Below are positions 1 through 64,000 of a stretch of DNA of 64,000 bases, piece after piece (positions within the stretch are counted from its first letter, which is position 1; every line of letters begins with the position of its first letter). The stretch lies in NCBI RefSeq assembly GCF_014230355.1, contig NZ_JACLAX010000003.1, positions 62,001 through 126,000 of the forward strand. The letters run 5' to 3'. Under the pieces are notes generated by a model. That model was given only the letters and a program-made list of their open reading frames with translations. It was not told the DNA's origin and searched no databases. Position numbers and translations under genes: made by a program. This DNA is from Novosphingobium piscinae. GTDB taxonomy: Bacteria; Pseudomonadota; Alphaproteobacteria; Sphingomonadales; Sphingomonadaceae.

Positions 1-1933
1 CCAGCGCCGATTGTCCGGCGGTCTCTATGCGGAAGCCCTCGGCGATCGGGGCCAGCGCCACGCGCACGTCGCGCAAGCCAGCGGCCGGGAGCGGGTTGGC
101 CAGCACCAGGACCGCGTGGGGGCCGTCCTTCTCCACTGCCGCCTCGAGCGTGAAGCGGCCATAGTCGCGGTGGCGCCCGGTGCCGGCCAGGGTGGTGACT
201 CCGCCCGGCCGGTTGCGGCCGTTGAGCTGGACCGCCAGCTTGCTGCCATCGATGGTGAAGCGTTGGAGCAACAGCGGCTGCGCCCCGCCGATCCGCACCC
301 CGCCGGCAAAGCGGATGCCGGTCCCGGCAAGCGTGGTGAGCGTGGCATTGCGCACCTGGGTCATTCGCCCGCGCACCCCGGCATCGACCAGCCACGGCTG
401 CCGCCCGAAGCGGGCGTCGAGCCGCAGGTCGGCATTGGCGAGGCCGAGGTTCGCCAGGGCAACATCGCGCGCCGCGATCGGACCGGTCAGGCGATAGTCC
501 CCGCGCCGGGTGTCTCCGTTGAGCTGAAGCGAGGCGCCCAGACCCGGCGCGCCGACGACAAGGTCTGTCGCCGAGAGCCGGGTACCGTCGAGCACGATGG
601 TTCCGCGCGCGCGCCCGGTGGCCAGCCGCGGATCGACCAGCGCATTGCCCGTGACGATCCGCCCGGTGGTGAGATCCACGGGCAGGGTCCAGCGATTGTC
701 GATGCGGGTCAGGCGCCCCTGTTGGACGATCCGGTCGGCCGAAAGCCCGCTCCATGCGATCCGCGTCGCAGTCAGGCGGTGCTGAACCACCAGATCGCGC
801 AGTTCACCGTCAAGCGTCGCCTCGAGCCGGGCCGCCTCGATCCGGCTGCCGGGCCCCAGCAGCCCGGGATCGCGCGTGCGTGCGACGAGCTTGACCTGCC
901 GCAGCGCGTTGCGGGCGAGATCCGCCGTACCGCGCAGGGTGACATCCACCCCGCGGCCCTGCGCGGCCAGATCGCCGGCCAGCACCGAATCGACCAGCGT
1001 GCCGGCACCGCGCAGCTGCACCGTATCTCCCGTCACCCGGGACAGTGCTGCAGGGACCCAGGCTCCAGGATGGAGCGACCCCGAAAAACTGTAGCGCCCC
1101 GCCCGATTGACCAGCGCGAGATCGGCCAGCGCCTTGTCGCCCTGCTTCGCCAGTGCCCGGCCCTGCCAGGCGGTGTAGCGGCCTGCACCGTGAACCTGCA
1201 GGGTCATGCCGTCGCGCGCGCCGACCAGCGCGGCCAGCACGCCGCCGCGCGGCGCGTTGTAGTCCAGCCGGGCCACGAAACGGTCGGCCTTGGGCTCGCT
1301 GTCGAGATAGGCGTGGAGCCGGTCCGAACCGCCCAGCTGCGCATCCGTCAGCAGGTAGGCGCGGCCTTGGCGGATGGTCGTCCGGGCGACCAGGTCGATC
1401 CGCCGCGGCGTGCCCATCACCCCCCGGCCCAGGGTCAGCCGGTCCAGCTCGAACCGATCGATACGGATATCGAAATCGGGCAGGATCGGTGCATCGGGAT
1501 CGCCCGGGTTGAGCCGCGGGGCGCGGTGCAGCAGCCCACGGCGCAGGATCAGCTTGCGCACGTCCAGCCCGGCGCTGAACCAGCGCAGCGGGCGCCAGTC
1601 GAGCTCGATCTCGGGCACCTCGAGGAACAGGCCCTGCGGATCGGAGAAGCGCACGTCGCGCAGCGTTGCCGCACCCGTCAGCGTTCCGTCGATCCGCCCG
1701 ACCTCAACCCGCATGCCGGAGGCCGGGGCATAGCGCGCGATGCGATCGACCACGAAGCGGTGCCCGATCGGGCTTTCCAGCACGACCAGCCCGATCGCCA
1801 CCAGCCCGACCAGCGCCAGCAGCACCGCCAGCAGCCCGCTTTGCCAGCCGCGCCGCCGCCCGACAGGGTCCGGCGCGACGGGCAGCGGAGGAGGTGCCGC
1901 AAAGGCGGCGGCAGGTGGTTCGGCCCCGTCCAT
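1..1933 (-). CDS. tamB: Translocation and assembly module protein TamB (partial, C-terminus beyond window)
   Basis: The minus-strand frame starts with ATG at 1933 and stays open to the left edge, so about 644 N-terminal residues are visible and the DUF490 C-terminus is outside. The N-terminus is a short Pro/Ala-rich cytoplasmic tail, then basic RRR, then one hydrophobic anchor (about residues 35-55). A long beta-repeat region of the AsmA/TamB kind follows. TamB is an inner-membrane-anchored periplasmic protein that works with TamA to deliver phospholipid or proteins to the outer membrane. The start overlaps the tamA stop (TGATG), so the two genes are translationally coupled. The start choice rests on this overlap and on the anchor immediately behind it. 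Confidence 0.9.
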   Translation of the reverse strand, partial: MDGAEPPAAAFAAPPPLPVAPDPVGRRRGWQSGLLAVLLALVGLVAIGLVVLESPIGHRFVVDRIARYAPASGMRVEVGRIDGTLTGAATLRDVRFSDPQGLFLEVPEIELDWRPLRWFSAGLDVRKLILRRGLLHRAPRLNPGDPDAPILPDFDIRIDRFELDRLTLGRGVMGTPRRIDLVARTTIRQGRAYLLTDAQLGGSDRLHAYLDSEPKADRFVARLDYNAPRGGVLAALVGARDGMTLQVHGAGRYTAWQGRALAKQGDKALADLALVNRAGRYSFSGSLHPGAWVPAALSRVTGDTVQLRGAGTLVDSVLAGDLAAQGRGVDVTLRGTADLARNALRQVKLVARTRDPGLLGPGSRIEAARLEATLDGELRDLVVQHRLTATRIAWSGLSADRIVQQGRLTRIDNRWTLPVDLTTGRIVTGNALVDPRLATGRARGTIVLDGTRLSATDLVVGAPGLGASLQLNGDTRRGDYRLTGPIAARDVALANLGLANADLRLDARFGRQPWLVDAGVRGRMTQVRNATLTTLAGTGIRFAGGVRIGGAQPLLLQRFTIDGSKLAVQLNGRNRPGGVTTLAGTGRHRDYGRFTLEAAVEKDGPHAVLVLANPLPAAGLRDVRVALAPIAEGFRIETAGQSAL

Positions 1934-4140
1934 CAGAAGGCCTGGCCCAGTGCGACGCTCACGGTCACCCGGCTGTCCCCCGGACGCGGGTTGAGCGGCG
2001 TGCCGAGATCCAGTCGGATCGGCCCGAACCCGCTCTTGTAGCGCAGTCCCAACCCGGCGCCGTAGCGCAGCCCGGTGAGCGTCGGACGGATCGATTCGGC
2101 CACGGTCCCGGCATCGAGGAACGGCACCACCTCGACCGCGCCGTCGAGCAGCCCGGTGCCGATGCGCGCCTCGACGCTCAGCTCGACCAGTGAACGCCCG
2201 CCCGAGGGATCACCGGCATTGTTGCGCGGACCGATTTCCTGGAAGCCATAGCCGCGCACCGATCCGCCACCGCCGGCGTAGAACCGCCGCGACGGCGCGA
2301 TATTGGCCAGCGGCGTGCCAGGGATGCTGCCCACCCGCCCGCGCGCGGCCAGTACCAGCCGGCTGCCCACGGCCTTGTAGCCTGACAGGTCGAACTGGAT
2401 GCGGGCGTAATTGACGGTCGGACCGTTCTGCTGCTTCGAGATTTCCGGAGAGATGCGCAGTGCGCCGCGCCAGCCGCGGGTCGGATCGAGCAGGTTGTCC
2501 GAATAGTCGAGCGCGCCGCGCACGGGCAGTGCGGCGATAAAGAAGGTGTTGCGCGGCACCGACTGGCCGCCGACCGCGCTCTCGCGCTCCTGCGTCGCCA
2601 GGATCTCGACCCCGGCCGACCAGATCCACGGCTTCTGGAACAGCAGTGTGGTCAGCTTCTCGAAGCTGCCGGTGAAGGCCAGGGTCCGCGCGGTATAGGC
2701 GTCGCGCTGGACGGTATTGGCATAGACATCCAGCGTCAGGACCTGATCGCGGCCGTGCCAGTTGTTCCAGCGCACGGTCGTGCCGGCCAGCTGCTCGAGC
2801 GTACCCGCCACCCCGCGCAACCGCAGCATGCCCTCGGGCGGGAAGAAGTTACGGTGTTCCCAGCTGCCCTCGAGGCGGAAGCCGTTGCCGGTCTCGTAAC
2901 CGACCAGCCCCGCGATGGTGCGCTGCGGGCCCGGCACCATCGCCACGTCCATCGCCACCTCGCCGGTCTGTCCCGGGGCTGCCGGGGCGCTCGATTCGCG
3001 CGGGGTGACCGTGACGCTGGCGACCAGACCGGTGGCGAGGATCGCGCGGCGCAAGTCCTCCTGGCGGGTGCGCTGATAGAGCTCCCCCGGCTTGAACCGC
3101 GCGATGTCGGCAATGTGCTGCGACGAGAGGAACCGCGGCTGCTGGCTGATCAGCGGCCCGAACCGATACTTGCCGCCAGGATCGACCGGCACGGTCAGAT
3201 CGCCCTCGCGCCGCTTGTGATCAACCAGCAGGTCGGGCTCGCCGACCTTGGCAAAGGCGTAGCCTGTCTCGCCGAGCGCGGTGTCGAGCGCGCTGCGCTG
3301 CGCCACGATTCGGTCGTTGTCGAGCGGATCGCCGGAGGCGATGGCGAAGGTCTGGCGGAACCCGACGGCATCAGGCCCGGCCCGGTCGAGCTGGCCCAGC
3401 GCGATCGCCCCGAAGCGGAAGCGCGGCCCCGGCTCGACGTCGAAGCGCACCATCACGTCGGTCCCGACCTCGGCCGCGGTGAGATCGCCCTTGCCAACGG
3501 TCTGGGTGACCAGCGCGTCATAATAGCCGTAGATCCGCAGCAGCTGGGCGATCAGTTCGCGGTCGGCGCGGGCGCGGGCAGCGACCTGGGCGAAGGTCGC
3601 CTCCTTGTTGTCGTACTTGAGCAGTGTGGAGAGTGCCGAAAACCGGTCGATGAAAGTCGCCCGTTCGGGGAAGGTCTGCAGGCGCGGGGGAAACACCAGG
3701 GTCAGGTGCCCGGAAACCTTGATCTCCTCGCCCGAGGCGACCGTGCTCTCCGGCAGGGTGACGGCCGTTGTCCCCTCGGCCGCCAGATCCGGATCGGGCG
3801 GCAGCGCGGCGAGGACCGGGACCGGCTCGGTCGCGTCGGGCCAGGGCAGGGTCATGCCAGGCAGCTCGGCCAGCGGGGCGGTGGGATCGACCCGGCCCGC
3901 TGGCGTCTCGGCCACGGACGCATCGCCCGAGGCACCGGCCCAGGCTTCGGGATCGGCCACCGCATTATCGGGAATCAGCTCGCGCAGATCGGCATCGGGG
4001 GAGATCGTCCCTGGTAGCGCCGGGCTGTCCGGCGGGGGCGGCGACGTCGGAACCGGGACAGGCGATGCCGGAGCAGGCGCTGCCGCCTGTGCCCGCAGCG
4101 GGGCAGGCTGGCTGGCAGCCGCGCCGGCCGCCAGCAGCAT
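1933..4140 (-). CDS. tamA: Outer membrane assembly protein TamA (BamA/Omp85 family)
   Basis: The protein is about 735 aa. A signal-like Ala/Leu-rich N-terminus is followed by a Pro/Ala-rich linker, POTRA-type repeats and a C-terminal 16-strand barrel domain. The barrel part shows Omp85 hallmarks, including a Gly-rich SVRGYGFQE stretch close to the VRGY motif and a terminal aromatic residue after VSVALGQ. TamA is the outer-membrane partner of TamB, whose gene overlaps its stop. ATG at 4140 was chosen because it lies just after the bpt stop. An in-frame ATG at 4263 would add 41 residues and overlap bpt by about 100 bp, and it cannot be excluded because the shorter form has a weak basic n-region. 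Confidence 0.88.
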   Translation of the reverse strand: MLLAAGAAASQPAPLRAQAAAPAPASPVPVPTSPPPPDSPALPGTISPDADLRELIPDNAVADPEAWAGASGDASVAETPAGRVDPTAPLAELPGMTLPWPDATEPVPVLAALPPDPDLAAEGTTAVTLPESTVASGEEIKVSGHLTLVFPPRLQTFPERATFIDRFSALSTLLKYDNKEATFAQVAARARADRELIAQLLRIYGYYDALVTQTVGKGDLTAAEVGTDVMVRFDVEPGPRFRFGAIALGQLDRAGPDAVGFRQTFAIASGDPLDNDRIVAQRSALDTALGETGYAFAKVGEPDLLVDHKRREGDLTVPVDPGGKYRFGPLISQQPRFLSSQHIADIARFKPGELYQRTRQEDLRRAILATGLVASVTVTPRESSAPAAPGQTGEVAMDVAMVPGPQRTIAGLVGYETGNGFRLEGSWEHRNFFPPEGMLRLRGVAGTLEQLAGTTVRWNNWHGRDQVLTLDVYANTVQRDAYTARTLAFTGSFEKLTTLLFQKPWIWSAGVEILATQERESAVGGQSVPRNTFFIAALPVRGALDYSDNLLDPTRGWRGALRISPEISKQQNGPTVNYARIQFDLSGYKAVGSRLVLAARGRVGSIPGTPLANIAPSRRFYAGGGGSVRGYGFQEIGPRNNAGDPSGGRSLVELSVEARIGTGLLDGAVEVVPFLDAGTVAESIRPTLTGLRYGAGLGLRYKSGFGPIRLDLGTPLNPRPGDSRVTVSVALGQAF

Positions 4141-4159
4141 CAGTCCGAAACGGCTCAGG

Positions 4160-4993
4160 CTAGCGGGGATCGGGGTAGGCAGCGGGAAACTTGGAGGCTT
4201 GCCCCGCACCGCCGCTCGCCGGGACGGCGACCACGGACTGGATGAGGTGGTCCTGCTCGGCATCGCTCAGTCGTTCCCAACCGTCGCGACCAAGCCGCTC
4301 GAGCGGCCGATAGCGGACCTTGTACTGCATCCGCTCCGAGCCCTGCACCCAATAGCCAAGATAGACATAGGGCAGACCGAGGCGGGCGGCGCGGCGGATG
4401 TGATCGAGAATGATGAAATTGCCAAGCCCTGCACGCGCCTCATGAGCGGGATCGTAGAAGCTGTAGATCATCGACAGGCCGTCGCCCTGGCGGTCGGTCA
4501 GGCAAGCTCCGACGAGGCGGCCCGGAGTGATCCCGTCGCCAGGCTCCCGGTACTCCATGACAAAACTCGTCACCGGGGTATGTTCCACCATGTCGGCGAA
4601 ATCGACCTCGTCCATCTGCGCCATGCCGCCGTCGGGATGGCGCGTGCCGAGATAGCGGCGCAGCAGCTCGAACTGCTCGTTGGTCGCCCAGGGCTTGCAC
4701 TCGGTCACCACCAGATCCTGGTTGCGCTTGAGATTGCGCCGCTGGGTGGCCGAGGGATTGAACTCGGTCGCCACGACGCGAACCGATACGCAGGCGCTGC
4801 AATCACCGCAGGACGGACGATAGGCCACGGTCTGGCTGCGGCGGAAGCCGATGCGGCTGAGCGCATCGTTGAGCGCATCGGCGTGGGGCCCCTTGAGCTC
4901 GGTGAAGACCTTGCGCTCCATTCGCCCGGCCAGATAGGGACAGGGCGCCGGGCTGGTGACGAAAAACCTGGGGAAACGGACAGGTGCGGTCAC
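4160..4993 (-). CDS. bpt: Aspartate/glutamate leucyltransferase
   Basis: The protein is 277 aa, a full-length ATE-type aminoacyl-tRNA--protein transferase. C18 lies in a CPYL motif followed by an R/K-rich stretch, and C62-G-D-C65-S-A-C68 forms the conserved N-terminal Cys cluster. The C-terminal half holds the GNAT-like core (around [17 protein letters not shown]). Bacterial Bpt enzymes transfer leucine from Leu-tRNA to N-terminal Asp or Glu and so feed proteins to ClpS/ClpAP. The family also includes arginyl-transferases; Leu specificity is inferred from bacterial members. Its stop lies 20 bp before the preferred tamA start. Confidence 0.88.
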
Positions 4994-5180
4994 GGTGCCG
5001 GCAATCCTCGATCCACAAGCGACCCTAGCGAGGGGCGGGGCACACGAAGGGGTCGTGCGCTTCGATATGACTATGCTGCGAGGCGCGGCGCGAGGAAAGT
5101 GCTTTAACCAACTTTAACACGCCATCAGGGATGCCCCGGAGGGCAATCACCGGGAAAGCCCTGTCAACAGCGCGGCGGGG

Positions 5181-6434
5181 TCAGTTCACGTCGACCTGGC
5201 TCACATCGTAACCCTTGGCCCGCAGCGCGGCGACCAGCGCCTCGAGCTGCTCGCGGTCGCGCGCCTCGCACTCGATATCGGTGATCAGGCCCTTGGCCGG
5301 CAGGTGGGTGAAGATCCGCTGGTGCCAGATCTCGATGATGTTGATGTTGTGCGCGTTGAACTCCTCCATCACCTTGAACAGGGCCCCGGGGCGGTCCTGC
5401 AGGGTGAGCCGCAGCCGGGCCAGCCGGCCCGAGCGGGCGAGATCGCGCAGCAGCACGTTGGCGAGCAGACGGGTGTCGATGTTGCCACCCGTCAGGACAA
5501 TGCCAACCTTGCGGCCGGCAAAGCGGTCGCGATTGGCAAGCACCGCGGCCAGCCCGGCAGCGCCGGCGCCCTCGACCACGGTCTTCTCGATCTGCAGCAG
5601 CAGCGCCAGCGCGCTTTCCATTTCGGATTCGCGCACCAGCAGGAAATCGTCGAGCAGCTCGGCCAGGATGCGGCTGGTGAACCGCCCCGGCTCCTGCACG
5701 GCGATGCCCTCGGCCAGGGTGTCGCCACCGAGCGGGTACTGCGTGCCCTTGAGCAGGTTGTACATCGAGGGGAACAGCTCGGCCTCGACCCCGATCAGGC
5801 CGATCCCGGGCTTGAGCCCGCGCGCCGCCGTGCTCATGCCGGTCGCCAGCCCGCCGCCACCGACCGGGATGACCAGCATGTCGAGCTCGGGCGCGTCCTC
5901 GAGCATTTCGAGCGCCACGGTGCCCTGCCCGGCGGCGACGGCCGGCTCGTCGAAGGGATGGACGAAGGCCAGCCCGAGCTCCTGTTCGAGCCGGCGGGCA
6001 TGGGCATAGGCCTCGTCGAAGGTCTCGCCCTCGAGCACCACGGTGCCACCGACCGCCTCGGTCTGCATCACCTTCACGGTCGGTGTGGTGCGCGGCATGA
6101 CGATCGTGACCGGCAGGCCCAGCCGGGTGCCGTGGTAGCTGAGGCCCTGGGCATGGTTGCCGGCCGAGGCCGCGATCACGCCGCGGCGGCGCTGGTCGTC
6201 GGTCAACTGGAGCAGCGCGTTGAGCGCGCCGCGTTCCTTGTAGGCGGCAGTGAACTGGAGGTTCTCGAACTTGAGCCAGATGTCGCACCCGGCAATGGCG
6301 CTCAGCGTGCGGCTGTGCAGCGTCGGCGTACGCACCACCTTGCCCGCAATCCGCGCGGCCGCGGCCTGGACATCGGCAAGCGTGAGCAGCGCCGAAGCGG
6401 GCGCCGTGGTGGCAAGGGGAACGGACGTGGCCAT
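5181..6434 (-). CDS. ilvA: Threonine ammonia-lyase (threonine dehydratase) with ACT domain
   Basis: The protein is 417 aa and PLP-dependent (fold type II). The Schiff-base lysine is K66 in YKERGA, SAGNHAQG (90-97) binds substrate, and the Gly-rich VGGGGL phosphate loop is at 191-196. The last 75-80 residues form one ACT domain. It converts threonine to 2-oxobutanoate, the first committed step to isoleucine. The single short ACT domain resembles the TdcB-plus-ACT type rather than the long E. coli IlvA with two ACT-like units, so regulation by amino acids is likely but the ligand is not readable. It stands alone, separated from bpt by about 190 bp. Confidence 0.9.
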   Translation of the reverse strand: MATSVPLATTAPASALLTLADVQAAAARIAGKVVRTPTLHSRTLSAIAGCDIWLKFENLQFTAAYKERGALNALLQLTDDQRRRGVIAASAGNHAQGLSYHGTRLGLPVTIVMPRTTPTVKVMQTEAVGGTVVLEGETFDEAYAHARRLEQELGLAFVHPFDEPAVAAGQGTVALEMLEDAPELDMLVIPVGGGGLATGMSTAARGLKPGIGLIGVEAELFPSMYNLLKGTQYPLGGDTLAEGIAVQEPGRFTSRILAELLDDFLLVRESEMESALALLLQIEKTVVEGAGAAGLAAVLANRDRFAGRKVGIVLTGGNIDTRLLANVLLRDLARSGRLARLRLTLQDRPGALFKVMEEFNAHNINIIEIWHQRIFTHLPAKGLITDIECEARDREQLEALVAALRAKGYDVSQVDVN

Positions 6435-6477
6435 GACCTCGCGGCCCCTAAGATATTCCGGGCGCTTTGTCGAACCG

Positions 6478-6855
6478 CTATTGCGGCCGCGCGCCCCCGC
6501 CGCGGCGGGCGAACAGCGCGGCCAGCCCGGTCACGACCAGGATCGCCGCGGTGTCGGCGATCCAGTCGCGGATGTCGCAATCGCGCTGCAGCGCCGGGAT
6601 CGACTGGACCACCTCGATCACCGCGCCGAGGAATGACAGCCGCTCGACCGTGCGCCAGCGCGGCGCCCGGGGCCAGCCGATGGCGGCCAGCGCGGCCAGG
6701 GTGGCGAAGGCGAGGATGTGATTGACCTTGTCGCCGAGCCGGTCGGTCGGCACCTGCGGCGGATGCGGCAGGCAGGCCATGACCACCGCAAAGGCCAGCG
6801 CGGCCCAGAACAGCAGGCGGGCGGGAAGCTCGAACCGGGTGGCGGCAGGGGTCAT
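6478..6855 (-). CDS. VanZ-like small membrane protein
   Basis: The protein is 125 aa with about four hydrophobic segments. The pattern of an N-terminal transmembrane helix, a DKVNHILAF motif, and an EVVQ segment before a conserved D-x-x-D-W-x-A-D motif matches the VanZ-like family, members of which are linked to glycopeptide tolerance or have no known role. ATG at 6855 was chosen because the upstream extension is compositionally non-coding and runs into the divergent gene at 7017. The family call is good but the function is unknown. It is followed in the same direction by ilvA after 43 bp. Confidence 0.75.
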   Translation of the reverse strand: MTPAATRFELPARLLFWAALAFAVVMACLPHPPQVPTDRLGDKVNHILAFATLAALAAIGWPRAPRWRTVERLSFLGAVIEVVQSIPALQRDCDIRDWIADTAAILVVTGLAALFARRGGGARPQ

Positions 6856-7016
6856 CGCCCTGCCCTTAGCGGCCCGCCCGGGCCGTTCCAAGCCGGCTTG
6901 TCCCTCCGCCCCGGACCGCGCGCGCACCGACGCCCCGACCGGCGCGCGGGAAATCGCGGCTCGCAGCGCATGCGAGGGCTGGCAGGGCGCGCAATTGCGG
7001 GTAAACAGTCGCGGCC

Positions 7017-7916
7017 ATGAGCACACCACGCAATGTCAGTTTCATCGGTCTCGGCGTGATGGGCGGCCCCCTCGCCCGCCACCTCGGCGCGGCCGGCCAT
7101 CGCCTGACCGTGTTCAACCGCTCGCCCGCGCGCCGCGACGCCTGGCTCGCGGCCAATCCCGGACTGGCGGTGCGCGTCGCCACCAGCCCCGCCGATGCCG
7201 CGGACGGGGCGGACGTGATCCTGACCTGCGTCGGCAACGATGATGACCTGTCGGACGTGGTGCTCGGCCCCAACGGGGTCTTCACCACGTTGCGCCGCGG
7301 CGGCCTGTTCATCGATCACACCACCGCCTCGGCGCGGATCGCCCGGCAGATCGCGGTCGAGGCGCGCGACAAGGAGATCCTCTGCGTCGATGCGCCGATG
7401 ACCGGCAGCCAGATCGGCGCCGAGAAGGGCACCCTCACCCTGATGTGCGGCGGGCGGCCCGAGGCGATCGCCGCGGCCCAGCCGATCTTCGCCGCCTATA
7501 CCCAGCGCGTTGTCCATATTGGCAAGTCCGGCTACGGTCAGCTCGCCAAGATGGTTAATCAGATCTGCATCGCCGGTATCGTCTCGGGCCTGTCCGAGGC
7601 GATGCGCTTCGCCCAGGCGAGCCGCCTCGATACCGACAAGGTCTACGAGGCGATTTCGGGCGGGGCCGCGCAATCGTGGCAGATGGACAACCGCTGGAAG
7701 ACCATGGCCGCCGACGAGTTCGATTTCGGCTTCGCGGTCGACTGGATGCGCAAGGATCTGGGCCTGGCCATGGACGAGGGCCGCGCGCTGGGGGTATCGC
7801 TGCCGATCACCGCGCTGGTCAACCAGTTCTATGCCGAGGTCCAGGCCCTGGGCGGCGGCCGCGAGGACACGAGCGCGCTGGTGCGGCGCCTGCCGTTGCC
7901 GGGGCGGAAACGGTAG
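7017..7916 (+). CDS. NAD(P)-dependent beta-hydroxyacid dehydrogenase (3-hydroxyisobutyrate dehydrogenase family)
   Basis: The protein is 299 aa. The Rossmann fingerprint GLGVMG is at residues 11-16, the substrate-binding segment DAPMTGSQIGAEKGTL at about 125-140, and the catalytic Lys178 lies in GQLAKMVNQ, followed by the all-helical C-terminal domain. The family includes 3-hydroxyisobutyrate, tartronate-semialdehyde and succinic-semialdehyde reductases. The residues seen do not settle the substrate, and there is no valine-degradation or glyoxylate gene nearby. It is divergent from the VanZ-like gene, with about 160 bp between the two starts. Confidence 0.85.
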   Translation: MSTPRNVSFIGLGVMGGPLARHLGAAGHRLTVFNRSPARRDAWLAANPGLAVRVATSPADAADGADVILTCVGNDDDLSDVVLGPNGVFTTLRRGGLFIDHTTASARIARQIAVEARDKEILCVDAPMTGSQIGAEKGTLTLMCGGRPEAIAAAQPIFAAYTQRVVHIGKSGYGQLAKMVNQICIAGIVSGLSEAMRFAQASRLDTDKVYEAISGGAAQSWQMDNRWKTMAADEFDFGFAVDWMRKDLGLAMDEGRALGVSLPITALVNQFYAEVQALGGGREDTSALVRRLPLPGRKR

Positions 7917-8005
7917 CTGCCGCCGGTCCATACCGGGGTCCCGGGCGGGGGCTGGCGCGGCGGACGCAACGGATCTCCGATGGAACAGGATTGTGTAGAA
8001 CCCTC

Positions 8006-9703
8006 ATGACCACGCTTGCGCTTCGCCCCGGCCGCCCCATCATCGCCGTCCTGCTGGCTTGCGCTGGCCTCGGGCTGTCGTCCCCGGCCGCGGCCGATAC
8101 GCTGATCGACAATGTCGACGGCTTCACCCTGACCGAGGACGGCCGGATCGAGCGCCTCGACGGCCTGCTGATCGGCAGCGACGGCCGCGTGCTGCGCGTC
8201 CTCCACAAGGGCGACAAGCGGCCCGCCAGGGTCGACTATCTGCTCGACGGCAAGGGCCGCGTGCTGATGCCGGGGCTGATTGATGCCCACGTCCACGTGA
8301 TGGAGGTGGGGCTCGGGGCGCTGACGCTTGACCTTTCCACCACCCGGACGCTGGCCGAAGCCCAGGCGCGGATCGCCGCCTATGCCGCGGCGCATCCCGA
8401 TCACCCTTGGATCATCGGACGCGGCTGGAACCAGGAGGTCTGGGGGCTGGGCCGCTTCCCCACCGCGGCGGAGCTGGATGCCGTGGTCAAGGACCGCCCG
8501 GTCTGGCTGTCGCGCGCCGATGGCCATGCCGGCTGGGCCAACTCGGCCGCCCTCGCCGCCGCCGGAGTGACCGCGGCCACCAAGGCCCCGCCGGGCGGGC
8601 GGATCGAGCGCGCGGGCGCCACCCAGCAACCCGCCGGTGTGCTGGTCGATGCCGCGCAAGAGCTGGTCGGCCGGGTCGTCCCGCAGCCGCGCCCGGAGGA
8701 TCGCGATCTGGCCTTCGCCAAGGCGCAGGAGCTGTTCCTGCGGCGCGGGTTGACCGGCGTGGCCGACATGGGCACCAGCATCGAGGACTGGCAGGCCTTC
8801 CGCCGCGCCGGGGATCTGGGCACGCTGCGGCTGCGCGTGATGGCCTATGCCGCAGGCACCGAGGCGATGACCCTGATCGCCGGGTCCCAGCCGACCCCTT
8901 GGCTCTATGACGACCGGCTGCGGCTGGGTGGGGTCAAGCTCTACATGGACGGCGCGCTCGGCTCGCGCGGGGCGCTGCTGAAGGCGCCCTATGCCGATGC
9001 TCCCGGGCAGAGCGGGCTGTCGCTGCTGGACGGGGTGCAGCTGCGCAACCTGATGAGCCGCGCCGCGATCGACAAGTTCCAGGTCGCGGTCCACGCCATC
9101 GGCGACAAGGCCAATGCTGACGTGCTCGACGCGATCGGCGAACTGTCCGAAACCTACAAGGGCGACCGGCGCTGGCGGATCGAGCATGCCCAGGTGATCG
9201 ATCCGGTCGACATCCCGCGGCTGGCGCGGTTCGGCACGATTGCCTCGATGCAGCCGGTGCACCAGACCTCCGACCGGCTGATGGCCGAGGCGCGGCTCGG
9301 TCCTGGCCGCCTTGCCGGGGCCTATGCCTGGGCTTCGGTGCTCAAGGTCGGCGGACGGCTGGCCTTCGGCTCGGACGCGCCGGTCGAACTGCCCGACCCC
9401 TGGGCCGGCTGGGCCGCGGCCTTCACCCGCACCGACGAGAACGGCCAGCCCTATGGCGGCTGGCAGCCGCAGGAGCGCGTCACCCGCGAGCAGGCCCTGG
9501 CGGCCTACACCACCGACGCGGCCTTCGCCGGTTTCGCCGAGACGAAGTTCGGCCGCCTCGCCCCCGGCCTGCGCGCCGACTTCATCCTGATCGACCGCGA
9601 CCCGTTGCTGGCGAGCGCCACCGAACTGCGCGCGACACGGGTGCTCGAGACCTGGGTCGGTGGGCAAAAGGTCTGGGCAGCAGCGAGCGCGACGACGCCC
9701 TGA
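8006..9703 (+). CDS. Exported amidohydrolase family protein (YtcJ-like)
   Basis: The protein is 565 aa. A Sec signal peptide ends near AAA-DTL (about residue 31). The amidohydrolase fold follows, with metal-ligand motifs DAHVHV, VAVHAIGDKAN, RIEHAQVI and FGSDAPVE, the order seen in YtcJ-like metal-dependent hydrolases of the amidohydrolase-3 group. ATG at 8006 was chosen because it opens the signal peptide directly; the frame is open further upstream but overlaps the previous gene. The natural substrate is unknown. A periplasmic location is inferred from the signal peptide. It stands alone, convergent with tatC. Confidence 0.82.
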   Translation: MTTLALRPGRPIIAVLLACAGLGLSSPAAADTLIDNVDGFTLTEDGRIERLDGLLIGSDGRVLRVLHKGDKRPARVDYLLDGKGRVLMPGLIDAHVHVMEVGLGALTLDLSTTRTLAEAQARIAAYAAAHPDHPWIIGRGWNQEVWGLGRFPTAAELDAVVKDRPVWLSRADGHAGWANSAALAAAGVTAATKAPPGGRIERAGATQQPAGVLVDAAQELVGRVVPQPRPEDRDLAFAKAQELFLRRGLTGVADMGTSIEDWQAFRRAGDLGTLRLRVMAYAAGTEAMTLIAGSQPTPWLYDDRLRLGGVKLYMDGALGSRGALLKAPYADAPGQSGLSLLDGVQLRNLMSRAAIDKFQVAVHAIGDKANADVLDAIGELSETYKGDRRWRIEHAQVIDPVDIPRLARFGTIASMQPVHQTSDRLMAEARLGPGRLAGAYAWASVLKVGGRLAFGSDAPVELPDPWAGWAAAFTRTDENGQPYGGWQPQERVTREQALAAYTTDAAFAGFAETKFGRLAPGLRADFILIDRDPLLASATELRATRVLETWVGGQKVWAAASATTP

Positions 9704-9780
9704 GGGTCGGCCGGTTAACCCGAACGCGGCGGTCTGGCCCGGGGATCGTTACCGCGGGTCCGGCCTGACCCGGCTCGGGC

Positions 9781-10608
9781 TCAGCTGTCTGAACCGGTCG
9801 CCGCGGGCAGCCCCGGCTCCGCCGCCTGCTCATCCGCCTTCTCCTTGGCCTCGCGGCGTTCGGTGAACAGCATGAACAGCAGCGAGCCCTCGAACAGCAG
9901 CAGCAAAGGGATGGCCAGCATCAGCTGCGAGACCACGTCGGGCGGGGTGATCACCGCGGCCACGGCGGTGATCGCCACGATCACGTAGCGCCGCGCGGCG
10001 GTGAGCTGCTGGCGCGTGACGATCCCGGCGCGGTTGAGCAGCAGCAGCAGCACCGGCAGCAGGAAACTGATCCCGAAGGCGAGGATGAACTGCATCACCA
10101 TCGACAGGTATTCGCCGATCGCCGGGGTGGCATCGAGCTTGAGCCCGCCGCGCATGCCCTGGAAGCCGATCATCCAGCGGAAGGCGGTGGGCATGACCAC
10201 ATAATAGGCCAGCGCCGCGCCGCCGGTGAACAGCACCGGGGTGGCGATCAGGAAGGGCAGGAAGGCCTTCTTCTCCCGCGCATAGAGCCCGGGGGCGATG
10301 AAGGCCCAGAGCTGGTTGGAGATGATCGGGAACGACACGAAGAAGGCGGCGAACAGGGCCACCTTCAGCTCGACGAAGAACGCCTCGTAGAGCTTGGTGT
10401 AGATCAGGTGGCCCTGCCCCGGCGGAAAGGCCGCGGTGAGCGGGCGGACGAGGAAGCCGAAGATGTCCTCAGCGAAATAGAGGCAGACCGCGAAGGTGAT
10501 GGCCAGCGCGATGATGCAGCGGATCAGCCGGGTCCGCAGCTCGAGCAGGTGATCGAGCAGCGGCGCCTGCGTCTCGTCGATGTCGTCGATGCGGAAGGGC
10601 ACGGTCAT
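9781..10608 (-). CDS. tatC: Sec-independent protein translocase TatC
   Basis: The protein is 275 aa with six hydrophobic helices. The N-terminus carries the conserved acidic-plus-LRTRL pattern (APLLDHLLELRTRLI), which binds the twin-arginine signal. The C-terminal tail is charged and Lys/Glu-rich. Together with TatB it forms the receptor for folded twin-arginine precursors, and TatA forms the pore. The start overlaps the tatB stop by 4 bp (ATGA), so tatA-tatB-tatC is an operon. The periplasmic loop sequence (FAEDIFGFLVRPL) is also typical of the family. Confidence 0.95.
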   Translation of the reverse strand: MTVPFRIDDIDETQAPLLDHLLELRTRLIRCIIALAITFAVCLYFAEDIFGFLVRPLTAAFPPGQGHLIYTKLYEAFFVELKVALFAAFFVSFPIISNQLWAFIAPGLYAREKKAFLPFLIATPVLFTGGAALAYYVVMPTAFRWMIGFQGMRGGLKLDATPAIGEYLSMVMQFILAFGISFLLPVLLLLLNRAGIVTRQQLTAARRYVIVAITAVAAVITPPDVVSQLMLAIPLLLLFEGSLLFMLFTERREAKEKADEQAAEPGLPAATGSDS

Positions 10609-11033
10609 GCGCCTTCCCGCGCGGTCGGCTCGGCCGGGATGACGGCCGGCGCCGGCGCGGCGGAGGAAGCCGTGGCCACGCTGTCCTGCGCCGCCGCGCC
10701 CGGTTCGGCCGGGGCCGCCCAGTGCTCGATCGCCAGCGGCTGCCCCTCGGCGGCGGCGGCGGCGGCGGCCGCATCACCGTCGGGGTCGACCACCACGGTG
10801 GGATGCGCGGCCATGATCGCGGCGTTGCGCTCCTTCCACTCGCGCTCCATCTCCTCGAGCTCGGCCTCGCGCACCATGTTCTCGAAGCCCGACCGGAAAG
10901 CGTTGGACATGCGCCGCATCTTGGCCACCCACTTGCCCGCCACGCGCATCGCCCGCGGCAGATCCTTGGGGCCGATCACCACGATGGCGACGACCGCCGT
11001 GAGCAGCAGTTCATCGGCGCCGATATCGAACAT
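10605..11033 (-). CDS. tatB: Sec-independent protein translocase TatB
   Basis: The protein is 142 aa. A short N-terminal membrane helix contains the IGPKDLP hinge typical of TatB, followed by an amphipathic helix with many Glu and Arg residues and a long Ala/Pro-rich tail (about residues 80-142) including a run of eight alanines. TatB partners TatC in recognising twin-arginine precursors. Only the first 70 residues are family-like; the tail is low-complexity and was probably free to drift. It overlaps tatC by 4 bp and lies 21 bp after tatA. Confidence 0.92.
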   Translation of the reverse strand: MFDIGADELLLTAVVAIVVIGPKDLPRAMRVAGKWVAKMRRMSNAFRSGFENMVREAELEEMEREWKERNAAIMAAHPTVVVDPDGDAAAAAAAAEGQPLAIEHWAAPAEPGAAAQDSVATASSAAPAPAVIPAEPTAREGA

Positions 11034-11054
11034 GCGGGTGCGGCCGGCGTCGGA

Positions 11055-11291
11055 TCAGCGCGGCAGCTGGTCGCTCGACTGCTGGGCCACCGGCTCGGCC
11101 GGCGCGGCGGCCGGCGGGATCTGGGCGGGCGGCGGCGCCGGACGAGCGCTGTCGTCATCGGCCATGCCCTGCTTGAAGCTCTTGATGCCCTTGCCGAAGT
11201 CACCCATCATCTCGGAGATCCGGCCGCGGCCGAAGAGCACGAGCACGACCAGCGCCACGATCAGCAGGTGGGGAAGCGAAAGACCCATCAA
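11055..11291 (-). CDS. tatA: Sec-independent protein translocase TatA
   Basis: The protein is 78 aa. One N-terminal transmembrane helix is followed by the conserved FGRGRI hinge and an amphipathic helix ([14 protein letters not shown]), with a Pro/Ala-rich tail. TatA oligomers form the protein-conducting part of the Tat translocase. It is the first gene of tatABC and lies about 60 bp downstream of scpB, so it may be read from the scpAB transcript. No separate promoter was recognised. Confidence 0.93.
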
Positions 11292-11354
11292 ATCAACTCC
11301 TGAGACAACGGCGAAGCCTCTGCCAGACTCTCGCCCATAGGCCCCGTTATCCGG

Positions 11355-11963
11355 CTAATCTAGGGCGTTTTCCTGCGTATTGCCAGTGGCAGTGCCGTCG
11401 GGCCCGGTTTCCAGTGCCGCCAGCAGCGCGACATCGACCGGATCGAGCAGGCCTGCGGCCCGCAACTCGTCGATCCCCGGCAGGTCGCGGCGCGACTGCA
11501 GGCCGAAGTGCGAGAGGAAGGCGGGCGTCGTAGCATAGATCACCGGCCGCCCCGGCACCTCGCGCCGGCCCACCGCACGGACCCAACCGGCCTCGAGCAG
11601 AACGTCGAGCGTGCCCCGCGCGGTCTGCACCCCGCGAATCGATTCGATCTCGGCGCGGCTGACCGGCTCATGATAGGCGACGATCGCCAGCACCTCGGTG
11701 GCCGCGCGCGACAGGCGCCGCACCTCCTCGCGATCGCGCCGCAGGAGGTGGGCGAGATCGGGGGCGGTCTGGAAATGCCAGCGCTCGCCGCGCACGACCA
11801 GCTCGATGCCGCGCCCGGCATAGTGCTCTGCCAGCGCCGCCAGCGCCGGCTCGACCACGGCCCCGCCCAGATGCGCCGAAATCGCCGCCGCGGTCAGCGG
11901 TTCTGTCGCGGCGAACAGCGTGGCCTCGACCGCGCGGACCAGATCGTCGGGTGGCGCGTTCAT
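11355..11963 (-). CDS. scpB: Segregation and condensation protein ScpB
   Basis: The protein is 202 aa with two winged-helix domains. The motif EVLAIVAYHEPVSRAEIESIRG, split here by family convention into the second winged helix, is the ScpB signature. ScpB bridges SMC and ScpA in the bacterial condensin that organises and segregates chromosomes. Its start overlaps the end of scpA by 4 bp, so the pair is translationally coupled and probably made at matched levels. Confidence 0.93.
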   Translation of the reverse strand: MNAPPDDLVRAVEATLFAATEPLTAAAISAHLGGAVVEPALAALAEHYAGRGIELVVRGERWHFQTAPDLAHLLRRDREEVRRLSRAATEVLAIVAYHEPVSRAEIESIRGVQTARGTLDVLLEAGWVRAVGRREVPGRPVIYATTPAFLSHFGLQSRRDLPGIDELRAAGLLDPVDVALLAALETGPDGTATGNTQENALD

Positions 11964-12727
11964 CCCGGCACCCCGCGCAGGCGGAGCGGTCCGAACGGCT
12001 CGGCCTGGGCCAGCTCGGCCTTGCCCAGCCGGGCCAGCTCGAGCGCGGCGACGAAGCTCGAGGCGAGCGCCGAGCGGCGCAGCTGCGGATCGGGCTGGTC
12101 GGGCAGGAGGTCGCGCAGCTCGACCCAGTCTAGGCTGACCCCCAGCATCGCCGAGACCCGCGCCAGCGCGGTCTCGAGCGTCATCACCATGCGATCACGC
12201 ACCATGTGCACCACCGGCGCCGTGCGCGCCTTCACCTGGCCATAGGCCTGGACCAGGTCGAACCAGTCACAGGTCCACTGCTGGTGCCGGTCGACCGCGA
12301 GGCCCTCAGGGTTTCCTCGAGGAAACACGTCGCGCCCCAAGCGGTCGCGCGCCAGCAGCCGCGCCGCCGCCTCGCGCATCGCCGCCAGCCGCTGCAGCCG
12401 CAGCTGCAGCCGCAGCGCCAGCTCCTCGGGGCTGGGCTCCTCCTGCGCTTCGCGCGGGAGCAGCAGCCCGCTCTTGAGATAGGCCAGCCAGGCAGCCATC
12501 ACCAGATAGTCCGCCGCCAGCTCGAGCCGCAGGGCGCGCGCGCGTTCGATATGATCGAGATACTGGTCGACCAGCGCGAGGATCGAGATCCGCCGCAGGT
12601 CCACCTTCTGCCGCCGGGCGAGATCGAGCAGCAGGTCGAGCGGCCCTTCCCAGCCGTCGAGCGACAGGACCAGCGCGGCCTCGTCATCCGGCGGCGACCC
12701 GGGCGGCGAGTCGGCCGGCAGCGGCAT
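11960..12727 (-). CDS. scpA: Segregation and condensation protein ScpA (kleisin)
   Basis: The protein is 255 aa. The kleisin N-terminal signature FEGPLDLLL-like (WEGPLDLLLDLARRQKVDL) is near residue 25, and a C-terminal winged helix (RRSALASSFVAALELARLG) binds SMC. ScpA closes the SMC ring in condensin. ATG at 12727 was chosen because it overlaps the nagZ stop (TGATG) and because the frame upstream is not protein-like. It sits in a run nagZ-scpA-scpB with no gaps. Confidence 0.92.
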   Translation of the reverse strand: MPLPADSPPGSPPDDEAALVLSLDGWEGPLDLLLDLARRQKVDLRRISILALVDQYLDHIERARALRLELAADYLVMAAWLAYLKSGLLLPREAQEEPSPEELALRLQLRLQRLAAMREAAARLLARDRLGRDVFPRGNPEGLAVDRHQQWTCDWFDLVQAYGQVKARTAPVVHMVRDRMVMTLETALARVSAMLGVSLDWVELRDLLPDQPDPQLRRSALASSFVAALELARLGKAELAQAEPFGPLRLRGVPG

Positions 12728-13749
12728 CAGGCCGGGGTGCCGGCCAGCGCCAGCAGGCTGTTGCGCTGCGCCACCAGCGCCGCGCCGCGCGCCGGATCGG
12801 CGACCAGCGGACCGATCCCGGCCAGCGCGGCGGCGAGCCGGGCGGCGCTGTCCTCGCGCAGCACCGGACAGGCGCGGGCGATGCCGATCATGTCGTCCAG
12901 CCGGGCCCAGCAATTGAGCGCCACGTCGCAGCCCGCCGCCAGCGCGCGCGCGGCCCGCTCTGGCACGGGTCCCTGCAGCGCCGCCATGTCGAGATCGTCG
13001 GTCAGCAGCAACCCGCCAAAGCCGATCCGCCCGCGGATGATCTCGGCAATGATGCGGGGCGACAGCGTGGCCGGCCGCTCGGCGTCCCAGGCGGGAAACA
13101 GGATGTGCCCGGTCATGCCGATCGGCGCCCCGGCAAGGCTGCGGAACGGGGCCAGGTCGCGCTCCAGCGCGGCCGCGTCAGCGGTGACGGTGGGCAGCTC
13201 GTGGTGGCTGTCGGCCAGTGCGCGGCCATGCCCGGGCATGTGCTTGACCACCCCGACCACCCCGGCGCGGGCCAGCCCATCCAGGATCGCCCGGCCCAGC
13301 GCCGCCACCCGCAGCGGTTCGGCGCCCAGCGCGCGATCCCCGATCACGTCATGGGCCCCCGGTTCGCGCACGTCGAGCACCGGCCAGCAGTCCGACGAGA
13401 TCCCCGCCTCGGCCAGCTCCAGCCCGAGCGCCTCGGCATTGCACCGCGCCGCCTCGATCGCGCTGGCTGGGGCCAGATCATAGAGCCGGTCGAACGCCTC
13501 GCCGGTCGGGAAGGCCGGCCAGACCGGCGGCTTCATCCGGGCCACCCGGCCGCCTTCCTGATCGATCGTCACCAGCAGGCGCTCACGCCCGTGGATCGCG
13601 CGCAGATCGTCGGTCAGCGCGCGCAGCTGGTCGCGGCTCTCGATGTTGCGGCCGAACAGGATGTAGCCCGCCGGGTCGGCGTCGGCGAAGAAGGCACGCT
13701 CGTCGGCGGTGAGCCGGGGGCCGGACAGGCCGAAGATCGCGGGAACCAT
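12727..13749 (-). CDS. nagZ: Beta-N-acetylhexosaminidase NagZ (GH3)
   Basis: The protein is 340 aa. It shows the GH3 NagZ hallmarks DQEGGRV (63-69) and KHMPGHGR (169-176), the latter with the mobile-loop His that acts as general acid. The nucleophile Asp lies in LLLTDDLDM near residue 250. NagZ is cytoplasmic and removes GlcNAc from anhydro-muropeptides in peptidoglycan recycling. It is coupled to scpA by a TGATG overlap. The neighbouring SPOR gene also concerns peptidoglycan. Confidence 0.93.
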   Translation of the reverse strand: MVPAIFGLSGPRLTADERAFFADADPAGYILFGRNIESRDQLRALTDDLRAIHGRERLLVTIDQEGGRVARMKPPVWPAFPTGEAFDRLYDLAPASAIEAARCNAEALGLELAEAGISSDCWPVLDVREPGAHDVIGDRALGAEPLRVAALGRAILDGLARAGVVGVVKHMPGHGRALADSHHELPTVTADAAALERDLAPFRSLAGAPIGMTGHILFPAWDAERPATLSPRIIAEIIRGRIGFGGLLLTDDLDMAALQGPVPERAARALAAGCDVALNCWARLDDMIGIARACPVLREDSAARLAAALAGIGPLVADPARGAALVAQRNSLLALAGTPA

Positions 13750-13769
13750 GGCCCGGGAATCGCAGCAAA

Positions 13770-13795
13770 GCCCCGCGATCGCAAGATCGCAGGGC
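13770..13795 (-). terminator. Hairpin after the SPOR gene, possible terminator
   Basis: A GCGATC stem with a GCAA loop and GATCGC partner is extended by GCCC/GGGC with one mismatch between. On the minus strand it is followed by a short TTT. It lies about 40 bp after the SPOR gene stop and 20 bp before the nagZ start, so it may end or attenuate the upstream transcript. The short T-run makes it a weak call. Confidence 0.35.
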
Positions 13796-13836
13796 CCTGC
13801 CGGTGTGGATAGGCGGTCTGGCCGGGCCGGGCGGCC

Positions 13837-14634
13837 CTAGCGCTTGACCTGGCAGGCCACGCCCGCCGCCTTGAGGCTGCCGCACAGCGCATTGGCCGCG
13901 GCCAGATCAGCGGCCACCGCCTGCAGGCGATAGACCGTGCCGATATCGGCCGACCCCTCGAGCACGCGGTGCCGGAGCCCCTTGAGCACCTCGTGGCTGG
14001 TGCTCAGCCGCGACCAGCCGGCCTCGGCCGCCGCCTGCGAGGAATAGGCCCCGACCTGGACCCCGACGCCGCCACTGGCCGGCTCTGCCGCGGCCGCACC
14101 CTTGCCGGCAGCCGGGGAGGCGGGCGCCGCCGCCGCCGCCGCCGCCGGAGCGGCCGACGCCACCGGGGTTTCGGTGCCGCCCAGCTTGGCGGCGGGGTTC
14201 TTGCCCTCCGACACGGCAAAGGCGGAATCGCCGGTGCCGGCGAAGGTCTTGCCGCCCTTGTCGGCCGGCTCGCTCTTGTAGGGTTCGCTTGGCGCAGGGA
14301 TCACCCCGCCCTCGGCGACCTGCGCCGGACCCGTGGAGCGGTGGTTGAGCATCCAGATGCCCCCGACCAGCAGCGCCAGCAGCGCCACCCCGAAGGCGAC
14401 AAAGCGCGCGACCCGCGCGGTATCGATCGCGCCCTCCTCGTCCTCGTCATCGGCGGATTCGAGCCAGGGCAGCCGCTCGTCGTCATCCAACGCGAGCGCC
14501 GGTTGCGGCGCGCCCACGCCCAGCGCCTCGCCCACAGCGAAGGCGGTTTCGGGCGCATCGCCGATCCCATCCTGGCCGATCCCATCCTGGCCGATCCCAC
14601 CCTGGTTGTCGGTCTGGTCGTTGTTGTCGTTCAT
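13837..14634 (-). CDS. SPOR domain-containing membrane protein
   Basis: The protein is 265 aa. An acidic, Asn/Gln/Gly-rich cytoplasmic N-terminus is followed by one transmembrane helix (about residues 78-97), a low-complexity Ala/Pro-rich periplasmic linker and a C-terminal SPOR domain (about 187-265, starting GVQVGAYSSQAAAEAGW). SPOR domains bind denuded septal glycan strands, so the protein should sit at the division site. The N-terminal tract contains a GQDGI repeat encoded by a 15-bp tandem repeat. It lies between argS and nagZ, the arrangement I expect in sphingomonads. Confidence 0.85.
   Translation of the reverse strand: MNDNNDQTDNQGGIGQDGIGQDGIGDAPETAFAVGEALGVGAPQPALALDDDERLPWLESADDEDEEGAIDTARVARFVAFGVALLALLVGGIWMLNHRSTGPAQVAEGGVIPAPSEPYKSEPADKGGKTFAGTGDSAFAVSEGKNPAAKLGGTETPVASAAPAAAAAAAPASPAAGKGAAAAEPASGGVGVQVGAYSSQAAAEAGWSRLSTSHEVLKGLRHRVLEGSADIGTVYRLQAVAADLAAANALCGSLKAAGVACQVKR
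14561..14605. repeat. 15-bp tandem repeat, three copies, inside the SPOR gene
   Basis: The unit ccgatcccatcctgg occurs twice exactly and a third time with one change. On the minus strand it encodes (GQDGI)n in the disordered N-terminus of the SPOR protein. The length is a multiple of three, so copy-number change would not shift the frame. Confidence 0.9.
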
Positions 14635-14677
14635 CGAGCCCCCTGCCCTCTTCTGGCGACCGCACGCTGGCCTTGCG

Positions 14678-16423
14678 CTACAGCTCCTCGACCGCCTCGA
14701 CGCCGAGTAGCGCCAAGCCGTTACGAACCAGTTGCCCGATTTGCGCAGCGAGGAAAAGCCTCGCGCCGGTCAGCGCGGCGTCCTCGGCCACGATGAAGCG
14801 CTTGTCGGGCCGGTCATTGCCGATGTTCCAGTAGGCATGGAACGCCGCGGCCAGATCGCCCAGGAAAAAGGCCACGCGGTGCGGCTCGCGCGCCACCGCC
14901 GCCGCCTCGACCAGCCGCGGGAACTGGGCCGCCAGCTTGACCAACGCCAGCTCCTCATCGCCCAGCCGGTCCAGCGCCGCGGCATCCGGCGCGAAGCCCT
15001 CGGCCGCCGCCTTGCGCAGGGTCGAGCAGATCCGCGCATGGGCATACTGGACGTAGAACACCGGGTTGTCCTTCGAGGCCTCGACCACCTTGGCGAAGTC
15101 GAAGTCCATCTGCGCCTCGGGCTTGCGGGTCAGCATGGTGAAGCGCACCACGTCCTTGCCGACCTCGCGCACCACGTCGGCCAGGGTGACGAAGGTTCCG
15201 GCGCGCTTCGACATCTTCACCGGCTCGCCATCGCGCAGCAACTGGACCATCTGCACCAGCTTGACCTCGAACGGCGTCGCCGTGCCCTTGGCCCCGGTCA
15301 TCGCGGCGACCGCGGCCTTGATCCGCTTGACCGTCCCGGCATGGTCGGCGCCCCAAATGTCGACCAGCGCATCGGCGCCCTGGGCCTTCTGGAAGTGATA
15401 GGCGAGATCGGCGCCGAAATAGGTCCAGGTCCCGTCGGACTTACGGATCGGCCGGTCCTGATCGTCGCCGAAGCGGGTCGAGCGGAACAGCGGCAGGGCC
15501 ACCGGCTCCCAGTCCTCCAGGGTCTTGCCCTTGGGCGCCTCGAGCACGCCGTCGTAGACCAGATCCTGCGCGCGCAGCCAGGCCTCGGCCTCGGCCGGCT
15601 TGCCCGCCGCCTGCAGCTCGGCCTCGGAGGAGAACAGGTCGTGGTGGATGCCAAGCAGGGCAAGATCGTCCTTGATCATCACCAGCATCGCGGCGACCGC
15701 GCGGGTGCGGAACAGGTCGAGCCATTCGCTTTCCGGCGCGGCGGCATAGCGATCGCCGAATTCGGCGGCCAGCGCCTGACCGACCGGGATCAGATAGTCG
15801 CCAGGATAGAGCCCCTCGGGGATCGCGCCCACGTCCTCGCCTAGCGCCTCGCGGTAGCGCACGTGGACCGAGCGGCCCAGCACCTGAACCTGCGCCCCGG
15901 CGTCGTTGACATAGTATTCGCGCACCACCCGGTGCCCGGCGAACTCGAGCAGGGCTGCCAGCGCATCGCCGACCACCGCGCCACGGCAGTGGCCCATGTG
16001 CATCGGCCCGGTCGGGTTGGCCGAGACATATTCGACGTTCACCGTGCTGCCCGCGCCGAGCGTCGAGCGGCCATAGTCTGGCCCCAGCGCGGCGATCGCG
16101 CGCAGCTCGGCCAGCCAGGCGGCGGTGTCGACACGCAGGTTGATGAAGCCCGGCCCGGCGATCTCGGCCGCGCTGACCAGCGGCAGCTTCGCCAGCTCGG
16201 CGACCAGCGCCTCGGCCAGCACGCGCGGGTTGGTGCCGGCCGGCTTGGCCAGGACCATCGCGGCATTGGTGGCCAGATCGCCATGCGCCGGATCGCGCGG
16301 CGGCTCGACCGCCACGGCGGCTCGGTTCAGCCCGGCGGGCAGGGTGCCAGCCCGTTCCAGCGCGTCGAGCGCAGCGGCGATGTGGCCGACGAAAGCGGCG
16401 TGAAGCGTGAGTTCAGCAGACAT
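14678..16423 (-). CDS. argS: Arginine--tRNA ligase
   Basis: The protein is 581 aa, a class I synthetase. The HIGH-type signature appears as HMGH at 142-145 within SANPTGPMHMGHCRGA. The KMSK signature is intact (VKMSKRAG). The C-terminal anticodon-binding domain ends in LGVEAVEEL. It charges tRNA-Arg in the cytoplasm. It is the first recognisable gene of the run argS-SPOR-nagZ-scpAB-tatABC. The dgt gene often found just upstream in related genomes is not here; a lipoprotein gene lies there instead. Confidence 0.96.
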   Translation of the reverse strand: MSAELTLHAAFVGHIAAALDALERAGTLPAGLNRAAVAVEPPRDPAHGDLATNAAMVLAKPAGTNPRVLAEALVAELAKLPLVSAAEIAGPGFINLRVDTAAWLAELRAIAALGPDYGRSTLGAGSTVNVEYVSANPTGPMHMGHCRGAVVGDALAALLEFAGHRVVREYYVNDAGAQVQVLGRSVHVRYREALGEDVGAIPEGLYPGDYLIPVGQALAAEFGDRYAAAPESEWLDLFRTRAVAAMLVMIKDDLALLGIHHDLFSSEAELQAAGKPAEAEAWLRAQDLVYDGVLEAPKGKTLEDWEPVALPLFRSTRFGDDQDRPIRKSDGTWTYFGADLAYHFQKAQGADALVDIWGADHAGTVKRIKAAVAAMTGAKGTATPFEVKLVQMVQLLRDGEPVKMSKRAGTFVTLADVVREVGKDVVRFTMLTRKPEAQMDFDFAKVVEASKDNPVFYVQYAHARICSTLRKAAAEGFAPDAAALDRLGDEELALVKLAAQFPRLVEAAAVAREPHRVAFFLGDLAAAFHAYWNIGNDRPDKRFIVAEDAALTGARLFLAAQIGQLVRNGLALLGVEAVEEL

Positions 16424-16489
16424 GGCACGGGCGGTTAGCCCGTTTGCGCCGGCTTGGGAACACCCACCGCGCCGCGCGCGGCGATTGCC

Positions 16490-17155
16490 TCAGCGGGTCG
16501 CGTTGTAAGCCAGCTGGCTCTGGTCGAGCTGGAACCCGACCAGCACCTCAAAGGTGGCGCGCGCCACGGCGGCGCGCACGTCGGGCTGGGCCAGCGGATC
16601 GATCGCCGCATCGGCATCGCCGGCCTTGCGCTTGCGGGTCAGGCGGTTGCGCACCTCGGGCGGGAGGGTGGCCTCGGCCCGGTCGACATAGGCGCTGCCG
16701 GTGCCATGGGCCTGGGCCCGGTCCTGCCCGTCGGCGAAGGTCAGGCTGATTGTGCCGAGCCGCTTGGCGATCACCGCCCGGCCACCGCGCAGCACGGTCA
16801 CGAAGTAGGGCAGCTGCACGGTCCGCGCGCCGCGGGTGTCGGTGCGGCGGGCCAGCACGTCGAAGCCGACCTGGGTGAGCACCTTGTCGCCGGCGCCGGC
16901 ATCGTTGCATGAAGGGCGCAGGTTGGTCAGCACCGCGGTCACGTCGATCGCGCCGGCGTCGGTCGCTCCGGGGGAGCGGAACAGCGTGATGTCGCCGGTA
17001 TAGTCGGGCACGCCCACCGCCGGGCAGACACCGCGGACCGAGGCGATGCCAACGCCATCGTCCACCACGATATCGCCCTTGGTCTTGCACCCGGCCAGCG
17101 CAAGCAGGGCGCCGGCCAGGCCAGCCGCGGCGAAAAGACGGGTGCGAAAGGTCAT
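16490..17155 (-). CDS. Hypothetical lipoprotein
   Basis: The protein is 221 aa. The N-terminus has a basic n-region, a hydrophobic core and a lipobox ending in LAGC with the lipidated Cys23, so it should be membrane-anchored and face the periplasm. The mature part has further cysteines (in GVCPAVG and RPSCNDAG) and a predicted beta-rich body; I do not recognise the family. ATG at 17155 was chosen because it opens the signal peptide. The frame is open far upstream but antisense to ispH. It is divergent from ispH across 66 bp holding an inverted repeat. Confidence 0.75.
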   Translation of the reverse strand: MTFRTRLFAAAGLAGALLALAGCKTKGDIVVDDGVGIASVRGVCPAVGVPDYTGDITLFRSPGATDAGAIDVTAVLTNLRPSCNDAGAGDKVLTQVGFDVLARRTDTRGARTVQLPYFVTVLRGGRAVIAKRLGTISLTFADGQDRAQAHGTGSAYVDRAEATLPPEVRNRLTRKRKAGDADAAIDPLAQPDVRAAVARATFEVLVGFQLDQSQLAYNATR

Positions 17156-17182
17156 CCTGCGGTCCTCGGTTTGAGCTTGCTG

Positions 17183-17213
17183 CCCTAGCGGCGCGCGCCG
17201 GGAAGCGCTAGGG
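17183..17213. repeat. Perfect 8-bp inverted repeat in divergent promoter region
   Basis: CCCTAGCG at 17183-17190 and CGCTAGGG at 17206-17213 are separated by 15 bp, between the lipoprotein gene and ispH. It could be an operator for either gene, a hairpin or chance. No matching regulator is recognised. Confidence 0.4.
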
Positions 17214-17221
17214 GCGAGTAC

Positions 17222-18211
17222 ATGAACGCGCCATTTCCGGAATCGCCCAGTGCCGCAACCAGTCTCGCCCCCGCCGGCGAGACGCTCCGCCTGCTGATCG
17301 CGGCCCCGCGTGGCTTCTGCGCCGGGGTCGACCGGGCGATCGAGATCGTCGAGCGCGCACTCGCCCGCTACGGCGCGCCGGTCTATGTCCGCCATGAAAT
17401 TGTGCATAACAGGTACGTGGTCGACGGGCTGCGCGCCAAGGGCGCGGTCTTCGTCGAGGAGCTCGACGAGGTGCCCGACGGCGCCCCGGTGATCTTCAGC
17501 GCGCATGGCGTGCCCAAGGCGGTCCCGGCCGAGGCGACCGCGCGCGGGCTCGACTGGCTCGATGCGACCTGCCCGCTGGTCAGCAAGGTCCACCGCCAGG
17601 CGGAACGCCAGATCGAGGCCGGCCGGCACATCCTGTTCATCGGCCACCGCGGCCACCCCGAGGTGATCGGCACGCTCGGCCAGGTGCCGGAGGGCTCGGT
17701 CACGCTGGTCGAGACCGAGGAGGACGTGGCCGGGCTCGATTTCCCCGCAGGGACCGCGCTGGCCTTCCTCACCCAGACCACGCTGTCGGTCGACGATACC
17801 GCCGGGATCATCGCCGCGCTCAAGGCCCGCTACCCCCAGATCAACGCGCCCCGCGCCGAGGACATCTGCTACGCCACGTCGAACCGCCAGGCGGCGGTCA
17901 AGGCGATCGCCAGCGATTGCGACATGGTGCTGGTGATCGGCGCGCCCAACAGCTCGAACTCGCTGCGCCTGGTCGAGGTCGCCCAGCGCTGCGGCGCGCG
18001 GGCCCAGCTGATCCAGCGCGCCGACGAGATCGATCCCGCCTGGCTGGCCGAGATCGGCACCCTCGGCCTGACTGCCGGTGCCTCCGCACCCGAGGAGCTG
18101 GTGCGCGAGGTGGTGGCGCGGATTGCCACGATCCGGCCGATCGAGGAGGAAACCGTCATCACCGCCGAGGAAAAGATGGTGTTCAAGCTGCCCCGCCAGC
18201 TGATCGACTGA
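17222..18211 (+). CDS. ispH: 4-hydroxy-3-methylbut-2-enyl diphosphate reductase
   Basis: The protein is 329 aa. The three cysteines that hold the iron-sulfur cluster are present: C33 (GFCAGVDRA), C117 (DATCPLV) and C216 ([11 protein letters not shown]). HEIVHN and SAHGV supply substrate-binding His residues. It makes IPP and DMAPP in the last step of the MEP isoprenoid pathway. It is the first gene of ispH-thrB-rnhA, followed by thrB after 24 bp. Confidence 0.96.
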
Positions 18212-18235
18212 GCGCCCCTCAGCAGGATTGTCCCC

Positions 18236-19207
18236 ATGGCCGTCTACACCCACCTCGGCGCGGAACAGCTGGCCGCGCTGATCGCCGAATTCGATGTGGG
18301 CGCGCTGCGCAGCGCCAAGGGCATCGCCGAGGGCGTGCAGAACAGCAACTGGCTGATCGAGACCGCCGGCCGCGATGGCAGCGGCGCGCGCTTCATCTTG
18401 ACCATGTACGAGGAGCGCACCGAGGTGCGCGAGCTGCCTTTCTTCCTGGGCCTGATGGACCACCTCTCGGCCCGCGGCTGCCCGGTGCCGGCCACGATCC
18501 ACGACCGCGCCGGCGCCTCCTTCCGCCAGCTCGACGGCAAGGCCGTGGCCCTGATCGAGTTCCTCTCGGGCGTGTCGGTGAGCGAGCCCACGGTCGGCCA
18601 GGCCCGCGCGGTGGGTGAGGCGCTGGCGCGGCTGCACCTCGCCAGCCTCGACTTCCCGATGGTCCGCACCAACGATCTCGGCCCGGCCGGATGGCGCCGG
18701 CTGGTCGACGGCTGCGGCGCCGACGGGCTCGACCGGATCGACCCCGCGCTGGGCGCGCTGGTCACCCGCGAGCTCGACGACCTCGAGGCGCACTGGCCCG
18801 CGGACCTGCCCCGTTCGGTGATCCACGCCGATCTGTTCCCCGACAACGTGCTGATGCTGGGCGACCGGGTCTGCGGCCTGATCGACTTCTACTTCGCTTG
18901 CATCGACCTGACCGCCTACGATCTGGCGGTAACCCATGCCGCCTGGTGCTTCGACGCGACCGGCCGGCATTTTGCCCCGGAGCTGTCGGCCGCGCTGATC
19001 GGCGGCTACGAGACCGTCCGGCCCCTGTCAGCCGCCGAGCGGGCGGCCCTGCCGCTGCTGGCCCGCGGCGCGGCGATGCGCTTCCTCTCGAGCCGCGCCT
19101 ACGACTGGCTGCACACCCCGGCCGATGCCTTCGTCACCCGCAAGGACCCGCTGGCCTTCGCCCGGCGGCTGACCTTCTACCGCGACCAGCCCGGCGTCTT
19201 CGCTTGA
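18236..19207 (+). CDS. thrB: Homoserine kinase (APH-type ThrB)
   Basis: The protein is 323 aa, of the aminoglycoside-phosphotransferase fold and not the GHMP fold of E. coli ThrB. The catalytic loop HADLFPDN and the metal-binding [15 protein letters not shown] are clear. It phosphorylates homoserine on the way to threonine, the substrate of the IlvA encoded at 5-6 kb. Its TGA stop overlaps the TTG start of rnhA. Confidence 0.92.
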
Positions 19208-19644
19208 AGGCGGTCACGATTTTCACCGACGGGGCCTGCAAGGGCAATCCCGGCCCGGGCGGCTGGGGCGCGATCCTGCGGATGGGCGAACACGAGAAGG
19301 AGCTGTCCGGCGGCGCGCCCGAGACGACCAACAACCGCATGGAGCTGATGGGTGCGATCATGGCGCTGCGCGCGCTGCGCCAGCCCTGCCAGGTCACGCT
19401 CCACACCGACAGCAAGTATGTGATCGACGGAATCACCAGCTGGGTGTTCGGCTGGCAGCGCAATGGCTGGAAGAACGCGGCGAAGAAGCCGGTCGCCAAT
19501 GCCGACCTGTGGCAGGACCTGATTGCCGCCGCGCGGCCGCACCAGATCGACTGGGTCTGGGTCAAGGGTCATGCCGGCCACGTCGACAACGAACGCGCCG
19601 ACCGCCTCGCCAGCGCCGCGGCCGAGGCGGCGCGGACCGCCTAG
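19204..19644 (+). CDS. rnhA: Ribonuclease HI
   Basis: The protein is 146 aa. The D-E-D-D active site is complete: D9 ([14 protein letters not shown]), E47 (NNRMELMG), D69 (HTDSKYV) and D133 (NERADRLAS). It removes RNA from RNA-DNA hybrids. The start is a TTG at 19204 that overlaps the thrB stop as TTGA. No ATG or GTG is available before the first catalytic Asp, so the TTG start is strongly favoured and implies coupling to thrB. Confidence 0.93.
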
Positions 19645-19797
19645 GGCAGACGCCGATCGGGTGACCTCGGCTCGGCTGCTGCAGGTTTTTCTTCTTGCCG
19701 TGTTTGCCGGGTCAGCAGGCGCTTCCATCTGCTGCGATAACGCACCGGCAGCGCGGCGCCGGACGGCCTTGCCGCGAGGGGCGACACGCCGCGATGG

Positions 19798-20202
19798 TCA
19801 CGGGGTCTGGACTGTCCGTATCAATACCAGGGCAAGGACCACTCCGTTCGCGCCGAAGAGCAGCCCGATGCCGAAGATCCGGCGGCGCGCCCAGTGGGCA
19901 TCCGCGACCCGGGTGGGACGCGCCTGGCGCCGGATCCGATCGACAGACCAGGCCACCGCAAGCACCAGCAGCGCATAGGCGCCGTAGCGCGGCGCTGACC
20001 GACCGATCGTGCCGAAAAGATCGAGGCCGACGAGCGCCGTGGACAGCAGCAGGCCCATCAGCATGACCATTTCCGAGCCTCGCCAGAACAGAAGACGCCT
20101 GCCCTGAACAAAGCGAGGCCGAAGATCATGTCCATTGATCACACTTTTCCCCCCAGCATGATGCGACCCTTCTGTTATCTTCGATGTCACACCCATAGGC
20201 AA
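19798..20202 (-). CDS. Small hypothetical membrane protein
   Basis: At most 134 aa. From residue 45 on there are three hydrophobic segments (MLMGLLLSTALVGLDLF, YGAYALLVLAVAWSV and FGIGLLFGANGVVLALVLI), separated by a basic, Arg-rich loop. I do not recognise the family. The start is unsure: the ATG at 20202 gives a polar 44-residue N-terminus, while a shorter form from 20070 begins directly before the first helix. It is an orphan flanked by a low-GC regulatory-looking stretch. Confidence 0.5.
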   Translation of the reverse strand: MPMGVTSKITEGSHHAGGKSVINGHDLRPRFVQGRRLLFWRGSEMVMLMGLLLSTALVGLDLFGTIGRSAPRYGAYALLVLAVAWSVDRIRRQARPTRVADAHWARRRIFGIGLLFGANGVVLALVLIRTVQTP

Positions 20203-20480
20203 TCTCTATCACAGCAATCAGCAGGCAATGATTTGGGTCTGTCCCTTCAAGGTTTGGTTTTACTTATCTCACGCTCAATCAATTGATTAAAATCAATTTG
20301 GAGAAATCTACTCTCCAGAACCGGTCCCATTCAACGTTGTCTGGACAACGCCGGGTCGGGATCGCCCGCCCTCATTTCAGGGCGGCAACTGACGCCCCAC
20401 CTTGATCTGGGCCTCTGCCTCCACCCAGACGTGCAGCCGGGAACCGAACCTTAACCCGGCCCGCGCTAAGCCCCGGGACC
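20203..20480. promoter_or_regulatory. Low-GC intergenic patch with two inverted repeats
   Basis: This stretch is visibly richer in A and T than its surroundings. It holds AATTGATT/AATCAATT (20281-20298, spacer AA) and CGTTGTC/GACAACG (20335-20350, spacer TG). It lies between the divergent small membrane protein and the sterol-desaturase gene, so it probably carries promoters and one or more operator sites. No precise promoter is assigned. Confidence 0.45.
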
Positions 20481-21236
20481 ATGTCGACGATCCTGTTCTT
20501 CGCCGCCACCGGGCTGGTCATGCTCGGCCTCACCCTGCTCGAGCGGAGGTTCAACCCCGGCCGCACCGACTGGTGGCGCAACCTCCAGGCCTGGGCGCTG
20601 CAGATGGGGGTCGGCATGCTGGCCATGCGAGTGTGGCCCGACTGGCACGGCGGGGCACTGATCGACCTGCGCACCATGCCGCTGTGGCTGGCCCTGCCGA
20701 TCTTCGTGCTGGTGCGCGATTTCCTCGAGTTTCTCTACCACTATGCCTCGCACCGCATCCCGGCGCTGTGGGCGATGCACTCGCTCCACCACTCCGATCC
20801 CGAGATGACCGCGCTCACCACCAACCGCCATTTCTGGGGCGATCAGCTGGTCAAGGCGGTGACGATCTGGTCGGCCGCCTCGATGATCACCACCTCGACC
20901 TACACCCTGATGGTCAGCTATGCGGTGATGAGCCTCTACAACTACTTCATCCATGCCAACCTGCGGATCGATTTCGGCCGCTGGTCATGGGTGCTCAATG
21001 CGCCGGCCTATCACCGGCGCCACCATTCGCGGCTGCCCGAGCATTACGACACCAACTTCGCCGCGCTCTTCCCGATCTGGGACGTGCTGTTCCGCACCTA
21101 TCGCCGGCCGGACGGGTGGCCGCCGTGCGGGCTCGACGAGGGCGCCCCGCAGTCGCTGGGCGATCTGGTCCGCTGGCCGCTGCGCTGGCTCCCGCAGCGC
21201 GCCCCGGCCACTCCGGCCGTGCCCAGCGAGGCCTAG
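20481..21236 (+). CDS. Sterol desaturase / fatty acid hydroxylase superfamily protein
   Basis: The protein is 251 aa with about four membrane helices. The diiron His clusters are in the expected order: HYASH, HSLHHSD, a further His in YFIHANLR, and HRRHHS. The superfamily hydroxylates or desaturates lipids; related bacterial enzymes act on carotenoids, sterols or fatty acids. The actual substrate is not readable, and no carotenoid gene lies nearby. It stands alone, downstream of the low-GC patch. Confidence 0.85.
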   Translation: MSTILFFAATGLVMLGLTLLERRFNPGRTDWWRNLQAWALQMGVGMLAMRVWPDWHGGALIDLRTMPLWLALPIFVLVRDFLEFLYHYASHRIPALWAMHSLHHSDPEMTALTTNRHFWGDQLVKAVTIWSAASMITTSTYTLMVSYAVMSLYNYFIHANLRIDFGRWSWVLNAPAYHRRHHSRLPEHYDTNFAALFPIWDVLFRTYRRPDGWPPCGLDEGAPQSLGDLVRWPLRWLPQRAPATPAVPSEA

Positions 21237-21410
21237 CGCCTGTCCTGAAGAGGTTCACCCACCTCTTGTCCGTCTGCGTCGAGCGGCGTCGACAGTCATC
21301 GCACGGTGTTTCTCGACTTCGGCCTAAGGGGGCGAACGTTGGGCCCAAACGCGCTGAGGCAGCCCAAAACGCATTCGCAGACCCGCAAATTAGCCTACCC
21401 CCAAGGCCAT

Positions 21411-21496
21411 CGTCGTCCCGGGCTTGACCCGGGAAAGGGCGGTTCTTCCCCAGCCATGGCCGCGCAAGCCCTGCCCCGGCTCAAGGCCGGGGCGAC
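21411..21496. repeat. Paired inverted hairpin element (BIME-like), site A
   Basis: A left hairpin built on cccgggcttgacccggg and a right hairpin built on ccccggctcaaggccgggg are set in opposite orientation about 45 bp apart, flanked by GTCGTC on the left and GGCGAC on the right. This is the same architecture as sites B to E in the window. The 346-bp gap holding it (21237-21583) has no gene that I can see. Confidence 0.65.
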
Positions 21497-21583
21497 AATT
21501 AGAGGGTGGTCCGTGTTCTGTGCCGAGAGGACCTCCATGCCTGGTTCCAGGCGGAAACTGCCCCTCGAATTTGTCCACGCCAC

Positions 21584-23794
21584 CTAAGGCGCTGCGGCGT
21601 CCGCGGGCACCTGCAGCCCGGTCCATTCGGCGAGGAAGGCGAGCACGTCGGCATTCTCCTCGATCGCCTTGTCGGTGGGCTTGCCCGACCCGTGCCCGGC
21701 GCGGGTCTCGATCCGGATCAGGTGCGGGCGCGGGCCGATCTCGGCGGCCTGCAGCGCGGCGGCATACTTGAAGCTGTGCCCCGGCACGACCCGGTCGTCG
21801 GTATCGGCCGTGGTCACCAGGATCGCAGGATAGTCGCGGCCTGGACGGATGTTGTGGTAGGGGGAATAGGCCCGCAGCACGCGGAAGTCCGGCTCGCGGT
21901 CGGGATAGCCGTAATCGTCGACCCAGTAGCGCCCGGCGGTGAAGCGGTCGAAGCGCAGCATGTCCATCACCCCAACCGCGGGATTGGCCGCGGCGAACAG
22001 GTCGGGGCGCTGGTTGACCACCGCGCCGACCAGCAGACCGCCGTTGGACCCGCCCTGGATCGCAAGCCGCCCCTTGGCGGTGATCCCCTCGGCGATCAGG
22101 AACTCGCCAGCGGCGATGAAGTCGTCGAAGCTGTTCTGCTTATTGCCGAGCCGGCCGGCATCGTGCCAGGCCTTGCCGTACTCTCCGCCGCCGCGGATGT
22201 TGGCGAGGGCAAAGGCGCCCCCCGCCTCGAGCCAGGCCATCCGCGAGGCGGCGAAGCCGGGTGTCAGCGACACGTCGAACCCGCCATAGCCGTAGAGCAG
22301 CGTCGGCACCGGCTTGCCCGCTGCGGCCACGGCGCGGCTGCGCACCAGGAACAGCGGCACGCGGGTGCCGTCTTTCGACGCGAAGAAGCGCTGTTCGACC
22401 AGGTAGCGCGCGGGATCGAAGGTCAGCGCCGGCTGGGCGAAGGGCTTGGCCTGGCCGGTCGCCATGTCCAGCCGGTAGATCGTCGCGGGGCGGTTGAAGC
22501 TGCTGAAGGTGTAGAACGTCTCGGCATCCCCGGGACGGCCGGTGAAGCCGCTTGCCGTCCCGATATCGTCGATCATCAGCTCCTGCGCGGGGCGACCGGC
22601 CAGATCGACCACCACGGCCCGGCTATTGGCGTCCTGCAGATAGTTGAGCACCAGCTTGCGACCGATGATGGTCGCCCGCTCGAGCTTGTTCGCCCCCTCG
22701 GGGACGACCTCGCGCCAGTCGGCCCCCGGGCGCTCGAGATCGAGCGAGACCAGGCGGTAGCGCGGCGCATCACGGTTGGTGACGAACCACACCCGGCTAC
22801 CCAGCGCCTCGACCAGCTGCCAGTCGTGGTCCAGCCCGCCGACCAGCGCACGGGGCTGCCAGCGCTGCGGGCCGCGGCGGCGCAAGTCCACCACGTGGAT
22901 CGCATGGCGCGCATCGGTGCCCGCCGACGAGGTGATCACCGCCCAGCGGCCGTTGGCCGTGACCTCGGCGACATGGCCCAGCTCGGGCCGGTCCGGCGTG
23001 GCATAGACCAGCTCGTCCGCTTCCTGGGGGGTGCCGATACGGTGGAACCACAAGGACTGGTTGTAGGACAGCTGCTGGAAGGCCTGACCCTTGGCCGGGG
23101 CCGGGAAGCGTGAATAGAGAAAGCCCTCGTTGCCCACCCAGGCCAGCGCGGTGAACTTGGCCCAGCGCACCGTGTCCGGCAGGGCCTGCCCGGTGCGCAC
23201 GTCAAGCACCCGCAGCACCCGCCAGTCGCTGCCGCCATCCTGCACGCTGTAGAGCAGGAAGCGCCCATCGCCCGACGGCTTCCATGCGTCGAGCGCGGTC
23301 GCCCCGTCCTCGGCCCAGCGGTTGGGGTCGAGCAGCAGCCGCGGGGTGCCGTCAAGCCCCTGGCGCACCCACAGCTGCGGCTGGTTCTGCAGGCCGGCGT
23401 TGCGCAGGTAGAAGTAGCGCCGGCCTGCCTTCACCGGCAGGCCGAAGCGCTCGTAGTCGGTCAGCTCGCGGATCCGCCGCGCGAACCACCCGCGCGCCGG
23501 CAGCCGGGCCAGGTAATCGGAGGTGACCCTGTTCTGCCGCGCCACCCAGTCGGCCACGGCGGCATCGTTGCGCACGTCCGCCTCGAGCCAGCGATAGGGA
23601 TCGGGCACGGCTTCGCCGAACCGGGTTTCGACCAGCGGATCGCGCCGGGTCTGCGGATAAGGCGCCACCAGCTGCGCGGCAACGCGCGGCGCGGCGGCCG
23701 GATCGGAACGGGTCATGGCATCTCCGGCCTGCGCCGGGTGCGGCACAAGCGACAACAGCAGCGCCGCCAGCGCGGCAGGGGGGCGAAACGGCAT
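21584..23794 (-). CDS. Secreted prolyl oligopeptidase family serine peptidase (S9A)
   Basis: The protein is 736 aa with a Sec signal peptide (about residues 1-23, ending PAQA). The N-terminal part is a seven-blade beta-propeller starting YPQTRRDPLVE...DPYRWLE. The C-terminal alpha/beta-hydrolase has the nucleophile S583 in GGSNGG, the Asp in TADTDDRVVPGHSFK and the His in RAGHGSGKPTDK. It should cut after proline in short periplasmic peptides. ATG at 23794 opens the signal peptide; the frame continues upstream without coding character. It lies after rplQ but is separated by a strong terminator. Confidence 0.9.
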   Translation of the reverse strand: MPFRPPAALAALLLSLVPHPAQAGDAMTRSDPAAAPRVAAQLVAPYPQTRRDPLVETRFGEAVPDPYRWLEADVRNDAAVADWVARQNRVTSDYLARLPARGWFARRIRELTDYERFGLPVKAGRRYFYLRNAGLQNQPQLWVRQGLDGTPRLLLDPNRWAEDGATALDAWKPSGDGRFLLYSVQDGGSDWRVLRVLDVRTGQALPDTVRWAKFTALAWVGNEGFLYSRFPAPAKGQAFQQLSYNQSLWFHRIGTPQEADELVYATPDRPELGHVAEVTANGRWAVITSSAGTDARHAIHVVDLRRRGPQRWQPRALVGGLDHDWQLVEALGSRVWFVTNRDAPRYRLVSLDLERPGADWREVVPEGANKLERATIIGRKLVLNYLQDANSRAVVVDLAGRPAQELMIDDIGTASGFTGRPGDAETFYTFSSFNRPATIYRLDMATGQAKPFAQPALTFDPARYLVEQRFFASKDGTRVPLFLVRSRAVAAAGKPVPTLLYGYGGFDVSLTPGFAASRMAWLEAGGAFALANIRGGGEYGKAWHDAGRLGNKQNSFDDFIAAGEFLIAEGITAKGRLAIQGGSNGGLLVGAVVNQRPDLFAAANPAVGVMDMLRFDRFTAGRYWVDDYGYPDREPDFRVLRAYSPYHNIRPGRDYPAILVTTADTDDRVVPGHSFKYAAALQAAEIGPRPHLIRIETRAGHGSGKPTDKAIEENADVLAFLAEWTGLQVPADAAAP

Positions 23795-23920
23795 CCTCAC
23801 GTGTCCGGGTTCAGACCTCTGTGGCCCTTTATGGGCGACGGGCCGGGCGCAAGGCAACAGCCCGCGCGCCCTACCAGTGCGCCATCGCCCCTTGAGGCAG
23901 GCCGCGGCGGGCGGCAACGC

Positions 23921-23950
23921 AAAAGGGCGGCCGCGTCGCCGCGACCGCCC
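23921..23950 (-). terminator. Intrinsic terminator after rplQ
   Basis: On the minus strand an 11-bp stem (GGGCGGTCGCG, one G-U pair) closes a GCGA tetraloop and is followed by TTTTGCG. It lies 32 bp past the rplQ stop and marks the end of the rpsM-rpsK-rpoA-rplQ unit. Confidence 0.8.
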
Positions 23951-23981
23951 TGTACGGATGGCTGGGCCGAGGCCCGAGCGA

Positions 23982-24401
23982 TCAGGCCTCTTCGAGCTCG
24001 TCCTCGCTCAGCACCGGACCCGAATCCTGGCCCTTGGCCGCAACGTCGCGGTCAACCAGCTCGATCACCGCCAGCGGGGCGGCGTCCGAGGCGCGGATGC
24101 CGGCCTTGATGACGCGGCTGTAGCCGCCGTTGCGATCGGCGTAGCGCGCGGCCAGCACGTCGAACAGCTTCACCAGCTGGGCGTCGTCGAGCAGGCGGGC
24201 GTGGGCCAGACGACGGTTCGACAGGCCGCCACGCTTGGCCAGCGTGATCAGCTTCTCGACGTAGGGCCGCAGCTCCTTCGCCTTGGGCAGGGTGGTGGTG
24301 ATCTGCTCGTGCTTGATCAGCGAGGCCGCCATGTTGCGCAGCATCGCGATGCGGTGCGACGAGGTGCGGTTCAGTTTGCGACCGCCAAGCTTGTGACGCA
24401 T
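23982..24401 (-). CDS. rplQ: 50S ribosomal protein L17
   Basis: The protein is 139 aa. The N-terminus [17 protein letters not shown] and the motif [19 protein letters not shown] are diagnostic for bL17. The C-terminal 20 residues are acidic (SEDELEEA), an extension beyond the short core form. It is the last gene of the alpha operon, separated from rpoA by about 180 bp holding hairpin element B. Confidence 0.97.
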
Positions 24402-24480
24402 GGGTAATCTCCGTTCGTAAGGGGGCCGTGCAAGGTACCCCGGTCCTGGCTCGCGCTAAGGGGGCGGGCCGTTTCCCTTG

Positions 24481-24577
24481 GTCGTCGCCCCGGGCTTGCC
24501 CCGGGAGCGCGGGCCGGACCAAACCGACGCCGCGGCGAACTTGGACAGCAGTCCCGGGAGCAAGCCCGGGACCACGC
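24481..24577. repeat. Paired inverted hairpin element (BIME-like), site B, between rpoA and rplQ
   Basis: The left hairpin is ccccgggcttgccccggg. The right hairpin, gtcccgggagcaagcccgggac (an 8-bp perfect stem, split here only by its AGCAAG loop), is nearly the reverse complement of the left one. GTCGTC flanks the left side. Both would form in the rpoA-rplQ transcript. Confidence 0.7.
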
Positions 24578-24580
24578 CGA

Positions 24581-25639
24581 TCAGCCCAGCAGCTCCTGTT
24601 CGAGCTTCTTGGCCATTTCCTCGATGTTCTCCGGCGGCCAGCCGGGGATGTCCATGCCCAGGCGCAGGCCCATCGACGAGAGCACTTCCTTGATCTCGTT
24701 GAGCGACTTGCGGCCAAAGTTCGGGGTGCGGAGCATCTCGGCCTCGGTCTTCTGGACCAGGTCGCCGATGTAGATGATGTTGTCGTTCTTGAGGCAGTTG
24801 GCCGAACGCACCGACAGCTCGAGCTCGTCCACCTTCTTGAGCAGGTAGCGGTTGAGCTGGTTGGTGTCACCCTCGTCGGCCGGAGCCGCCGAAACGCCGA
24901 TCATCGGCGAGGCGCCGACCGGGGCGACGTCCTCGAAGTGGACGAACAGCGAGAGCTGGTCCTGCAGGATTCGCGCGGCATAGGCCACGGCATCCTCGGG
25001 GGTGACAGTGCCGTCGGTATCGACCGTCAGGCTGAGCTTGTCATAGTCAAGCTCCTGGCCGATGCGGGCATTGTCGACCTTGTAGCTGACCTGGCGGACC
25101 GGCGAGTAGAGCGAGTCGACCGGGATCAGCCCGATCGGCGCGTCGACCGGACGGTTCGACACGGCCGGGACGTAGCCCTTGCCGGTGTCGGCGGTCAGTT
25201 CCATGTTCAGCGTCGCGCCCTCGTCGAGGTGACAGATCACGAGATCCTTGTTCATGATCTCGATGTCGCCGGTCACCGCGATGTCACCCGCCTTGACCTC
25301 GGCCGGGCCAGTGGCGGAGAGCTGGAGCCGCTTCGGCCCCTCGCCCTGCATGCGGATCGCGATCTGCTTGACGTTGAGCACGATGTCGGTGACGTCCTCG
25401 CGGACGCCGGCCAGGCTCGAGAACTCGTGCAGCACGTTCTCGATCTTGATCGAGGTGATCGCGGCACCCTGCAGCGACGACAGCAGCACGCGCCGCAGCG
25501 CGTTGCCGAGCGTCAGGCCAAAGCCCCGCTCGAGCGGCTCGGCGACGAAGGTCGCACGGCGCTTGGGATCGGTCCCGGCCTTGATCTCGAGGGTGTTGGG
25601 CTTCTTCAGTTCCTGCCAGTTCTTGATATTGACAGTCAT
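24581..25639 (-). CDS. rpoA: DNA-directed RNA polymerase subunit alpha
   Basis: The protein is 352 aa. The N-terminal assembly domain contains [20 protein letters not shown], and the C-terminal domain holds the DNA-contacting [12 protein letters not shown] and the [12 protein letters not shown] region. The length is slightly above the E. coli protein (329). It is preceded by a GGGGAAG Shine-Dalgarno and by a hairpin in the gap after rpsK. Confidence 0.98.
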
Positions 25640-25667
25640 GGACTTCCCCTAGGGTATGTTCTGGCGG

Positions 25668-25703
25668 GAAAAGCCGCAGGCCCCTGAGGGACCGCGGCTT
25701 CTC
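25668..25703 (-). terminator. Hairpin between rpsK and rpoA, possible attenuator
   Basis: On the minus strand AAGCCGC pairs with GCGGCTT (25695-25701 with 25672-25678), with a CCC/GGG pair inside the loop, and TTCCC follows. It resembles a weak intrinsic terminator that would let part of transcription continue into rpoA. Confidence 0.45.
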
Positions 25704-25741
25704 GAAACTGCGGCGACCCGGGGGCCGCCGCGAAAGCACGA

Positions 25742-26131
25742 TCAGACGCGGCGACGCTTGGACGGGCGCACGCCGTTGTGCGGGATCGGGGTCACGTCGC
25801 GGATCGAGGTGATGGTGAAGCCCACCGCCTGCAGCGCGCGCAGCGCGCTCTCGCGACCCGAACCCGGGCCCTTGACCTCGACCTCGAGGGTGCGGACGCC
25901 ATGCTCGGCGGCCTTCTTGCCGGCATCGTCGGCGGCAACCTGGGCGGCATAGGGAGTCGACTTGCGGCTGCCCTTGAAGCCCATCATGCCGGCCGACGAC
26001 CACGAGATGGCGTTGCCCTGGGCATCGGTGATGGTGACCATCGTATTGTTGAAGCTGGCATTCACGTGGGCGATGCCGCTGGTGATGTTCTTGCGCTCGC
26101 GGCGCTTAATGCGCTGGGGTTCGCGTGCCAT
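25742..26131 (-). CDS. rpsK: 30S ribosomal protein S11
   Basis: The protein is 129 aa, full length. It carries [38 protein letters not shown] and the conserved C-terminal [13 protein letters not shown] of uS11. It sits on the 30S platform. It lies 63 bp after rpsM, with a hairpin between. Confidence 0.98.
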
Positions 26132-26163
26132 GTGCTGAATTCCTGTCGAATAGCGGGAAAGAA

Positions 26164-26194
26164 GGGAAAAGCCGTGCCCGGGCGGGCGACGGGC
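26164..26194 (-). terminator. Hairpin between rpsM and rpsK, possible attenuator
   Basis: Directly after the rpsM stop, on the minus strand, CCGT/ACGG and GCCCG/CGGGC form a stem with one bulged C, and CTTTTCCC follows. This is the shape of a weak intrinsic terminator inside the operon. Confidence 0.45.
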
Positions 26195-26563
26195 TTACTT
26201 CTTCTTGCCGGCGATGGGCTTGGCCTTGCCCTTGCGGGTGCGGGCGTTGGTGTGGGTGCGCTGGCCGCGGACCGGCAGGCCCTTGCGGTGACGCAGGCCG
26301 CGGTAGCAGGCCAGGTCCATCAGACGCTTGATGTTCATCGCGGTGTTGCGACGAAGATCGCCCTCGACGGTGTATTCGGCGTCGATCGTCTCGCGGATGT
26401 GCAGGACTTCCTGGTCGGACAGGTCCTGGACGCGGCGGGTGTGATCGATCCCCAGCTTGTCGGCGATGTCCTTGGCGGACTTCGGACCGATCCCGTGGAT
26501 GTAGGTGAGCGCGATGATCACGCGCTTGTTGGTGGGGATGTTGACCCCGGCAATACGAGCCAC
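26195..26563 (-). CDS. rpsM: 30S ribosomal protein S13
   Basis: The protein is 122 aa. It starts [15 protein letters not shown] and contains [10 protein letters not shown] and the C-terminal [18 protein letters not shown] of uS13. It is the first gene of the rpsM-rpsK-rpoA-rplQ unit, with its own promoter-like sequence about 150 bp upstream. The rpmJ and rpsD genes found here in E. coli are absent. Confidence 0.98.
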
Positions 26564-26644
26564 TTAATTCTCCATGCTCCACAGGGGCCGGCGATCCGCC
26601 AGGGGGCCGCCCCTATCTCAACGCGGTTTCACCGGATCAAAACG

Positions 26645-26690
26645 GCAAAAGCCCGGACGGTGTCGCACAAGCGGCGCTCACCTTCCGGAC
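26645..26690 (-). terminator. Leader hairpin with T-runs upstream of rpsM, possible attenuator
   Basis: On the minus strand CCGGAAGGTG pairs with CACCGTCCGG (one mismatch), closing a 16-nt loop, and is followed by GGGCTTTTGCCGTTTT. It lies downstream of the promoter-like sequence at 26716-26744 and about 90 bp before the rpsM start. It would therefore form in the 5' leader of the operon. It could also terminate read-through from adk. Confidence 0.5.
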
Positions 26691-26715
26691 ATCCGGTTCG
26701 ATCGAGTGAAGGGCG

Positions 26716-26744
26716 CGCTTAGGCCGATTCGCGGCACGTGTCAA
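26716..26744 (-). promoter_or_regulatory. Promoter upstream of rpsM operon
   Basis: On the minus strand TTGACA (26744-26739) and TAAGCG (26721-26716) are separated by 17 bp. This is a perfect -35 box with consensus spacing. The start of transcription would be near 26709, giving a leader of about 145 nt. Confidence 0.65.
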
Positions 26745-26854
26745 CGCCGGGCGGAGGCCTGGTCAACCGGGCGTCCTAGGGAGCTTTCACGAGGGCCGGG
26801 ACACTCCCGGATTAACCCTGATCGTCACCCGGCGAATCGCCGCCGCAAGAGGGA

Positions 26855-27502
26855 TCAACCGGCGATGACCGCCTCGATTGCGGCGGTGACGGCGTCCATT
26901 TCGGCCATGCCGTCGACCCGGCTGACGATGCCGCGCGTTTCGTAGATCGGCAGGATCGGCGCGGTCTTGGCCCGGTACTCGGCCATGCGGGTGCGCACCG
27001 TGTCCTCGTTGTCGTCGGGCCGGCGCTTGAACTCGGTCCCGCCGCACTTGTCGCAGACCCCGGCCTGCCGCGGCTGCTCGAAGGTGTCGTGATAGCCCTT
27101 GCCGCAGCTCGCGCAGGTGAAGCGGCCGGTAATCCGCTCGACCAGCGCATCCTCGTTGACCTCGAGCTCGATCACGCGGTCAAGGTTGCGGCCACGGCTG
27201 GCCAGGATCGCGTCAAGCGCCTCGGCCTGGGGCGCGGTGCGGGGATAGCCGTCGAAAATCGCGCCCTGCCCGGGCTGCAGCGCATCCAGCTCTTCACCGA
27301 TCAGCGCCGAAACGATCGCGTCGGAGACCAGCTCGCCACGCTCCATCACCGCCTTGGCCTCGAGACCCACCGGGGTCCCGGCCTTGACCGCAGCGCGCAG
27401 CATGTCGCCGGTGGACAGCTGCCGCATCCCGTGGCGCTCGACCAGACGCTGTGCCTGGGTGCCCTTCCCCGCTCCCGGCGGGCCCAGCAGGATGATGTTC
27501 AC
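26855..27502 (-). CDS. adk: Adenylate kinase
   Basis: The protein is 215 aa, the long-LID form. The P-loop GPPGAGKGTQ is at residues 7-16. The LID carries four cysteines as CxxC...CxxC (CASCGKGYHD and CDKCGGTEF), so it should bind structural zinc, as in Gram-positive enzymes. It balances AMP, ADP and ATP. The start is GTG at 27502, placed directly before NIILLGPPG and 8 nt after an AGGGGAG Shine-Dalgarno; the ATG further upstream has no such support. It is the last gene of rplO-secY-adk. Confidence 0.95.
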   Translation of the reverse strand: MNIILLGPPGAGKGTQAQRLVERHGMRQLSTGDMLRAAVKAGTPVGLEAKAVMERGELVSDAIVSALIGEELDALQPGQGAIFDGYPRTAPQAEALDAILASRGRNLDRVIELEVNEDALVERITGRFTCASCGKGYHDTFEQPRQAGVCDKCGGTEFKRRPDDNEDTVRTRMAEYRAKTAPILPIYETRGIVSRVDGMAEMDAVTAAIEAVIAG

Positions 27503-27581
27503 TTCGGCAGCTCCCCTGATTGTCGCGCCACCCTTGCCCGGGAGACCGCGGCCGGACAAGTCCGACTTTGGTCCCGCCCCC

Positions 27582-28949
27582 TCAGCGCATGCGGCCCTTC
27601 AGCTTGGCCTTCTTGATAAGGTCACCGTACTGATGCGCCAACAGGTGCGACTGGATCTGCGTGATCGTATCCACCGTTACGTTGACGACGATCAGCAGCG
27701 AGGTGCCGCCGGCGAAGAACAGGCTGACGCCGGTCTGGGCGATCACCCATTCGGGCACGACGCAGACCACGGTGATGTAGGCCGCGCCGATCACGGTGAT
27801 CCGGGTCAGCACATAGTCAAGATAGGTCGCGGTGTTCTTGCCCGGACGGATGCCCGGGATGAAGCCGCCGTTCTTCTTGAGGTTCTCGGCCGTTTCCTCG
27901 GGGTTGAAGACCACCGCGGTGTAGAAGAACGAGAAGAAGATGATGCCCAGGGCATAAAGCAGCATGTAGACCGGCTTGCCGTGCGCCAGATACTGGTTCA
28001 GCCCGATCACGAAGGCGCCCAGCGTGGTATCGGCCGAGACCGAATTGCCGGCGAACTGGGTAATCGTCAGCGGCAGCAGCAGCAGCGAGCTGGCGAAGAT
28101 CGGCGGGATCACGCCGGCGGTGTTGAGCTTGAGCGGCAGGTGGCTGCGATCGGCCTGCATCATGCCGCGCTGGGTCGCGCGCTTGGGATACTGGATCAGC
28201 AGCCGCCGGGTGGCGCGCTCGAAGAAGCAGATGCCGAGGATCAGGCCGACCAGCAGAGCGACCAGCCCGACGATGGTGAAGCCGCTGATCGAACCCGATC
28301 GGCCGCCCTCGAACAGGTTGGCGATGAAGGTCGGCATCTGGGCGACAATGCCGGCCATGATGATCAGCGAGGTGCCGTTGCCGATCCCGCGCGAGGTGAT
28401 CTGCTCACCCAGCCAGAGCAGAAACATCGTCCCGCCGATCAGCGAGATCACCGCGCTGAGCCGGAACACCAGCCCGGGCATGACCACCGCCTGGAGGCCG
28501 CTCGAGGCGCCGTAGGCCTCGAGCCCCGAGGCGACGAACCAGCCCTGCACCGCGGTCAGCAGCACGGCGCCGTAGCGGGTGTACTGGTTGAGCCGCTTGC
28601 GGCCGCTTTCGCCTTCCTTCTTGAGGCTGGCGAGCGCGGGGTGAAGCGAGGCGGCAAGCTGCACCACGATCGAGGCGGTGATATAGGGCATCACGCCGAG
28701 CGCGATCAGGCTCATTCGCTGCAGACCACCACCCGAGAAGGTGTTGAACAGATCGAGGATGCCGCCCTGGGTCTTGCTGTAGAGCGTCTCGAGGATCAGC
28801 GGGTTGACCCCGGGCAGCGGCACGAAGCTGAGGAAGCGGAACACGATCAGCGCGCCGATCGTGAACCAGATCCGCGTCTTGAGCTCGGTCGCCTTGGAGA
28901 AGTTGGCGAGGCTCAGGTTGCTCGCGATGTTGTCGGCGCGTGATGCCAT
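27582..28949 (-). CDS. secY: Protein translocase subunit SecY
   Basis: The protein is 455 aa with ten transmembrane helices. It shows the conserved FVPLPGVNP in the plug region, the GGG near FSGGGLQRMSLIALGVMPYI, and the cytoplasmic loop with QYPKRATQRGM. SecY is the channel of the Sec translocon. ATG at 28949 was chosen over one 36 bp upstream because MASRADNIASNL is the usual alphaproteobacterial N-terminus. adk follows after 79 bp. Confidence 0.97.
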   Translation of the reverse strand: MASRADNIASNLSLANFSKATELKTRIWFTIGALIVFRFLSFVPLPGVNPLILETLYSKTQGGILDLFNTFSGGGLQRMSLIALGVMPYITASIVVQLAASLHPALASLKKEGESGRKRLNQYTRYGAVLLTAVQGWFVASGLEAYGASSGLQAVVMPGLVFRLSAVISLIGGTMFLLWLGEQITSRGIGNGTSLIIMAGIVAQMPTFIANLFEGGRSGSISGFTIVGLVALLVGLILGICFFERATRRLLIQYPKRATQRGMMQADRSHLPLKLNTAGVIPPIFASSLLLLPLTITQFAGNSVSADTTLGAFVIGLNQYLAHGKPVYMLLYALGIIFFSFFYTAVVFNPEETAENLKKNGGFIPGIRPGKNTATYLDYVLTRITVIGAAYITVVCVVPEWVIAQTGVSLFFAGGTSLLIVVNVTVDTITQIQSHLLAHQYGDLIKKAKLKGRMR

Positions 28950-29033
28950 GTCAGCTAGGTGCCTTGCTGGGGCGCGGTGCCGCACCGATCCCTATCGGCG
29001 CCCGTCCTCCCCGGATTGGTTCAGGTCCATATA

Positions 29034-29068
29034 GGACGCGGGCGGGGATGCAAGAACCCCCGCCCGTC
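29034..29068 (-). terminator. Strong hairpin between rplO and secY
   Basis: GGACGGGCGGGG on the minus strand pairs with CCCCGCCCGCGTCC (one bulged base), with a loop of about 9 nt. Only TATATGG follows, with no clear U-tract, so it may be an RNA-processing or pausing site and not a terminator. It lies just after the rplO stop. Confidence 0.45.
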
Positions 29069-29081
29069 CAATTGTCCGCGA

Positions 29082-29555
29082 TTACTCGGCGGTGGCGGCC
29101 GCCGGCACGGTGACCGAGCCGCCCGCGGCCTCGACCGCAGCCTTGGCCCCGGCCGAGACGCCGGCCACGGCGAAGTTGGCCTTGGCCGAGAAGGCGCCCT
29201 TGCCGAGCAGGCGCACGCCATGCTTGCCGCCACGGGCCAGGCCGGCGGCCTTGAGCGCGGCATGATCGATCGTCGCCTTGACGTCGAGCTTGCCGGCGTC
29301 GATCGCCTTCTGCACCAGGCCGAGGTTCACCTCAGCATAGTCCTTGCCGAACTTGTTGTTGAAGCCGCGCTTCGGGATGCGCATGTGAAGCGGCATCTGA
29401 CCGCCTTCGAAACCGGCCACGGACACGCCCGAGCGCGCCTTGGCGCCCTTCTGGCCGCGCCCGGCGGTCTTGCCCTTGCCGGAGCCGATGCCACGGCCCA
29501 CGCGCATGCGGCCCTTGCGGGCGCCATTGTTGTCACGGATGTCGTTCAGGTTCAT
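29082..29555 (-). CDS. rplO: 50S ribosomal protein L15
   Basis: The protein is 157 aa. It starts MNLNDIRDN and has the Gly/Arg-rich segment [21 protein letters not shown] typical of uL15. ATG at 29555 is favoured over one 9 bp upstream by the family N-terminus. In the standard spc order rpmD precedes it directly. Here it is separated from rpmD by two foreign genes and has its own promoter-like sequence. Confidence 0.97.
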
Positions 29556-29599
29556 GGGATGCACTCGCTTTCGCTTTGGTCGCGCTGATGGAAGCGGCG

Positions 29600-29628
29600 C
29601 CCTTAGGCGAGCCGGCGCGCAATGTCAC
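29600..29628 (-). promoter_or_regulatory. Promoter upstream of rplO-secY-adk
   Basis: On the minus strand GTGACA (29628-29623) and TAAGGG (29605-29600) are 17 bp apart. The -10 is identical to that of the rpsL promoter candidate. The transcript would start near 29592, giving a leader of about 37 nt before the rplO ATG. Confidence 0.6.
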
Positions 29629-29694
29629 CCCCTTTTCCGCCCCCTTCCCAGGGGGGGAAACCTTGCTACGGTGCAGCCAGGGGGTATCGCCGAG

Positions 29695-31194
29695 GTGCTG
29701 AAGTCTGCCGCGCCAGCGCGGAGCAACGATGGCTCGCCGTTCGACCGGCCCGCGCTGCAGCTGGTGGTACTGGCCGTGGCCGGGCTGGTCCTGCGCTGGA
29801 GCACCTTCGGCGATCCCAATCTGGCGGCGGACGAAGGCTTCTACCACGCGGTCGGCCTCGCCATGCATCATGGCGCCCTGCCCTATGTCGACGTGTGGGA
29901 CCGCAAGCCGCTCGGCCTGTTCCTGATCTACTGGGCCATCGCCGGGATCACGCCCGACCCGCTCGCCTACCAGCTGGCCGCCTGGGCCTGCGCGGTCGCC
30001 ACGGCCGCCGTGATCGGCGCGATCGCCCGGCGCTGGACCGGGCCGCAGGGGGCGCTGCTGGCCGGGCTGGTCTATCTCGTCTGGCTGACCCCGCTCTATG
30101 GCTTCGGTGGCCAGAGCCCGGTGTTCTACAACCTGCCGGTCGCCGCGGCGGCGCTGTTGCTGTGCCAGGGGCTTCCGCAGGTCGCGCGGGGCGAGCGGAG
30201 CGGCCGGGTGGCACTGGCCATGCTGCTGGCCGGCGCGGCGATCACGGTCAAGACCACGGTGCTGTTCGAGGCCCTGTTCTTCGGACTGGCGGCGCTGGCG
30301 GCAGCCTGGCGCTCGCGCCGGCCGGTGGCCTGGGTCGCGCTGCGGGGGCTTGGCTGGCTGGCGCTGGGCCTGGCGCCGACCGCGGCGATCGCGCTGGGCT
30401 ATGCCGCGCTCGGCCACTGGCCGGAATACTGGCACGCGATGGTTGGCGCCAATCTCGCCAAGGGCACCGACTGGGGCGGCACCGCGATCCGCCTGATCCT
30501 GCTGTGGCGGCTGCTGCTGCCGCTGATCCTCGCCACCGCCGGGGGGCTGATGCTGCAAGGCCCGCGCGGGCGCGGCTTCGTCGAAGGGTGGCTGATCGCC
30601 GCGCTGTTCGGCCTGGCCGCGGTGCCCAACTTCTATCCGCACTATGCCCTGCCGCTGCTGGTGGTGCTGTGCCTCGCCGCGGCACCGCTGCTCGATCGGG
30701 GCTGGATCGGGCTGGTCGCGGCCGCCGCGATGATCGCGCTGGGCCTGCGCGCCGAGCCGCCGTTCCGCCCCGGCCAGGCGGACCGCTCGCGCGCCGCCTT
30801 CGCCGCGCTGAGCGCCGCGATCCGGGCCCACGACGGCGGCCGCCCCCTGCTGGTCTATGCCGGCCCGGCGCAACTTTACGGGATGACCGGCCATGCCTTC
30901 CCCACCCCGCTCGCCTTCGAGACCCATCTCAGCCAGCAGGCCGAACGCAACGTCAGCCATCTCGACACGGTGGCTGAACTGCGCCGGGTGCTGGCGGCGC
31001 GGCCGGGCGCCGTGGTGCTGCCGGTCCAGGTCCGCAACGGGCCAGCGATCCCTGAGACCTGGGCGCTGGTGAATACCTATGTGCGGCAGCACTGCCGCCC
31101 GGTGGCGCGGCGCCACGTCGAGGATTGGCTGCTGGCCGATGACCTGGTGGTCTGGGGGGATTGCCATGAGCCAACGGTCAGCGGCGCCCGCTGA
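29695..31194 (+). CDS. GT-C membrane glycosyltransferase (GT39/ArnT-like)
   Basis: The protein is about 499 aa with roughly ten hydrophobic helices. The first periplasmic loop has ADEGFYH and WDRKPLGLF, the acidic motif and the Asp/Arg/Lys-Pro segment seen in ArnT and PMT-type transferases that use polyprenyl-phosphate sugars. The acceptor is unknown. GTG at 29695, 10 nt after AGGGGG, was chosen; GTG at 29671 is also possible. It is inserted between rplO and rpmD on the strand opposite to the ribosomal genes and points towards a small Ig-like gene. Confidence 0.75.
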   Translation: MLKSAAPARSNDGSPFDRPALQLVVLAVAGLVLRWSTFGDPNLAADEGFYHAVGLAMHHGALPYVDVWDRKPLGLFLIYWAIAGITPDPLAYQLAAWACAVATAAVIGAIARRWTGPQGALLAGLVYLVWLTPLYGFGGQSPVFYNLPVAAAALLLCQGLPQVARGERSGRVALAMLLAGAAITVKTTVLFEALFFGLAALAAAWRSRRPVAWVALRGLGWLALGLAPTAAIALGYAALGHWPEYWHAMVGANLAKGTDWGGTAIRLILLWRLLLPLILATAGGLMLQGPRGRGFVEGWLIAALFGLAAVPNFYPHYALPLLVVLCLAAAPLLDRGWIGLVAAAAMIALGLRAEPPFRPGQADRSRAAFAALSAAIRAHDGGRPLLVYAGPAQLYGMTGHAFPTPLAFETHLSQQAERNVSHLDTVAELRRVLAARPGAVVLPVQVRNGPAIPETWALVNTYVRQHCRPVARRHVEDWLLADDLVVWGDCHEPTVSGAR

Positions 31195-31282
31195 GTCATT
31201 CGGACATGGGAGGTACTCGTGCCATTTGCGCTGGCATCACCGGCCGACCCTGACACGCTTCGAGCCAACCACCGCGCGTGGG

Positions 31283-31307
31283 CTTCGTCGAGCTCAGCCT
31301 GAGCGAA
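31283..31307. repeat. Single hairpin repeat
   Basis: CTTCG...CTCAGCCTGAGCGAAG forms nested inverted repeats between the convergent GT-C gene and the Ig-like gene. Its core CTCAGCCTGAG is the reverse complement of CTCAGGCTGAG near 56395, so it is probably a dispersed element. Confidence 0.4.
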
Positions 31308-31379
31308 GTTGGGAGATTGCGAGGAACTGGACACGATCAAGGACCACACGAAACGAACCGGCCGCGCAATCGCCGCGCC

Positions 31380-31766
31380 TCACCTCGCCCTGAAGCGCGT
31401 TCGGCTGGGCTGAGCAGAGATGCCTTCGGCTGACTTGAAGTTCATGTAAGGCGGACGATTGAACCAGACTTCGTAGACGCGGCCCGCCACCGCGGTGCAC
31501 CGCATGGTGTAGCTCGTTCTGTCCTGCGACAGACGGGCATTCGGTTGGCAATCGGGGAAGGTGGCCGGCGACACCCGCACGAACGAGTAGCTGCCCGCCA
31601 GCATGGGCCGATCGAACGTCACGGTAAGGTCGAACGGTCCCGATGGAATGGTGCTGCCGTCTGCCGGGCTGATCGAAACCACATGGGGCACGGCCAACGG
31701 CACTGCGGATGCTTCGCCTGCCTGAACCAGCAGCAAGCCCATGGCAGCGGCGGCGACAAGAACCAT
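31380..31766 (-). CDS. Small secreted protein with an Ig-like domain
   Basis: The protein is 128 aa. A signal peptide (about residues 1-24, MVLVAAAAMGLLLVQAG then EASA) is followed by one bacterial Ig-like fold segment that opens VVSISPADGSTIPSG and continues FDLTVTFDRPM. Two Cys (in PDCQPN and MRCTAV) could form a disulfide. The architecture resembles CopC/Big_5-type domains. The role is unknown. ATG at 31766 opens the signal peptide. It lies downstream of the rpmD terminator, tail-to-tail with the GT-C gene. Confidence 0.65.
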   Translation of the reverse strand: MVLVAAAAMGLLLVQAGEASAVPLAVPHVVSISPADGSTIPSGPFDLTVTFDRPMLAGSYSFVRVSPATFPDCQPNARLSQDRTSYTMRCTAVAGRVYEVWFNRPPYMNFKSAEGISAQPSRTRFRAR

Positions 31767-31845
31767 GATCACCCCCCCCGGCTTACGTCCGGCATGTCCT
31801 CCGGACGGGCCCGATCGAACCCACCAACGGCAGATGCCTGCAGCA

Positions 31846-31873
31846 AAACGGCCCCGGGATCGCTCCCGGGGCC
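31846..31873 (-). terminator. Intrinsic terminator after rpmD
   Basis: GGCCCCGGGA (31850-31859) and TCCCGGGGCC (31864-31873) form a perfect 10-bp stem with a 4-nt loop. On the minus strand it is followed by GTTTTGC. It lies 27 bp past the rpmD stop and should end the S10-spc transcript there. Confidence 0.85.
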
Positions 31874-31899
31874 GCCCTGTTCTAGCGCTGAAGCCGTGA

Positions 31900-32076
31900 T
31901 CAGTCCACCACGGCCACCATGTGCGGGAGCTTGGCAATGGCACCGCGCACTTCGGCGGTGTCTTCCAGCTCGACGACCCGGTTCATCTTGCCGAGCCCGA
32001 GGCCGATCAGGATCTTCTTCTGGCTTTCGGGACGGCGGATCGGCGAGCCGATCTGCTTGATCTTGATAGTCGCCAT
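31900..32076 (-). CDS. rpmD: 50S ribosomal protein L30
   Basis: The protein is 58 aa. It starts [16 protein letters not shown], and [16 protein letters not shown] is the uL30 signature. It directly follows rpsE (5-bp gap) and is the last gene of this ribosomal transcript, since a terminator and then non-ribosomal genes follow. In most bacteria rplO comes next. Confidence 0.96.
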
Positions 32077-32081
32077 GTCGC

Positions 32082-32804
32082 TTACTCCACGATGGCTTCG
32101 GCGGCGGCTTCCGCCTCGACCGCGCTGGCGCCGCCCCGACCGAGCAGGTCGGCGACCTTCTTGCCACGGCGCTGGGCGACCGACTTCGGCGAAGTCTGGT
32201 CGGTCAGCGCGTCGAACGTGGCGCGGATCATGTTGTAGGGGTTCGAGGTGCCGACCGACTTGGTCACCACGTCGGCCACGCCCAGGCTCTCGAAGACGGC
32301 GCGCATCGGACCGCCGGCGATGATCCCGGTCCCGGCCGGAGCCGAACGGACGTTGACCTTGCCGGCGCCGAAGTGGCCCTTGCCGTCATGGTGCAGCGTG
32401 CGGCCTTCCTTCAACGGAACGCGGATCATCTTCTTCTTGGCCGAGGCGGTCGCCTTGGTGATGGCTTCCGGCACTTCGCGCGCCTTGCCATGACCGAAGC
32501 CGACGCGGCCCTTGCCGTCGCCCACGACGACCAGCGCCGCGAAGCCGAAGCGCTTGCCGCCCTTCACCGTCTTGGAGACGCGGTTGATGTGGACGAGCTT
32601 CTCGATCAGCTCCTCGCCGCCCTCCTCGTCGCCGCCACGGCCGCGGTTGCGGTCGTTGCGGTCGCCACGGCCGCGGCCGCGGTCACCGCCGCCACGATCG
32701 TTGCCACGGCCACGGCCACGGCCGCGGGCCTCGCGGGCTTCACCCTCGGGGGCGCTGGCCTCGACGGCCACCACTTCGGTTTCCTGGTTGGTTTCGTCAG
32801 CCAT
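32082..32804 (-). CDS. rpsE: 30S ribosomal protein S5 with RG-rich N-terminal extension
   Basis: The protein is 240 aa, against about 166 in E. coli. The uS5 core starts near residue 66 ([22 protein letters not shown], split here by residue 87) and keeps [19 protein letters not shown] and [13 protein letters not shown]. Residues 1-25 are acidic, and residues 27-58 are built from RG, GGG and DRN repeats and are probably disordered. A C-terminal Ala/Glu tail is also present. ATG at 32804 was chosen because the rplR stop lies just upstream. RG-rich tails often bind RNA. Confidence 0.95.
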
Positions 32805-32805
32805 C

Positions 32806-33156
32806 TTAGAACTCCAGCCCGCCTTCGCGCGCGGCATCGGCCAGCGCCTTGACGCGGCCATGGAAGAGGAAGCCGCCGCGATCGAACACGACGGCGGTCA
32901 CGCCGGCTGCCTTGGCGGCTTCGGCCAGGGCCTTGCCCACCTCGGCAGCGGCAGCCACCGTCGCGCCCGGGCCCTTCGAGCCCTTGGTCAGCGACGAGGC
33001 GGCGACCAGCGTGCGGCCGGCGTTGTCGTCGATGATCTGCGCGTAGATGTGACGGCCGGAACGGTGCACCGACAGCCGCGGACGGCCACCGGCGCGCGCC
33101 TTCAGCGCGGTGCGGACGCGCCGGCGACGGCGCTCGAACAGGGAGAGCTTGGCCAT
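32806..33156 (-). CDS. rplR: 50S ribosomal protein L18
   Basis: The protein is 116 aa. It has the Arg-rich N-terminus ([13 protein letters not shown]), [20 protein letters not shown] and the C-terminal [28 protein letters not shown] region of uL18. It binds 5S rRNA. The start overlaps the rplF stop by one base. Confidence 0.97.
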
Positions 33157-33689
33157 TACTTCTTCTTCCCTTCCTTGCGGAAGATGTACTCGCCGCGGTA
33201 CTTGATGCCCTTGCCCTTGTAGGGCTCGGGCTTGCGCCAGCGACGGATCTCGGCGGCAACCTGGCCGACCTTCTGCTTGTCGATGCCCGAAATCTCGACC
33301 GTGGTGTTGTCCGGGGTCTTGATCTCGATGCCCTCGGGCACGGCATAGTCCACGTCGTGGCTGTAGCCGAGCTGGAGCTTCAGGTTGCGGCCCTGGGCGT
33401 TGGCACGATAGCCCACGCCGGTGATCTCGAGCACCTTGGTGTAGCCCTCGGTCACCCCGGTCACCAGATTGGAGACCAGCGTGCGCTGCATGCCCCAGAA
33501 GGCCCGCGCCGCCTTGGTGTCGTTGGCCGGCTTCACCAGGATGGTGTCGCCGTCGAGGGTGTAGCTGATCTCGTCACGCAGGGTGAGGGTCAGCGTGCCC
33601 TTGGGGCCCTTCACGGTCAGGACGCCGTCCGCGATCGCGGCGCTGACGCCGCCCGGGATGGCAACCGGCTTCTTGCCGATGCGGCTCAT
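33156..33689 (-). CDS. rplF: 50S ribosomal protein L6
   Basis: The protein is 177 aa. It starts [15 protein letters not shown] and ends with the [13 protein letters not shown] signature of uL6 near the C-terminus. It lies near the GTPase centre of the 50S subunit. It overlaps rpsH and rplR by one base on either side. Confidence 0.98.
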
Positions 33690-34084
33690 CAGAACACCTC
33701 CGCGAGCACTTCGCCGCCGACGTTCTGGGCGCGGGCCTCGGCATCCGAGAGCACGCCCTTGGGCGTCGAGACGATGGTGATGCCAAGGCCGTTGCGCACC
33801 ACCGGGAGTTCCTTCGAACCCGAGTAGACGCGGCGGCCCGGCTTGGAGACGCGAGCGACGTGCTTGATCGCCGGCTCGCCTTCGAAATACTTCAGCTCGA
33901 TGCGCAGCTGCGGGTGGGCGCCGGTGGCGTCCTCCGAATAGCCGCGGATGTAGCCTTCGCGCTGCAGCACCTCGAGCACGCGGGCGCGCAGCTTCGAGGC
34001 CGGCGAGAGGACCGAGTCCTTCTTCGCCTGCTGGCCGTTGCGGATGCGGGTGAGCATATCACCCAGGGGATCGGTCAATGCCAT
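33689..34084 (-). CDS. rpsH: 30S ribosomal protein S8
   Basis: The protein is 131 aa. It starts with [18 protein letters not shown] and ends with the uS8 signature [20 protein letters not shown] before a short tail. S8 is the translational repressor of the spc operon in E. coli. Whether that holds here cannot be read directly, and no target site was identified near rplE. Confidence 0.97.
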
Positions 34085-34094
34085 CGCCGTTTCC

Positions 34095-34400
34095 TTACCA
34101 GCTCGACTTCGTGACGCCCGGGATCATGCCCTTGTTGGCAAGGTCCCGCAGCTCGACACGGCAAAGGCCGAACTTGCGATAGTAGCCGCGCGGGCGGCCG
34201 GTGGTGTTGCAGCGGTTGCGCACCCGGGTCGGGTTCGCGTTGCGCGGCAGTTCGGCCAGCTTGAGGCGGGCGATCAGGCGCTCGGTTTCGTCGAGCGACT
34301 GGTCGTTGGCCTGGGCCTTGAGCGCGGCATACTTGGCTGCATACTTCTCAACGAGCTTCTTGCGCCGCTCGTTCTTGTTGATCGAACTCAGTTTCGCCAT
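34095..34400 (-). CDS. rpsN: 30S ribosomal protein S14
   Basis: The protein is 101 aa, the long form without the zinc-binding CxxC pair. The conserved [21 protein letters not shown] segment is intact (quoted here only by position, residues about 59-80), followed by the C-terminal [14 protein letters not shown]. The zinc-free form does not depend on zinc supply. Confidence 0.97.
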
Positions 34401-34445
34401 GGACTTAAGCTCTTTCCTTAAATCTCGGGAGGGCAGCGAGGGGCC

Positions 34446-35024
34446 TTAGGCCGCCTGCTTCTGCTCGGCTTCCTGCGGGAACGGGAAACCGAACAGGCGA
34501 AGCAGCTCACGTGCCTCGTCGTCGGTCTTGGCGGTGGTGGTGACGATGATGTCCATGCCGCGCACCTTCTCGATCTGGTCGTAGCTGATCTCCGGGAAGA
34601 TGATCTGCTCCTTGAGACCCATCGCGTAGTTGCCGCGACCGTCGAACGACTTGGGGTTCAGGCCACGGAAGTCGCGGATGCGGGGCATCGCCACGGTCAC
34701 CAGGCGGTCGAGGAACTCGTACATGCGCTCGCGCCGCAGGGTCACCTTGCAGCCGATCGGCATGCCTTCACGCAGCTTGAACTGCGCGATCGACTTCTTC
34801 GCCTTAGTGATCACCGGCTTCTGGCCGGCGATGAGCTCCATTTCCGCCGCGGCGGTCTGGACCTTCTTCTTGTCCTGGCTCGCCTCGCCCACGCCCATGT
34901 TGAGCGTGATCTTCTCGAGCCGCGGGATCTCCAGCGCGTTCTTGTAGCCGAACTTGGCCTGCATCGCCTTGGCGATCTCGGCGTCGTACTTCGTCTTCAG
35001 ACGCGGCGTGTACTTGTCAGCCAT
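34446..35024 (-). CDS. rplE: 50S ribosomal protein L5
   Basis: The protein is 192 aa. The uL5 signature [16 protein letters not shown] and the [20 protein letters not shown] loop are clear. It contacts 5S rRNA and the P-site tRNA. It overlaps the end of rplX by 8 bp and has a 45-bp gap before rpsN. Confidence 0.98.
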
Positions 35025-35334
35025 CGATGGTCTCCCCGGACTTCACGGCCACGCGGACCTTCTTGCCGTCGCGCTCCTCGAAGCGGACGCGGGTCGGCTT
35101 GCCGTCCTTGTCGGCCACGGCCACCTTCGAGATCGCCATCGGCGCCTCGCGGCGATCGATCCCGCCCTGCGGGTTCGACTGGGTCGGCTTGCGGTGACGG
35201 GCGATCATGTTCACGCCCGCGACGACAACCTTGCCATCCTTGGGGAGGACCTGGAGGACGGTGCCGGTGCGGCCCTTGTCCTTGCCAGAGCGGACGACGA
35301 CGCTGTCGCCCTTCTTGATCTTGGCGGCAGCCAT
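35017..35334 (-). CDS. rplX: 50S ribosomal protein L24
   Basis: The protein is 105 aa. The KOW motif [20 protein letters not shown] lies at the N-terminus and [16 protein letters not shown] in the middle. The start overlaps the rplN stop as TGATG. L24 starts 50S assembly. Confidence 0.97.
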
Positions 35335-35702
35335 CACAGCACCTCCGGCGCGAGCGAGATGATCTTCATGAAGCCGCGCGCACGCAGTTCGCGGACCACC
35401 GGTCCAAAGATACGGGTGCCGATCGGCTCCTCGTTCTTGCCGACCAGCACGGCCGCGTTGCTGTCGAAGCGGATCACCGAGCCATCGGCCCGGCGCACGT
35501 CCTTCTTGGTGCGGACGATCACGGCGCGGTGCACGTCGCCCTTCTTGACGCGGGCCCGCGGCTGCGCCTCCTTGATCGACACCACGATGATGTCGCCAAC
35601 GCCGGCAGTCCGACGCTTCGACCCGCCCAGCACCTTGATGCACTGGACGCGCTTGGCGCCGCTGTTGTCCGCGACGTCGAGATTGGATTGCATCTGGATC
35701 AT
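35334..35702 (-). CDS. rplN: 50S ribosomal protein L14
   Basis: The protein is 122 aa. It starts [20 protein letters not shown] and ends [13 protein letters not shown], both typical of uL14. It is the first spc-type gene, about 60 bp after rpsQ, and no separate promoter was recognised in that gap. Confidence 0.98.
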
Positions 35703-35763
35703 GGATCCGGTTCCTTCTCAATGGCTTGCCGGAACCAGTCCGGCAGTTCCAAAATCGCTGTTC

Positions 35764-36033
35764 TTAGACTTCGGCTTCCAGCGCCGCGGCCTTGCCCGCC
35801 TGGACCCGCTCGATCACCTTCCAGGTCTTCAACTTGGAATAGGGTGCGGTTTCCTCGATGCGAACGACCTCACCGGTGTGGAAGGCGTTGTCCTCGTCGT
35901 GGGCGTGATACTTCTTCGAGCGACGGATGATCTTCCCGTAGAGCGGGTGCTTCACCTTGCGCTCGACCTTCACGACCACGGTCTTGTCGGTCTTGTCGGA
36001 GACGATGGTCCCGATGAGAATACGCTTGGGCAT
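35764..36033 (-). CDS. rpsQ: 30S ribosomal protein S17
   Basis: The protein is 89 aa. It carries [25 protein letters not shown] (by position, residues 5-29) and the uS17 motif [20 protein letters not shown]. It binds 16S rRNA early in assembly. Confidence 0.97.
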
Positions 36034-36043
36034 CGTTGGCTCC

Positions 36044-36247
36044 TTACGCCTTGGCCGACTGAGAGCGCTCAGTCTGCAGCGTCTTGATGCGGGCGATGTC
36101 GCGGCGCACTTCCTTGATGCGCGCCGGACGCTCGAGCTGGTTGGTCGCAGCCTGGAAGCGGAGGTTGAACGCCTCCTTCTTCAGATCGGCGAGGTCAGCC
36201 GTCAGCTGGTCGTCGGTCTTGGCGCGCAGATCGCTGATCTTGGCCAT
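36044..36247 (-). CDS. rpmC: 50S ribosomal protein L29
   Basis: The protein is 67 aa, mostly helical. [17 protein letters not shown] and [14 protein letters not shown] are the uL29 signature. The start overlaps the rplP stop by one base. Confidence 0.97.
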
Positions 36248-36681
36248 TATTCGCCTCCGAGATGCGAGGTGTCGCCCAGGCGGGCCACGACCTTGGTCTT
36301 GATGGGCAGCTTCATCGCGGCACGGCTGAACGCCTCGGCGGCCAGCGGACCGGCGACGCCGTCGAGCTCGAACAGGATGCGACCCGGCTTCACGCGGGCA
36401 GCCCAGTATTCGATCGAGCCCTTGCCCTTGCCCTGACGGACTTCAGCCGGCTTCTTGGTCACCGGCACGTCCGGGAAGACGCGGATCCACAGGCGCCCCT
36501 GGCGCTTGATGTGGCGGGTGATCGCGCGGCGGGCCGCCTCGATCTGGCGGGCGGTGATCCGCTCAGGCTCAAGGGCCTTCAGCCCGTAGGAGCCGAAGTT
36601 GAGGTCCGAGCCACCCTTGGCGAGGCCATGGATGCGGCCCTTGAAGGCCTTGCGGAACTTGGTCTTTTTCGGTTGCAGCAT
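36247..36681 (-). CDS. rplP: 50S ribosomal protein L16
   Basis: The protein is 144 aa. It starts [16 protein letters not shown] and contains [26 protein letters not shown] sequence (here beginning IRVFPDVPV), the uL16 signature with the Arg that is often hydroxylated. It lies near the peptidyl-transferase centre. Confidence 0.98.
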
Positions 36682-36686
36682 GGCTC

Positions 36687-37397
36687 TTAGTTCCTGCGAT
36701 CATCGCGCGCCGGGCGCACGCCCGAGGTCTGCGATTCCAGCATCAGACGGTCCTGCGCCATCGGATCGTGGCCCAGGATCTCGCCCTTGAAGACCCAGAC
36801 CTTGATCCCGATCACGCCATAGGTCGTGTGGGCCTCGGCCTCGGCATAATCGATGTTCGCGCGCAGCGTGTGCAGCGGCACGCGCCCCTCGCGGTACTGC
36901 TCGACGCGGGCAATCTCGGCGCCGCCGAGACGGCCACCGCAGACCACCTTGATGCCTTCGGCGCCGAGCCGCATGGCCGACTGCATCGCGCGCTTCATCG
37001 CACGGCGGAAGGCGATGCGGCGGATCAGCTGGTCGGCGATGCCCTGGGCAACGAGCTTGGCGTCGATCTCGGGCTTGCGGATCTCGACGATGTTCAGCTT
37101 GACGTCGCTGGCGGTCATCTTCGACAGCTGCGACCGCAGCTTCTCGATGTCGGCGCCCTTCTTGCCGATGATGACACCCGGACGGGCGGCATAGATCGAC
37201 ACGCGGCACAGCTTGGCGGGACGCTCGATCACCACCTTCGAGATCGCTGCCTGCGGCAGGGTCGCGATGATGAACTTGCGGATCTTGAGATCCTCGGCCA
37301 GCAGCTTGCCGTAGCTCTTGCCCTCGGCGTACCAGCGGCTGTCCCAGGTCCGGTTGATCTGGAGGCGCAGGCCGATCGGGTTGCTCTTGTGACCCAT
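36687..37397 (-). CDS. rpsC: 30S ribosomal protein S3
   Basis: The protein is 236 aa. The KH domain [15 protein letters not shown] and the C-terminal [20 protein letters not shown] (a uS3 signature) are present. It lines the mRNA entry tunnel and contributes to helicase activity. It lies 5 bp before rplP. Confidence 0.98.
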
Positions 37398-37400
37398 GGT

Positions 37401-37778
37401 TCAGGCCTCCTCGACTTCACGAACCACGATCCGCAGCCGCGAGAACGGCTTGAGGATGCGGGTCGACTTGCCACGGCCACGGGTGTGGAACCGCTTCATG
37501 GTGATCGACTTCCCAACGCTCGCCTCGGCCACCACCAGGGCGTCGACGTCGAGGTTGTGGTTGTTCTCGGCATTGGCGATCGCCGAAGCGAGCACCTTGC
37601 GCGCGTCAACGGCCATCGCCTTCTTCGAGAACGACAGGATGTTGAGCGCCTCTTCGGCCTTCTTGCCGCGGATCAGGCCGGCGACCAGGTTGAGCTTCTG
37701 GGCCGAGCCGCGGATCTGCGTGCCGACCGAGAGCGCTTCCTTGTCACCAACGCGACGGGGGGACTTTTCCTTGCCCAT
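37401..37778 (-). CDS. rplV: 50S ribosomal protein L22
   Basis: The protein is 125 aa. [19 protein letters not shown] and the exit-tunnel hairpin [16 protein letters not shown] are typical of uL22. It overlaps the rpsS stop by one base. The tunnel loop is the part altered in some macrolide-resistant mutants elsewhere. Confidence 0.98.
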
Positions 37779-38056
37779 TAGCGCTTGCCCTTCTTGTCAG
37801 CGGCGTGGCCGGGGAACGTGCGCGTCGGCGCGAATTCACCAAGCTTGTGGCCGACCATCTCTTCCGAGACGGACACGGGGATGAACTTGTGGCCGTTGTA
37901 GACGTTGAACGTCAGACCGACGAACTGCGGAAGAATGGTCGAGCGACGCGACCAGGTCTTGATCGGGCCGGCGCGCGAGCCAGCTTCCTGACCGACTTCG
38001 GCTTTCTTCAGCAGGTGCAGGTCGACGAACGGACCCTTCCAGACGGAACGTGCCAT
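37778..38056 (-). CDS. rpsS: 30S ribosomal protein S19
   Basis: The protein is 92 aa. It starts [18 protein letters not shown] and contains the uS19 signature [20 protein letters not shown]. It sits in the 30S head. It lies 6 bp after rplB. Confidence 0.98.
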
Positions 38057-38062
38057 GGTCGC

Positions 38063-38899
38063 TTACCTCTTCTTCTTCGCATGGCGCGACCGGATGATCA
38101 TGCCATCGGTGCGCTTGTTGTGGCGGGTCCGGGCGCCCTTGGTCGGCTTGCCCCACGGGGTGACCGGATGACGGCCACCCGAGGTCCGGCCTTCACCACC
38201 GCCGTGCGGGTGGTCGACCGGGTTCTTGGCGACGCCGCGCGTCAGCGGACGCTTGCCGAGCCAGCGGTTGCGGCCAGCCTTGGCCAGGTTCTGGTTGCCG
38301 TTGTCGGGGTTCGAGACCGCGCCCACGGTGCCCATGCAGTCCCCGCGCAGGTAGCGCTGCTCGCCCGAGTTCAGGCGGACGATGACCATGCCGCGGTCGC
38401 GGCCGACGAGCTGGACGTAGGTCCCGGCGGAACGGGCGATCTGCCCGCCCTTGCCCGGCTTCATCTCGACGTTGTGGATGATCGTGCCGACCGGCATCTG
38501 CGCCAGCAGCATCGCGTTGCCCGGCTTGACGTCGGTCTTCTCGCCGGCGACCACCTGGTCACCCACGGCCAGACGCTGCGGCGCGAGGATGTAGGCCTGC
38601 TCGCCGTCCTCGTACTTGACCAGCGCGATGAACGCGGTGCGGTTGGGATCGTACTCGAGCCGCTCGACGGTGGCCGGCATGTCCCACTTGCGACGCTTGA
38701 AGTCGATGAAGCGGTACTTCTGCTTGTGGCCGCCGGCGATGCCGCGCGACGTGACATGACCCTTGTTGTTGCGGCCACCGGTCTTGCGCTTGCCTTCGGT
38801 CAGCGCCTTGACGGGCTTGCCCTTCCACAGGGACGACTTGTCGACCAGGACAAGGCCGCGACGGGCCGGGCTGGTCGGGTTGTAGCTCTTGAGTGCCAT
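38063..38899 (-). CDS. rplB: 50S ribosomal protein L2
   Basis: The protein is 278 aa. It carries [14 protein letters not shown] at the N-terminus and the peptidyl-transferase-related [20 protein letters not shown] near the C-terminus, including the conserved His. L2 is needed for subunit joining. Confidence 0.98.
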
Positions 38900-38912
38900 G
38901 GTGCTGTGCGCC

Positions 38913-39218
38913 TCAGATACCGCTGGTGACGTCGATCGACTGGCCGGCAGCCAGGGTCACGACAGCCTTCTTCACGTCCGAACGCTTGTAGGGCTTGCCC
39001 TTCCAGCGCTTGGTCTTGCCCTTCTGGGTCAGGGTGTTCACGCCGACGACCTTCACGTCGAACAGCGCTTCGACCGCCGCCTTGATCTCCGGCTTGGTCG
39101 CCTTGTCGGCCACCTTGAAGACCACGGCATTGTGCTCCGAGAGCAGCGTCGACTTCTCGGTGATGTGGGGAGCCACGATCACGTCGTAGTGACGCACGTC
39201 GATTGCGTCCTTAGCCAT
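38913..39218 (-). CDS. rplW: 50S ribosomal protein L23
   Basis: The protein is 101 aa. It has [21 protein letters not shown] and the loop [20 protein letters not shown] of uL23. It forms the docking site for trigger factor and SRP at the tunnel exit. It overlaps the end of rplD by 8 bp. Confidence 0.97.
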
Positions 39219-39831
39219 TGAAACGCGCCTCCAGCTTTTCGACAGCAGCGCGCGTCAGCACCAGCGTGTCATGCTTCAGGATGTCGTAGACATTGGCGCC
39301 GACGGCCGGGAGCACGTTGATGCCGATGAGGTTGCGGGCGGCCTTGGCGAAGTTGTCGTTCACCGCGTCGCCGTCGATCACCAGCACCTTCTTGCCGAAG
39401 CCCGCCTTGGCGAGCGTGGCGGCCAGCGTCTTGGTCTTGCCGTCGGTGTCGAGACCGCTCAGCACGACCAGGCCGTTCTGGGCCTTGGCCGACAGCGCCA
39501 TCTTGAGACCGAGCGCACGGACCTTCTTGTTCAGCGAGATGTTGAACTCGCGGACGCGGGGACCGTGGGCCTTGCCGCCGCCGATGAAGATCGGGGCCGC
39601 GCGGTCGCCGTGACGGGCGGTACCACCACCCTTCTGGCGGCCGAACTTCTTGCCGGTGCGGGCAACGTCCGAACGCTCGCGCGCCTTGCGGGCCACGCCG
39701 CGACGGTTTTCCAGCTGCCAGGTGACGACGCGGTGGAGGATGTCGGCGCGCGGTTCGAGACCGAACACGGCATCCGACAGCTCGACGTCGCCCGCGGCGC
39801 TACCGTCCAGATTGAGGACCTGAACCTTCAC
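39211..39831 (-). CDS. rplD: 50S ribosomal protein L4
   Basis: The protein is 206 aa. The tunnel loop is [27 protein letters not shown], and the C-terminal globular part ends [16 protein letters not shown]. In E. coli L4 represses its own operon; the structured rpsJ-rplC gap is a possible target here, but this is only inference. Confidence 0.97.
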
Positions 39832-39834
39832 GAC

Positions 39835-40590
39835 TTAGCCCTCCTGGCCTTCGGTCGACTCGACAGCCGGCGCTTCGGCCGGGGTGTCGGCCGGAGCCGC
39901 ATCGTTGTTGTTGGCGACCTGCTTCAGGCCGGCGGGATAAGGCGCTTCGGCATGGCGCGAGACCTTGACCGCATCGCGGACGAGCAGCCAGGCATTCTTC
40001 GAGCCGGGCACCGAGCCCTTGACGAAGATCAGCCCGCGCTCGTCGTCGGTGCGGACGACCTCGAGGTTCTGCTGGGTGCGCTGACGGTCGCCCATGTGGC
40101 CGGCCATCTTCTTGTTCTTGAACACGCGGCCCGGATCCTGGCGGTTGCCGGTCGAACCGTGGGCACGGTGCGAGATCGAAACGCCGTGGGTGGCGCGCAT
40201 ACCGCCAAAGCCCCAGCGCTTCATCGCGCCGGCAAAGCCCTTGCCCTGGGTCTGGCCGGTGATGTCGACCAGCTGGCCCGCGACGAAGTGCGAGGCGGCA
40301 ATGGTCGAACCGACCTCGAGCAGCGCATCGTCGGCGACGCGGAACTCGGCGACCTCGGCCTTCAGCGGCACTTCCGCCTTGGCGAAGTGCTCACGCTGCG
40401 GCTTGGCGACGTTCTTCTGCTTGGCCGTGCCGGCACCGAGCTGGACCGCGACGTAGCCGTCACGATCGGCGGTGCGGACCGAAACCACCTGGCAGTCCTC
40501 CAGCGACAGGACGGTCACCGGCACATGCCGCCCGTCTTCGTGGAAAAGGCGGGTCATCCCCACCTTCTTAGCGATCACGCCGGTACGCAT
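39835..40590 (-). CDS. rplC: 50S ribosomal protein L3
   Basis: The protein is 251 aa, against about 209 in E. coli. The core has [16 protein letters not shown] and the uL3 signature [18 protein letters not shown]. The extra C-terminal 35 residues are Ala/Pro/Glu-rich, ending in TEGQEG. It is preceded by an AGGAG Shine-Dalgarno and by 264 bp without a gene but with strong hairpins. Confidence 0.97.
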
Positions 40591-40854
40591 GATCCGTTCT
40601 CCTCACAGAGGCCCATGGGGACCATCCCCAGGGGCGTGTTCGGCCCTATGTGTGAAGCGCGCCCCGTCCGGGCCGAGTGCCACCATTTGCCGCGAGGCTC
40701 GCGGTGGCGAGACGGGGGACGCTGCCCGGCCCGTGCGATCCCTGGAGATCAGGCCGGAGGTATCCCTATGTCCGTGCGGGGAGACCCCGCAAAGCCTGGC
40801 CGAAGCCAGGAGAGATGTGAACCCGAGGGTTCGAAACTTTCGTCGGTCAGTCTC
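40591..40854 (-). promoter_or_regulatory. Structured 264-nt region between rpsJ and rplC
   Basis: There is no gene here. Several inverted repeats are exact or nearly so: 40611-40621 with 40625-40635 (11 bp, one mismatch), CCGCGAG/CTCGCGG (40690-40704), GCGGGG/CCCCGC (40776-40790), CCTGGC with CGAA loop (40795-40810), and AACCC/GGGTT (40820-40831). Other intergenic gaps in the S10 operon are only a few bases. It may be an rplC leader with its own regulation, an RNA-processing site or a small RNA. Confidence 0.55.
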
Positions 40855-41166
40855 TTAGGCGAGCTTGATCTCGACGTTCACGCCGGCAGCCAGGTCGAGC
40901 TTCATCAGCGCGTCGACGGTGGCGGCGTTGGGCTGCACGATGTCGAGCAGCCGCTTGTAGGTGCGGACTTCGAACTGCTCACGCGACTTCTTGTCGATGT
41001 GCGGCCCGCGGTTGACGCAGAACTTTTCGATCCGCGTCGGGAGCGGAATGGGGCCCCGGATGAGCGCGCCGGTGCGGCGGGCGGTGTCCGCGATTTCGCC
41101 GGTCGCCTGATCGAGCACGCGATGGTCGAACGCCTTGAGGCGAATGCGGATATTCTGAGCTTCCAT
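40855..41166 (-). CDS. rpsJ: 30S ribosomal protein S10
   Basis: The protein is 103 aa. It starts [20 protein letters not shown] and has the uS10 signature [19 protein letters not shown]. It also serves in transcription antitermination as NusE. ATG at 41166 was chosen over one 12 bp upstream by the family N-terminus. Confidence 0.98.
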
Positions 41167-41205
41167 GTCCACTACCACTGAGAAAGAGCGGCGGCGCCAA
41201 CACGC

Positions 41206-41296
41206 CGTCGTCCTGAACTTGTTTCAGGACCCATTCCGCCTTGGGAGCCGCAGCTCGTTAGGGAGGGATGGATGCTGAAACGAGTTCAGCATGACG
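41206..41296. repeat. Paired inverted hairpin element (BIME-like), site C, between tuf and rpsJ
   Basis: The left hairpin is tcctgaacttgtttcagga and the right hairpin is gctgaaacgagttcagc, in opposite orientation and about 45 bp apart. CGTCG flanks the left side and ATGACG the right side. The core TGAAC...GTTTCA is shared with site D. Confidence 0.75.
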
Positions 41297-41321
41297 ATCG
41301 CCTTAGCGTCGCTGATTGAAC

Positions 41322-41362
41322 CAAAAAACCGACCGGCGGGAAGAGCGAATCTCCCCGCCGGT
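41322..41362 (-). terminator. Intrinsic terminator after tuf
   Basis: On the minus strand ACCGGCGGG pairs with CCCGCCGGT (41362-41354 with 41340-41332), and CGGTTTTTTGG follows with six T. It lies 12 bp past the tuf stop and separates the str operon from rpsJ. Confidence 0.85.
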
Positions 41363-41374
41363 GCGCGGCCTATA

Positions 41375-42565
<1,191 letters not shown>

Positions 42566-42599
42566 TGTTCAAACCTTCTTCTCGTATGTGTGCAGATTG

Positions 42600-42640
42600 C
42601 TGCGGGAAAAGGACGGCACCCGCTGAATCAGGCGCCGCCC
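42600..42640 (-). terminator. Imperfect hairpin between fusA and tuf
   Basis: On the minus strand GGGCGGCGCC and GGTGCCGTCC pair at 8 of 10 positions around a 10-nt loop, and CCTTTTCC follows. It could partly terminate transcription or be a processing site; it is too imperfect to be sure. Confidence 0.35.
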
Positions 42641-42658
42641 CTAATGGCATCCGTGTTC

Positions 42659-44731
<2,073 letters not shown>

Positions 44732-44845
44732 GGGAGGTTCCTTAGCGGTTCGGGGAGGAAGCGGTCTGGGGCCGCCCCGCCCATATGGTTACCAATGTGA
44801 CCGTTTGAAGACGGGGCCGGTGCAGAACCGGCCCCTCCCCTCAGA

Positions 44846-45316
44846 TTACCAGCGGTAGTGGCTGAACGCGCGGTTGGCGTCGGCCATGCGGTGGGTGTCT
44901 TCCCGCTTCTTCACCGCGTTGCCGCGGTTATTGGCGGCGTCGAGCAGCTCGCCCGAGAGGCGCGCGGCCATCGTGGTCTCCGAGCGGTTGCGCGCGGCGG
45001 TGATCAGCCAGCGGATCGCCAGGGCCTGGGCGCGCTCGGGGCGCACTTCCACGGGGACCTGGTAGGTCGCACCGCCGACGCGGCGGCTGCGGACCTCGAT
45101 CTGCGGCTTCACGTTGTTCAGCGCATCGTGGAACAGCTGCAGCGGATCGGCCTTGGCGCGGGTCTGCATGGTGTCGAGCGCACCGTAGACGATGCTTTCG
45201 GCAACCGACTTCTTACCGTCGAGCATGAGGTTGTTCATGAACTTCGACAGGACCTGATCCCCGAACTTCGGATCCGGCAGGATTTCCCGCTTCTCGGGAC
45301 GACGACGACGTGACAT
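44846..45316 (-). CDS. rpsG: 30S ribosomal protein S7
   Basis: The protein is 156 aa. It starts [18 protein letters not shown] and has the uS7 signature [20 protein letters not shown] (ending near residue 44). S7 nucleates the 30S head and represses the str operon in E. coli. It is separated from rpsL by about 170 bp, which holds hairpin element D. Confidence 0.98.
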
Positions 45317-45357
45317 CGCAAATTCCTTGTTTCTGAGCCCCCTCCCCCTCTCTTTCC

Positions 45358-45469
45358 GTCACCCTGAACTTGTTTCAGGGTCCATAGAGAGGCCGGGCGG
45401 CGAGCTAGAGTAAATCCACTTCAACCTGGGCCTGCGGCGCCATGGATCCTGAAACAAGTTCAGGATGAC
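45358..45469. repeat. Paired inverted hairpin element (BIME-like), site D, between rpsL and rpsG
   Basis: The left hairpin is accctgaacttgtttcagggt and the right hairpin is tcctgaaacaagttcagga. The right core is the exact reverse complement of the left core TGAACTTGTTTCA. GTC precedes the left hairpin and TGAC follows the right one. Both would fold in the rpsL-rpsG mRNA. Confidence 0.8.
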
Positions 45470-45490
45470 CTGACGCCTTTGGCTGTCAGG

Positions 45491-45862
45491 TCACTTCGGA
45501 CGCTTGGCGCCGTACTTCGAGCGCGACTGCTTGCGGTCCTTGACGCCCTGGGTGTCGAGCACGCCGCGCAGCACGTGGTAGCGCACGCCCGGAAGGTCGC
45601 GCACACGGCCACCGCGGATCAGCACCACCGAGTGCTCCTGCAGGTTGTGGCCCTCGCCGGGGATGTACGAGATGACCTCGCGGCTGTTGGTCAGACGGAT
45701 CTTGGCGACCTTGCGAAGCGCCGAGTTCGGCTTCTTCGGGGTGGTCGTGTAGACGCGGGTGCAGACGCCGCGCTTCTGCGGGTTCTGCTCCATCGCCGGG
45801 ACCTTGGACTTGGCCTTCTGCGGCTCGCGACCCTTGCGGATCAGCTGGTTGATCGTGGGCAT
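45491..45862 (-). CDS. rpsL: 30S ribosomal protein S12
   Basis: The protein is 123 aa. It starts [16 protein letters not shown] and has [20 protein letters not shown], with the lysine at about position 43 that matters for streptomycin. It is the first gene of the str operon. ATG at 45862 is fixed by the family N-terminus. Its Shine-Dalgarno AGGTGA lies inside a perfect 9-bp inverted repeat. Confidence 0.98.
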
Positions 45863-45870
45863 GAAGTGCT

Positions 45871-45907
45871 CTTCACCTGTGTTGTGGCAACCGGGCCGCA
45901 GGTGAAG
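45871..45907 (-). promoter_or_regulatory. Hairpin covering the rpsL ribosome binding site
   Basis: CTTCACCTG (45871-45879) and CAGGTGAAG (45899-45907) are exact complements with a 19-nt loop. In the mRNA the second arm contains the AGGTGA Shine-Dalgarno and ends 8 nt before the AUG, so folding would hide the site. This is a candidate for translational control of the str operon. Confidence 0.6.
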
Positions 45908-46092
45908 GCTTGCCTCACGACCACGGTCGGGACTGCCGCGCGGGCGGTCCGGGACCGGGATCAGTGAGCCGAAACGCTCCACCCGGGGCGATCGGCCACC
46001 GGGTTACTTTGACGGGTTACGCGGACCAGGTCCGCACGCACCGGCAATGTTCAGCTCTCGCACGGACGGCAGACCGCCCGCGGAAGTGCGCG

Positions 46093-46121
46093 CCCTTACG
46101 GACAAACCTGCCGCCGGTCAA
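46093..46121 (-). promoter_or_regulatory. Promoter of the str operon
   Basis: On the minus strand TTGACC (46121-46116) and TAAGGG (46098-46093) are separated by 17 bp. Transcription would start near 46086, leaving a leader of about 224 nt before rpsL. Apart from this and the rpsL hairpin, I see nothing else in the gap 45863-46291. Confidence 0.65.
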
Positions 46122-46291
46122 GCGCCGGGAGCAGCCGGCCTCCAGCAGCGCGGCGCTCGGCACGGCTGACCGCTCGGTCCGTCGCACGCGCGGCGCCGCT
46201 CCTCGCAGCGCGGCGCCGGCGCACTAGGCAGCGGATACCGGAGCGGGCACGGTGGCTGGCCGGGGGCTTTTCCGGATGGAGCAAGCTGACA

Positions 46292-46567
46292 ATGACCAAT
46301 TGGATTGCAACCCGCCTGACCATGACCGGCGCGATGGCCGCGCTGGTGCTGGCCGCGGCCGGACCGGCCGAGGCCCGGGCCTGCAAGCGCCTCAACAAGA
46401 CCGAGGGCGCGGTGATCGGCACCGTGGCCGGCGGCGTACTGGGCAAGGTGGTGGCCGGCGGCACCGGCGGTGTCCTGCTGGGCGCGGCGGCTGGCGGCGT
46501 GGCCGGGCACGAGATCGCGCGGACCAAGTACAACCGCAACTGCCGGAGCAGCAGCCGCCGCCGCTGA
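46292..46567 (+). CDS. Small exported glycine-zipper protein
   Basis: The protein is 91 aa. A signal peptide ends near AEA-RAC (about residue 29). The rest is a glycine zipper, VIGTVAGGVLGKVVAGGTGG then VLLGAAAGGVAGHEIART, the pattern of Rick_17kDa_Anti/glycine-zipper 2TM proteins, with a basic tail ending SSSRRR. Such proteins sit in or on the outer envelope. The precise role is unknown. It is convergent with the LysR gene, 6 bp from its stop. Confidence 0.75.
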   Translation: MTNWIATRLTMTGAMAALVLAAAGPAEARACKRLNKTEGAVIGTVAGGVLGKVVAGGTGGVLLGAAAGGVAGHEIARTKYNRNCRSSSRRR

Positions 46568-46573
46568 GCGCGC

Positions 46574-47395
46574 TCAGCCGGTCAGCGCAGCGACCAGCGC
46601 CTTGACCTTCTTCTGGCGCCACTGCGGCAGCGGGGCGACCAGCCAGTACCCGCGGCGGGCCTCCTCGGGCTCGCCGCGCAGCAGCCCCGTGGCCGCGGGC
46701 ACGGCCTCGACCAGCAGATGCGGCACCCGCGCCCGCCCCAGCCCGCTGAGCGCGGCCGAGAGCGCCTGTCCGGCATCGGCGACATGGACCGGCGGCTCGC
46801 CTGCTGTCTCGGGCGCGCCATCAGGGGCGGCATTGCCATCGGCCTGGGCGGCGTCAGGATGGGAATCGCCCGGCCAGGCGATCCACGGGCCATCGCCCAC
46901 CACCTGCATCAGCGCCGGGGCCAGCGGCACGCCTTCGAGATCACCCGGCCCTTCGGCCCAGCGCACGGCAAGGTCGAGATTGGCCTCGGTGAAATCGGCG
47001 GTTTCGCTATCGACGATCACGTAGCGCACCTCGGGATGGGCCGCGCGATAGGCGGCCAGTCGTGGCGCCAGCCACGCGGCGAACACGTCGCGCGGGGCGG
47101 CGATGGTGAAGACATGGCTGGCCTGCCCGGCCTGCATCGCCCGCACCGCATCCTCGAAATGGAGGAAGCCGGTGCGCAGCGGCTCGAGCCCGGCGGCGGC
47201 CTCGTCGGTCAGCTCGAGCCCCTTCGAGGTGCGGCGGAACAGGACCACGCCGAGCAGGTCCTCGAGCGCGCGGATCTGTTGACCGACCGCTGCCGGGGTG
47301 ACGGCCAGTTCATCGGCCGCGCGGGTGAACGAGAGATGCCGCGCGGCGGCATCGAACACGCGCAGGGCGTTCAGCGGCAGGTGCGTGCGCTTCAT
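46574..47395 (-). CDS. LysR family transcriptional regulator (GcvA-like)
   Basis: The protein is 273 aa. The N-terminal helix-turn-helix LPLNALRVFDAAARHLSFTRA continues into the usual QQIRALEDLLGVVLFRR segment (by position, residues 6-55). The effector-binding domain follows but is shorter than usual (GcvA about 305). The GcvA/AmpR subgroup is suggested by the N-terminus. The target genes are unknown: no divergent gene faces it, which is unusual for LysR regulators. It lies after apaG on the same strand. Confidence 0.85.
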   Translation of the reverse strand: MKRTHLPLNALRVFDAAARHLSFTRAADELAVTPAAVGQQIRALEDLLGVVLFRRTSKGLELTDEAAAGLEPLRTGFLHFEDAVRAMQAGQASHVFTIAAPRDVFAAWLAPRLAAYRAAHPEVRYVIVDSETADFTEANLDLAVRWAEGPGDLEGVPLAPALMQVVGDGPWIAWPGDSHPDAAQADGNAAPDGAPETAGEPPVHVADAGQALSAALSGLGRARVPHLLVEAVPAATGLLRGEPEEARRGYWLVAPLPQWRQKKVKALVAALTG

Positions 47396-47482
47396 GGCCC
47401 GGCTCTAGCCAGCCTCCGCGCCGGGAGCAATGGTCCGGCGCCCGGCTGGGCGCCCGCCCCGACCCCCGGTCGGGCCCATGGG

Positions 47483-47890
47483 CTAGCCGGCGGTGGCCGG
47501 CGCGGCGAGCGGGAAATGCGGGATCGCGGCCTCGAACAGCGAACCGTCGCCGCGCTGGAAGGTGTAGAAACCCTCCATCGAGCCATGCGGCGTGGCCAGG
47601 GGGCAGCCCGAGACATAGTCATGGCTGCCACCGGGGCGGATCACCGGCTGCTCGCCAACCACACCCTCGCCCTCGACCACGGCCACGTCGCCATTGCCGT
47701 CAGTGATGCGCCAGTGGCGGGTGAGCAGCTGGACCGGCTGGTCCGATTCGTTCTCGATCCGGATGTGATAGACCCAGAACCACTTGCCAGCTTCGATGCG
47801 CGACTGTTCGGGCAGGAAACTCACGGCGACACGCACCGTGACCCCGCCGGTCAGCGCGACATGCTGAAACAGCTCCTTCATGGCGCCCAT
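47483..47890 (-). CDS. apaG: Co2+/Mg2+ efflux protein ApaG
   Basis: The protein is 135 aa, one ApaG domain with an Ig-like beta sandwich. It has VSFLPEQSRIEAGKWFWVYHIRIEN (by position, residues 24-48), LLTRHWRITDGNGDVAVVEGEGVVGEQPVIRPGG in the middle and GSMEGFYTF near the end. The biochemical role is unclear despite the name. ATG at 47890 was chosen because a GGAGAGG Shine-Dalgarno lies 6 nt upstream; ATG at 47881 is the alternative. It lies downstream of metZ. Confidence 0.9.
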   Translation of the reverse strand: MGAMKELFQHVALTGGVTVRVAVSFLPEQSRIEAGKWFWVYHIRIENESDQPVQLLTRHWRITDGNGDVAVVEGEGVVGEQPVIRPGGSHDYVSGCPLATPHGSMEGFYTFQRGDGSLFEAAIPHFPLAAPATAG

Positions 47891-48002
47891 AGGTAACCTC
47901 TCCGCTGCCTGCGGCAAACCCCTTTCGCACGCCAGCGGTTCCCACGGCCGAAGGGACAGGTGCGCCAGGGTGGCACGAGGGCCGAGGCCCGGCCGGGGCC
48001 GC

Positions 48003-49211
48003 TCAGAGCCCGGCGGCGCGCAGCGCCTGGTCGAGGTCCTCGATCAGGTCGGCCGGATCCTCGAGCCCGACGTTGAGCCGCAGCATGCCATCGACCACGC
48101 CCATGTCGGCGCGGCCCTCGGGTCCCATGTTGTGGTGCGTGCTGGTGGCCGGGTGGCACATCAGCGAGCGGGCGTCGCCGATGTTGTTCGAGATGTCGAT
48201 CAGCTTGAGCGCATCGAGCAACGCCCAGGCCTGCTCGCGCCCGCCATCGAGGACGAAGGCGAAGATCGCGCCCGAATCCGCCATCTGCGCCTTGGCGAGC
48301 GCGTATTGCGGATGGCTGGGGAGGCCGGGATGGAGGATCACCGGCACCCGGCTTTCCAGGAAGCGGCCCACCTCGAGCGCATTCTGGCTCTGGCGGCGGA
48401 CGCGCAGGTCCAGCGTCTCCAGCCCCTTGAGCACCACCCAGGCGTTGAACGGCGACAGGTTGGGCCCGGTGTTGCGCTGGAACGGCAACAGCTTGTCGTT
48501 GATGAACTCGGCCGATCCGCAGACCGCACCGGCCAGCACCCGGCCTTGCCCGTCCATCAGCTTGGTGGCCGAATAGGCCACCACGTCGGCGCCGAAGTCG
48601 AGCGGGCGCTGCAGCGCGGCGGTGCAGAAGGCGTTGTCGACCACGGTGGTGATGCCGTGGGCGCGGGCCAGCCCGTTGACGAAGGTCATGTCGACGATGT
48701 CCATCGTCGGGTTGGCCGGGGTCTCGTAGAAGAACACCTTGGTATTGGGGCGGATCGCCGCCTCCCAGGCGGAATTGTCGCGCGAATCGATGACCGTGCC
48801 TTCGATCCCGAAGCGCGGCAGCAGGCTGTCGACGAGCCAGCGGCACGAGCCGAATGCGGCCTTGGCGGCGACAATGTGGTCGCCCGCTGAAAGCTGGCAC
48901 AGCAACGCGGCGGTCATCGCCGCCATGCCGGTGGCCTGGGTGCGGCAGGCCTCTGCCCCCTCGAGCAGGGCGATGCGCTCTTCCAGCATGGCCACGGTCG
49001 GGTTCTGCAGGCGGGAATAGGTCATCCCCTCCTGTTCGCCGGCGAACCGCGCCGCAACCGTCGCCGCGTCGTCGTAGGTATAGCCCGAGGAGAGGAACAG
49101 CGCCTCGCTCGTCTCGCCATGCTCGGACCGCCAGGTGCCCCCGCGCACGGCCTGGGTGGCCGGGCGCCAGGCGCGGGTGATCGAGCGGTCCTGTCCGGTG
49201 GTCTTCTTCAT
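48003..49211 (-). CDS. metZ: O-succinylhomoserine sulfhydrylase
   Basis: The protein is 402 aa, of the Cys/Met-metabolism PLP family. The Schiff-base lysine is K217 in YSATKLMDGQGRVLAG, a form typical of MetZ. It makes homocysteine from O-succinylhomoserine and sulfide, bypassing cystathionine. ATG at 49211 gives the usual MKKTTGQDRSITRAWRPAT start. It probably shares a transcript with apaG, about 110 bp downstream. Confidence 0.9.
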   Translation of the reverse strand: MKKTTGQDRSITRAWRPATQAVRGGTWRSEHGETSEALFLSSGYTYDDAATVAARFAGEQEGMTYSRLQNPTVAMLEERIALLEGAEACRTQATGMAAMTAALLCQLSAGDHIVAAKAAFGSCRWLVDSLLPRFGIEGTVIDSRDNSAWEAAIRPNTKVFFYETPANPTMDIVDMTFVNGLARAHGITTVVDNAFCTAALQRPLDFGADVVAYSATKLMDGQGRVLAGAVCGSAEFINDKLLPFQRNTGPNLSPFNAWVVLKGLETLDLRVRRQSQNALEVGRFLESRVPVILHPGLPSHPQYALAKAQMADSGAIFAFVLDGGREQAWALLDALKLIDISNNIGDARSLMCHPATSTHHNMGPEGRADMGVVDGMLRLNVGLEDPADLIEDLDQALRAAGL

Positions 49212-49302
49212 GGCCCCCGCCTTAGGATTTGGCGGGATCGAGGGCAAGTGCGGCGGCTGACGCTTGCGCCGCCCCGCCCCGCCCCGCTATCGCCCGCCGC
49301 GC

Positions 49303-50601
49303 ATGTTCAAGCTGTCGCTTCCTCCCCCGTCGCAGCGCGAGCGCGATCCGCTGCCGATCTGCGCGGTGATCGCGATCGCCTTCCTCGTGCTGCTGTGGCA
49401 GCGTCTGCACCTGCCGACGCGGATCTACTTCGACGAGGTCCACTACGTGCGCGCCGCGCGCGAGATGCTGCTGATGGCCCGCCCGCGCAATCCCGAGCAT
49501 CCGCTGGTCGCCAAGGAGTTCCTCGCCGCAGCGATCTGGCTGTTCGGCGATACCCCGCAGTCGTGGCGGATCTTCCCGGCGCTGTTCGGCGCAGTCGGGC
49601 TGTTTGCCTTCAGCCGCGCGCTCTGGCTGACCAGCGGGCGGGCCTTCGCCACGGTGGCCGGAACCCTGCTGCTGGCCACCGATTTCCTGTGGTTCGTGAT
49701 GAGCCGCATCGCCATGCTCGACATGGTGATGGCCGGGTTCGCCATGCTGGCGATGTGGATGCTGGCCGGCGCGGTCCGCCTGCCTGGCCAGGCGCGGTTG
49801 CGGCTCGCCCTGGCCGGGGTGTTCCTCGGCCTGTCGCTGGGCGCCAAGTGGAGCGTGGTGGCCACCGCCGCGCTGCCCGGGCTGGCCTTCCTCGTGCTGC
49901 GCCTGCGCCGCCACGGCCGCCGCTTCCTGCTCGCCACGGCGGGTGCGCCCGTCCCCGGGGTCAGCCTGGCCGAGGCCGCGTTCTGGCTCGGCACCCTGCC
50001 GCTGCTGGTCTACTTCGCCACCTTCATGCCGGCGTTCTTCTATGCCGAGCGCCCGGTCGATCCGCTCCATCTGGTCGAATACCAGCGCTACATGCTCAAG
50101 CTGCAGCAGTCGGTGATCAAGCCGCACCCCTACCAGTCGGTGTGGTGGCAGTGGGTGCTCGACATCCGCGCGATCTGGTTCCTCTACGAGAACATCGATG
50201 GCGCCCAGCGCGGGGTGGTGCTGCTCGGCAATCCGCTGACCATGCTCGCCGGGCTGCCGGCAGTGGGCTGGTGCTTGTGGGCCTGGCGGCGCGAGCAGCG
50301 CGCCGACGCCCTGGCCGCGGCGTTGTTCTACCTCACCGCGATCGGACTGTGGGTGGCCAACGGCAAGCCGATCCAGTTCTTCTATCACTACCTGTTGCCC
50401 AGCACCTTCCTGATGGCCTGCCTGGCGCTGGCGCTCGACGCGCTGTGGCGGCGGCCTGATCGCTGGCGCTGGGTCGCGCCGGGCGTGCTGATCCTGTCGG
50501 TCGCGCTGTTCGCCTGGTTCTTCCCGATCCTTTCGGCGGCCAAGCTGTGCTGCGGCAAGCGTAGCTTCGAATGGTGGATGTGGCTGCCAACCTGGCGATG
50601 A
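49303..50601 (+). CDS. PMT-type glycosyltransferase (dolichyl-phosphate-mannose--protein mannosyltransferase family)
   Basis: The protein is 432 aa with about ten membrane helices. The first periplasmic loop carries YFDEVHYVRAAREM, with the DE pair of PMTs, followed by EHPLVAKEF. YCC-like C-terminal residues are present (KLCCGKRSFEWW). Bacterial PMTs transfer mannose from polyprenyl-phosphate to Ser/Thr of exported proteins. ATG at 49303 was chosen because the frame upstream is not protein-like. It faces the GT2-GtrA gene tail to tail, 10 bp apart. Confidence 0.85.
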   Translation: MFKLSLPPPSQRERDPLPICAVIAIAFLVLLWQRLHLPTRIYFDEVHYVRAAREMLLMARPRNPEHPLVAKEFLAAAIWLFGDTPQSWRIFPALFGAVGLFAFSRALWLTSGRAFATVAGTLLLATDFLWFVMSRIAMLDMVMAGFAMLAMWMLAGAVRLPGQARLRLALAGVFLGLSLGAKWSVVATAALPGLAFLVLRLRRHGRRFLLATAGAPVPGVSLAEAAFWLGTLPLLVYFATFMPAFFYAERPVDPLHLVEYQRYMLKLQQSVIKPHPYQSVWWQWVLDIRAIWFLYENIDGAQRGVVLLGNPLTMLAGLPAVGWCLWAWRREQRADALAAALFYLTAIGLWVANGKPIQFFYHYLLPSTFLMACLALALDALWRRPDRWRWVAPGVLILSVALFAWFFPILSAAKLCCGKRSFEWWMWLPTWR

Positions 50602-50611
50602 GGCCGTCGGC

Positions 50612-51766
50612 TCAGTAGCGGCCCCAGACGAACTTCGAGCTCAGCGCGAAATTCCATACCGAGCCCAGCACGATGCCGATCAGCACCGCGGCGACGTCGT
50701 GGAAGCCCATGGCCTTCAGCGCTGCCGCCGAGCCGACGTTGGTCAGCAGCCCGAGCGAGCAGGTCAGCGCGAACTTGGCCCAGCCGCGCAGCAGCGGGGC
50801 GAAGCCGCGCAGGCGCTTGTCGGAATAGGTCAGCTCGTTGTTGAGCACGAAGTTGAAGGTCATCGCGACCACCGCGGCGACGGTGTTGGCGATGTTGAAG
50901 GTCGTCTCGTTCGACCAGTGGCCGTAGACGAAGCGCTCGCCGAAGACGAGGTGCAGCAACACCCACAGCGCCCCCAGCTGGACCCCGACACCCAGCCCGC
51001 CGACCGTGCCGAACAGGGCGAAGCGGGTGGGAATGATCCGCCCCAGCCACTTGTCGTAGAGCCCCACCAGGAACTCGAACACCACGGTCCGGTCGAGCTT
51101 GCTCTCGCCCTCGGCGCGCGCCGCGAAATTCATCGGAAACTCCTTGATCCGCAGCGGCTCGTCGACCGTGGCGAGAATGTCGAGCAGGATCTTGAAGCCC
51201 ACCCCGGACAGCCGGCTGGCGTCCTTGCGCAACACTTCGGTGGGCAGCATGAAATAGCCGCTCATCGGGTCGGACAGGGTCACGCCCGTCACCTTGCGGG
51301 CCAGCCGGTTGGCCAGGCCCGAAGCCTTGACCCGGTCGGGCCGACCCCATTCCTCGGTGCTCGCCCCCTCGGCGAAGCGGCTGGCATAGGCGAGGTCATA
51401 GTGGCCGCTGCGCAGCGCCGCGAGCATGCCCGGCAACAGCGCCGGATCGTGCTGGTGATCGGCATCCATCACCGCGACCATGGGGGCGGAGGTGGCGCAC
51501 ATGCCCTCGATCGCGGCCGAGGACAGGCCGCGCCGGCCGATCCGCTGCAGCACCCGCACCCGCCGGTCCTCGCGCGCAACGGCGCGGGCCTCGTCGGCGG
51601 TGCCGTCCGGGCTGTTGTCGTCGACCACGATCACTTCCCAGGCGATCCCGGCCAGCGCGGCATCGAGCCGCTCGATCATCGAGCGCAGGTTGCCGCGCTC
51701 GTTGTAGGTGGGCAGGACGATGCCCAGCTCGATCGGCGCGGGCAGGATCGCGGCCGGCGCGTTCAT
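50612..51766 (-). CDS. Polyprenol-phosphate mannosyltransferase fused to GtrA domain
   Basis: The protein is 384 aa. Residues 12-235 are a GT2 domain with VLPTYNERGNL, VVDDNSPDG (D49, D50) and MDADHQHDP (D101, D103), as in dolichol-phosphate mannose synthases. Residues 250-380 are a GtrA-like four-helix membrane domain (RFALFGTVGGLGVG and FNFVLNNELTYS). It should load a sugar on polyprenyl phosphate and hold or flip it at the membrane. It starts 1 nt after the leuB stop, so it is cotranscribed with leuB. Confidence 0.9.
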   Translation of the reverse strand: MNAPAAILPAPIELGIVLPTYNERGNLRSMIERLDAALAGIAWEVIVVDDNSPDGTADEARAVAREDRRVRVLQRIGRRGLSSAAIEGMCATSAPMVAVMDADHQHDPALLPGMLAALRSGHYDLAYASRFAEGASTEEWGRPDRVKASGLANRLARKVTGVTLSDPMSGYFMLPTEVLRKDASRLSGVGFKILLDILATVDEPLRIKEFPMNFAARAEGESKLDRTVVFEFLVGLYDKWLGRIIPTRFALFGTVGGLGVGVQLGALWVLLHLVFGERFVYGHWSNETTFNIANTVAAVVAMTFNFVLNNELTYSDKRLRGFAPLLRGWAKFALTCSLGLLTNVGSAAALKAMGFHDVAAVLIGIVLGSVWNFALSSKFVWGRY

Positions 51767-51767
51767 C

Positions 51768-52811
51768 TCACAGCTTCCCCAGCACCGCATCGCCGATCGC
51801 GGTGGTGCCATAGCTGCCGCCGAGGTCACCGCCGAACACCCCGTCGGCCAGGGCCGCCGCTACGGCCGACTCGATCCGCGCGGCCTCGGCCTCGCGCCCG
51901 AAGGAGTGGCGCAGCAGCATGGCGGCCGAGAGGATCGTCGCCATCGGGTTGGCCTTGTCCTGCCCGGCGATATCGGGCGCGGAGCCGTGGATCGGCTCGT
52001 AGAGGCCCTTGGTGCCCTCGGCCATCGAGGCCGAGGCGAGCAGCCCGATCGAGCCGACGCACATCGAGGCCTGGTCCGACAGGATGTCGCCGAACAGGTT
52101 GCCGGTGACGACCACGTCGAACTGCCCGGGGCTCTTGACCAGCTGCATCGCGGCATTGTCGACGTACATGTGGCTCAGCTCGACGTCGGGGTATTCGGCC
52201 GCCACCGCGGTCACCACGTCGCGCCACACTTGCGAGGTCTCCAGCACGTTGGCCTTGTCGACCGAGCACAGCCGGCCCTTGCGCCCGCGCGCGGCCTTGA
52301 ACCCGGCATGGGCGATGCGCCGCACCTCGCTCTCGCTGTAGGCCATCAGGTCCCAGCCCTGGCGTTCGCCATTGGCGAGCGTGCGGATGCCCTTGTCGCC
52401 AAAATAGACGTCGCCGTTGAGCTCGCGCACGATCAGCAGGTCGATCGCCCCGGCCACTTCCGGCCGCAACGCCGAATGGCCCTCCAGCCCGGGGAACACC
52501 CGCGCCGGACGCAGGTTGGCGAACAGGCCCAGTTCCTTGCGCAGGCCGAGGATCGCCTGTTCGGGGCGCAGATGCCGCTCGAGATGGTCGCAGGCGAAGT
52601 CGCCGACCGCGCCGAACAGGATCGCGTCGGCCGCGCGGGCGATCTCGAGCGTGACCTCTGGCAGCGGGTGGCCGTGCTTGCGCCAGGCCGCACCGCCGAC
52701 ATCGCCCTCGACCAGTTCGAGCCCCGGGAGATCGAGCGCCTGGAGCACGCGCACGGCCTGCTGCGTGACTTCCGGACCGATGCCGTCGCCGGCGAACACC
52801 GCAATCTTCAT
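51768..52811 (-). CDS. leuB: 3-isopropylmalate dehydrogenase
   Basis: The protein is 347 aa. It opens [20 protein letters not shown] and has the metal-binding and NAD-binding motifs [21 protein letters not shown] (by position, residues about 225-245) and [15 protein letters not shown]. It is the third enzyme of leucine synthesis. It lies between recO (44 bp upstream) and the GT2-GtrA gene, away from any leuCD or leuA in this window. Confidence 0.95.
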
Positions 52812-52855
52812 GTCTTTCCTGACCTGGCCTGACCTGGTTTGTCCCTGCCGCCGGA

Positions 52856-53458
52856 TCAGCCGATCCGGTCCAGCCGCTCCCGCAGCACGGCGCGCGCCGC
52901 CATAACATCGCCGCCGCTTTCGGCAAGCGCATAGCGCGCGATCAGCGGACCGAGCCGGTCGAACGCGCGCAACCGCTCGGCGGTCTCGGCGGGAAGCGGC
53001 GGAGCACTCCCCCCGCCGTAGCCCAGCTCACGCAGCAGCAGGGTCTCGTAGGCGATCAGTCCGGGCAGCCAGCCGCGCGCCGAGGGGGCGAGGCAGACCG
53101 CGTCGAGCAGCGCCGCCAGCGCTCGGTAGAGCGCGGGATAAGGCTGGCGCTCGGGCAGGGCCGCGGCGGTCAGCGCGGTGCTCCAGTTGAGCGCGGCCGC
53201 CGGCAGCGGCTCGGTCAGGAACGGCGCGCGGCTGGCGGTCAGCTCGATCCGCGCGAAGGGCAGCTGGCTGTCCGAGCGGGCGCGCAGCGCGGCGGCCACG
53301 GCATTGCCCGGGATCAGCACCGGCCGCAGTTGGCGCCCCCGTCCGCCCGCGACATAGGCCGCCAGCAGCCCGTGCCGTTCGGTCAGCAGCCGCGCGATCA
53401 CCGCTGTCTCGCCGTGGGCGCGGACCGCACAGACGATCGCAGGGGCGGACAGTTCCAT
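52856..53458 (-). CDS. recO: DNA repair protein RecO
   Basis: The protein is 200 aa, short for the family (E. coli 242). The N-terminal OB fold reads [23 protein letters not shown] then LLAAYVAGG, and a helical C-terminal domain follows with [18 protein letters not shown]. No zinc CxxC pair is visible. RecO loads RecA with RecR. ATG at 53458 was chosen because the upstream frame is not protein-like. Confidence 0.88.
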
Positions 53459-53605
53459 GGATCGAGGCTGTGGCGCGGAGCGACGAGGCTGGCAAGGGGC
53501 GGTCAGCTCCCGTCCCGTCGGGCCAGCGCAGGCCGGAACCCGCCGCAACAGTGCGCTGCCCCAATCACGCGCCGCCGCCGGCGGCGGCGTGACGGACGGC
53601 TTGGC

Positions 53606-53851
53606 TCAGCCCAGCTTGGCCTCCAGCGCGGCGATCCGGGCCTTGAGCTCCTCAACCTCGTCGCGTGCCTTGGCGGCCATGTCCTTGACCGCGTCGAATT
53701 CCTCGCGGCTGACGAAGTCGAGCCCGCCCATCGCCTCGCGGAAGCGCTCGCGCGCGGCGTCGCGGGCCTCGCGTCCCATGCCGGCAAAGGTGCCTGCGGC
53801 GCTGTTCAGCACCTTGGCGAAATCGGAAAAGAGGGGGTTGTCGCTTTGCAT
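53606..53851 (-). CDS. ubiK: Ubiquinone biosynthesis accessory factor UbiK
   Basis: The protein is 81 aa, of the BMFP (YqiC) family. An N-terminal amphipathic helix (DNPLFSDFAKVLNSAAGTF) precedes the conserved REEFDAVKDMAAKAR segment and a C-terminal coiled coil (EELKARIAALEAKLG). It assists the Ubi complex with lipid binding. The short length is normal. It lies 40 bp after the tspO stop in the opposite reading order, with tspO further upstream on the same strand. Confidence 0.85.
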   Translation of the reverse strand: MQSDNPLFSDFAKVLNSAAGTFAGMGREARDAARERFREAMGGLDFVSREEFDAVKDMAAKARDEVEELKARIAALEAKLG

Positions 53852-53890
53852 GACCGATACATGGGGATCGTGCCGATCCAGTGCAAGCCT

Positions 53891-54445
53891 CTAGAGCTGG
53901 ACCCGCGTCACCGCCGGAGCAGCAGCCGCGCCATCGGCGCCCGGGTTGAGCTGGATGAACTGCCAGTTGAGCACGCTGGCGAACAGGACCCAGGCCAGAT
54001 AGGGCGCCAGCATCAGCGCCGCGGTGGGCCGCACCCGCCAGAAGGCCACGATCGTCGCGGCCAGCACCACCGCCAGCGCGACGATGATCCAGAACGCCGC
54101 GGTCATCTGGTGGAGCGCGAAGAAGGTCGGGCTCCAGGCCAGGTTGACCGCCAGCTGCAGCGCAAACAGGCCGAGCGCGAGGCTGCGCCCCGCTGCCCCG
54201 CGCGCCGTCCCGACCGAGGCCGCCGCCAGCCCCATCAGCACATAGAGCACGCTCCAGACGATGCCGAAGGTGGCCGGCGGCGGATAGATCGCCGGCTTCA
54301 CCAGCGCGTCGAACCACGGGCTGCCCGGGCCGCTCTGCGCGGCCCGGCCCGACACGAAGCCGAGCAGCACGACCAGCGGGACCAGCACCAGCGCCCAGCG
54401 CAGGAACGACGCCCTGAGCTGTCCGGTCGACGCAAGCTGGTTCAT
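53891..54445 (-). CDS. tspO: TspO/MBR family protein
   Basis: The protein is 184 aa with five membrane helices. Family motifs are WFDALVKPAIYPPPATFGIVW (by position, residues about 45-65), NLAWSPTFFALH and the C-terminal YLAWVLFASVLNWQFIQLN. TspO proteins bind porphyrins and tryptophan-rich transport ligands and affect tetrapyrrole levels. ATG at 54445 was preferred over an in-frame TTG at 54523. A short run of CA dinucleotides lies directly upstream of this start. Confidence 0.9.
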   Translation of the reverse strand: MNQLASTGQLRASFLRWALVLVPLVVLLGFVSGRAAQSGPGSPWFDALVKPAIYPPPATFGIVWSVLYVLMGLAAASVGTARGAAGRSLALGLFALQLAVNLAWSPTFFALHQMTAAFWIIVALAVVLAATIVAFWRVRPTAALMLAPYLAWVLFASVLNWQFIQLNPGADGAAAAPAVTRVQL

Positions 54446-54540
54446 GTCACCTCGCACACACACACACGATTCGGGAGAATTGCGGGCGATATTGGCGCCC
54501 GCCGCGGCGGCTGGCAACTTCAACTCGGAATGAACCGGAC

Positions 54541-55359
54541 TTAATCCGTTTCGGTGTGGTCGCGGCTGGCCCAGACGAGAAACTCGACATTGCCCTCCGG
54601 CCCGGTGATCGGGCTCTCGACCAGCCCGCGCACGGCCCAGCCGCTGGCCGTCAGCCAGTCCGAGACCTCATCGCAGACCCGCTTGTGCAGGGCCGGATCG
54701 CGCACCACCCCGCCCTTGCCGACCTCGCCCCGGCCGACCTCGAACTGAGGTTTGATCAATGCCACCAGCGTGCAGCGCCGCGCGGCCAGACGCAGCGGCA
54801 CCTCCAGCACCTTGGCCAGCCCGATGAAGCTGGCATCGCACACCACCCAGTCGCACGGCGCATCGATCAGCGCGGGGGTCAGGACCCGCGCGCTGGTCTG
54901 CTCGAGCACGGTCACGCGCGGGTCCTGGCGCAGCTTCCAGGCCAGCTGGTTGGTGCCGGAATCGACCGCGAAGACCCGCGCCGCGCCCTTGGTCAACAGC
55001 ACGTCGGTGAAGCCCCCGGTCGAACTGCCGATGTCCATCGCCACCGCGCCGGCCGGGTCGAGCGCGAACTGCGCCAGCGCATGGGCCAGCTTGATCCCCC
55101 CGCGCGACACCCACGGATGATCGCGCCCACGGACCTCCAGCGGCGCATCGCCCGGCAGCGTCTGGCCCGGCTTGGCCAGCTTGGTCTGGCCCGAAAAGAC
55201 CACCCCGGCCAGCACCAGTGCCTGGGCGCGTGTACGGCTCTCCGCCAGGCCGCGCTCGACCAGCAGCTGATCGACCCGCTGGCGGCCGGCCGGCCGGGCG
55301 GGCGGCGCGGGACGGGCTGGGGGGGCTGGGGGGGCTGGGGGGGCTGGCGGCTGGACCAT
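54541..55359 (-). CDS. tlyA: TlyA family rRNA (cytidine-2'-O)-methyltransferase
   Basis: The protein is 272 aa. A Pro/Ala repeat (residues 4-20) precedes an S4 RNA-binding domain (about 25-85, RQRVDQLLVERGLAESRTRA) and an FtsJ-type methyltransferase with motif I DIGSSTGGFTDVLL and the IKPQFEVGRGEVGKGG segment. TlyA methylates 16S and/or 23S rRNA and sets capreomycin sensitivity in some bacteria. The N-terminal repeat is unusual and is encoded by C-rich 9-bp repeats. Confidence 0.9.
   Translation of the reverse strand: MVQPPAPPAPPAPPARPAPPARPAGRQRVDQLLVERGLAESRTRAQALVLAGVVFSGQTKLAKPGQTLPGDAPLEVRGRDHPWVSRGGIKLAHALAQFALDPAGAVAMDIGSSTGGFTDVLLTKGAARVFAVDSGTNQLAWKLRQDPRVTVLEQTSARVLTPALIDAPCDWVVCDASFIGLAKVLEVPLRLAARRCTLVALIKPQFEVGRGEVGKGGVVRDPALHKRVCDEVSDWLTASGWAVRGLVESPITGPEGNVEFLVWASRDHTETD
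55313..55347. repeat. 9-bp G-rich tandem repeat at the start of tlyA
   Basis: The unit ggctggggg occurs about three times in a row, each with a run of seven G (C in the coding sense), 12-45 bp inside tlyA. It encodes the (PPA)n tract. Slippage within a G7 run would shift the frame right after the start codon. Confidence 0.85.
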
Positions 55360-55419
55360 CGCGGCGGGCTGGGAGTCCGGGGGTTGTCTCGGGAGGCCGC
55401 CTCATTCCATACCGTCCCG

Positions 55420-55965
55420 ATGAAGGCAAACCGCGTTTCCCTCCGCCCGCTCGGCCCGCTGCTCGGGCTGGTCCTGCTGGGCGGCTGTGTCGCGCCCGCC
55501 GCGCCCCCGCCCCCGGCGCCCCCGCCAGCCGCGCCGCGCCCGGCACCGCCCCCGTCCCCTCCGCAGCCGCCGGCCCCGGCCGACTGGCGCGATGCCGCGG
55601 CAACGCCGGGCACCTGGCGCTGGAGCGCGGACGAAGGCCGCTCGGTCGCGCGCTACGGCGTCCCGGGCGCCGAGCCGGTCGCCAGCCTGTCGTGCGATGC
55701 CGCCAGCCACGCGATGATTCTGTGGACAAATCGCCCAGCCAGCGAGCCGCTACCGCTCACCGTGACCACCACGGCGACGCGGCGGCTGCTCACCGCGACC
55801 CCGCTCCCCGCCGGCGGCACCGCCGTCAGCCTGGCGGCAGGTGATCGGCTGGCTGACGCGATCGCCTTCTCGCGCGGCCGTTTCATGGTGGAAGTGGCAG
55901 GTTTTCCAGCACTTTACCTGCCTGCCTGGCCGGAGCTGGGGCGGGTTGCGGAAGACTGTCGCTGA
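55420..55965 (+). CDS. Hypothetical lipoprotein with Pro-rich linker
   Basis: The protein is 181 aa. The signal peptide ends in a lipobox LGGC with Cys23. Then comes a linker of about 35 residues, nearly all Pro and Ala, and a compact domain (about 60-181) containing WRWSADEGRSVARYGV, two cysteines (SCDAA and the C-terminal EDCR) and a beta-rich core. I do not recognise the domain. ATG at 55420 opens the signal peptide; the long open frame upstream is antisense to tlyA. Confidence 0.75.
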   Translation: MKANRVSLRPLGPLLGLVLLGGCVAPAAPPPPAPPPAAPRPAPPPSPPQPPAPADWRDAAATPGTWRWSADEGRSVARYGVPGAEPVASLSCDAASHAMILWTNRPASEPLPLTVTTTATRRLLTATPLPAGGTAVSLAAGDRLADAIAFSRGRFMVEVAGFPALYLPAWPELGRVAEDCR

Positions 55966-56033
55966 GCGGGGACGGCGCTGCCGACGCAGGCCGGAAGCGG
56001 CGAGTGTGACAGGGAAAAACTTGAACACAAGAC

Positions 56034-56061
56034 TTGTTGTTGCGCGCCTTGGCCATATGTT
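56034..56061 (+). promoter_or_regulatory. Candidate promoter of the extended-SD small ORF unit
   Basis: TTGTTG (56034-56039) and TATGTT (56056-56061) are 16 bp apart, in a locally AT-richer patch directly upstream of the two leader hairpins. The match is moderate. Confidence 0.35.
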
Positions 56062-56071
56062 GGGTGGCAAG

Positions 56072-56117
56072 GACGGGGTGCGATGAAATCGCGCTCCGTC
56101 CCAGCCCCGAGAGGGGC
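56072..56117 (+). ncRNA. Two stable leader hairpins before the small ORF
   Basis: Hairpin 1 has arms 56072-56084 and 56088-56100, 13 pairs with two G-U and loop GAA. Hairpin 2 is GCCCC/GGGGC with a GAGA tetraloop (56104-56117). They stand back to back, as in a structured RNA leader. Confidence 0.55.
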
Positions 56118-56137
56118 GACTTTGGCTCAACAGCGCG

Positions 56138-56151
56138 AAAGGAGGTGATCC
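56138..56151 (+). promoter_or_regulatory. Full-length 14-nt Shine-Dalgarno
   Basis: AAAGGAGGTGATCC is the exact complement of the 3' end of 16S rRNA (GGATCACCTCCTTT) over 14 nt, far longer than the usual 4-7. The GGAGG core is 7 nt from the ATG at 56153, the right distance for initiation. Confidence 0.8.
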
Positions 56152-56152
56152 G

Positions 56153-56209
56153 ATGTCTCATGGTTCAGCAGAGAGGTCGGTACAGTCCCGCGCGAGGCAT
56201 TATCGCTGA
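56153..56209 (+). CDS. 18-codon small ORF behind the 14-nt Shine-Dalgarno
   Basis: The ORF encodes MSHGSAERSVQSRARHYR and a TGA stop. The peptide is basic and polar, with no signal or membrane segment, and I recognise no family. The stop codon lies inside a perfect 8-bp inverted repeat (TTATCGCT at 56200-56207, AGCGATAA at 56220-56227). It is not rich in any one amino acid, so a classic amino-acid attenuator for ilvE is unlikely. It could be a real microprotein, a stalling or arrest peptide, or a decoy that holds ribosomes. Confidence 0.5.
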   Translation: MSHGSAERSVQSRARHYR

Positions 56210-56263
56210 GTTTCGATTAAGCGATAAAGGCTTCGTGGGCGGCACTTCCGGCCGCTGACCATG

Positions 56264-56300
56264 CGAAGGGCAGCACGCTTCGGCGTCGCTGCCCTTCTCA
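56264..56300 (+). terminator. Terminator-like hairpin after the small ORF
   Basis: AAGGGCAGCACGC and GCGTCGCTGCCCTT pair over 13 bp with one bulged C and a TTCG loop, followed by CTCATTT. With the promoter candidate at 56034 this bounds a transcript of about 230 nt. Confidence 0.6.
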
Positions 56301-56439
56301 TTTGGGGCGTTCGAGCCGTCTCGCGGCCCGCCTGGCGAGCCGCACGTAGTCACCTGCACGGTCCGTTCCGTGCTTGCTGCCGCCCTGCCACAGGCTCAGG
56401 CTGAGTACGCGGAGGGTCTGGGGAGCCGCCCGGTCCCCT

Positions 56440-56507
56440 TCATCCCAGCGCAGGCTGGGATCTCTCACCCCGCCGCGGACGATGCCAGCCTGGGCTGGCA
56501 TGACGAT
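56440..56507. repeat. Paired inverted hairpin element (BIME-like), site E
   Basis: The left hairpin is atcccagcgcaggctgggat and the right hairpin is atgccagcctgggctggcat, about 20 bp apart, with TC before the left and TGACGAT after the right. It lies in the gap 56301-57060, where I see no gene. A CTCAGGCTGAG palindrome (near 56395) relates to the repeat at 31283. Confidence 0.7.
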
Positions 56508-57060
56508 GGGTTCGGGGTTGATCGGAGCATGAGCGGCAGCCCCGTCCACCCTCTGACCGTCACCCCTGACGGGATCCGGGGCCCAGCTTCCTGCCGCGGC
56601 GCTGCACGGGACAGGGCAGCCCGGGACACCGATGCTGGAGCAGGTGGACCATGGCGTTGATGGCGCTGCGCTCACCCTGTGCCACGGATCCCCACTCCCC
56701 CCGACCGGGTCGCCGCGTTCCCCGCCTGTCCTACTCGCCGTCCTTGTGGCTCAATTCCCTTGTGCTCCCACGACCCGTCCCAATCTCATCTCGCGCCGTG
56801 ACACAGGCCGCCGCGGAAGGTCACACCGCAGACCGGCAACCGCTGCAATTTGGCCCTGCGATTCAGCAGCTTGCCCCATGCTGCCACACGCACCAAAAGC
56901 GCCCGCGAGTGTCACCCGCGCGTAGTACCCTTGGCCCCCCGGGCTTTTCCCCCTAGAGAGGACCGCAGAGCCTAAGCTATTCTAAAATTTCTTTTGGCTT
57001 GCCTTGTGCGTAATTTTCGTACAATGGCTCGCGAAAGACCCAGCAACGAGGACCCGTCCA

Positions 57061-58161
57061 ATGGCCAGCGCCGCACCTGCCCTGTCATTCACGCGCATCA
57101 CGCATCCGGCGCCGCTGCCGGTCGAGGCGCGGGGCAAGGTGCTGGCGGACCCGGGATTCGGCAAGCACTTTTCCGATCACATGGTCACGATCCAGTGGTC
57201 CGAGGAACGCGGCTGGCATGACGCCGTGGTCGGCCCGTTGCAGCCGCTCAGCCTCCACCCGGCCGCGTCGGTGCTGCACTATGCCCAGGAGATCTTCGAG
57301 GGGCTCAAGGCCTATCGCCTCACCGATGGGGCGATGGCCCTGTTCCGCCCGCAGGCCAATGCCGCCCGGTTCAACGCCTCGGCGCGGCGGCTCGCCATGC
57401 CCGAACTGCCCGAGGACCTGTTCGTCGCCGCCTGCCGCGAGCTGGTCGCGGTCGACCGCGACTGGTTCCCCAGCATCGAAGGCGGCTCGCTTTACCTGCG
57501 GCCGTTCATGATCGCGACCGAGGCCTTCCTCGGGGTGCGCCCGGCCAAGAGCTACAGCTTCATCGTGATCGCCAGCCCGGCCGGCAACTACTTCAAGTCG
57601 GGCGCCCCGGCGGTGTCGATCTGGGTCAGCCAGTACACCCGCGCCGCACCCGGCGGCACCGGGGCGGCCAAGTGCGGCGGCAACTATGCCGCCAGCCTGG
57701 TCCCCCAGGCCGAGGCCATGGCCCAGGGGCATGACCAGACCGTGTTCCTCGACGCCGCCGAGCACCGCTGGATCGAGGAGCTGGGGGGCATGAACCTCTA
57801 CTTCGTCTTCGCCGACGGCACGCTGATCACGCCGCCGCTGGCCGGGACGATCCTGCCCGGGATCACCCGCGAGAGCCTGCTCACCCTGGCCCGCGAGGAA
57901 GGGTTGACCGTGCGCGAGGAGAAGTACGCGATCGACCAGTGGCGGGCCGATGCGGCCAGCGGCAAGCTGGTCGAGACCTTCGCCTGCGGCACCGCCGCGG
58001 TGGTAACCCCGGTCGGCCGGGTGACCGATCCAGTCGAGGGCGAATTCGTGATCGGCTCGGGCGGCCCCGGGCAGCTCACCCAGAAGCTGCGCCAGCGGCT
58101 GGTCGCGATCCAGCGCGGCGAGGCCGCCGACACCCATGGCTGGGTGATGCGGCTGGACTGA
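57061..58161 (+). CDS. ilvE: Branched-chain amino acid aminotransferase
   Basis: The protein is 366 aa, PLP fold type IV, of the longer BCAT group (similar in length to mitochondrial enzymes). The PLP lysine is K204 in GGTGAAKCGGNYAASL; other motifs are YAQEIFEGLKAYR, EELGGMNLYFVF and TLPGITRE-like TILPGITRE. It interconverts Leu, Ile and Val with their keto acids. ATG at 57061 was chosen by the family N-terminus. An AT-rich stretch with a TACAAT box at 57020-57025 upstream may be its promoter. Confidence 0.94.
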   Translation: MASAAPALSFTRITHPAPLPVEARGKVLADPGFGKHFSDHMVTIQWSEERGWHDAVVGPLQPLSLHPAASVLHYAQEIFEGLKAYRLTDGAMALFRPQANAARFNASARRLAMPELPEDLFVAACRELVAVDRDWFPSIEGGSLYLRPFMIATEAFLGVRPAKSYSFIVIASPAGNYFKSGAPAVSIWVSQYTRAAPGGTGAAKCGGNYAASLVPQAEAMAQGHDQTVFLDAAEHRWIEELGGMNLYFVFADGTLITPPLAGTILPGITRESLLTLAREEGLTVREEKYAIDQWRADAASGKLVETFACGTAAVVTPVGRVTDPVEGEFVIGSGGPGQLTQKLRQRLVAIQRGEAADTHGWVMRLD

Positions 58162-58299
58162 GCCGGCGGGCTTGCGGTTCCGCCAGCGACCAACCACCTT
58201 GGGGCTGTTCCCGGTGGACGGACACAGGGACGCCACCGGCCCTCTCCACGCCGGTAAAAACCACCAGATCGGCGCCAGACGCCAGGAGCCCGACCAACG

Positions 58300-59142
58300 A
58301 TGACCGACGCCTATACCCCACCTGCCGTGTGGACCTGGAACAAGCCGAGCGGCGGGACCTTCGCCGCGATCAACCGTCCGGTCTCCGGCGCGACCCACGA
58401 GGCCGAGCTGCCGGTCGGCACCCATCCGCTGCAGCTCTACTCGCTCGCCACGCCGAACGGGCAGAAGGTCGGCATTCTGCTCGAGGAGCTGCTCGCCGCC
58501 GGCCACGCCGGGGCGGAGTACGACGCCTGGAGGATCGACATCGGCCAGGGCGCGCAATTCTCCAGCGGCTTCGTCGCGGCCAACCCGAACAGCAAGATCC
58601 CCGCGCTGGTCGACCGCAGTGCCGTTGGCGGGGACGAAGGGCCGGTGCGGGTGTTCGAATCGGGCGCGATCCTGGTCTACCTGGCCGAGAAGTTCGGAGC
58701 CTTTCTCCCCACCGACCCGGCCGCGCGGGCCGAGACCTTCTCTTGGCTGATGTGGCAGATGGGCTCCGCGCCGTTCCTCGGGGGCGGCTTCGGGCATTTC
58801 TACCACTATGCTCCGGTCAAGATCGAATATGCGATCGACCGCTATGCGATGGAGGCCAAGCGCCTGTTCCACGTCGCCGACACCCGGCTGGCGCAGAGCC
58901 GCTACCTCGCGGGCGAGGACTATACCATCGCCGATATCGCGGCCTTCCCCTGGCTGGCCGGGTTCGTCCAGGGCACGGCCTACAACGATGCCGGAACGTT
59001 CCTGTCGCTGCACGAATACCCCCACCTGGCCCGCTGGGTCGAGGAGCTGGCGGCGCGCCCGGCGGTGGCGCGCGGACGCAAGGTCAACAGCGCCGACCTG
59101 CCCGAACGTCACGCCGCGAGCGATTTCGCCGCGCTGGCCTGA
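58300..59142 (+). CDS. yghU: Glutathione-dependent disulfide-bond oxidoreductase (YghU-like GST)
   Basis: The protein is 280 aa. The N-terminal thioredoxin fold has LPVGTHPLQLYSLATPNGQK and NPNSKIPALVD, and the helical C-domain has EDYTIADIAAFPWLAG. The N-terminal extension with WTWNKPSGGTFAAINRPVSG is characteristic of YghU/YfcG-type transferases (Nu class), which bind two glutathiones and reduce disulfides. It stands alone, 138 bp after ilvE. Confidence 0.9.
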   Translation: MTDAYTPPAVWTWNKPSGGTFAAINRPVSGATHEAELPVGTHPLQLYSLATPNGQKVGILLEELLAAGHAGAEYDAWRIDIGQGAQFSSGFVAANPNSKIPALVDRSAVGGDEGPVRVFESGAILVYLAEKFGAFLPTDPAARAETFSWLMWQMGSAPFLGGGFGHFYHYAPVKIEYAIDRYAMEAKRLFHVADTRLAQSRYLAGEDYTIADIAAFPWLAGFVQGTAYNDAGTFLSLHEYPHLARWVEELAARPAVARGRKVNSADLPERHAASDFAALA

Positions 59143-59200
59143 GCCGCCCGCGCAACCCTCTTCCCATGACCGCACGGCGCCGCTATGCGCGCCGGACTGC

Positions 59201-59275
59201 TGGGGCGTCGCCAAGTGGTAAGGCACCGGTTTTTGGTACCGGCATTCGCAGGTTCGAATCCTGCCGCCCCAGCCA
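59201..59275 (+). tRNA. tRNA-Gln (anticodon TTG)
   Basis: The sequence is 75 nt with CCA encoded. The acceptor stem TGGGGCG/CGCCCCA is perfect, the anticodon stem is CCGGT/ACCGG with loop TTTTGGT (anticodon at 59233-59235), and the T-loop is GGTTCGAATCC. It closely resembles E. coli tRNA-Gln, including the weak first pair favoured by GlnRS. It lies between yghU and trhO. Confidence 0.97.
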
Positions 59276-59324
59276 GCCACCCTCGATCCTCCGGCCCGCC
59301 GCGGGCCTGCGCCAGGGAGCAGGC

Positions 59325-60290
59325 ATGTCCCCGACCGGTTCCCAGGCGCCCGCGCCCGTCACTGTCGCCGCGCTCTACCGCTTCACCCGGATCGACGATC
59401 CGGCCGGGCTGCGCGGGCCGCTCGAGCGGGCCTGCCGTGCCGCCGAAGTCCAGGGCACCCTGCTGCTGGCGCCGGAAGGGATCAACGGAACCATCGCCGG
59501 CCCGACCGCCGGGATCGAGGCCGTGCTCGCCCGGCTGCGCGCCCTGCCCGACTGCGCCGCGCTCGACGTGAAGTTGGCCCCGGCCGCGGTTTCGCCGTTC
59601 CGCCGCCTCAAGGTGCGGGTCAAGCGCGAGATCGTGACCATGGGCGAGCCGGGGATCGATCCGCGGCGCAGCGTCGGCACCTATGTCGAGCCGCGCGACT
59701 GGAACGCGCTGATCGCCGATCCCGAAACGATCGTGATCGACACCCGCAATACCTACGAGGTGGCGGTGGGCAGCTTTGCCGGGGCGATCGATCCGCAGAC
59801 CGCCAGCTTCCGCGACTTTCCGGCCTGGTTCCGGGCGCGCCGCGCCGAGCTGCTCGGCCGCGGCCGCACGCCGCGCGTGGCGATGTTCTGCACCGGCGGG
59901 ATCCGCTGCGAGAAATCCACCGCCTTCCTGCGCCAGGAGGGGGTCGACGAGGTCTACCACCTGCGCGGCGGGATCCTGCGGTACCTCGAGGAGATCGCCC
60001 CGGACGAGAGCCGGTGGCAGGGCGAGTGCTTCGTGTTCGACGAGCGGGTCGCGGTCGGCCACGGGCTCGCCCCCGGCACCCACGCGCTGTGCCGCGCCTG
60101 CCGCCGCCCGGTCAGTCCCGCCGACCGCGCCTCCCCGCTCTACGAGCCCGGCGCAAGCTGCCCGGCCTGCCATGCCGAGCGGACCGAGGCGCAGCGCGAG
60201 GCCTGCCGCGAGCGGCATCGCCAGGAGCAGCTCGCCGCGGCCCGCGGCGAGCGCCATGTCGGCGCGGTTCTGGCCAGCGACGATGGCTGA
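59325..60290 (+). CDS. trhO: tRNA uridine(34) hydroxylase TrhO (rhodanese family)
   Basis: The protein is 321 aa. The N-terminal acylphosphatase-like part has GTLLLAPEGINGTIAG. The rhodanese domain has the active Cys189 in CTGGIRCEKS and the upstream VIDTRNTYEVAVGSF. A C-terminal Cys-rich segment (CRACRRPVS and CPACHAER) may bind zinc. It makes 5-hydroxyuridine at position 34 of certain tRNAs. ATG at 59325 follows a GGGAG Shine-Dalgarno. It overlaps mobA by 8 bp. Confidence 0.92.
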   Translation: MSPTGSQAPAPVTVAALYRFTRIDDPAGLRGPLERACRAAEVQGTLLLAPEGINGTIAGPTAGIEAVLARLRALPDCAALDVKLAPAAVSPFRRLKVRVKREIVTMGEPGIDPRRSVGTYVEPRDWNALIADPETIVIDTRNTYEVAVGSFAGAIDPQTASFRDFPAWFRARRAELLGRGRTPRVAMFCTGGIRCEKSTAFLRQEGVDEVYHLRGGILRYLEEIAPDESRWQGECFVFDERVAVGHGLAPGTHALCRACRRPVSPADRASPLYEPGASCPACHAERTEAQREACRERHRQEQLAAARGERHVGAVLASDDG

Positions 60291-60915
60291 CCGCGCGCCC
60301 GTCCCGACCCCGGCCCCGGCGCCTGTCCCGGCCATCGTCATCGCCACCGGCGGCGCGGGGCGCCGGATCGGGGGCGACAAGCCGGCGGTCCGCCTGGCCA
60401 GGCTGCGGCTGGTCGATCATGTGATCGCCTGGGCCCGCCGCCACGGCGATGCGGTGGCGCTGGCAGGGGCGGCGGACGGCCCGCCCGATCCGTCCGGCCT
60501 GCCCACCATCGTTGACCGCCACTCCGGCTGCGGCCCGATCGCCGCGCTGCACGGGGCCATGGTCCATGCGGCCGCGCTGGGCCGTCAGCACGTGCTGCTC
60601 CTCGGCTGCGACATGCCGTTCCTGCCGGACGACCTGCTGGACCGGCTGGTAGCGGCGCTGGACGGCGGCGGGGCCGGCGCCGCCCTGCCGCGCCGGGCCG
60701 GCTGGCTCCATCCGCTGGCCGGGCTGTGGCGCTGCGACCCGGCCGGGCTTGATGCGTGGATCGAGACGGGCGGGCGGGCGCTGCGCGGCTATGCCGAAAC
60801 GGTCGGGCTGGCCCTGGTCGACTGGCCTGCGAACGGACCCGATCCCTTCGCCAACCTCAACACGCCCGCCGACCTTGCCGCCGCCGAGGCCAGGCTCAGA
60901 GCGCCAGAGCCGTGA
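60283..60915 (+). CDS. mobA: Molybdenum cofactor guanylyltransferase
   Basis: The protein is 210 aa. A Pro/Ala-rich start precedes the nucleotide-binding loop IATGGAGRRIGGDKPAV, and GCDMPFLP holds the metal-binding Asp. NLNTPADL near the end is typical. It attaches GMP to molybdopterin to make the bis-MGD form. It overlaps trhO by 8 bp upstream and its 3' end overlaps moeA on the opposite strand by 20 bp. Confidence 0.9.
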   Translation: MADRAPVPTPAPAPVPAIVIATGGAGRRIGGDKPAVRLARLRLVDHVIAWARRHGDAVALAGAADGPPDPSGLPTIVDRHSGCGPIAALHGAMVHAAALGRQHVLLLGCDMPFLPDDLLDRLVAALDGGGAGAALPRRAGWLHPLAGLWRCDPAGLDAWIETGGRALRGYAETVGLALVDWPANGPDPFANLNTPADLAAAEARLRAPEP

Positions 60916-62089
60916 CCCATTCCCCCGCCCCCCGGGCCGGTGTGCCGGCGGGGCAACGGATCAGCCAGCCGGCCTGGCCCAGCGCCGCTTGCGCGCCGCT
61001 GTCCTGGTTGCCGATCGGAACGAGCCCTTCCGCCGCCCAGACCGCCCGCGTGAAGGTCTCGCGCTCGTCGGCCCCGGCCAGCGGCGCGGCCAGCGGCAAG
61101 CGCCGCCAGGGCAGGGCTGCCTCAGGGCTCTCACCCTGCAAAGCGGCCAGCAGCGGGCGCAGGAACAGGGTTGCGGTCACCAGGGCCGAGGTCGGGTTGC
61201 CGGGCAGGCCCAGCACCAGGCGGTCGCCCACCCGGCCGAACCACACCGGCTTGCCCGGCTTGATCGCCAGGCGCGAGAAGACCAGCTCGAGCCCGTGCGG
61301 CTCGAGCATGGCCTTGGCGAAATCGTAGGCCCCGACCGAGGCGCCGCCGGTCACCACCAGCAGATCAAGCCCGGGCAGCAGGGCTCCGGCCAGCCGCGTC
61401 AGGCCGGGCAGATCGTCGCCGTGGCTGCCGCGCCAGGTGATGGTCGCCCCGGCCTCGGCTGCCAGTGCCGCCACGCCCAGGGTGACGCTTTCGGGAATCG
61501 CCCAGTCCTGCGCGGCGGCCGTCCCCGGTGCGGCCAGCTCGTCGCCGGTGCCCAGCACCGCAACGCGCGGCCGGCGATGGACCGCCACAGCGGCAAGGTC
61601 GGCTCCCGCCGCGGTGACGAGCGCGCGTGCGGTCAGCCGGGTGCCGGCGGGCAACAACGTGGTCCCGGCGGCAAAGTCGCTGCCCGCGGTGCGAACATGC
61701 CAGCCCGGACCATAGCCGGGGAGAAAGCGGACCGTATCGCCGCTGCGCTGGGCCTGCTCCTGCACGATCACCCGGTCGGCCCCGACCGGGAGCGGGCCGC
61801 CGGTGAAGATGCGCACCGCCTGCCCCGGCGCAAGCGGACCGGGATGGGGCTGCCCCGGCCGCGCCTCGCCCACCACCGGCAGCGGCACGCCCGGCGCGGT
61901 CGCGGCATCGACCACGGCATAGCCATCCATGGCCGACACCGCGTGGCGCGGGGCGGCCAGCCGCGCGATGACGGGCGCGGCCAGGACCCGCCCGTGCGCC
62001 GCATCGAGCGGTACGGTCTCGGCGCCCAGCGGCCTCGCCGTTTCGGCCAGCCGCGCCAGCGCCTCGGTGAACCCGGTCAGCCCGCCCAC
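60896..62089 (-). CDS. moeA: Molybdopterin molybdenumtransferase
   Basis: The protein is 397 aa. MoeA motifs include [27 protein letters not shown], the MoaB/MogA-like [12 protein letters not shown] and [11 protein letters not shown]. It inserts molybdate into adenylyl-molybdopterin. It overlaps moaC by 13 bp at its start, and its last 20 bp overlap the end of mobA. It is the last gene of the minus-strand Moco cluster. Confidence 0.95.
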
Positions 62090-62550
62090 GCGCCCGATCG
62101 CCCGCCGCTCTTGGCCGTCACCCGGATCGCGCCGATCTCCATGCCCTTGTCGACCGCCTTGAGCATGTCGAACAGGGTCAGGCAGGCGACCGAGACCGCG
62201 GTGAGCGCCTCCATCTCCACCCCGGTCTGGCCGGTGGTGCGGACCCGGGCCTGGACCGCGAAGCCGGGCAGGTTCTGATCGGGCGTGATCTCAACCACCA
62301 CCTGCGACAGCGGCAGCGGATGGCACAGCGGGATCAGTGCAGCGGTCTGCTTGGCCGCCATCACCCCGGCCAGCTCGGCCGTGGCGATGACATTGCCCTT
62401 GGGCGCTGCGCCGGCCTGGACCAGCGCAAGGGTCTCGGCCGCGCAGCGCAGCACACCGGCCGCTTCGGCCTCGCGGCGGGTCACGGCCTTGTCGCCGACA
62501 TCGACCATGCGTGCCCGGCCCGATTCGTCGAGGTGCGACAGCCCGGTCAT
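62077..62550 (-). CDS. moaC: Cyclic pyranopterin monophosphate synthase
   Basis: The protein is 157 aa. It has [27 protein letters not shown] and [20 protein letters not shown] (residues about 112-131), and the active-site Lys lies in the KAVDKGM segment. With MoaA it converts GTP to cPMP. ATG at 62550 overlaps the moaB stop by 4 bp. Confidence 0.95.
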
Positions 62551-63083
62551 GCCGCCTGCCCCCGCAGCCGCGGGATCTGGCCGGCGATCGAGCACGGCCG
62601 GTAGCGGCTGTCGAACTCATGGGCCAGCACCAGGTCCCAGCCGTCCCGGCAGGCGCCGGTGGACCCGGGCAGGCAGAAGATGAAGGTGTCCTCGGCCTGC
62701 CCGGCAAAGGCGCGCGATTGCAGGGTCGAGACGCCGATCGTGCCCATGCTGGCCTGGTGGAACACCACGCTGAACCCGTCCATCGTCCGGCGCAGCAGCG
62801 GCACGATCGCCTCGGGGGTGACGTCGCGCGGCATGAACCCGGTGCCGCCCGTGGTCAGGACGATGTCGACTGCCGGATCGGCGATCCACTGGCGCACCTG
62901 CGCCTGAATCTGCGCGACATCATCTGGGAGAATCGCGCGGGCGGCGAGCCGGTGACCGGCTGCCTGCAACCGCTCGACCAGCAGCGCGCCGGAGGTGTCA
63001 GTCTCAAGGGTGCGCGTGTCCGAGACGGTCAGGACCGCGATGTGCAGCGGGTGGAAGGTCAGGCTGGGGTCAATTCCGGGCAT
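62547..63083 (-). CDS. moaB: Molybdenum cofactor biosynthesis protein B
   Basis: The protein is 178 aa, of the MoaB/MogA family. [33 protein letters not shown] and [15 protein letters not shown] are typical. It adenylates molybdopterin or stands in for MogA, which is not in the window. It starts 1 nt after the moaE stop and overlaps moaC by 4 bp. Confidence 0.93.
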
Positions 63084-63084
63084 G

Positions 63085-63558
63085 TCAGTCCTGTTCGCGC
63101 GCGTGCCAGCGGGCCAGGTCGGCGGTGTCAGCGGCGGTCGGTTCGATCCACCGGGCGCCGGCCACGCTCTCCTCCCGCTTCCAGAACACAGCCTCGGACT
63201 TGAGGCGGTCCATCAGGTAGTCCGCCGCCTCGAAGGCGGCACGCCGATGGGCCGCCGCCGTGGCGACGAAGACGATCGCCTCGCCCGGCAGTATCCGCCC
63301 GGCACGGTGCAGCACGCGGCTGTGCGCGATCGCGAAGCGCGCATGGGCGGCGGCGGCGATCCCTTCCATCGAGCGCAGCGTGACCGAGCGATAGCTTTCC
63401 AGCACGAGCGCCGTGAGCGCCATGCCGTCCCGATCTTCGCTGCGGGCCAGCCCGGTGAAGCTGACGATCGCCCCGGCGCCGGCCGCGAGCGCGGTGAAGT
63501 CCGCCAGTTCGGCCGCCGGGTCGAACGGGCCGTCGAGCAGCCGGACCACGGCACTCAT
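63085..63558 (-). CDS. moaE: Molybdopterin synthase catalytic subunit
   Basis: The protein is 157 aa. IVSFTGLARSEDR and the C-terminal LKSEAVFWKREE, with the two active-site lysines, are the MoaE signature. It takes sulfur from MoaD thiocarboxylate. It overlaps moaD by 4 bp (ATGA). Confidence 0.94.
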   Translation of the reverse strand: MSAVVRLLDGPFDPAAELADFTALAAGAGAIVSFTGLARSEDRDGMALTALVLESYRSVTLRSMEGIAAAAHARFAIAHSRVLHRAGRILPGEAIVFVATAAAHRRAAFEAADYLMDRLKSEAVFWKREESVAGARWIEPTAADTADLARWHAREQD

Positions 63559-63818
63559 CCCCCCGACACCGGCGGGAACAGCGCGGCCAGGTCACCCGGA
63601 CGGACCACCGTCTCATCGCGCGCCATGGTTTCGTTGAGACAGACCCGGACCTTGCCCGACGCGAGCAAGGGGGCCAAAGCGGGAAAACTGTCGCGCAGAC
63701 GGACCAGCAGCTCGGCCACGGTGCACCCGGCGGCCGGCAGCGGCACGGTCACCTCGCGGCCGTGCGGTTCGGCCAGCTTGCCGCACAGTTCGACCACAAG
63801 GGCAAGTTGCTCGGCCAT
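63555..63818 (-). CDS. moaD: Molybdopterin synthase sulfur carrier subunit
   Basis: The protein is 87 aa, of the ubiquitin-like fold. It ends in the required Gly-Gly (FPPVSGG), and LNETMARDETVVRPGDLAALF is typical of MoaD (by position, residues 60-81). The C-terminal Gly carries the thiocarboxylate used by MoaE. It starts 6 bp before the moaA stop. Confidence 0.93.
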   Translation of the reverse strand: MAEQLALVVELCGKLAEPHGREVTVPLPAAGCTVAELLVRLRDSFPALAPLLASGKVRVCLNETMARDETVVRPGDLAALFPPVSGG

Positions 63819-63824
63819 AGCGGC

Positions 63825-64000
63825 TCAGCCGCCGATCGAAGCGAGATGCGGCGTGGCCCCGCTATTGCCCTGATGCAGGCGGTGCGTCGGCGCCTTGGTC
63901 GCGGTCAGGGCGACGATCCGGGCCACCAGCTCGTCCTGCTGGTCATCGTGCTGGAGCAGCGGCCGAAGGTCGATCCCGCCATCGCCGAACAGGCACAGGT
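63825..64000 (-). CDS. moaA: GTP 3',8-cyclase MoaA (partial, only C-terminus in window)
   Basis: Only the last 58 codons are present; the rest lies beyond the right edge. They read LCLFGDGGIDLRPLLQHDDQ at the start and end HLASIGG before TGA at 63825-63827. The terminal Gly-Gly and the Cys in the CLFG segment fit MoaA, whose C-terminal GG is functional. The position upstream of moaD supports the call. Confidence 0.8.
   Translation of the reverse strand, partial: LCLFGDGGIDLRPLLQHDDQQDELVARIVALTATKAPTHRLHQGNSGATPHLASIGG

What the first reader, a model, noticed from the sequence alone, without database searches (positions are those of the whole stretch)
56034..56300. Small ORF behind a perfect 14-nt anti-Shine-Dalgarno complement, inside a structured RNA unit
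Seen directly: AAAGGAGGTGATCC (56138-56151) complements the whole 16S rRNA tail; two strong hairpins precede it; an 18-codon ORF starts 7 nt behind the GGAGG core; its stop codon sits in an 8-bp inverted repeat; and a 13-bp TTCG hairpin closes the unit. Such a long SD is far stronger than a gene needs and slows ribosome clearance in known systems. Inference: the RNA may be a ribosome-binding regulator or decoy, a leader using stalling, or encode a highly made microprotein. I cannot tell from memory whether it has been described before.
Basis: partly seen in the sequence, partly recalled or inferred. Interest (0 to 1): 0.78.

Follow-up and report, generated by a model that had tools for sequence, protein, structure and literature searches.

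The report
Ribosome-gripping small mRNA of sphingomonads
A short DNA stretch found across sphingomonad bacteria combines a 15-letter match to the ribosome's mRNA-docking tail, an 18-codon reading frame and a conserved RNA helix; it likely makes a small RNA whose shape and lifetime would be set by ribosomes binding it, a variant of a little-studied small-mRNA class of other alphaproteobacteria.

Summary
The match to the 16S tail is 15 nt (56137-56151), followed by an 18-codon ORF and a terminator-like hairpin. A covariance model found it in 193 of 213 sampled genomes of the window's family and 0 of 83 from other families of the order.

A helix pairing codons 3-6 with the stretch before the terminator-like hairpin covaries across the class. 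ORF length is held (15-36 codons in 185 of 185), while the sphingomonad peptide shows no sign of selection. So translation, not the peptide, is probably what is conserved.

Large genomes of another family carry the same core before a GTG-started 14-codon ORF, matching my recollection of rreB (Hahn et al. 2017; not held, title seen in a reference list). Rfam's Caulobacter CC2171 is a sub-threshold match. I read the element as the sphingomonad variant of this class: a ribosome-gated small mRNA. Transcription, 30S binding and cellular effect are untested.

The parts
56027..56037 (+). Palindrome ACAAGACTTGT, overlapping a -35-like TTGTTG (56034-56039)
   Evidence: CAAGnCTTG upstream of 111 of 127 distinct sphingomonad-type entries, about 0.0145 expected per segment; ACAAGNCTTGTT occurs once in the own genome. 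Promoter role inferred; the simple sigma-70 scan found nothing.
56056..56061 (+). -10-like TATGTT; in relatives the place where GANTC-ACATT stands
   Evidence: GANTC within 34 nt behind the palindrome in 87 of 111, at offset 16 in 69. The window itself lacks GANTC. Inference.
56068..56297 (+). Predicted transcript, about 230 nt; 5' end inferred from the -10-like site, 3' end from the terminator-like hairpin
   Evidence: Inference; no RNA data.
56071..56101 (+). 5' leader hairpin 1
   Evidence: Fold; outside the BLAST-matched stretch in most relatives.
56104..56117 (+). 5' leader hairpin 2
   Evidence: Fold; a hairpin at this place in many but not all of 22 same-genus loci; not in the class-wide core.
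56137..56151 (+). Extended Shine-Dalgarno sequence, 15-nt contiguous complement of the 16S 3' tail
   Evidence: GAAAGGAGGTG is present in all 60 loci fetched by the BLAST search (30) and the Rfam-model search (30), which did not demand it as a pattern; 50 of the 60 continue as ATC, 5 as GTC, 5 as AC. In the alignments it is invariant by construction.
56153..56209 (+). 18-codon ORF MSHGSAERSVQSRARHYR with TGA stop
   Evidence: frame-0 length 15-36 codons in 185 of 185.
56159..56169 (+). 5' arm of helix P1 (CAUGG, bulged U, UCAGC)
56200..56227 (+). Apical hairpin that holds the stop codon
   Evidence: 8-bp repeat; present in the minimum-energy fold.
56254..56263 (+). 3' arm of helix P1 (GCUGACCAUG)
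56265..56297 (+). Terminator-like hairpin with TTCG loop and a weak T tract
   Evidence: window entry included; the stricter scan did not list it.

Best explanation
This is a stretch whose 15-nt complement of the 16S tail, 18-codon ORF and start-adjacent helix are conserved across the sphingomonad family, and it likely encodes a ribosome-gated small mRNA: 30S capture by the long complement would compete with the helix, and the act of translating, rather than the peptide, would set the RNA's fold and lifetime. Shown here: the conserved core, the covarying helix P1 that begins three bases behind the start codon, the held ORF length, the lack of peptide conservation in sphingomonads, the terminator-like hairpin and the conserved promoter-like block. 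Inferred: that the 30S subunit binds the whole complement. Full pairing ends one base before the AUG, so it would have to open partly before the start codon can sit in the P site, which would make initiation slow. Inferred: that a ribosome which does start opens P1 and the rod behind it as far as the stop codon in the apical hairpin. Recalled from the abstract of Hahn et al. 2017 on rreB, not read here: such an RNA co-sediments with 30S, is weakly translated, and becomes more stable when its start codon is removed. What the RNA then does to the cell (30S decoy, base-pairing regulator) is open.
For: Unique 14-mer. Model match in 193 of 213 family genomes and 0 of 83 of other families of the order. 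Pattern in 70 of 385 class genomes, and in 48 of 86 Alphaproteobacteria against 0 of 213 others in a phylum draw. P1: own arms pair at -10.12 against -7.70 +/- 0.32 kcal/mol for swapped arms over 53 distinct arms, 0 of 20000 permutations; on 75 diverse RNAs 82.9% of cells pair against 70.1 +/- 1.0 shuffled, covariation 0.346 against 0.177 +/- 0.015, slid versions at most 0.098 (a 47-row subset gave 0.446). ORF length 15-36 in 185 of 185 against 69 and 100 in the other frames and 53.6 +/- 6.2 in shuffles; in 120 sphingomonad-type entries the sd is 0.6 codons against 18.7 and 11.8. NTG start in all 54 entries from searches that did not demand one. Peptide not conserved. ORFs of 14 and 18 codons with GTG behind the same core in other families.
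Against: No RNA-seq, ribosome profiling or binding data. The complement is 15 nt, one short of the 16 nt that I recall as the published search criterion, and the Rfam score is 44.4 against a cut-off of 75. P1 is not equally good everywhere: the own arm beats all swapped ones for 5 of 53 arms and is in the best tenth for 19; the outermost pair fails in 24 of 69 cells and the number of pairs with changes on both sides is not beyond shuffles (6 against 4.7, 58 of 500). RNAalifold on the 47-row alignment did not find P1. Outside sphingomonads the ORF holds an anti-SD-like stretch (46 entries, mean z -1.53; reversed-motif control -0.19), but the sphingomonad version does not (28 entries, -0.32 against -0.28), so the switch may differ. 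The small rhizobial set leans towards peptide conservation (5 of 14 codon changes synonymous, 0.36 against 0.22; 8 pairs). In sphingomonads frame +2 has more synonymous changes than random (0.47 against 0.24), which I take as a by-product of RNA constraint, since that frame has no held length. Entries are related by descent, so the p-values overstate the evidence.
Confidence: 0.6

Rival explanations
1. A 30S decoy: the RNA's job is to tie up free 30S subunits through the 15-nt complement, like a brake on initiation, and the ORF only helps recycle it.
For: Length and conservation of the complement; only one such site in the genome.
Against: A simple decoy needs no fixed ORF length and no start-adjacent helix, yet both are conserved. 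A single gene would need a very high transcript level; not measured.
Confidence: 0.15
2. A dual-function base-pairing sRNA: the structured 3' domain regulates other mRNAs, and the long SD with the ORF controls its decay.
For: Classified as sRNA in Rfam (CC2171); conserved stretch between ORF and terminator-like hairpin within the genus.
Against: No target search was made. The interior is the least conserved part between orders.
Confidence: 0.15
3. A functional 18-residue microprotein made at high level.
For: Open frame with start codon and length held in all 185 entries; a lean towards synonymous changes in the small rhizobial set (5 of 14).
Against: Fewer synonymous changes than random in frame 0 of sphingomonads (27 of 157 codons); third codon positions are the least variable; a one-base length difference gives another peptide but nearly the same length (L049 20 codons, L050 18).
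Confidence: 0.06
4. A leader peptide or attenuator of the downstream aminotransferase-class-IV gene.
For: That gene lies downstream on the same strand in 35 loci.
Against: Terminator-like hairpin behind the unit and about 700 nt to the gene in the window; different neighbours in other lineages (UvrB, acetyl-CoA synthetase).
Confidence: 0.03

Closest known systems
rreB / rreR small mRNAs (Hahn et al. 2017, RNA Biol 14:1353, PMID 27834614; not held; title seen in the reference list of PMC7298713; content recalled from the abstract)
   Same: Extended SD directly before a very short ORF on a small RNA. Loci L251-L256 (14 codons, GTG, 17-nt run) and L259-L264 (18 codons, GTG) fit the recalled rreB and rreR and share the core with the window.
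   Different: The window has 15 nt, ATG, another peptide, another P1 sequence, a sphingomonad promoter-like block and a longer predicted leader. Sphingomonadales are not among the orders I recall from that abstract.
Rfam RF01867, CC2171 (Caulobacter sRNA)
   Same: Core, NUG start, UCUCAU and P1 position align over the whole model, 1-159. Over the class the model rings in 61 of 289 genomes, 9 over the cut-off, and among 14 named control genomes only in Caulobacter vibrioides. Rfam 15 lists one added covarying pair for this family (PMC11701678, passage); a Mesorhizobium sRNA list names it (PMC5596092, passage).
   Different: 44.4 bits against a cut-off of 75; listed as a non-coding sRNA. A ribosome-profiling paper says that two earlier predicted Caulobacter ncRNAs are translated, not named in the passages that I saw (PMC4117421).
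Anti-SD sRNAs of alphaproteobacteria (SisA-D; PMC12559287, passage seen)
   Same: Small alphaproteobacterial RNAs tied to the SD/anti-SD pairing.
   Different: Opposite sense: they carry an anti-SD motif against mRNAs; this one carries the SD against 16S rRNA.
Extended SD mRNAs of Staphylococcus aureus (PMC13009471; start of abstract and passages seen)
   Same: Extended SD pairing governs initiation.
   Different: mRNAs of another phylum; a short free-standing RNA with P1 was not mentioned in what I saw.

Membership tests
rre class (rreB/rreR), features as recalled | At least 16 nt of contiguous complement to the 16S 3' end | tested here: not met
   15 nt against a congener's 16S end. One nt short; the own 16S end was not found in the assembly.
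rre class (rreB/rreR), features as recalled | Very short ORF directly behind the extended SD | tested here: met
   18 codons; 15-36 codons in 185 of 185 entries.
rre class (rreB/rreR), features as recalled | Small free-standing transcript bound to 30S | not testable with these tools
   Terminator-like hairpin and promoter-like block only.
RF01867 CC2171 | Score at or above the gathering cut-off of 75 bits | tested here: not met
   44.4 bits, E 2.3e-8.
RF01867 CC2171 | Closing helix after the start region | tested here: met
   The same alignment columns carry P1 in the window and in Caulobacter-type RNAs.
Leader peptide / attenuator | Fixed downstream gene under control | tested here: not met
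   Neighbours differ between lineages.
Conserved microprotein | Purifying selection on the peptide | tested here: not met
   sphingomonad set of 104 (0.17 against 0.25). The rhizobial set of 14 leans the other way (0.36 against 0.22, 8 pairs); the Caulobacter-type set of 13 gave one pair.

The most novel reading that the evidence does not exclude
Alphaproteobacteria carry one class of ribosome-sensing RNA in which the reading frame is a ruler rather than a gene: the 16S-tail complement loads a 30S, the fixed number of codons carries the ribosome just far enough to strip a start-adjacent switch helix (and, outside sphingomonads, an internal near-copy of the 16S tail that can mask the SD), and the RNA thereby reports initiation capacity to the cell.
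Probability: 0.3. Interest if true: 0.8.

Novelty: new variant of a known kind. Interest (0 to 1): 0.55.

Why it matters
If right, a little-studied small-mRNA class becomes one structural family across Alphaproteobacteria, with a testable switch helix and a rule (length kept, peptide free). It would be a natural in-cell readout of 30S availability. It also suggests that Rfam's CC2171 may be translated, and gives annotators a pattern for tiny genes that are otherwise easily missed.

Tried and rejected
A conserved anti-SD stretch inside the sphingomonad ORF: not above control. RNAalifold on the 47-sequence alignment: three trivial pairs only, because the interior does not align; P1 was then tested on named columns and by arm swapping. 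A first, looser arm test over 59 arms gave the same direction (-15.32 against -14.04 +/- 0.27, 0 of 10000). Frame +1 and +2 ORFs as the real product: lengths not held. Mobile-element origin: no blastn match in the plasmid or phage collections. Literature: searches with CC2171, RF01867, rreB, rreR, extended Shine-Dalgarno and sphingomonad names showed, in listings and passages, no description of a sphingomonad member; the library lacks most subscription papers, so this is weak evidence. Passages of PMC10117765 and PMC5082802 held nothing on the RNA.

Selection of rows. Searches demanded ATG, and later scripts demanded GAAAGGAGGTG; start-codon counts therefore rest on the 54 entries and core counts on the 60 loci (the best 30 of each search). 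One search found 199 entries and kept 185 unique ones; L108 (a longer gene of an Oscillospiraceae record) and L164 (a betaproteobacterial MAG) were dropped by hand, and entries too near a locus end were skipped. One search used 175 of the 185, some with a wrong terminator pick. Alignment A1 used 47 rows picked by hand from 75 diverse ones; among the 28 left out were ordinary ones with a weak P1, so the count was repeated on all 75, which is the figure that I rely on. The P1 columns were chosen after looking at the alignment. The split of genome counts into 86 and 213 and 213 and 83 and the 14 genomes with two matches were counted by eye. Searches over more than 40 genomes used stricter filters that lose weak matches.

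Full report
What is there. The window carries GAAAGGAGGTGATCC at 56137-56151, ATG at 56153, an 18-codon ORF ending with TGA at 56207-56209 at an 8-bp inverted repeat, and a TTCG-capped hairpin at 56265-56297. Against the 16S 3' end of a congener (L211) the contiguous complement is 15 nt. The 14-mer is unique in the assembly, and its reverse complement, the 16S 3' end, was not found there. The part 56118-56299 folds at -90.0 kcal/mol, z -5.75.

Conservation. BLAST with 56020-56310 matches 36 of 61 genomes; 36 of the 37 own and same-genus genomes match and none of the 24 from other families. The conserved block begins near 56123 in most same-genus loci, so the two leader hairpins are not part of the core. 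GAAAGGAGGTG stands in all 60 loci brought by the BLAST and Rfam-model searches. Pattern AAAGGAGGTGATCCGATG: 164 of 296 genomes of the order. Covariance model R1, built on 47 RNAs: 193 of 296, all among the 213 genomes of the window's own family, 0 of 83 in other families; 14 genomes show two matches. The looser pattern GAAAGGAGGTGRTCNNRTGTC: 70 of 385 class genomes; in a draw over the phylum 48 of 86 Alphaproteobacteria and 0 of 213 others. Rfam's CC2171 model: 61 of 289 class genomes, 9 over the cut-off.

Reading frame. In 185 unique entries the frame behind the SD closes after 15-36 codons in all 185, against 69 and 100 in the two other frames and 53.6 +/- 6.2 in dinucleotide shuffles. In the 120 sphingomonad-type entries the standard deviation is 0.6 codons. 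The 54 entries from searches without a start-codon demand all have ATG (40) or GTG (14). Serine is second in 181 of 185. Yet in 77 nearest pairs of 104 sphingomonad ORFs only 27 of 157 changed codons are synonymous, 0.17 against 0.25 expected, and third codon positions vary least. The frame and its length are kept; the peptide is not. Two results cut across this: the small rhizobial set has 5 of 14 synonymous (0.36 against 0.22), and in sphingomonads frame +2 shows 0.47 against 0.24. The second frame has no held length, so I leave it as a by-product of RNA constraint.

Helix P1. In the window 56159-56163 and 56165-56169 pair with 56254-56263, with U56164 bulged. In Caulobacter-type RNAs the same columns read CAUUGUC / GACAAUG, in others UGAGAUU / AAUCUCA or GUGAG / CUCAC. 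Swapping arms between 53 distinct RNAs weakens pairing from -10.12 to -7.70 kcal/mol, never reached in 20000 permutations, though single own arms are the best of all in only 5 cases and in the best tenth in 19. On all 75 diverse RNAs 82.9% of cells pair (70.1 +/- 1.0 shuffled), 48 cells have changes on both sides (14.6 +/- 3.0), covariation is 0.346 (0.177 +/- 0.015 shuffled; at most 0.098 when slid); the count of pairs with changes on both sides, 6, is not beyond shuffles (4.7; 58 of 500). The hand-picked 47 rows gave 81.4% and 0.446. P1 begins three bases behind the start codon, where an initiating 30S would lie (inference).

Promoter and end. A palindrome CAAGnCTTG stands upstream in 111 of 127 sphingomonad-type entries, and GANTC follows within 34 nt in 87 of these, 69 at offset 16, where about 0.04 is expected per segment. 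GANTC is, from recall, the CcrM methylation site of alphaproteobacteria; the window itself lacks it. The palindrome with its flanks (ACAAGNCTTGTT) is unique in the genome. The generic promoter scan found nothing. A terminator-like hairpin was found in 180 of 185 entries, a few of them clearly the wrong hairpin.

Context. Upstream of the element in the window lie a proline-rich ORF without Pfam match and an FtsJ/S4 protein (TlyA-like); downstream lies an aminotransferase of class IV; relatives of the first ORF are upstream in 62 loci and of the last downstream in 35. Other lineages have UvrB (11 loci) or acetyl-CoA synthetase (14 loci) nearby instead; names rest on one Pfam-scanned representative each. 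No match in plasmids or phages.

Relation to known RNAs. Rfam CC2171 aligns over its full length but below its cut-off. These fit what I recall of rreB and rreR in the abstract of Hahn et al. 2017, a paper I could not read. The recalled criterion of 16 nt would just miss the 15-nt sphingomonad form, which may explain why sphingomonads were not listed. Because that criterion and the Rfam cut-off are not met, I call the window's RNA a sphingomonad variant of this kind, not a member of either named family.

Mechanism. Pairing of all 15 nt ends one base before the AUG, so the 16S-mRNA duplex would need to open partly for the start codon to reach the P site; this predicts strong 30S binding and slow initiation (inference). 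A ribosome that starts would open P1 and the rod as far as the apical hairpin that holds the stop codon (inference). Outside sphingomonads the ORF also contains a stretch like the 16S tail that can pair with the SD (46 entries, mean z -1.53, 17 at p 0.05 or less; reversed-motif control -0.19), for example CGGATCGCCTTCA in L111; in L086 an exact GGATCACCTCC lies behind the stop codon instead. In sphingomonads the in-ORF signal is absent (28 entries), so P1 would carry the switch alone. The cellular effect is unknown; decoy and base-pairing sRNA remain open.

Noticed in passing
upstream of 127 sphingomonad-type entries; window 56027-56061: Nearly gene-specific promoter-like block: palindrome CAAGnCTTG plus GANTC at the -10 place in most relatives; hints at a dedicated regulator and at methylation-dependent (GcrA/CcrM-like, recalled) control.
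   Followed up: partly
L111, L129, L139, L154, L181, L195, L196 and others, about +30 to +45 of the ORF: Near-copy of the 16S tail inside the ORF that can pair with the extended SD of the same RNA; significant outside sphingomonads only.
   Followed up: partly
G061 (L195 at C1:805104 and C1:2921849) and 13 other genomes with two model matches: Two paralogues in one genome; in G061 one has a CAUUGUC/GACAAUG P1 (Caulobacter-like) and one is of sphingomonad type.
   Followed up: no
20 genomes of the window's family, such as several of genus g27 and g34: No model match although near-complete: possible loss or divergence beyond the model.
   Followed up: no
ORF codons in sphingomonads: Changes leave frame +2 with an excess of synonymous codons (0.47 against 0.24), not explained beyond RNA constraint.
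   Followed up: partly
L164 (record titled Betaproteobacteria MAG): The core with a 35-codon ORF in a record not labelled alphaproteobacterial; possible misbinned contig.
   Followed up: no
window 56442-56500: Two weak Rfam CRISPR-DR28 calls (E 2.2 and 3.9, below the cut-off) at CCCAGC/GCTGGG repeats; probably an ordinary intergenic palindromic repeat.
   Followed up: no
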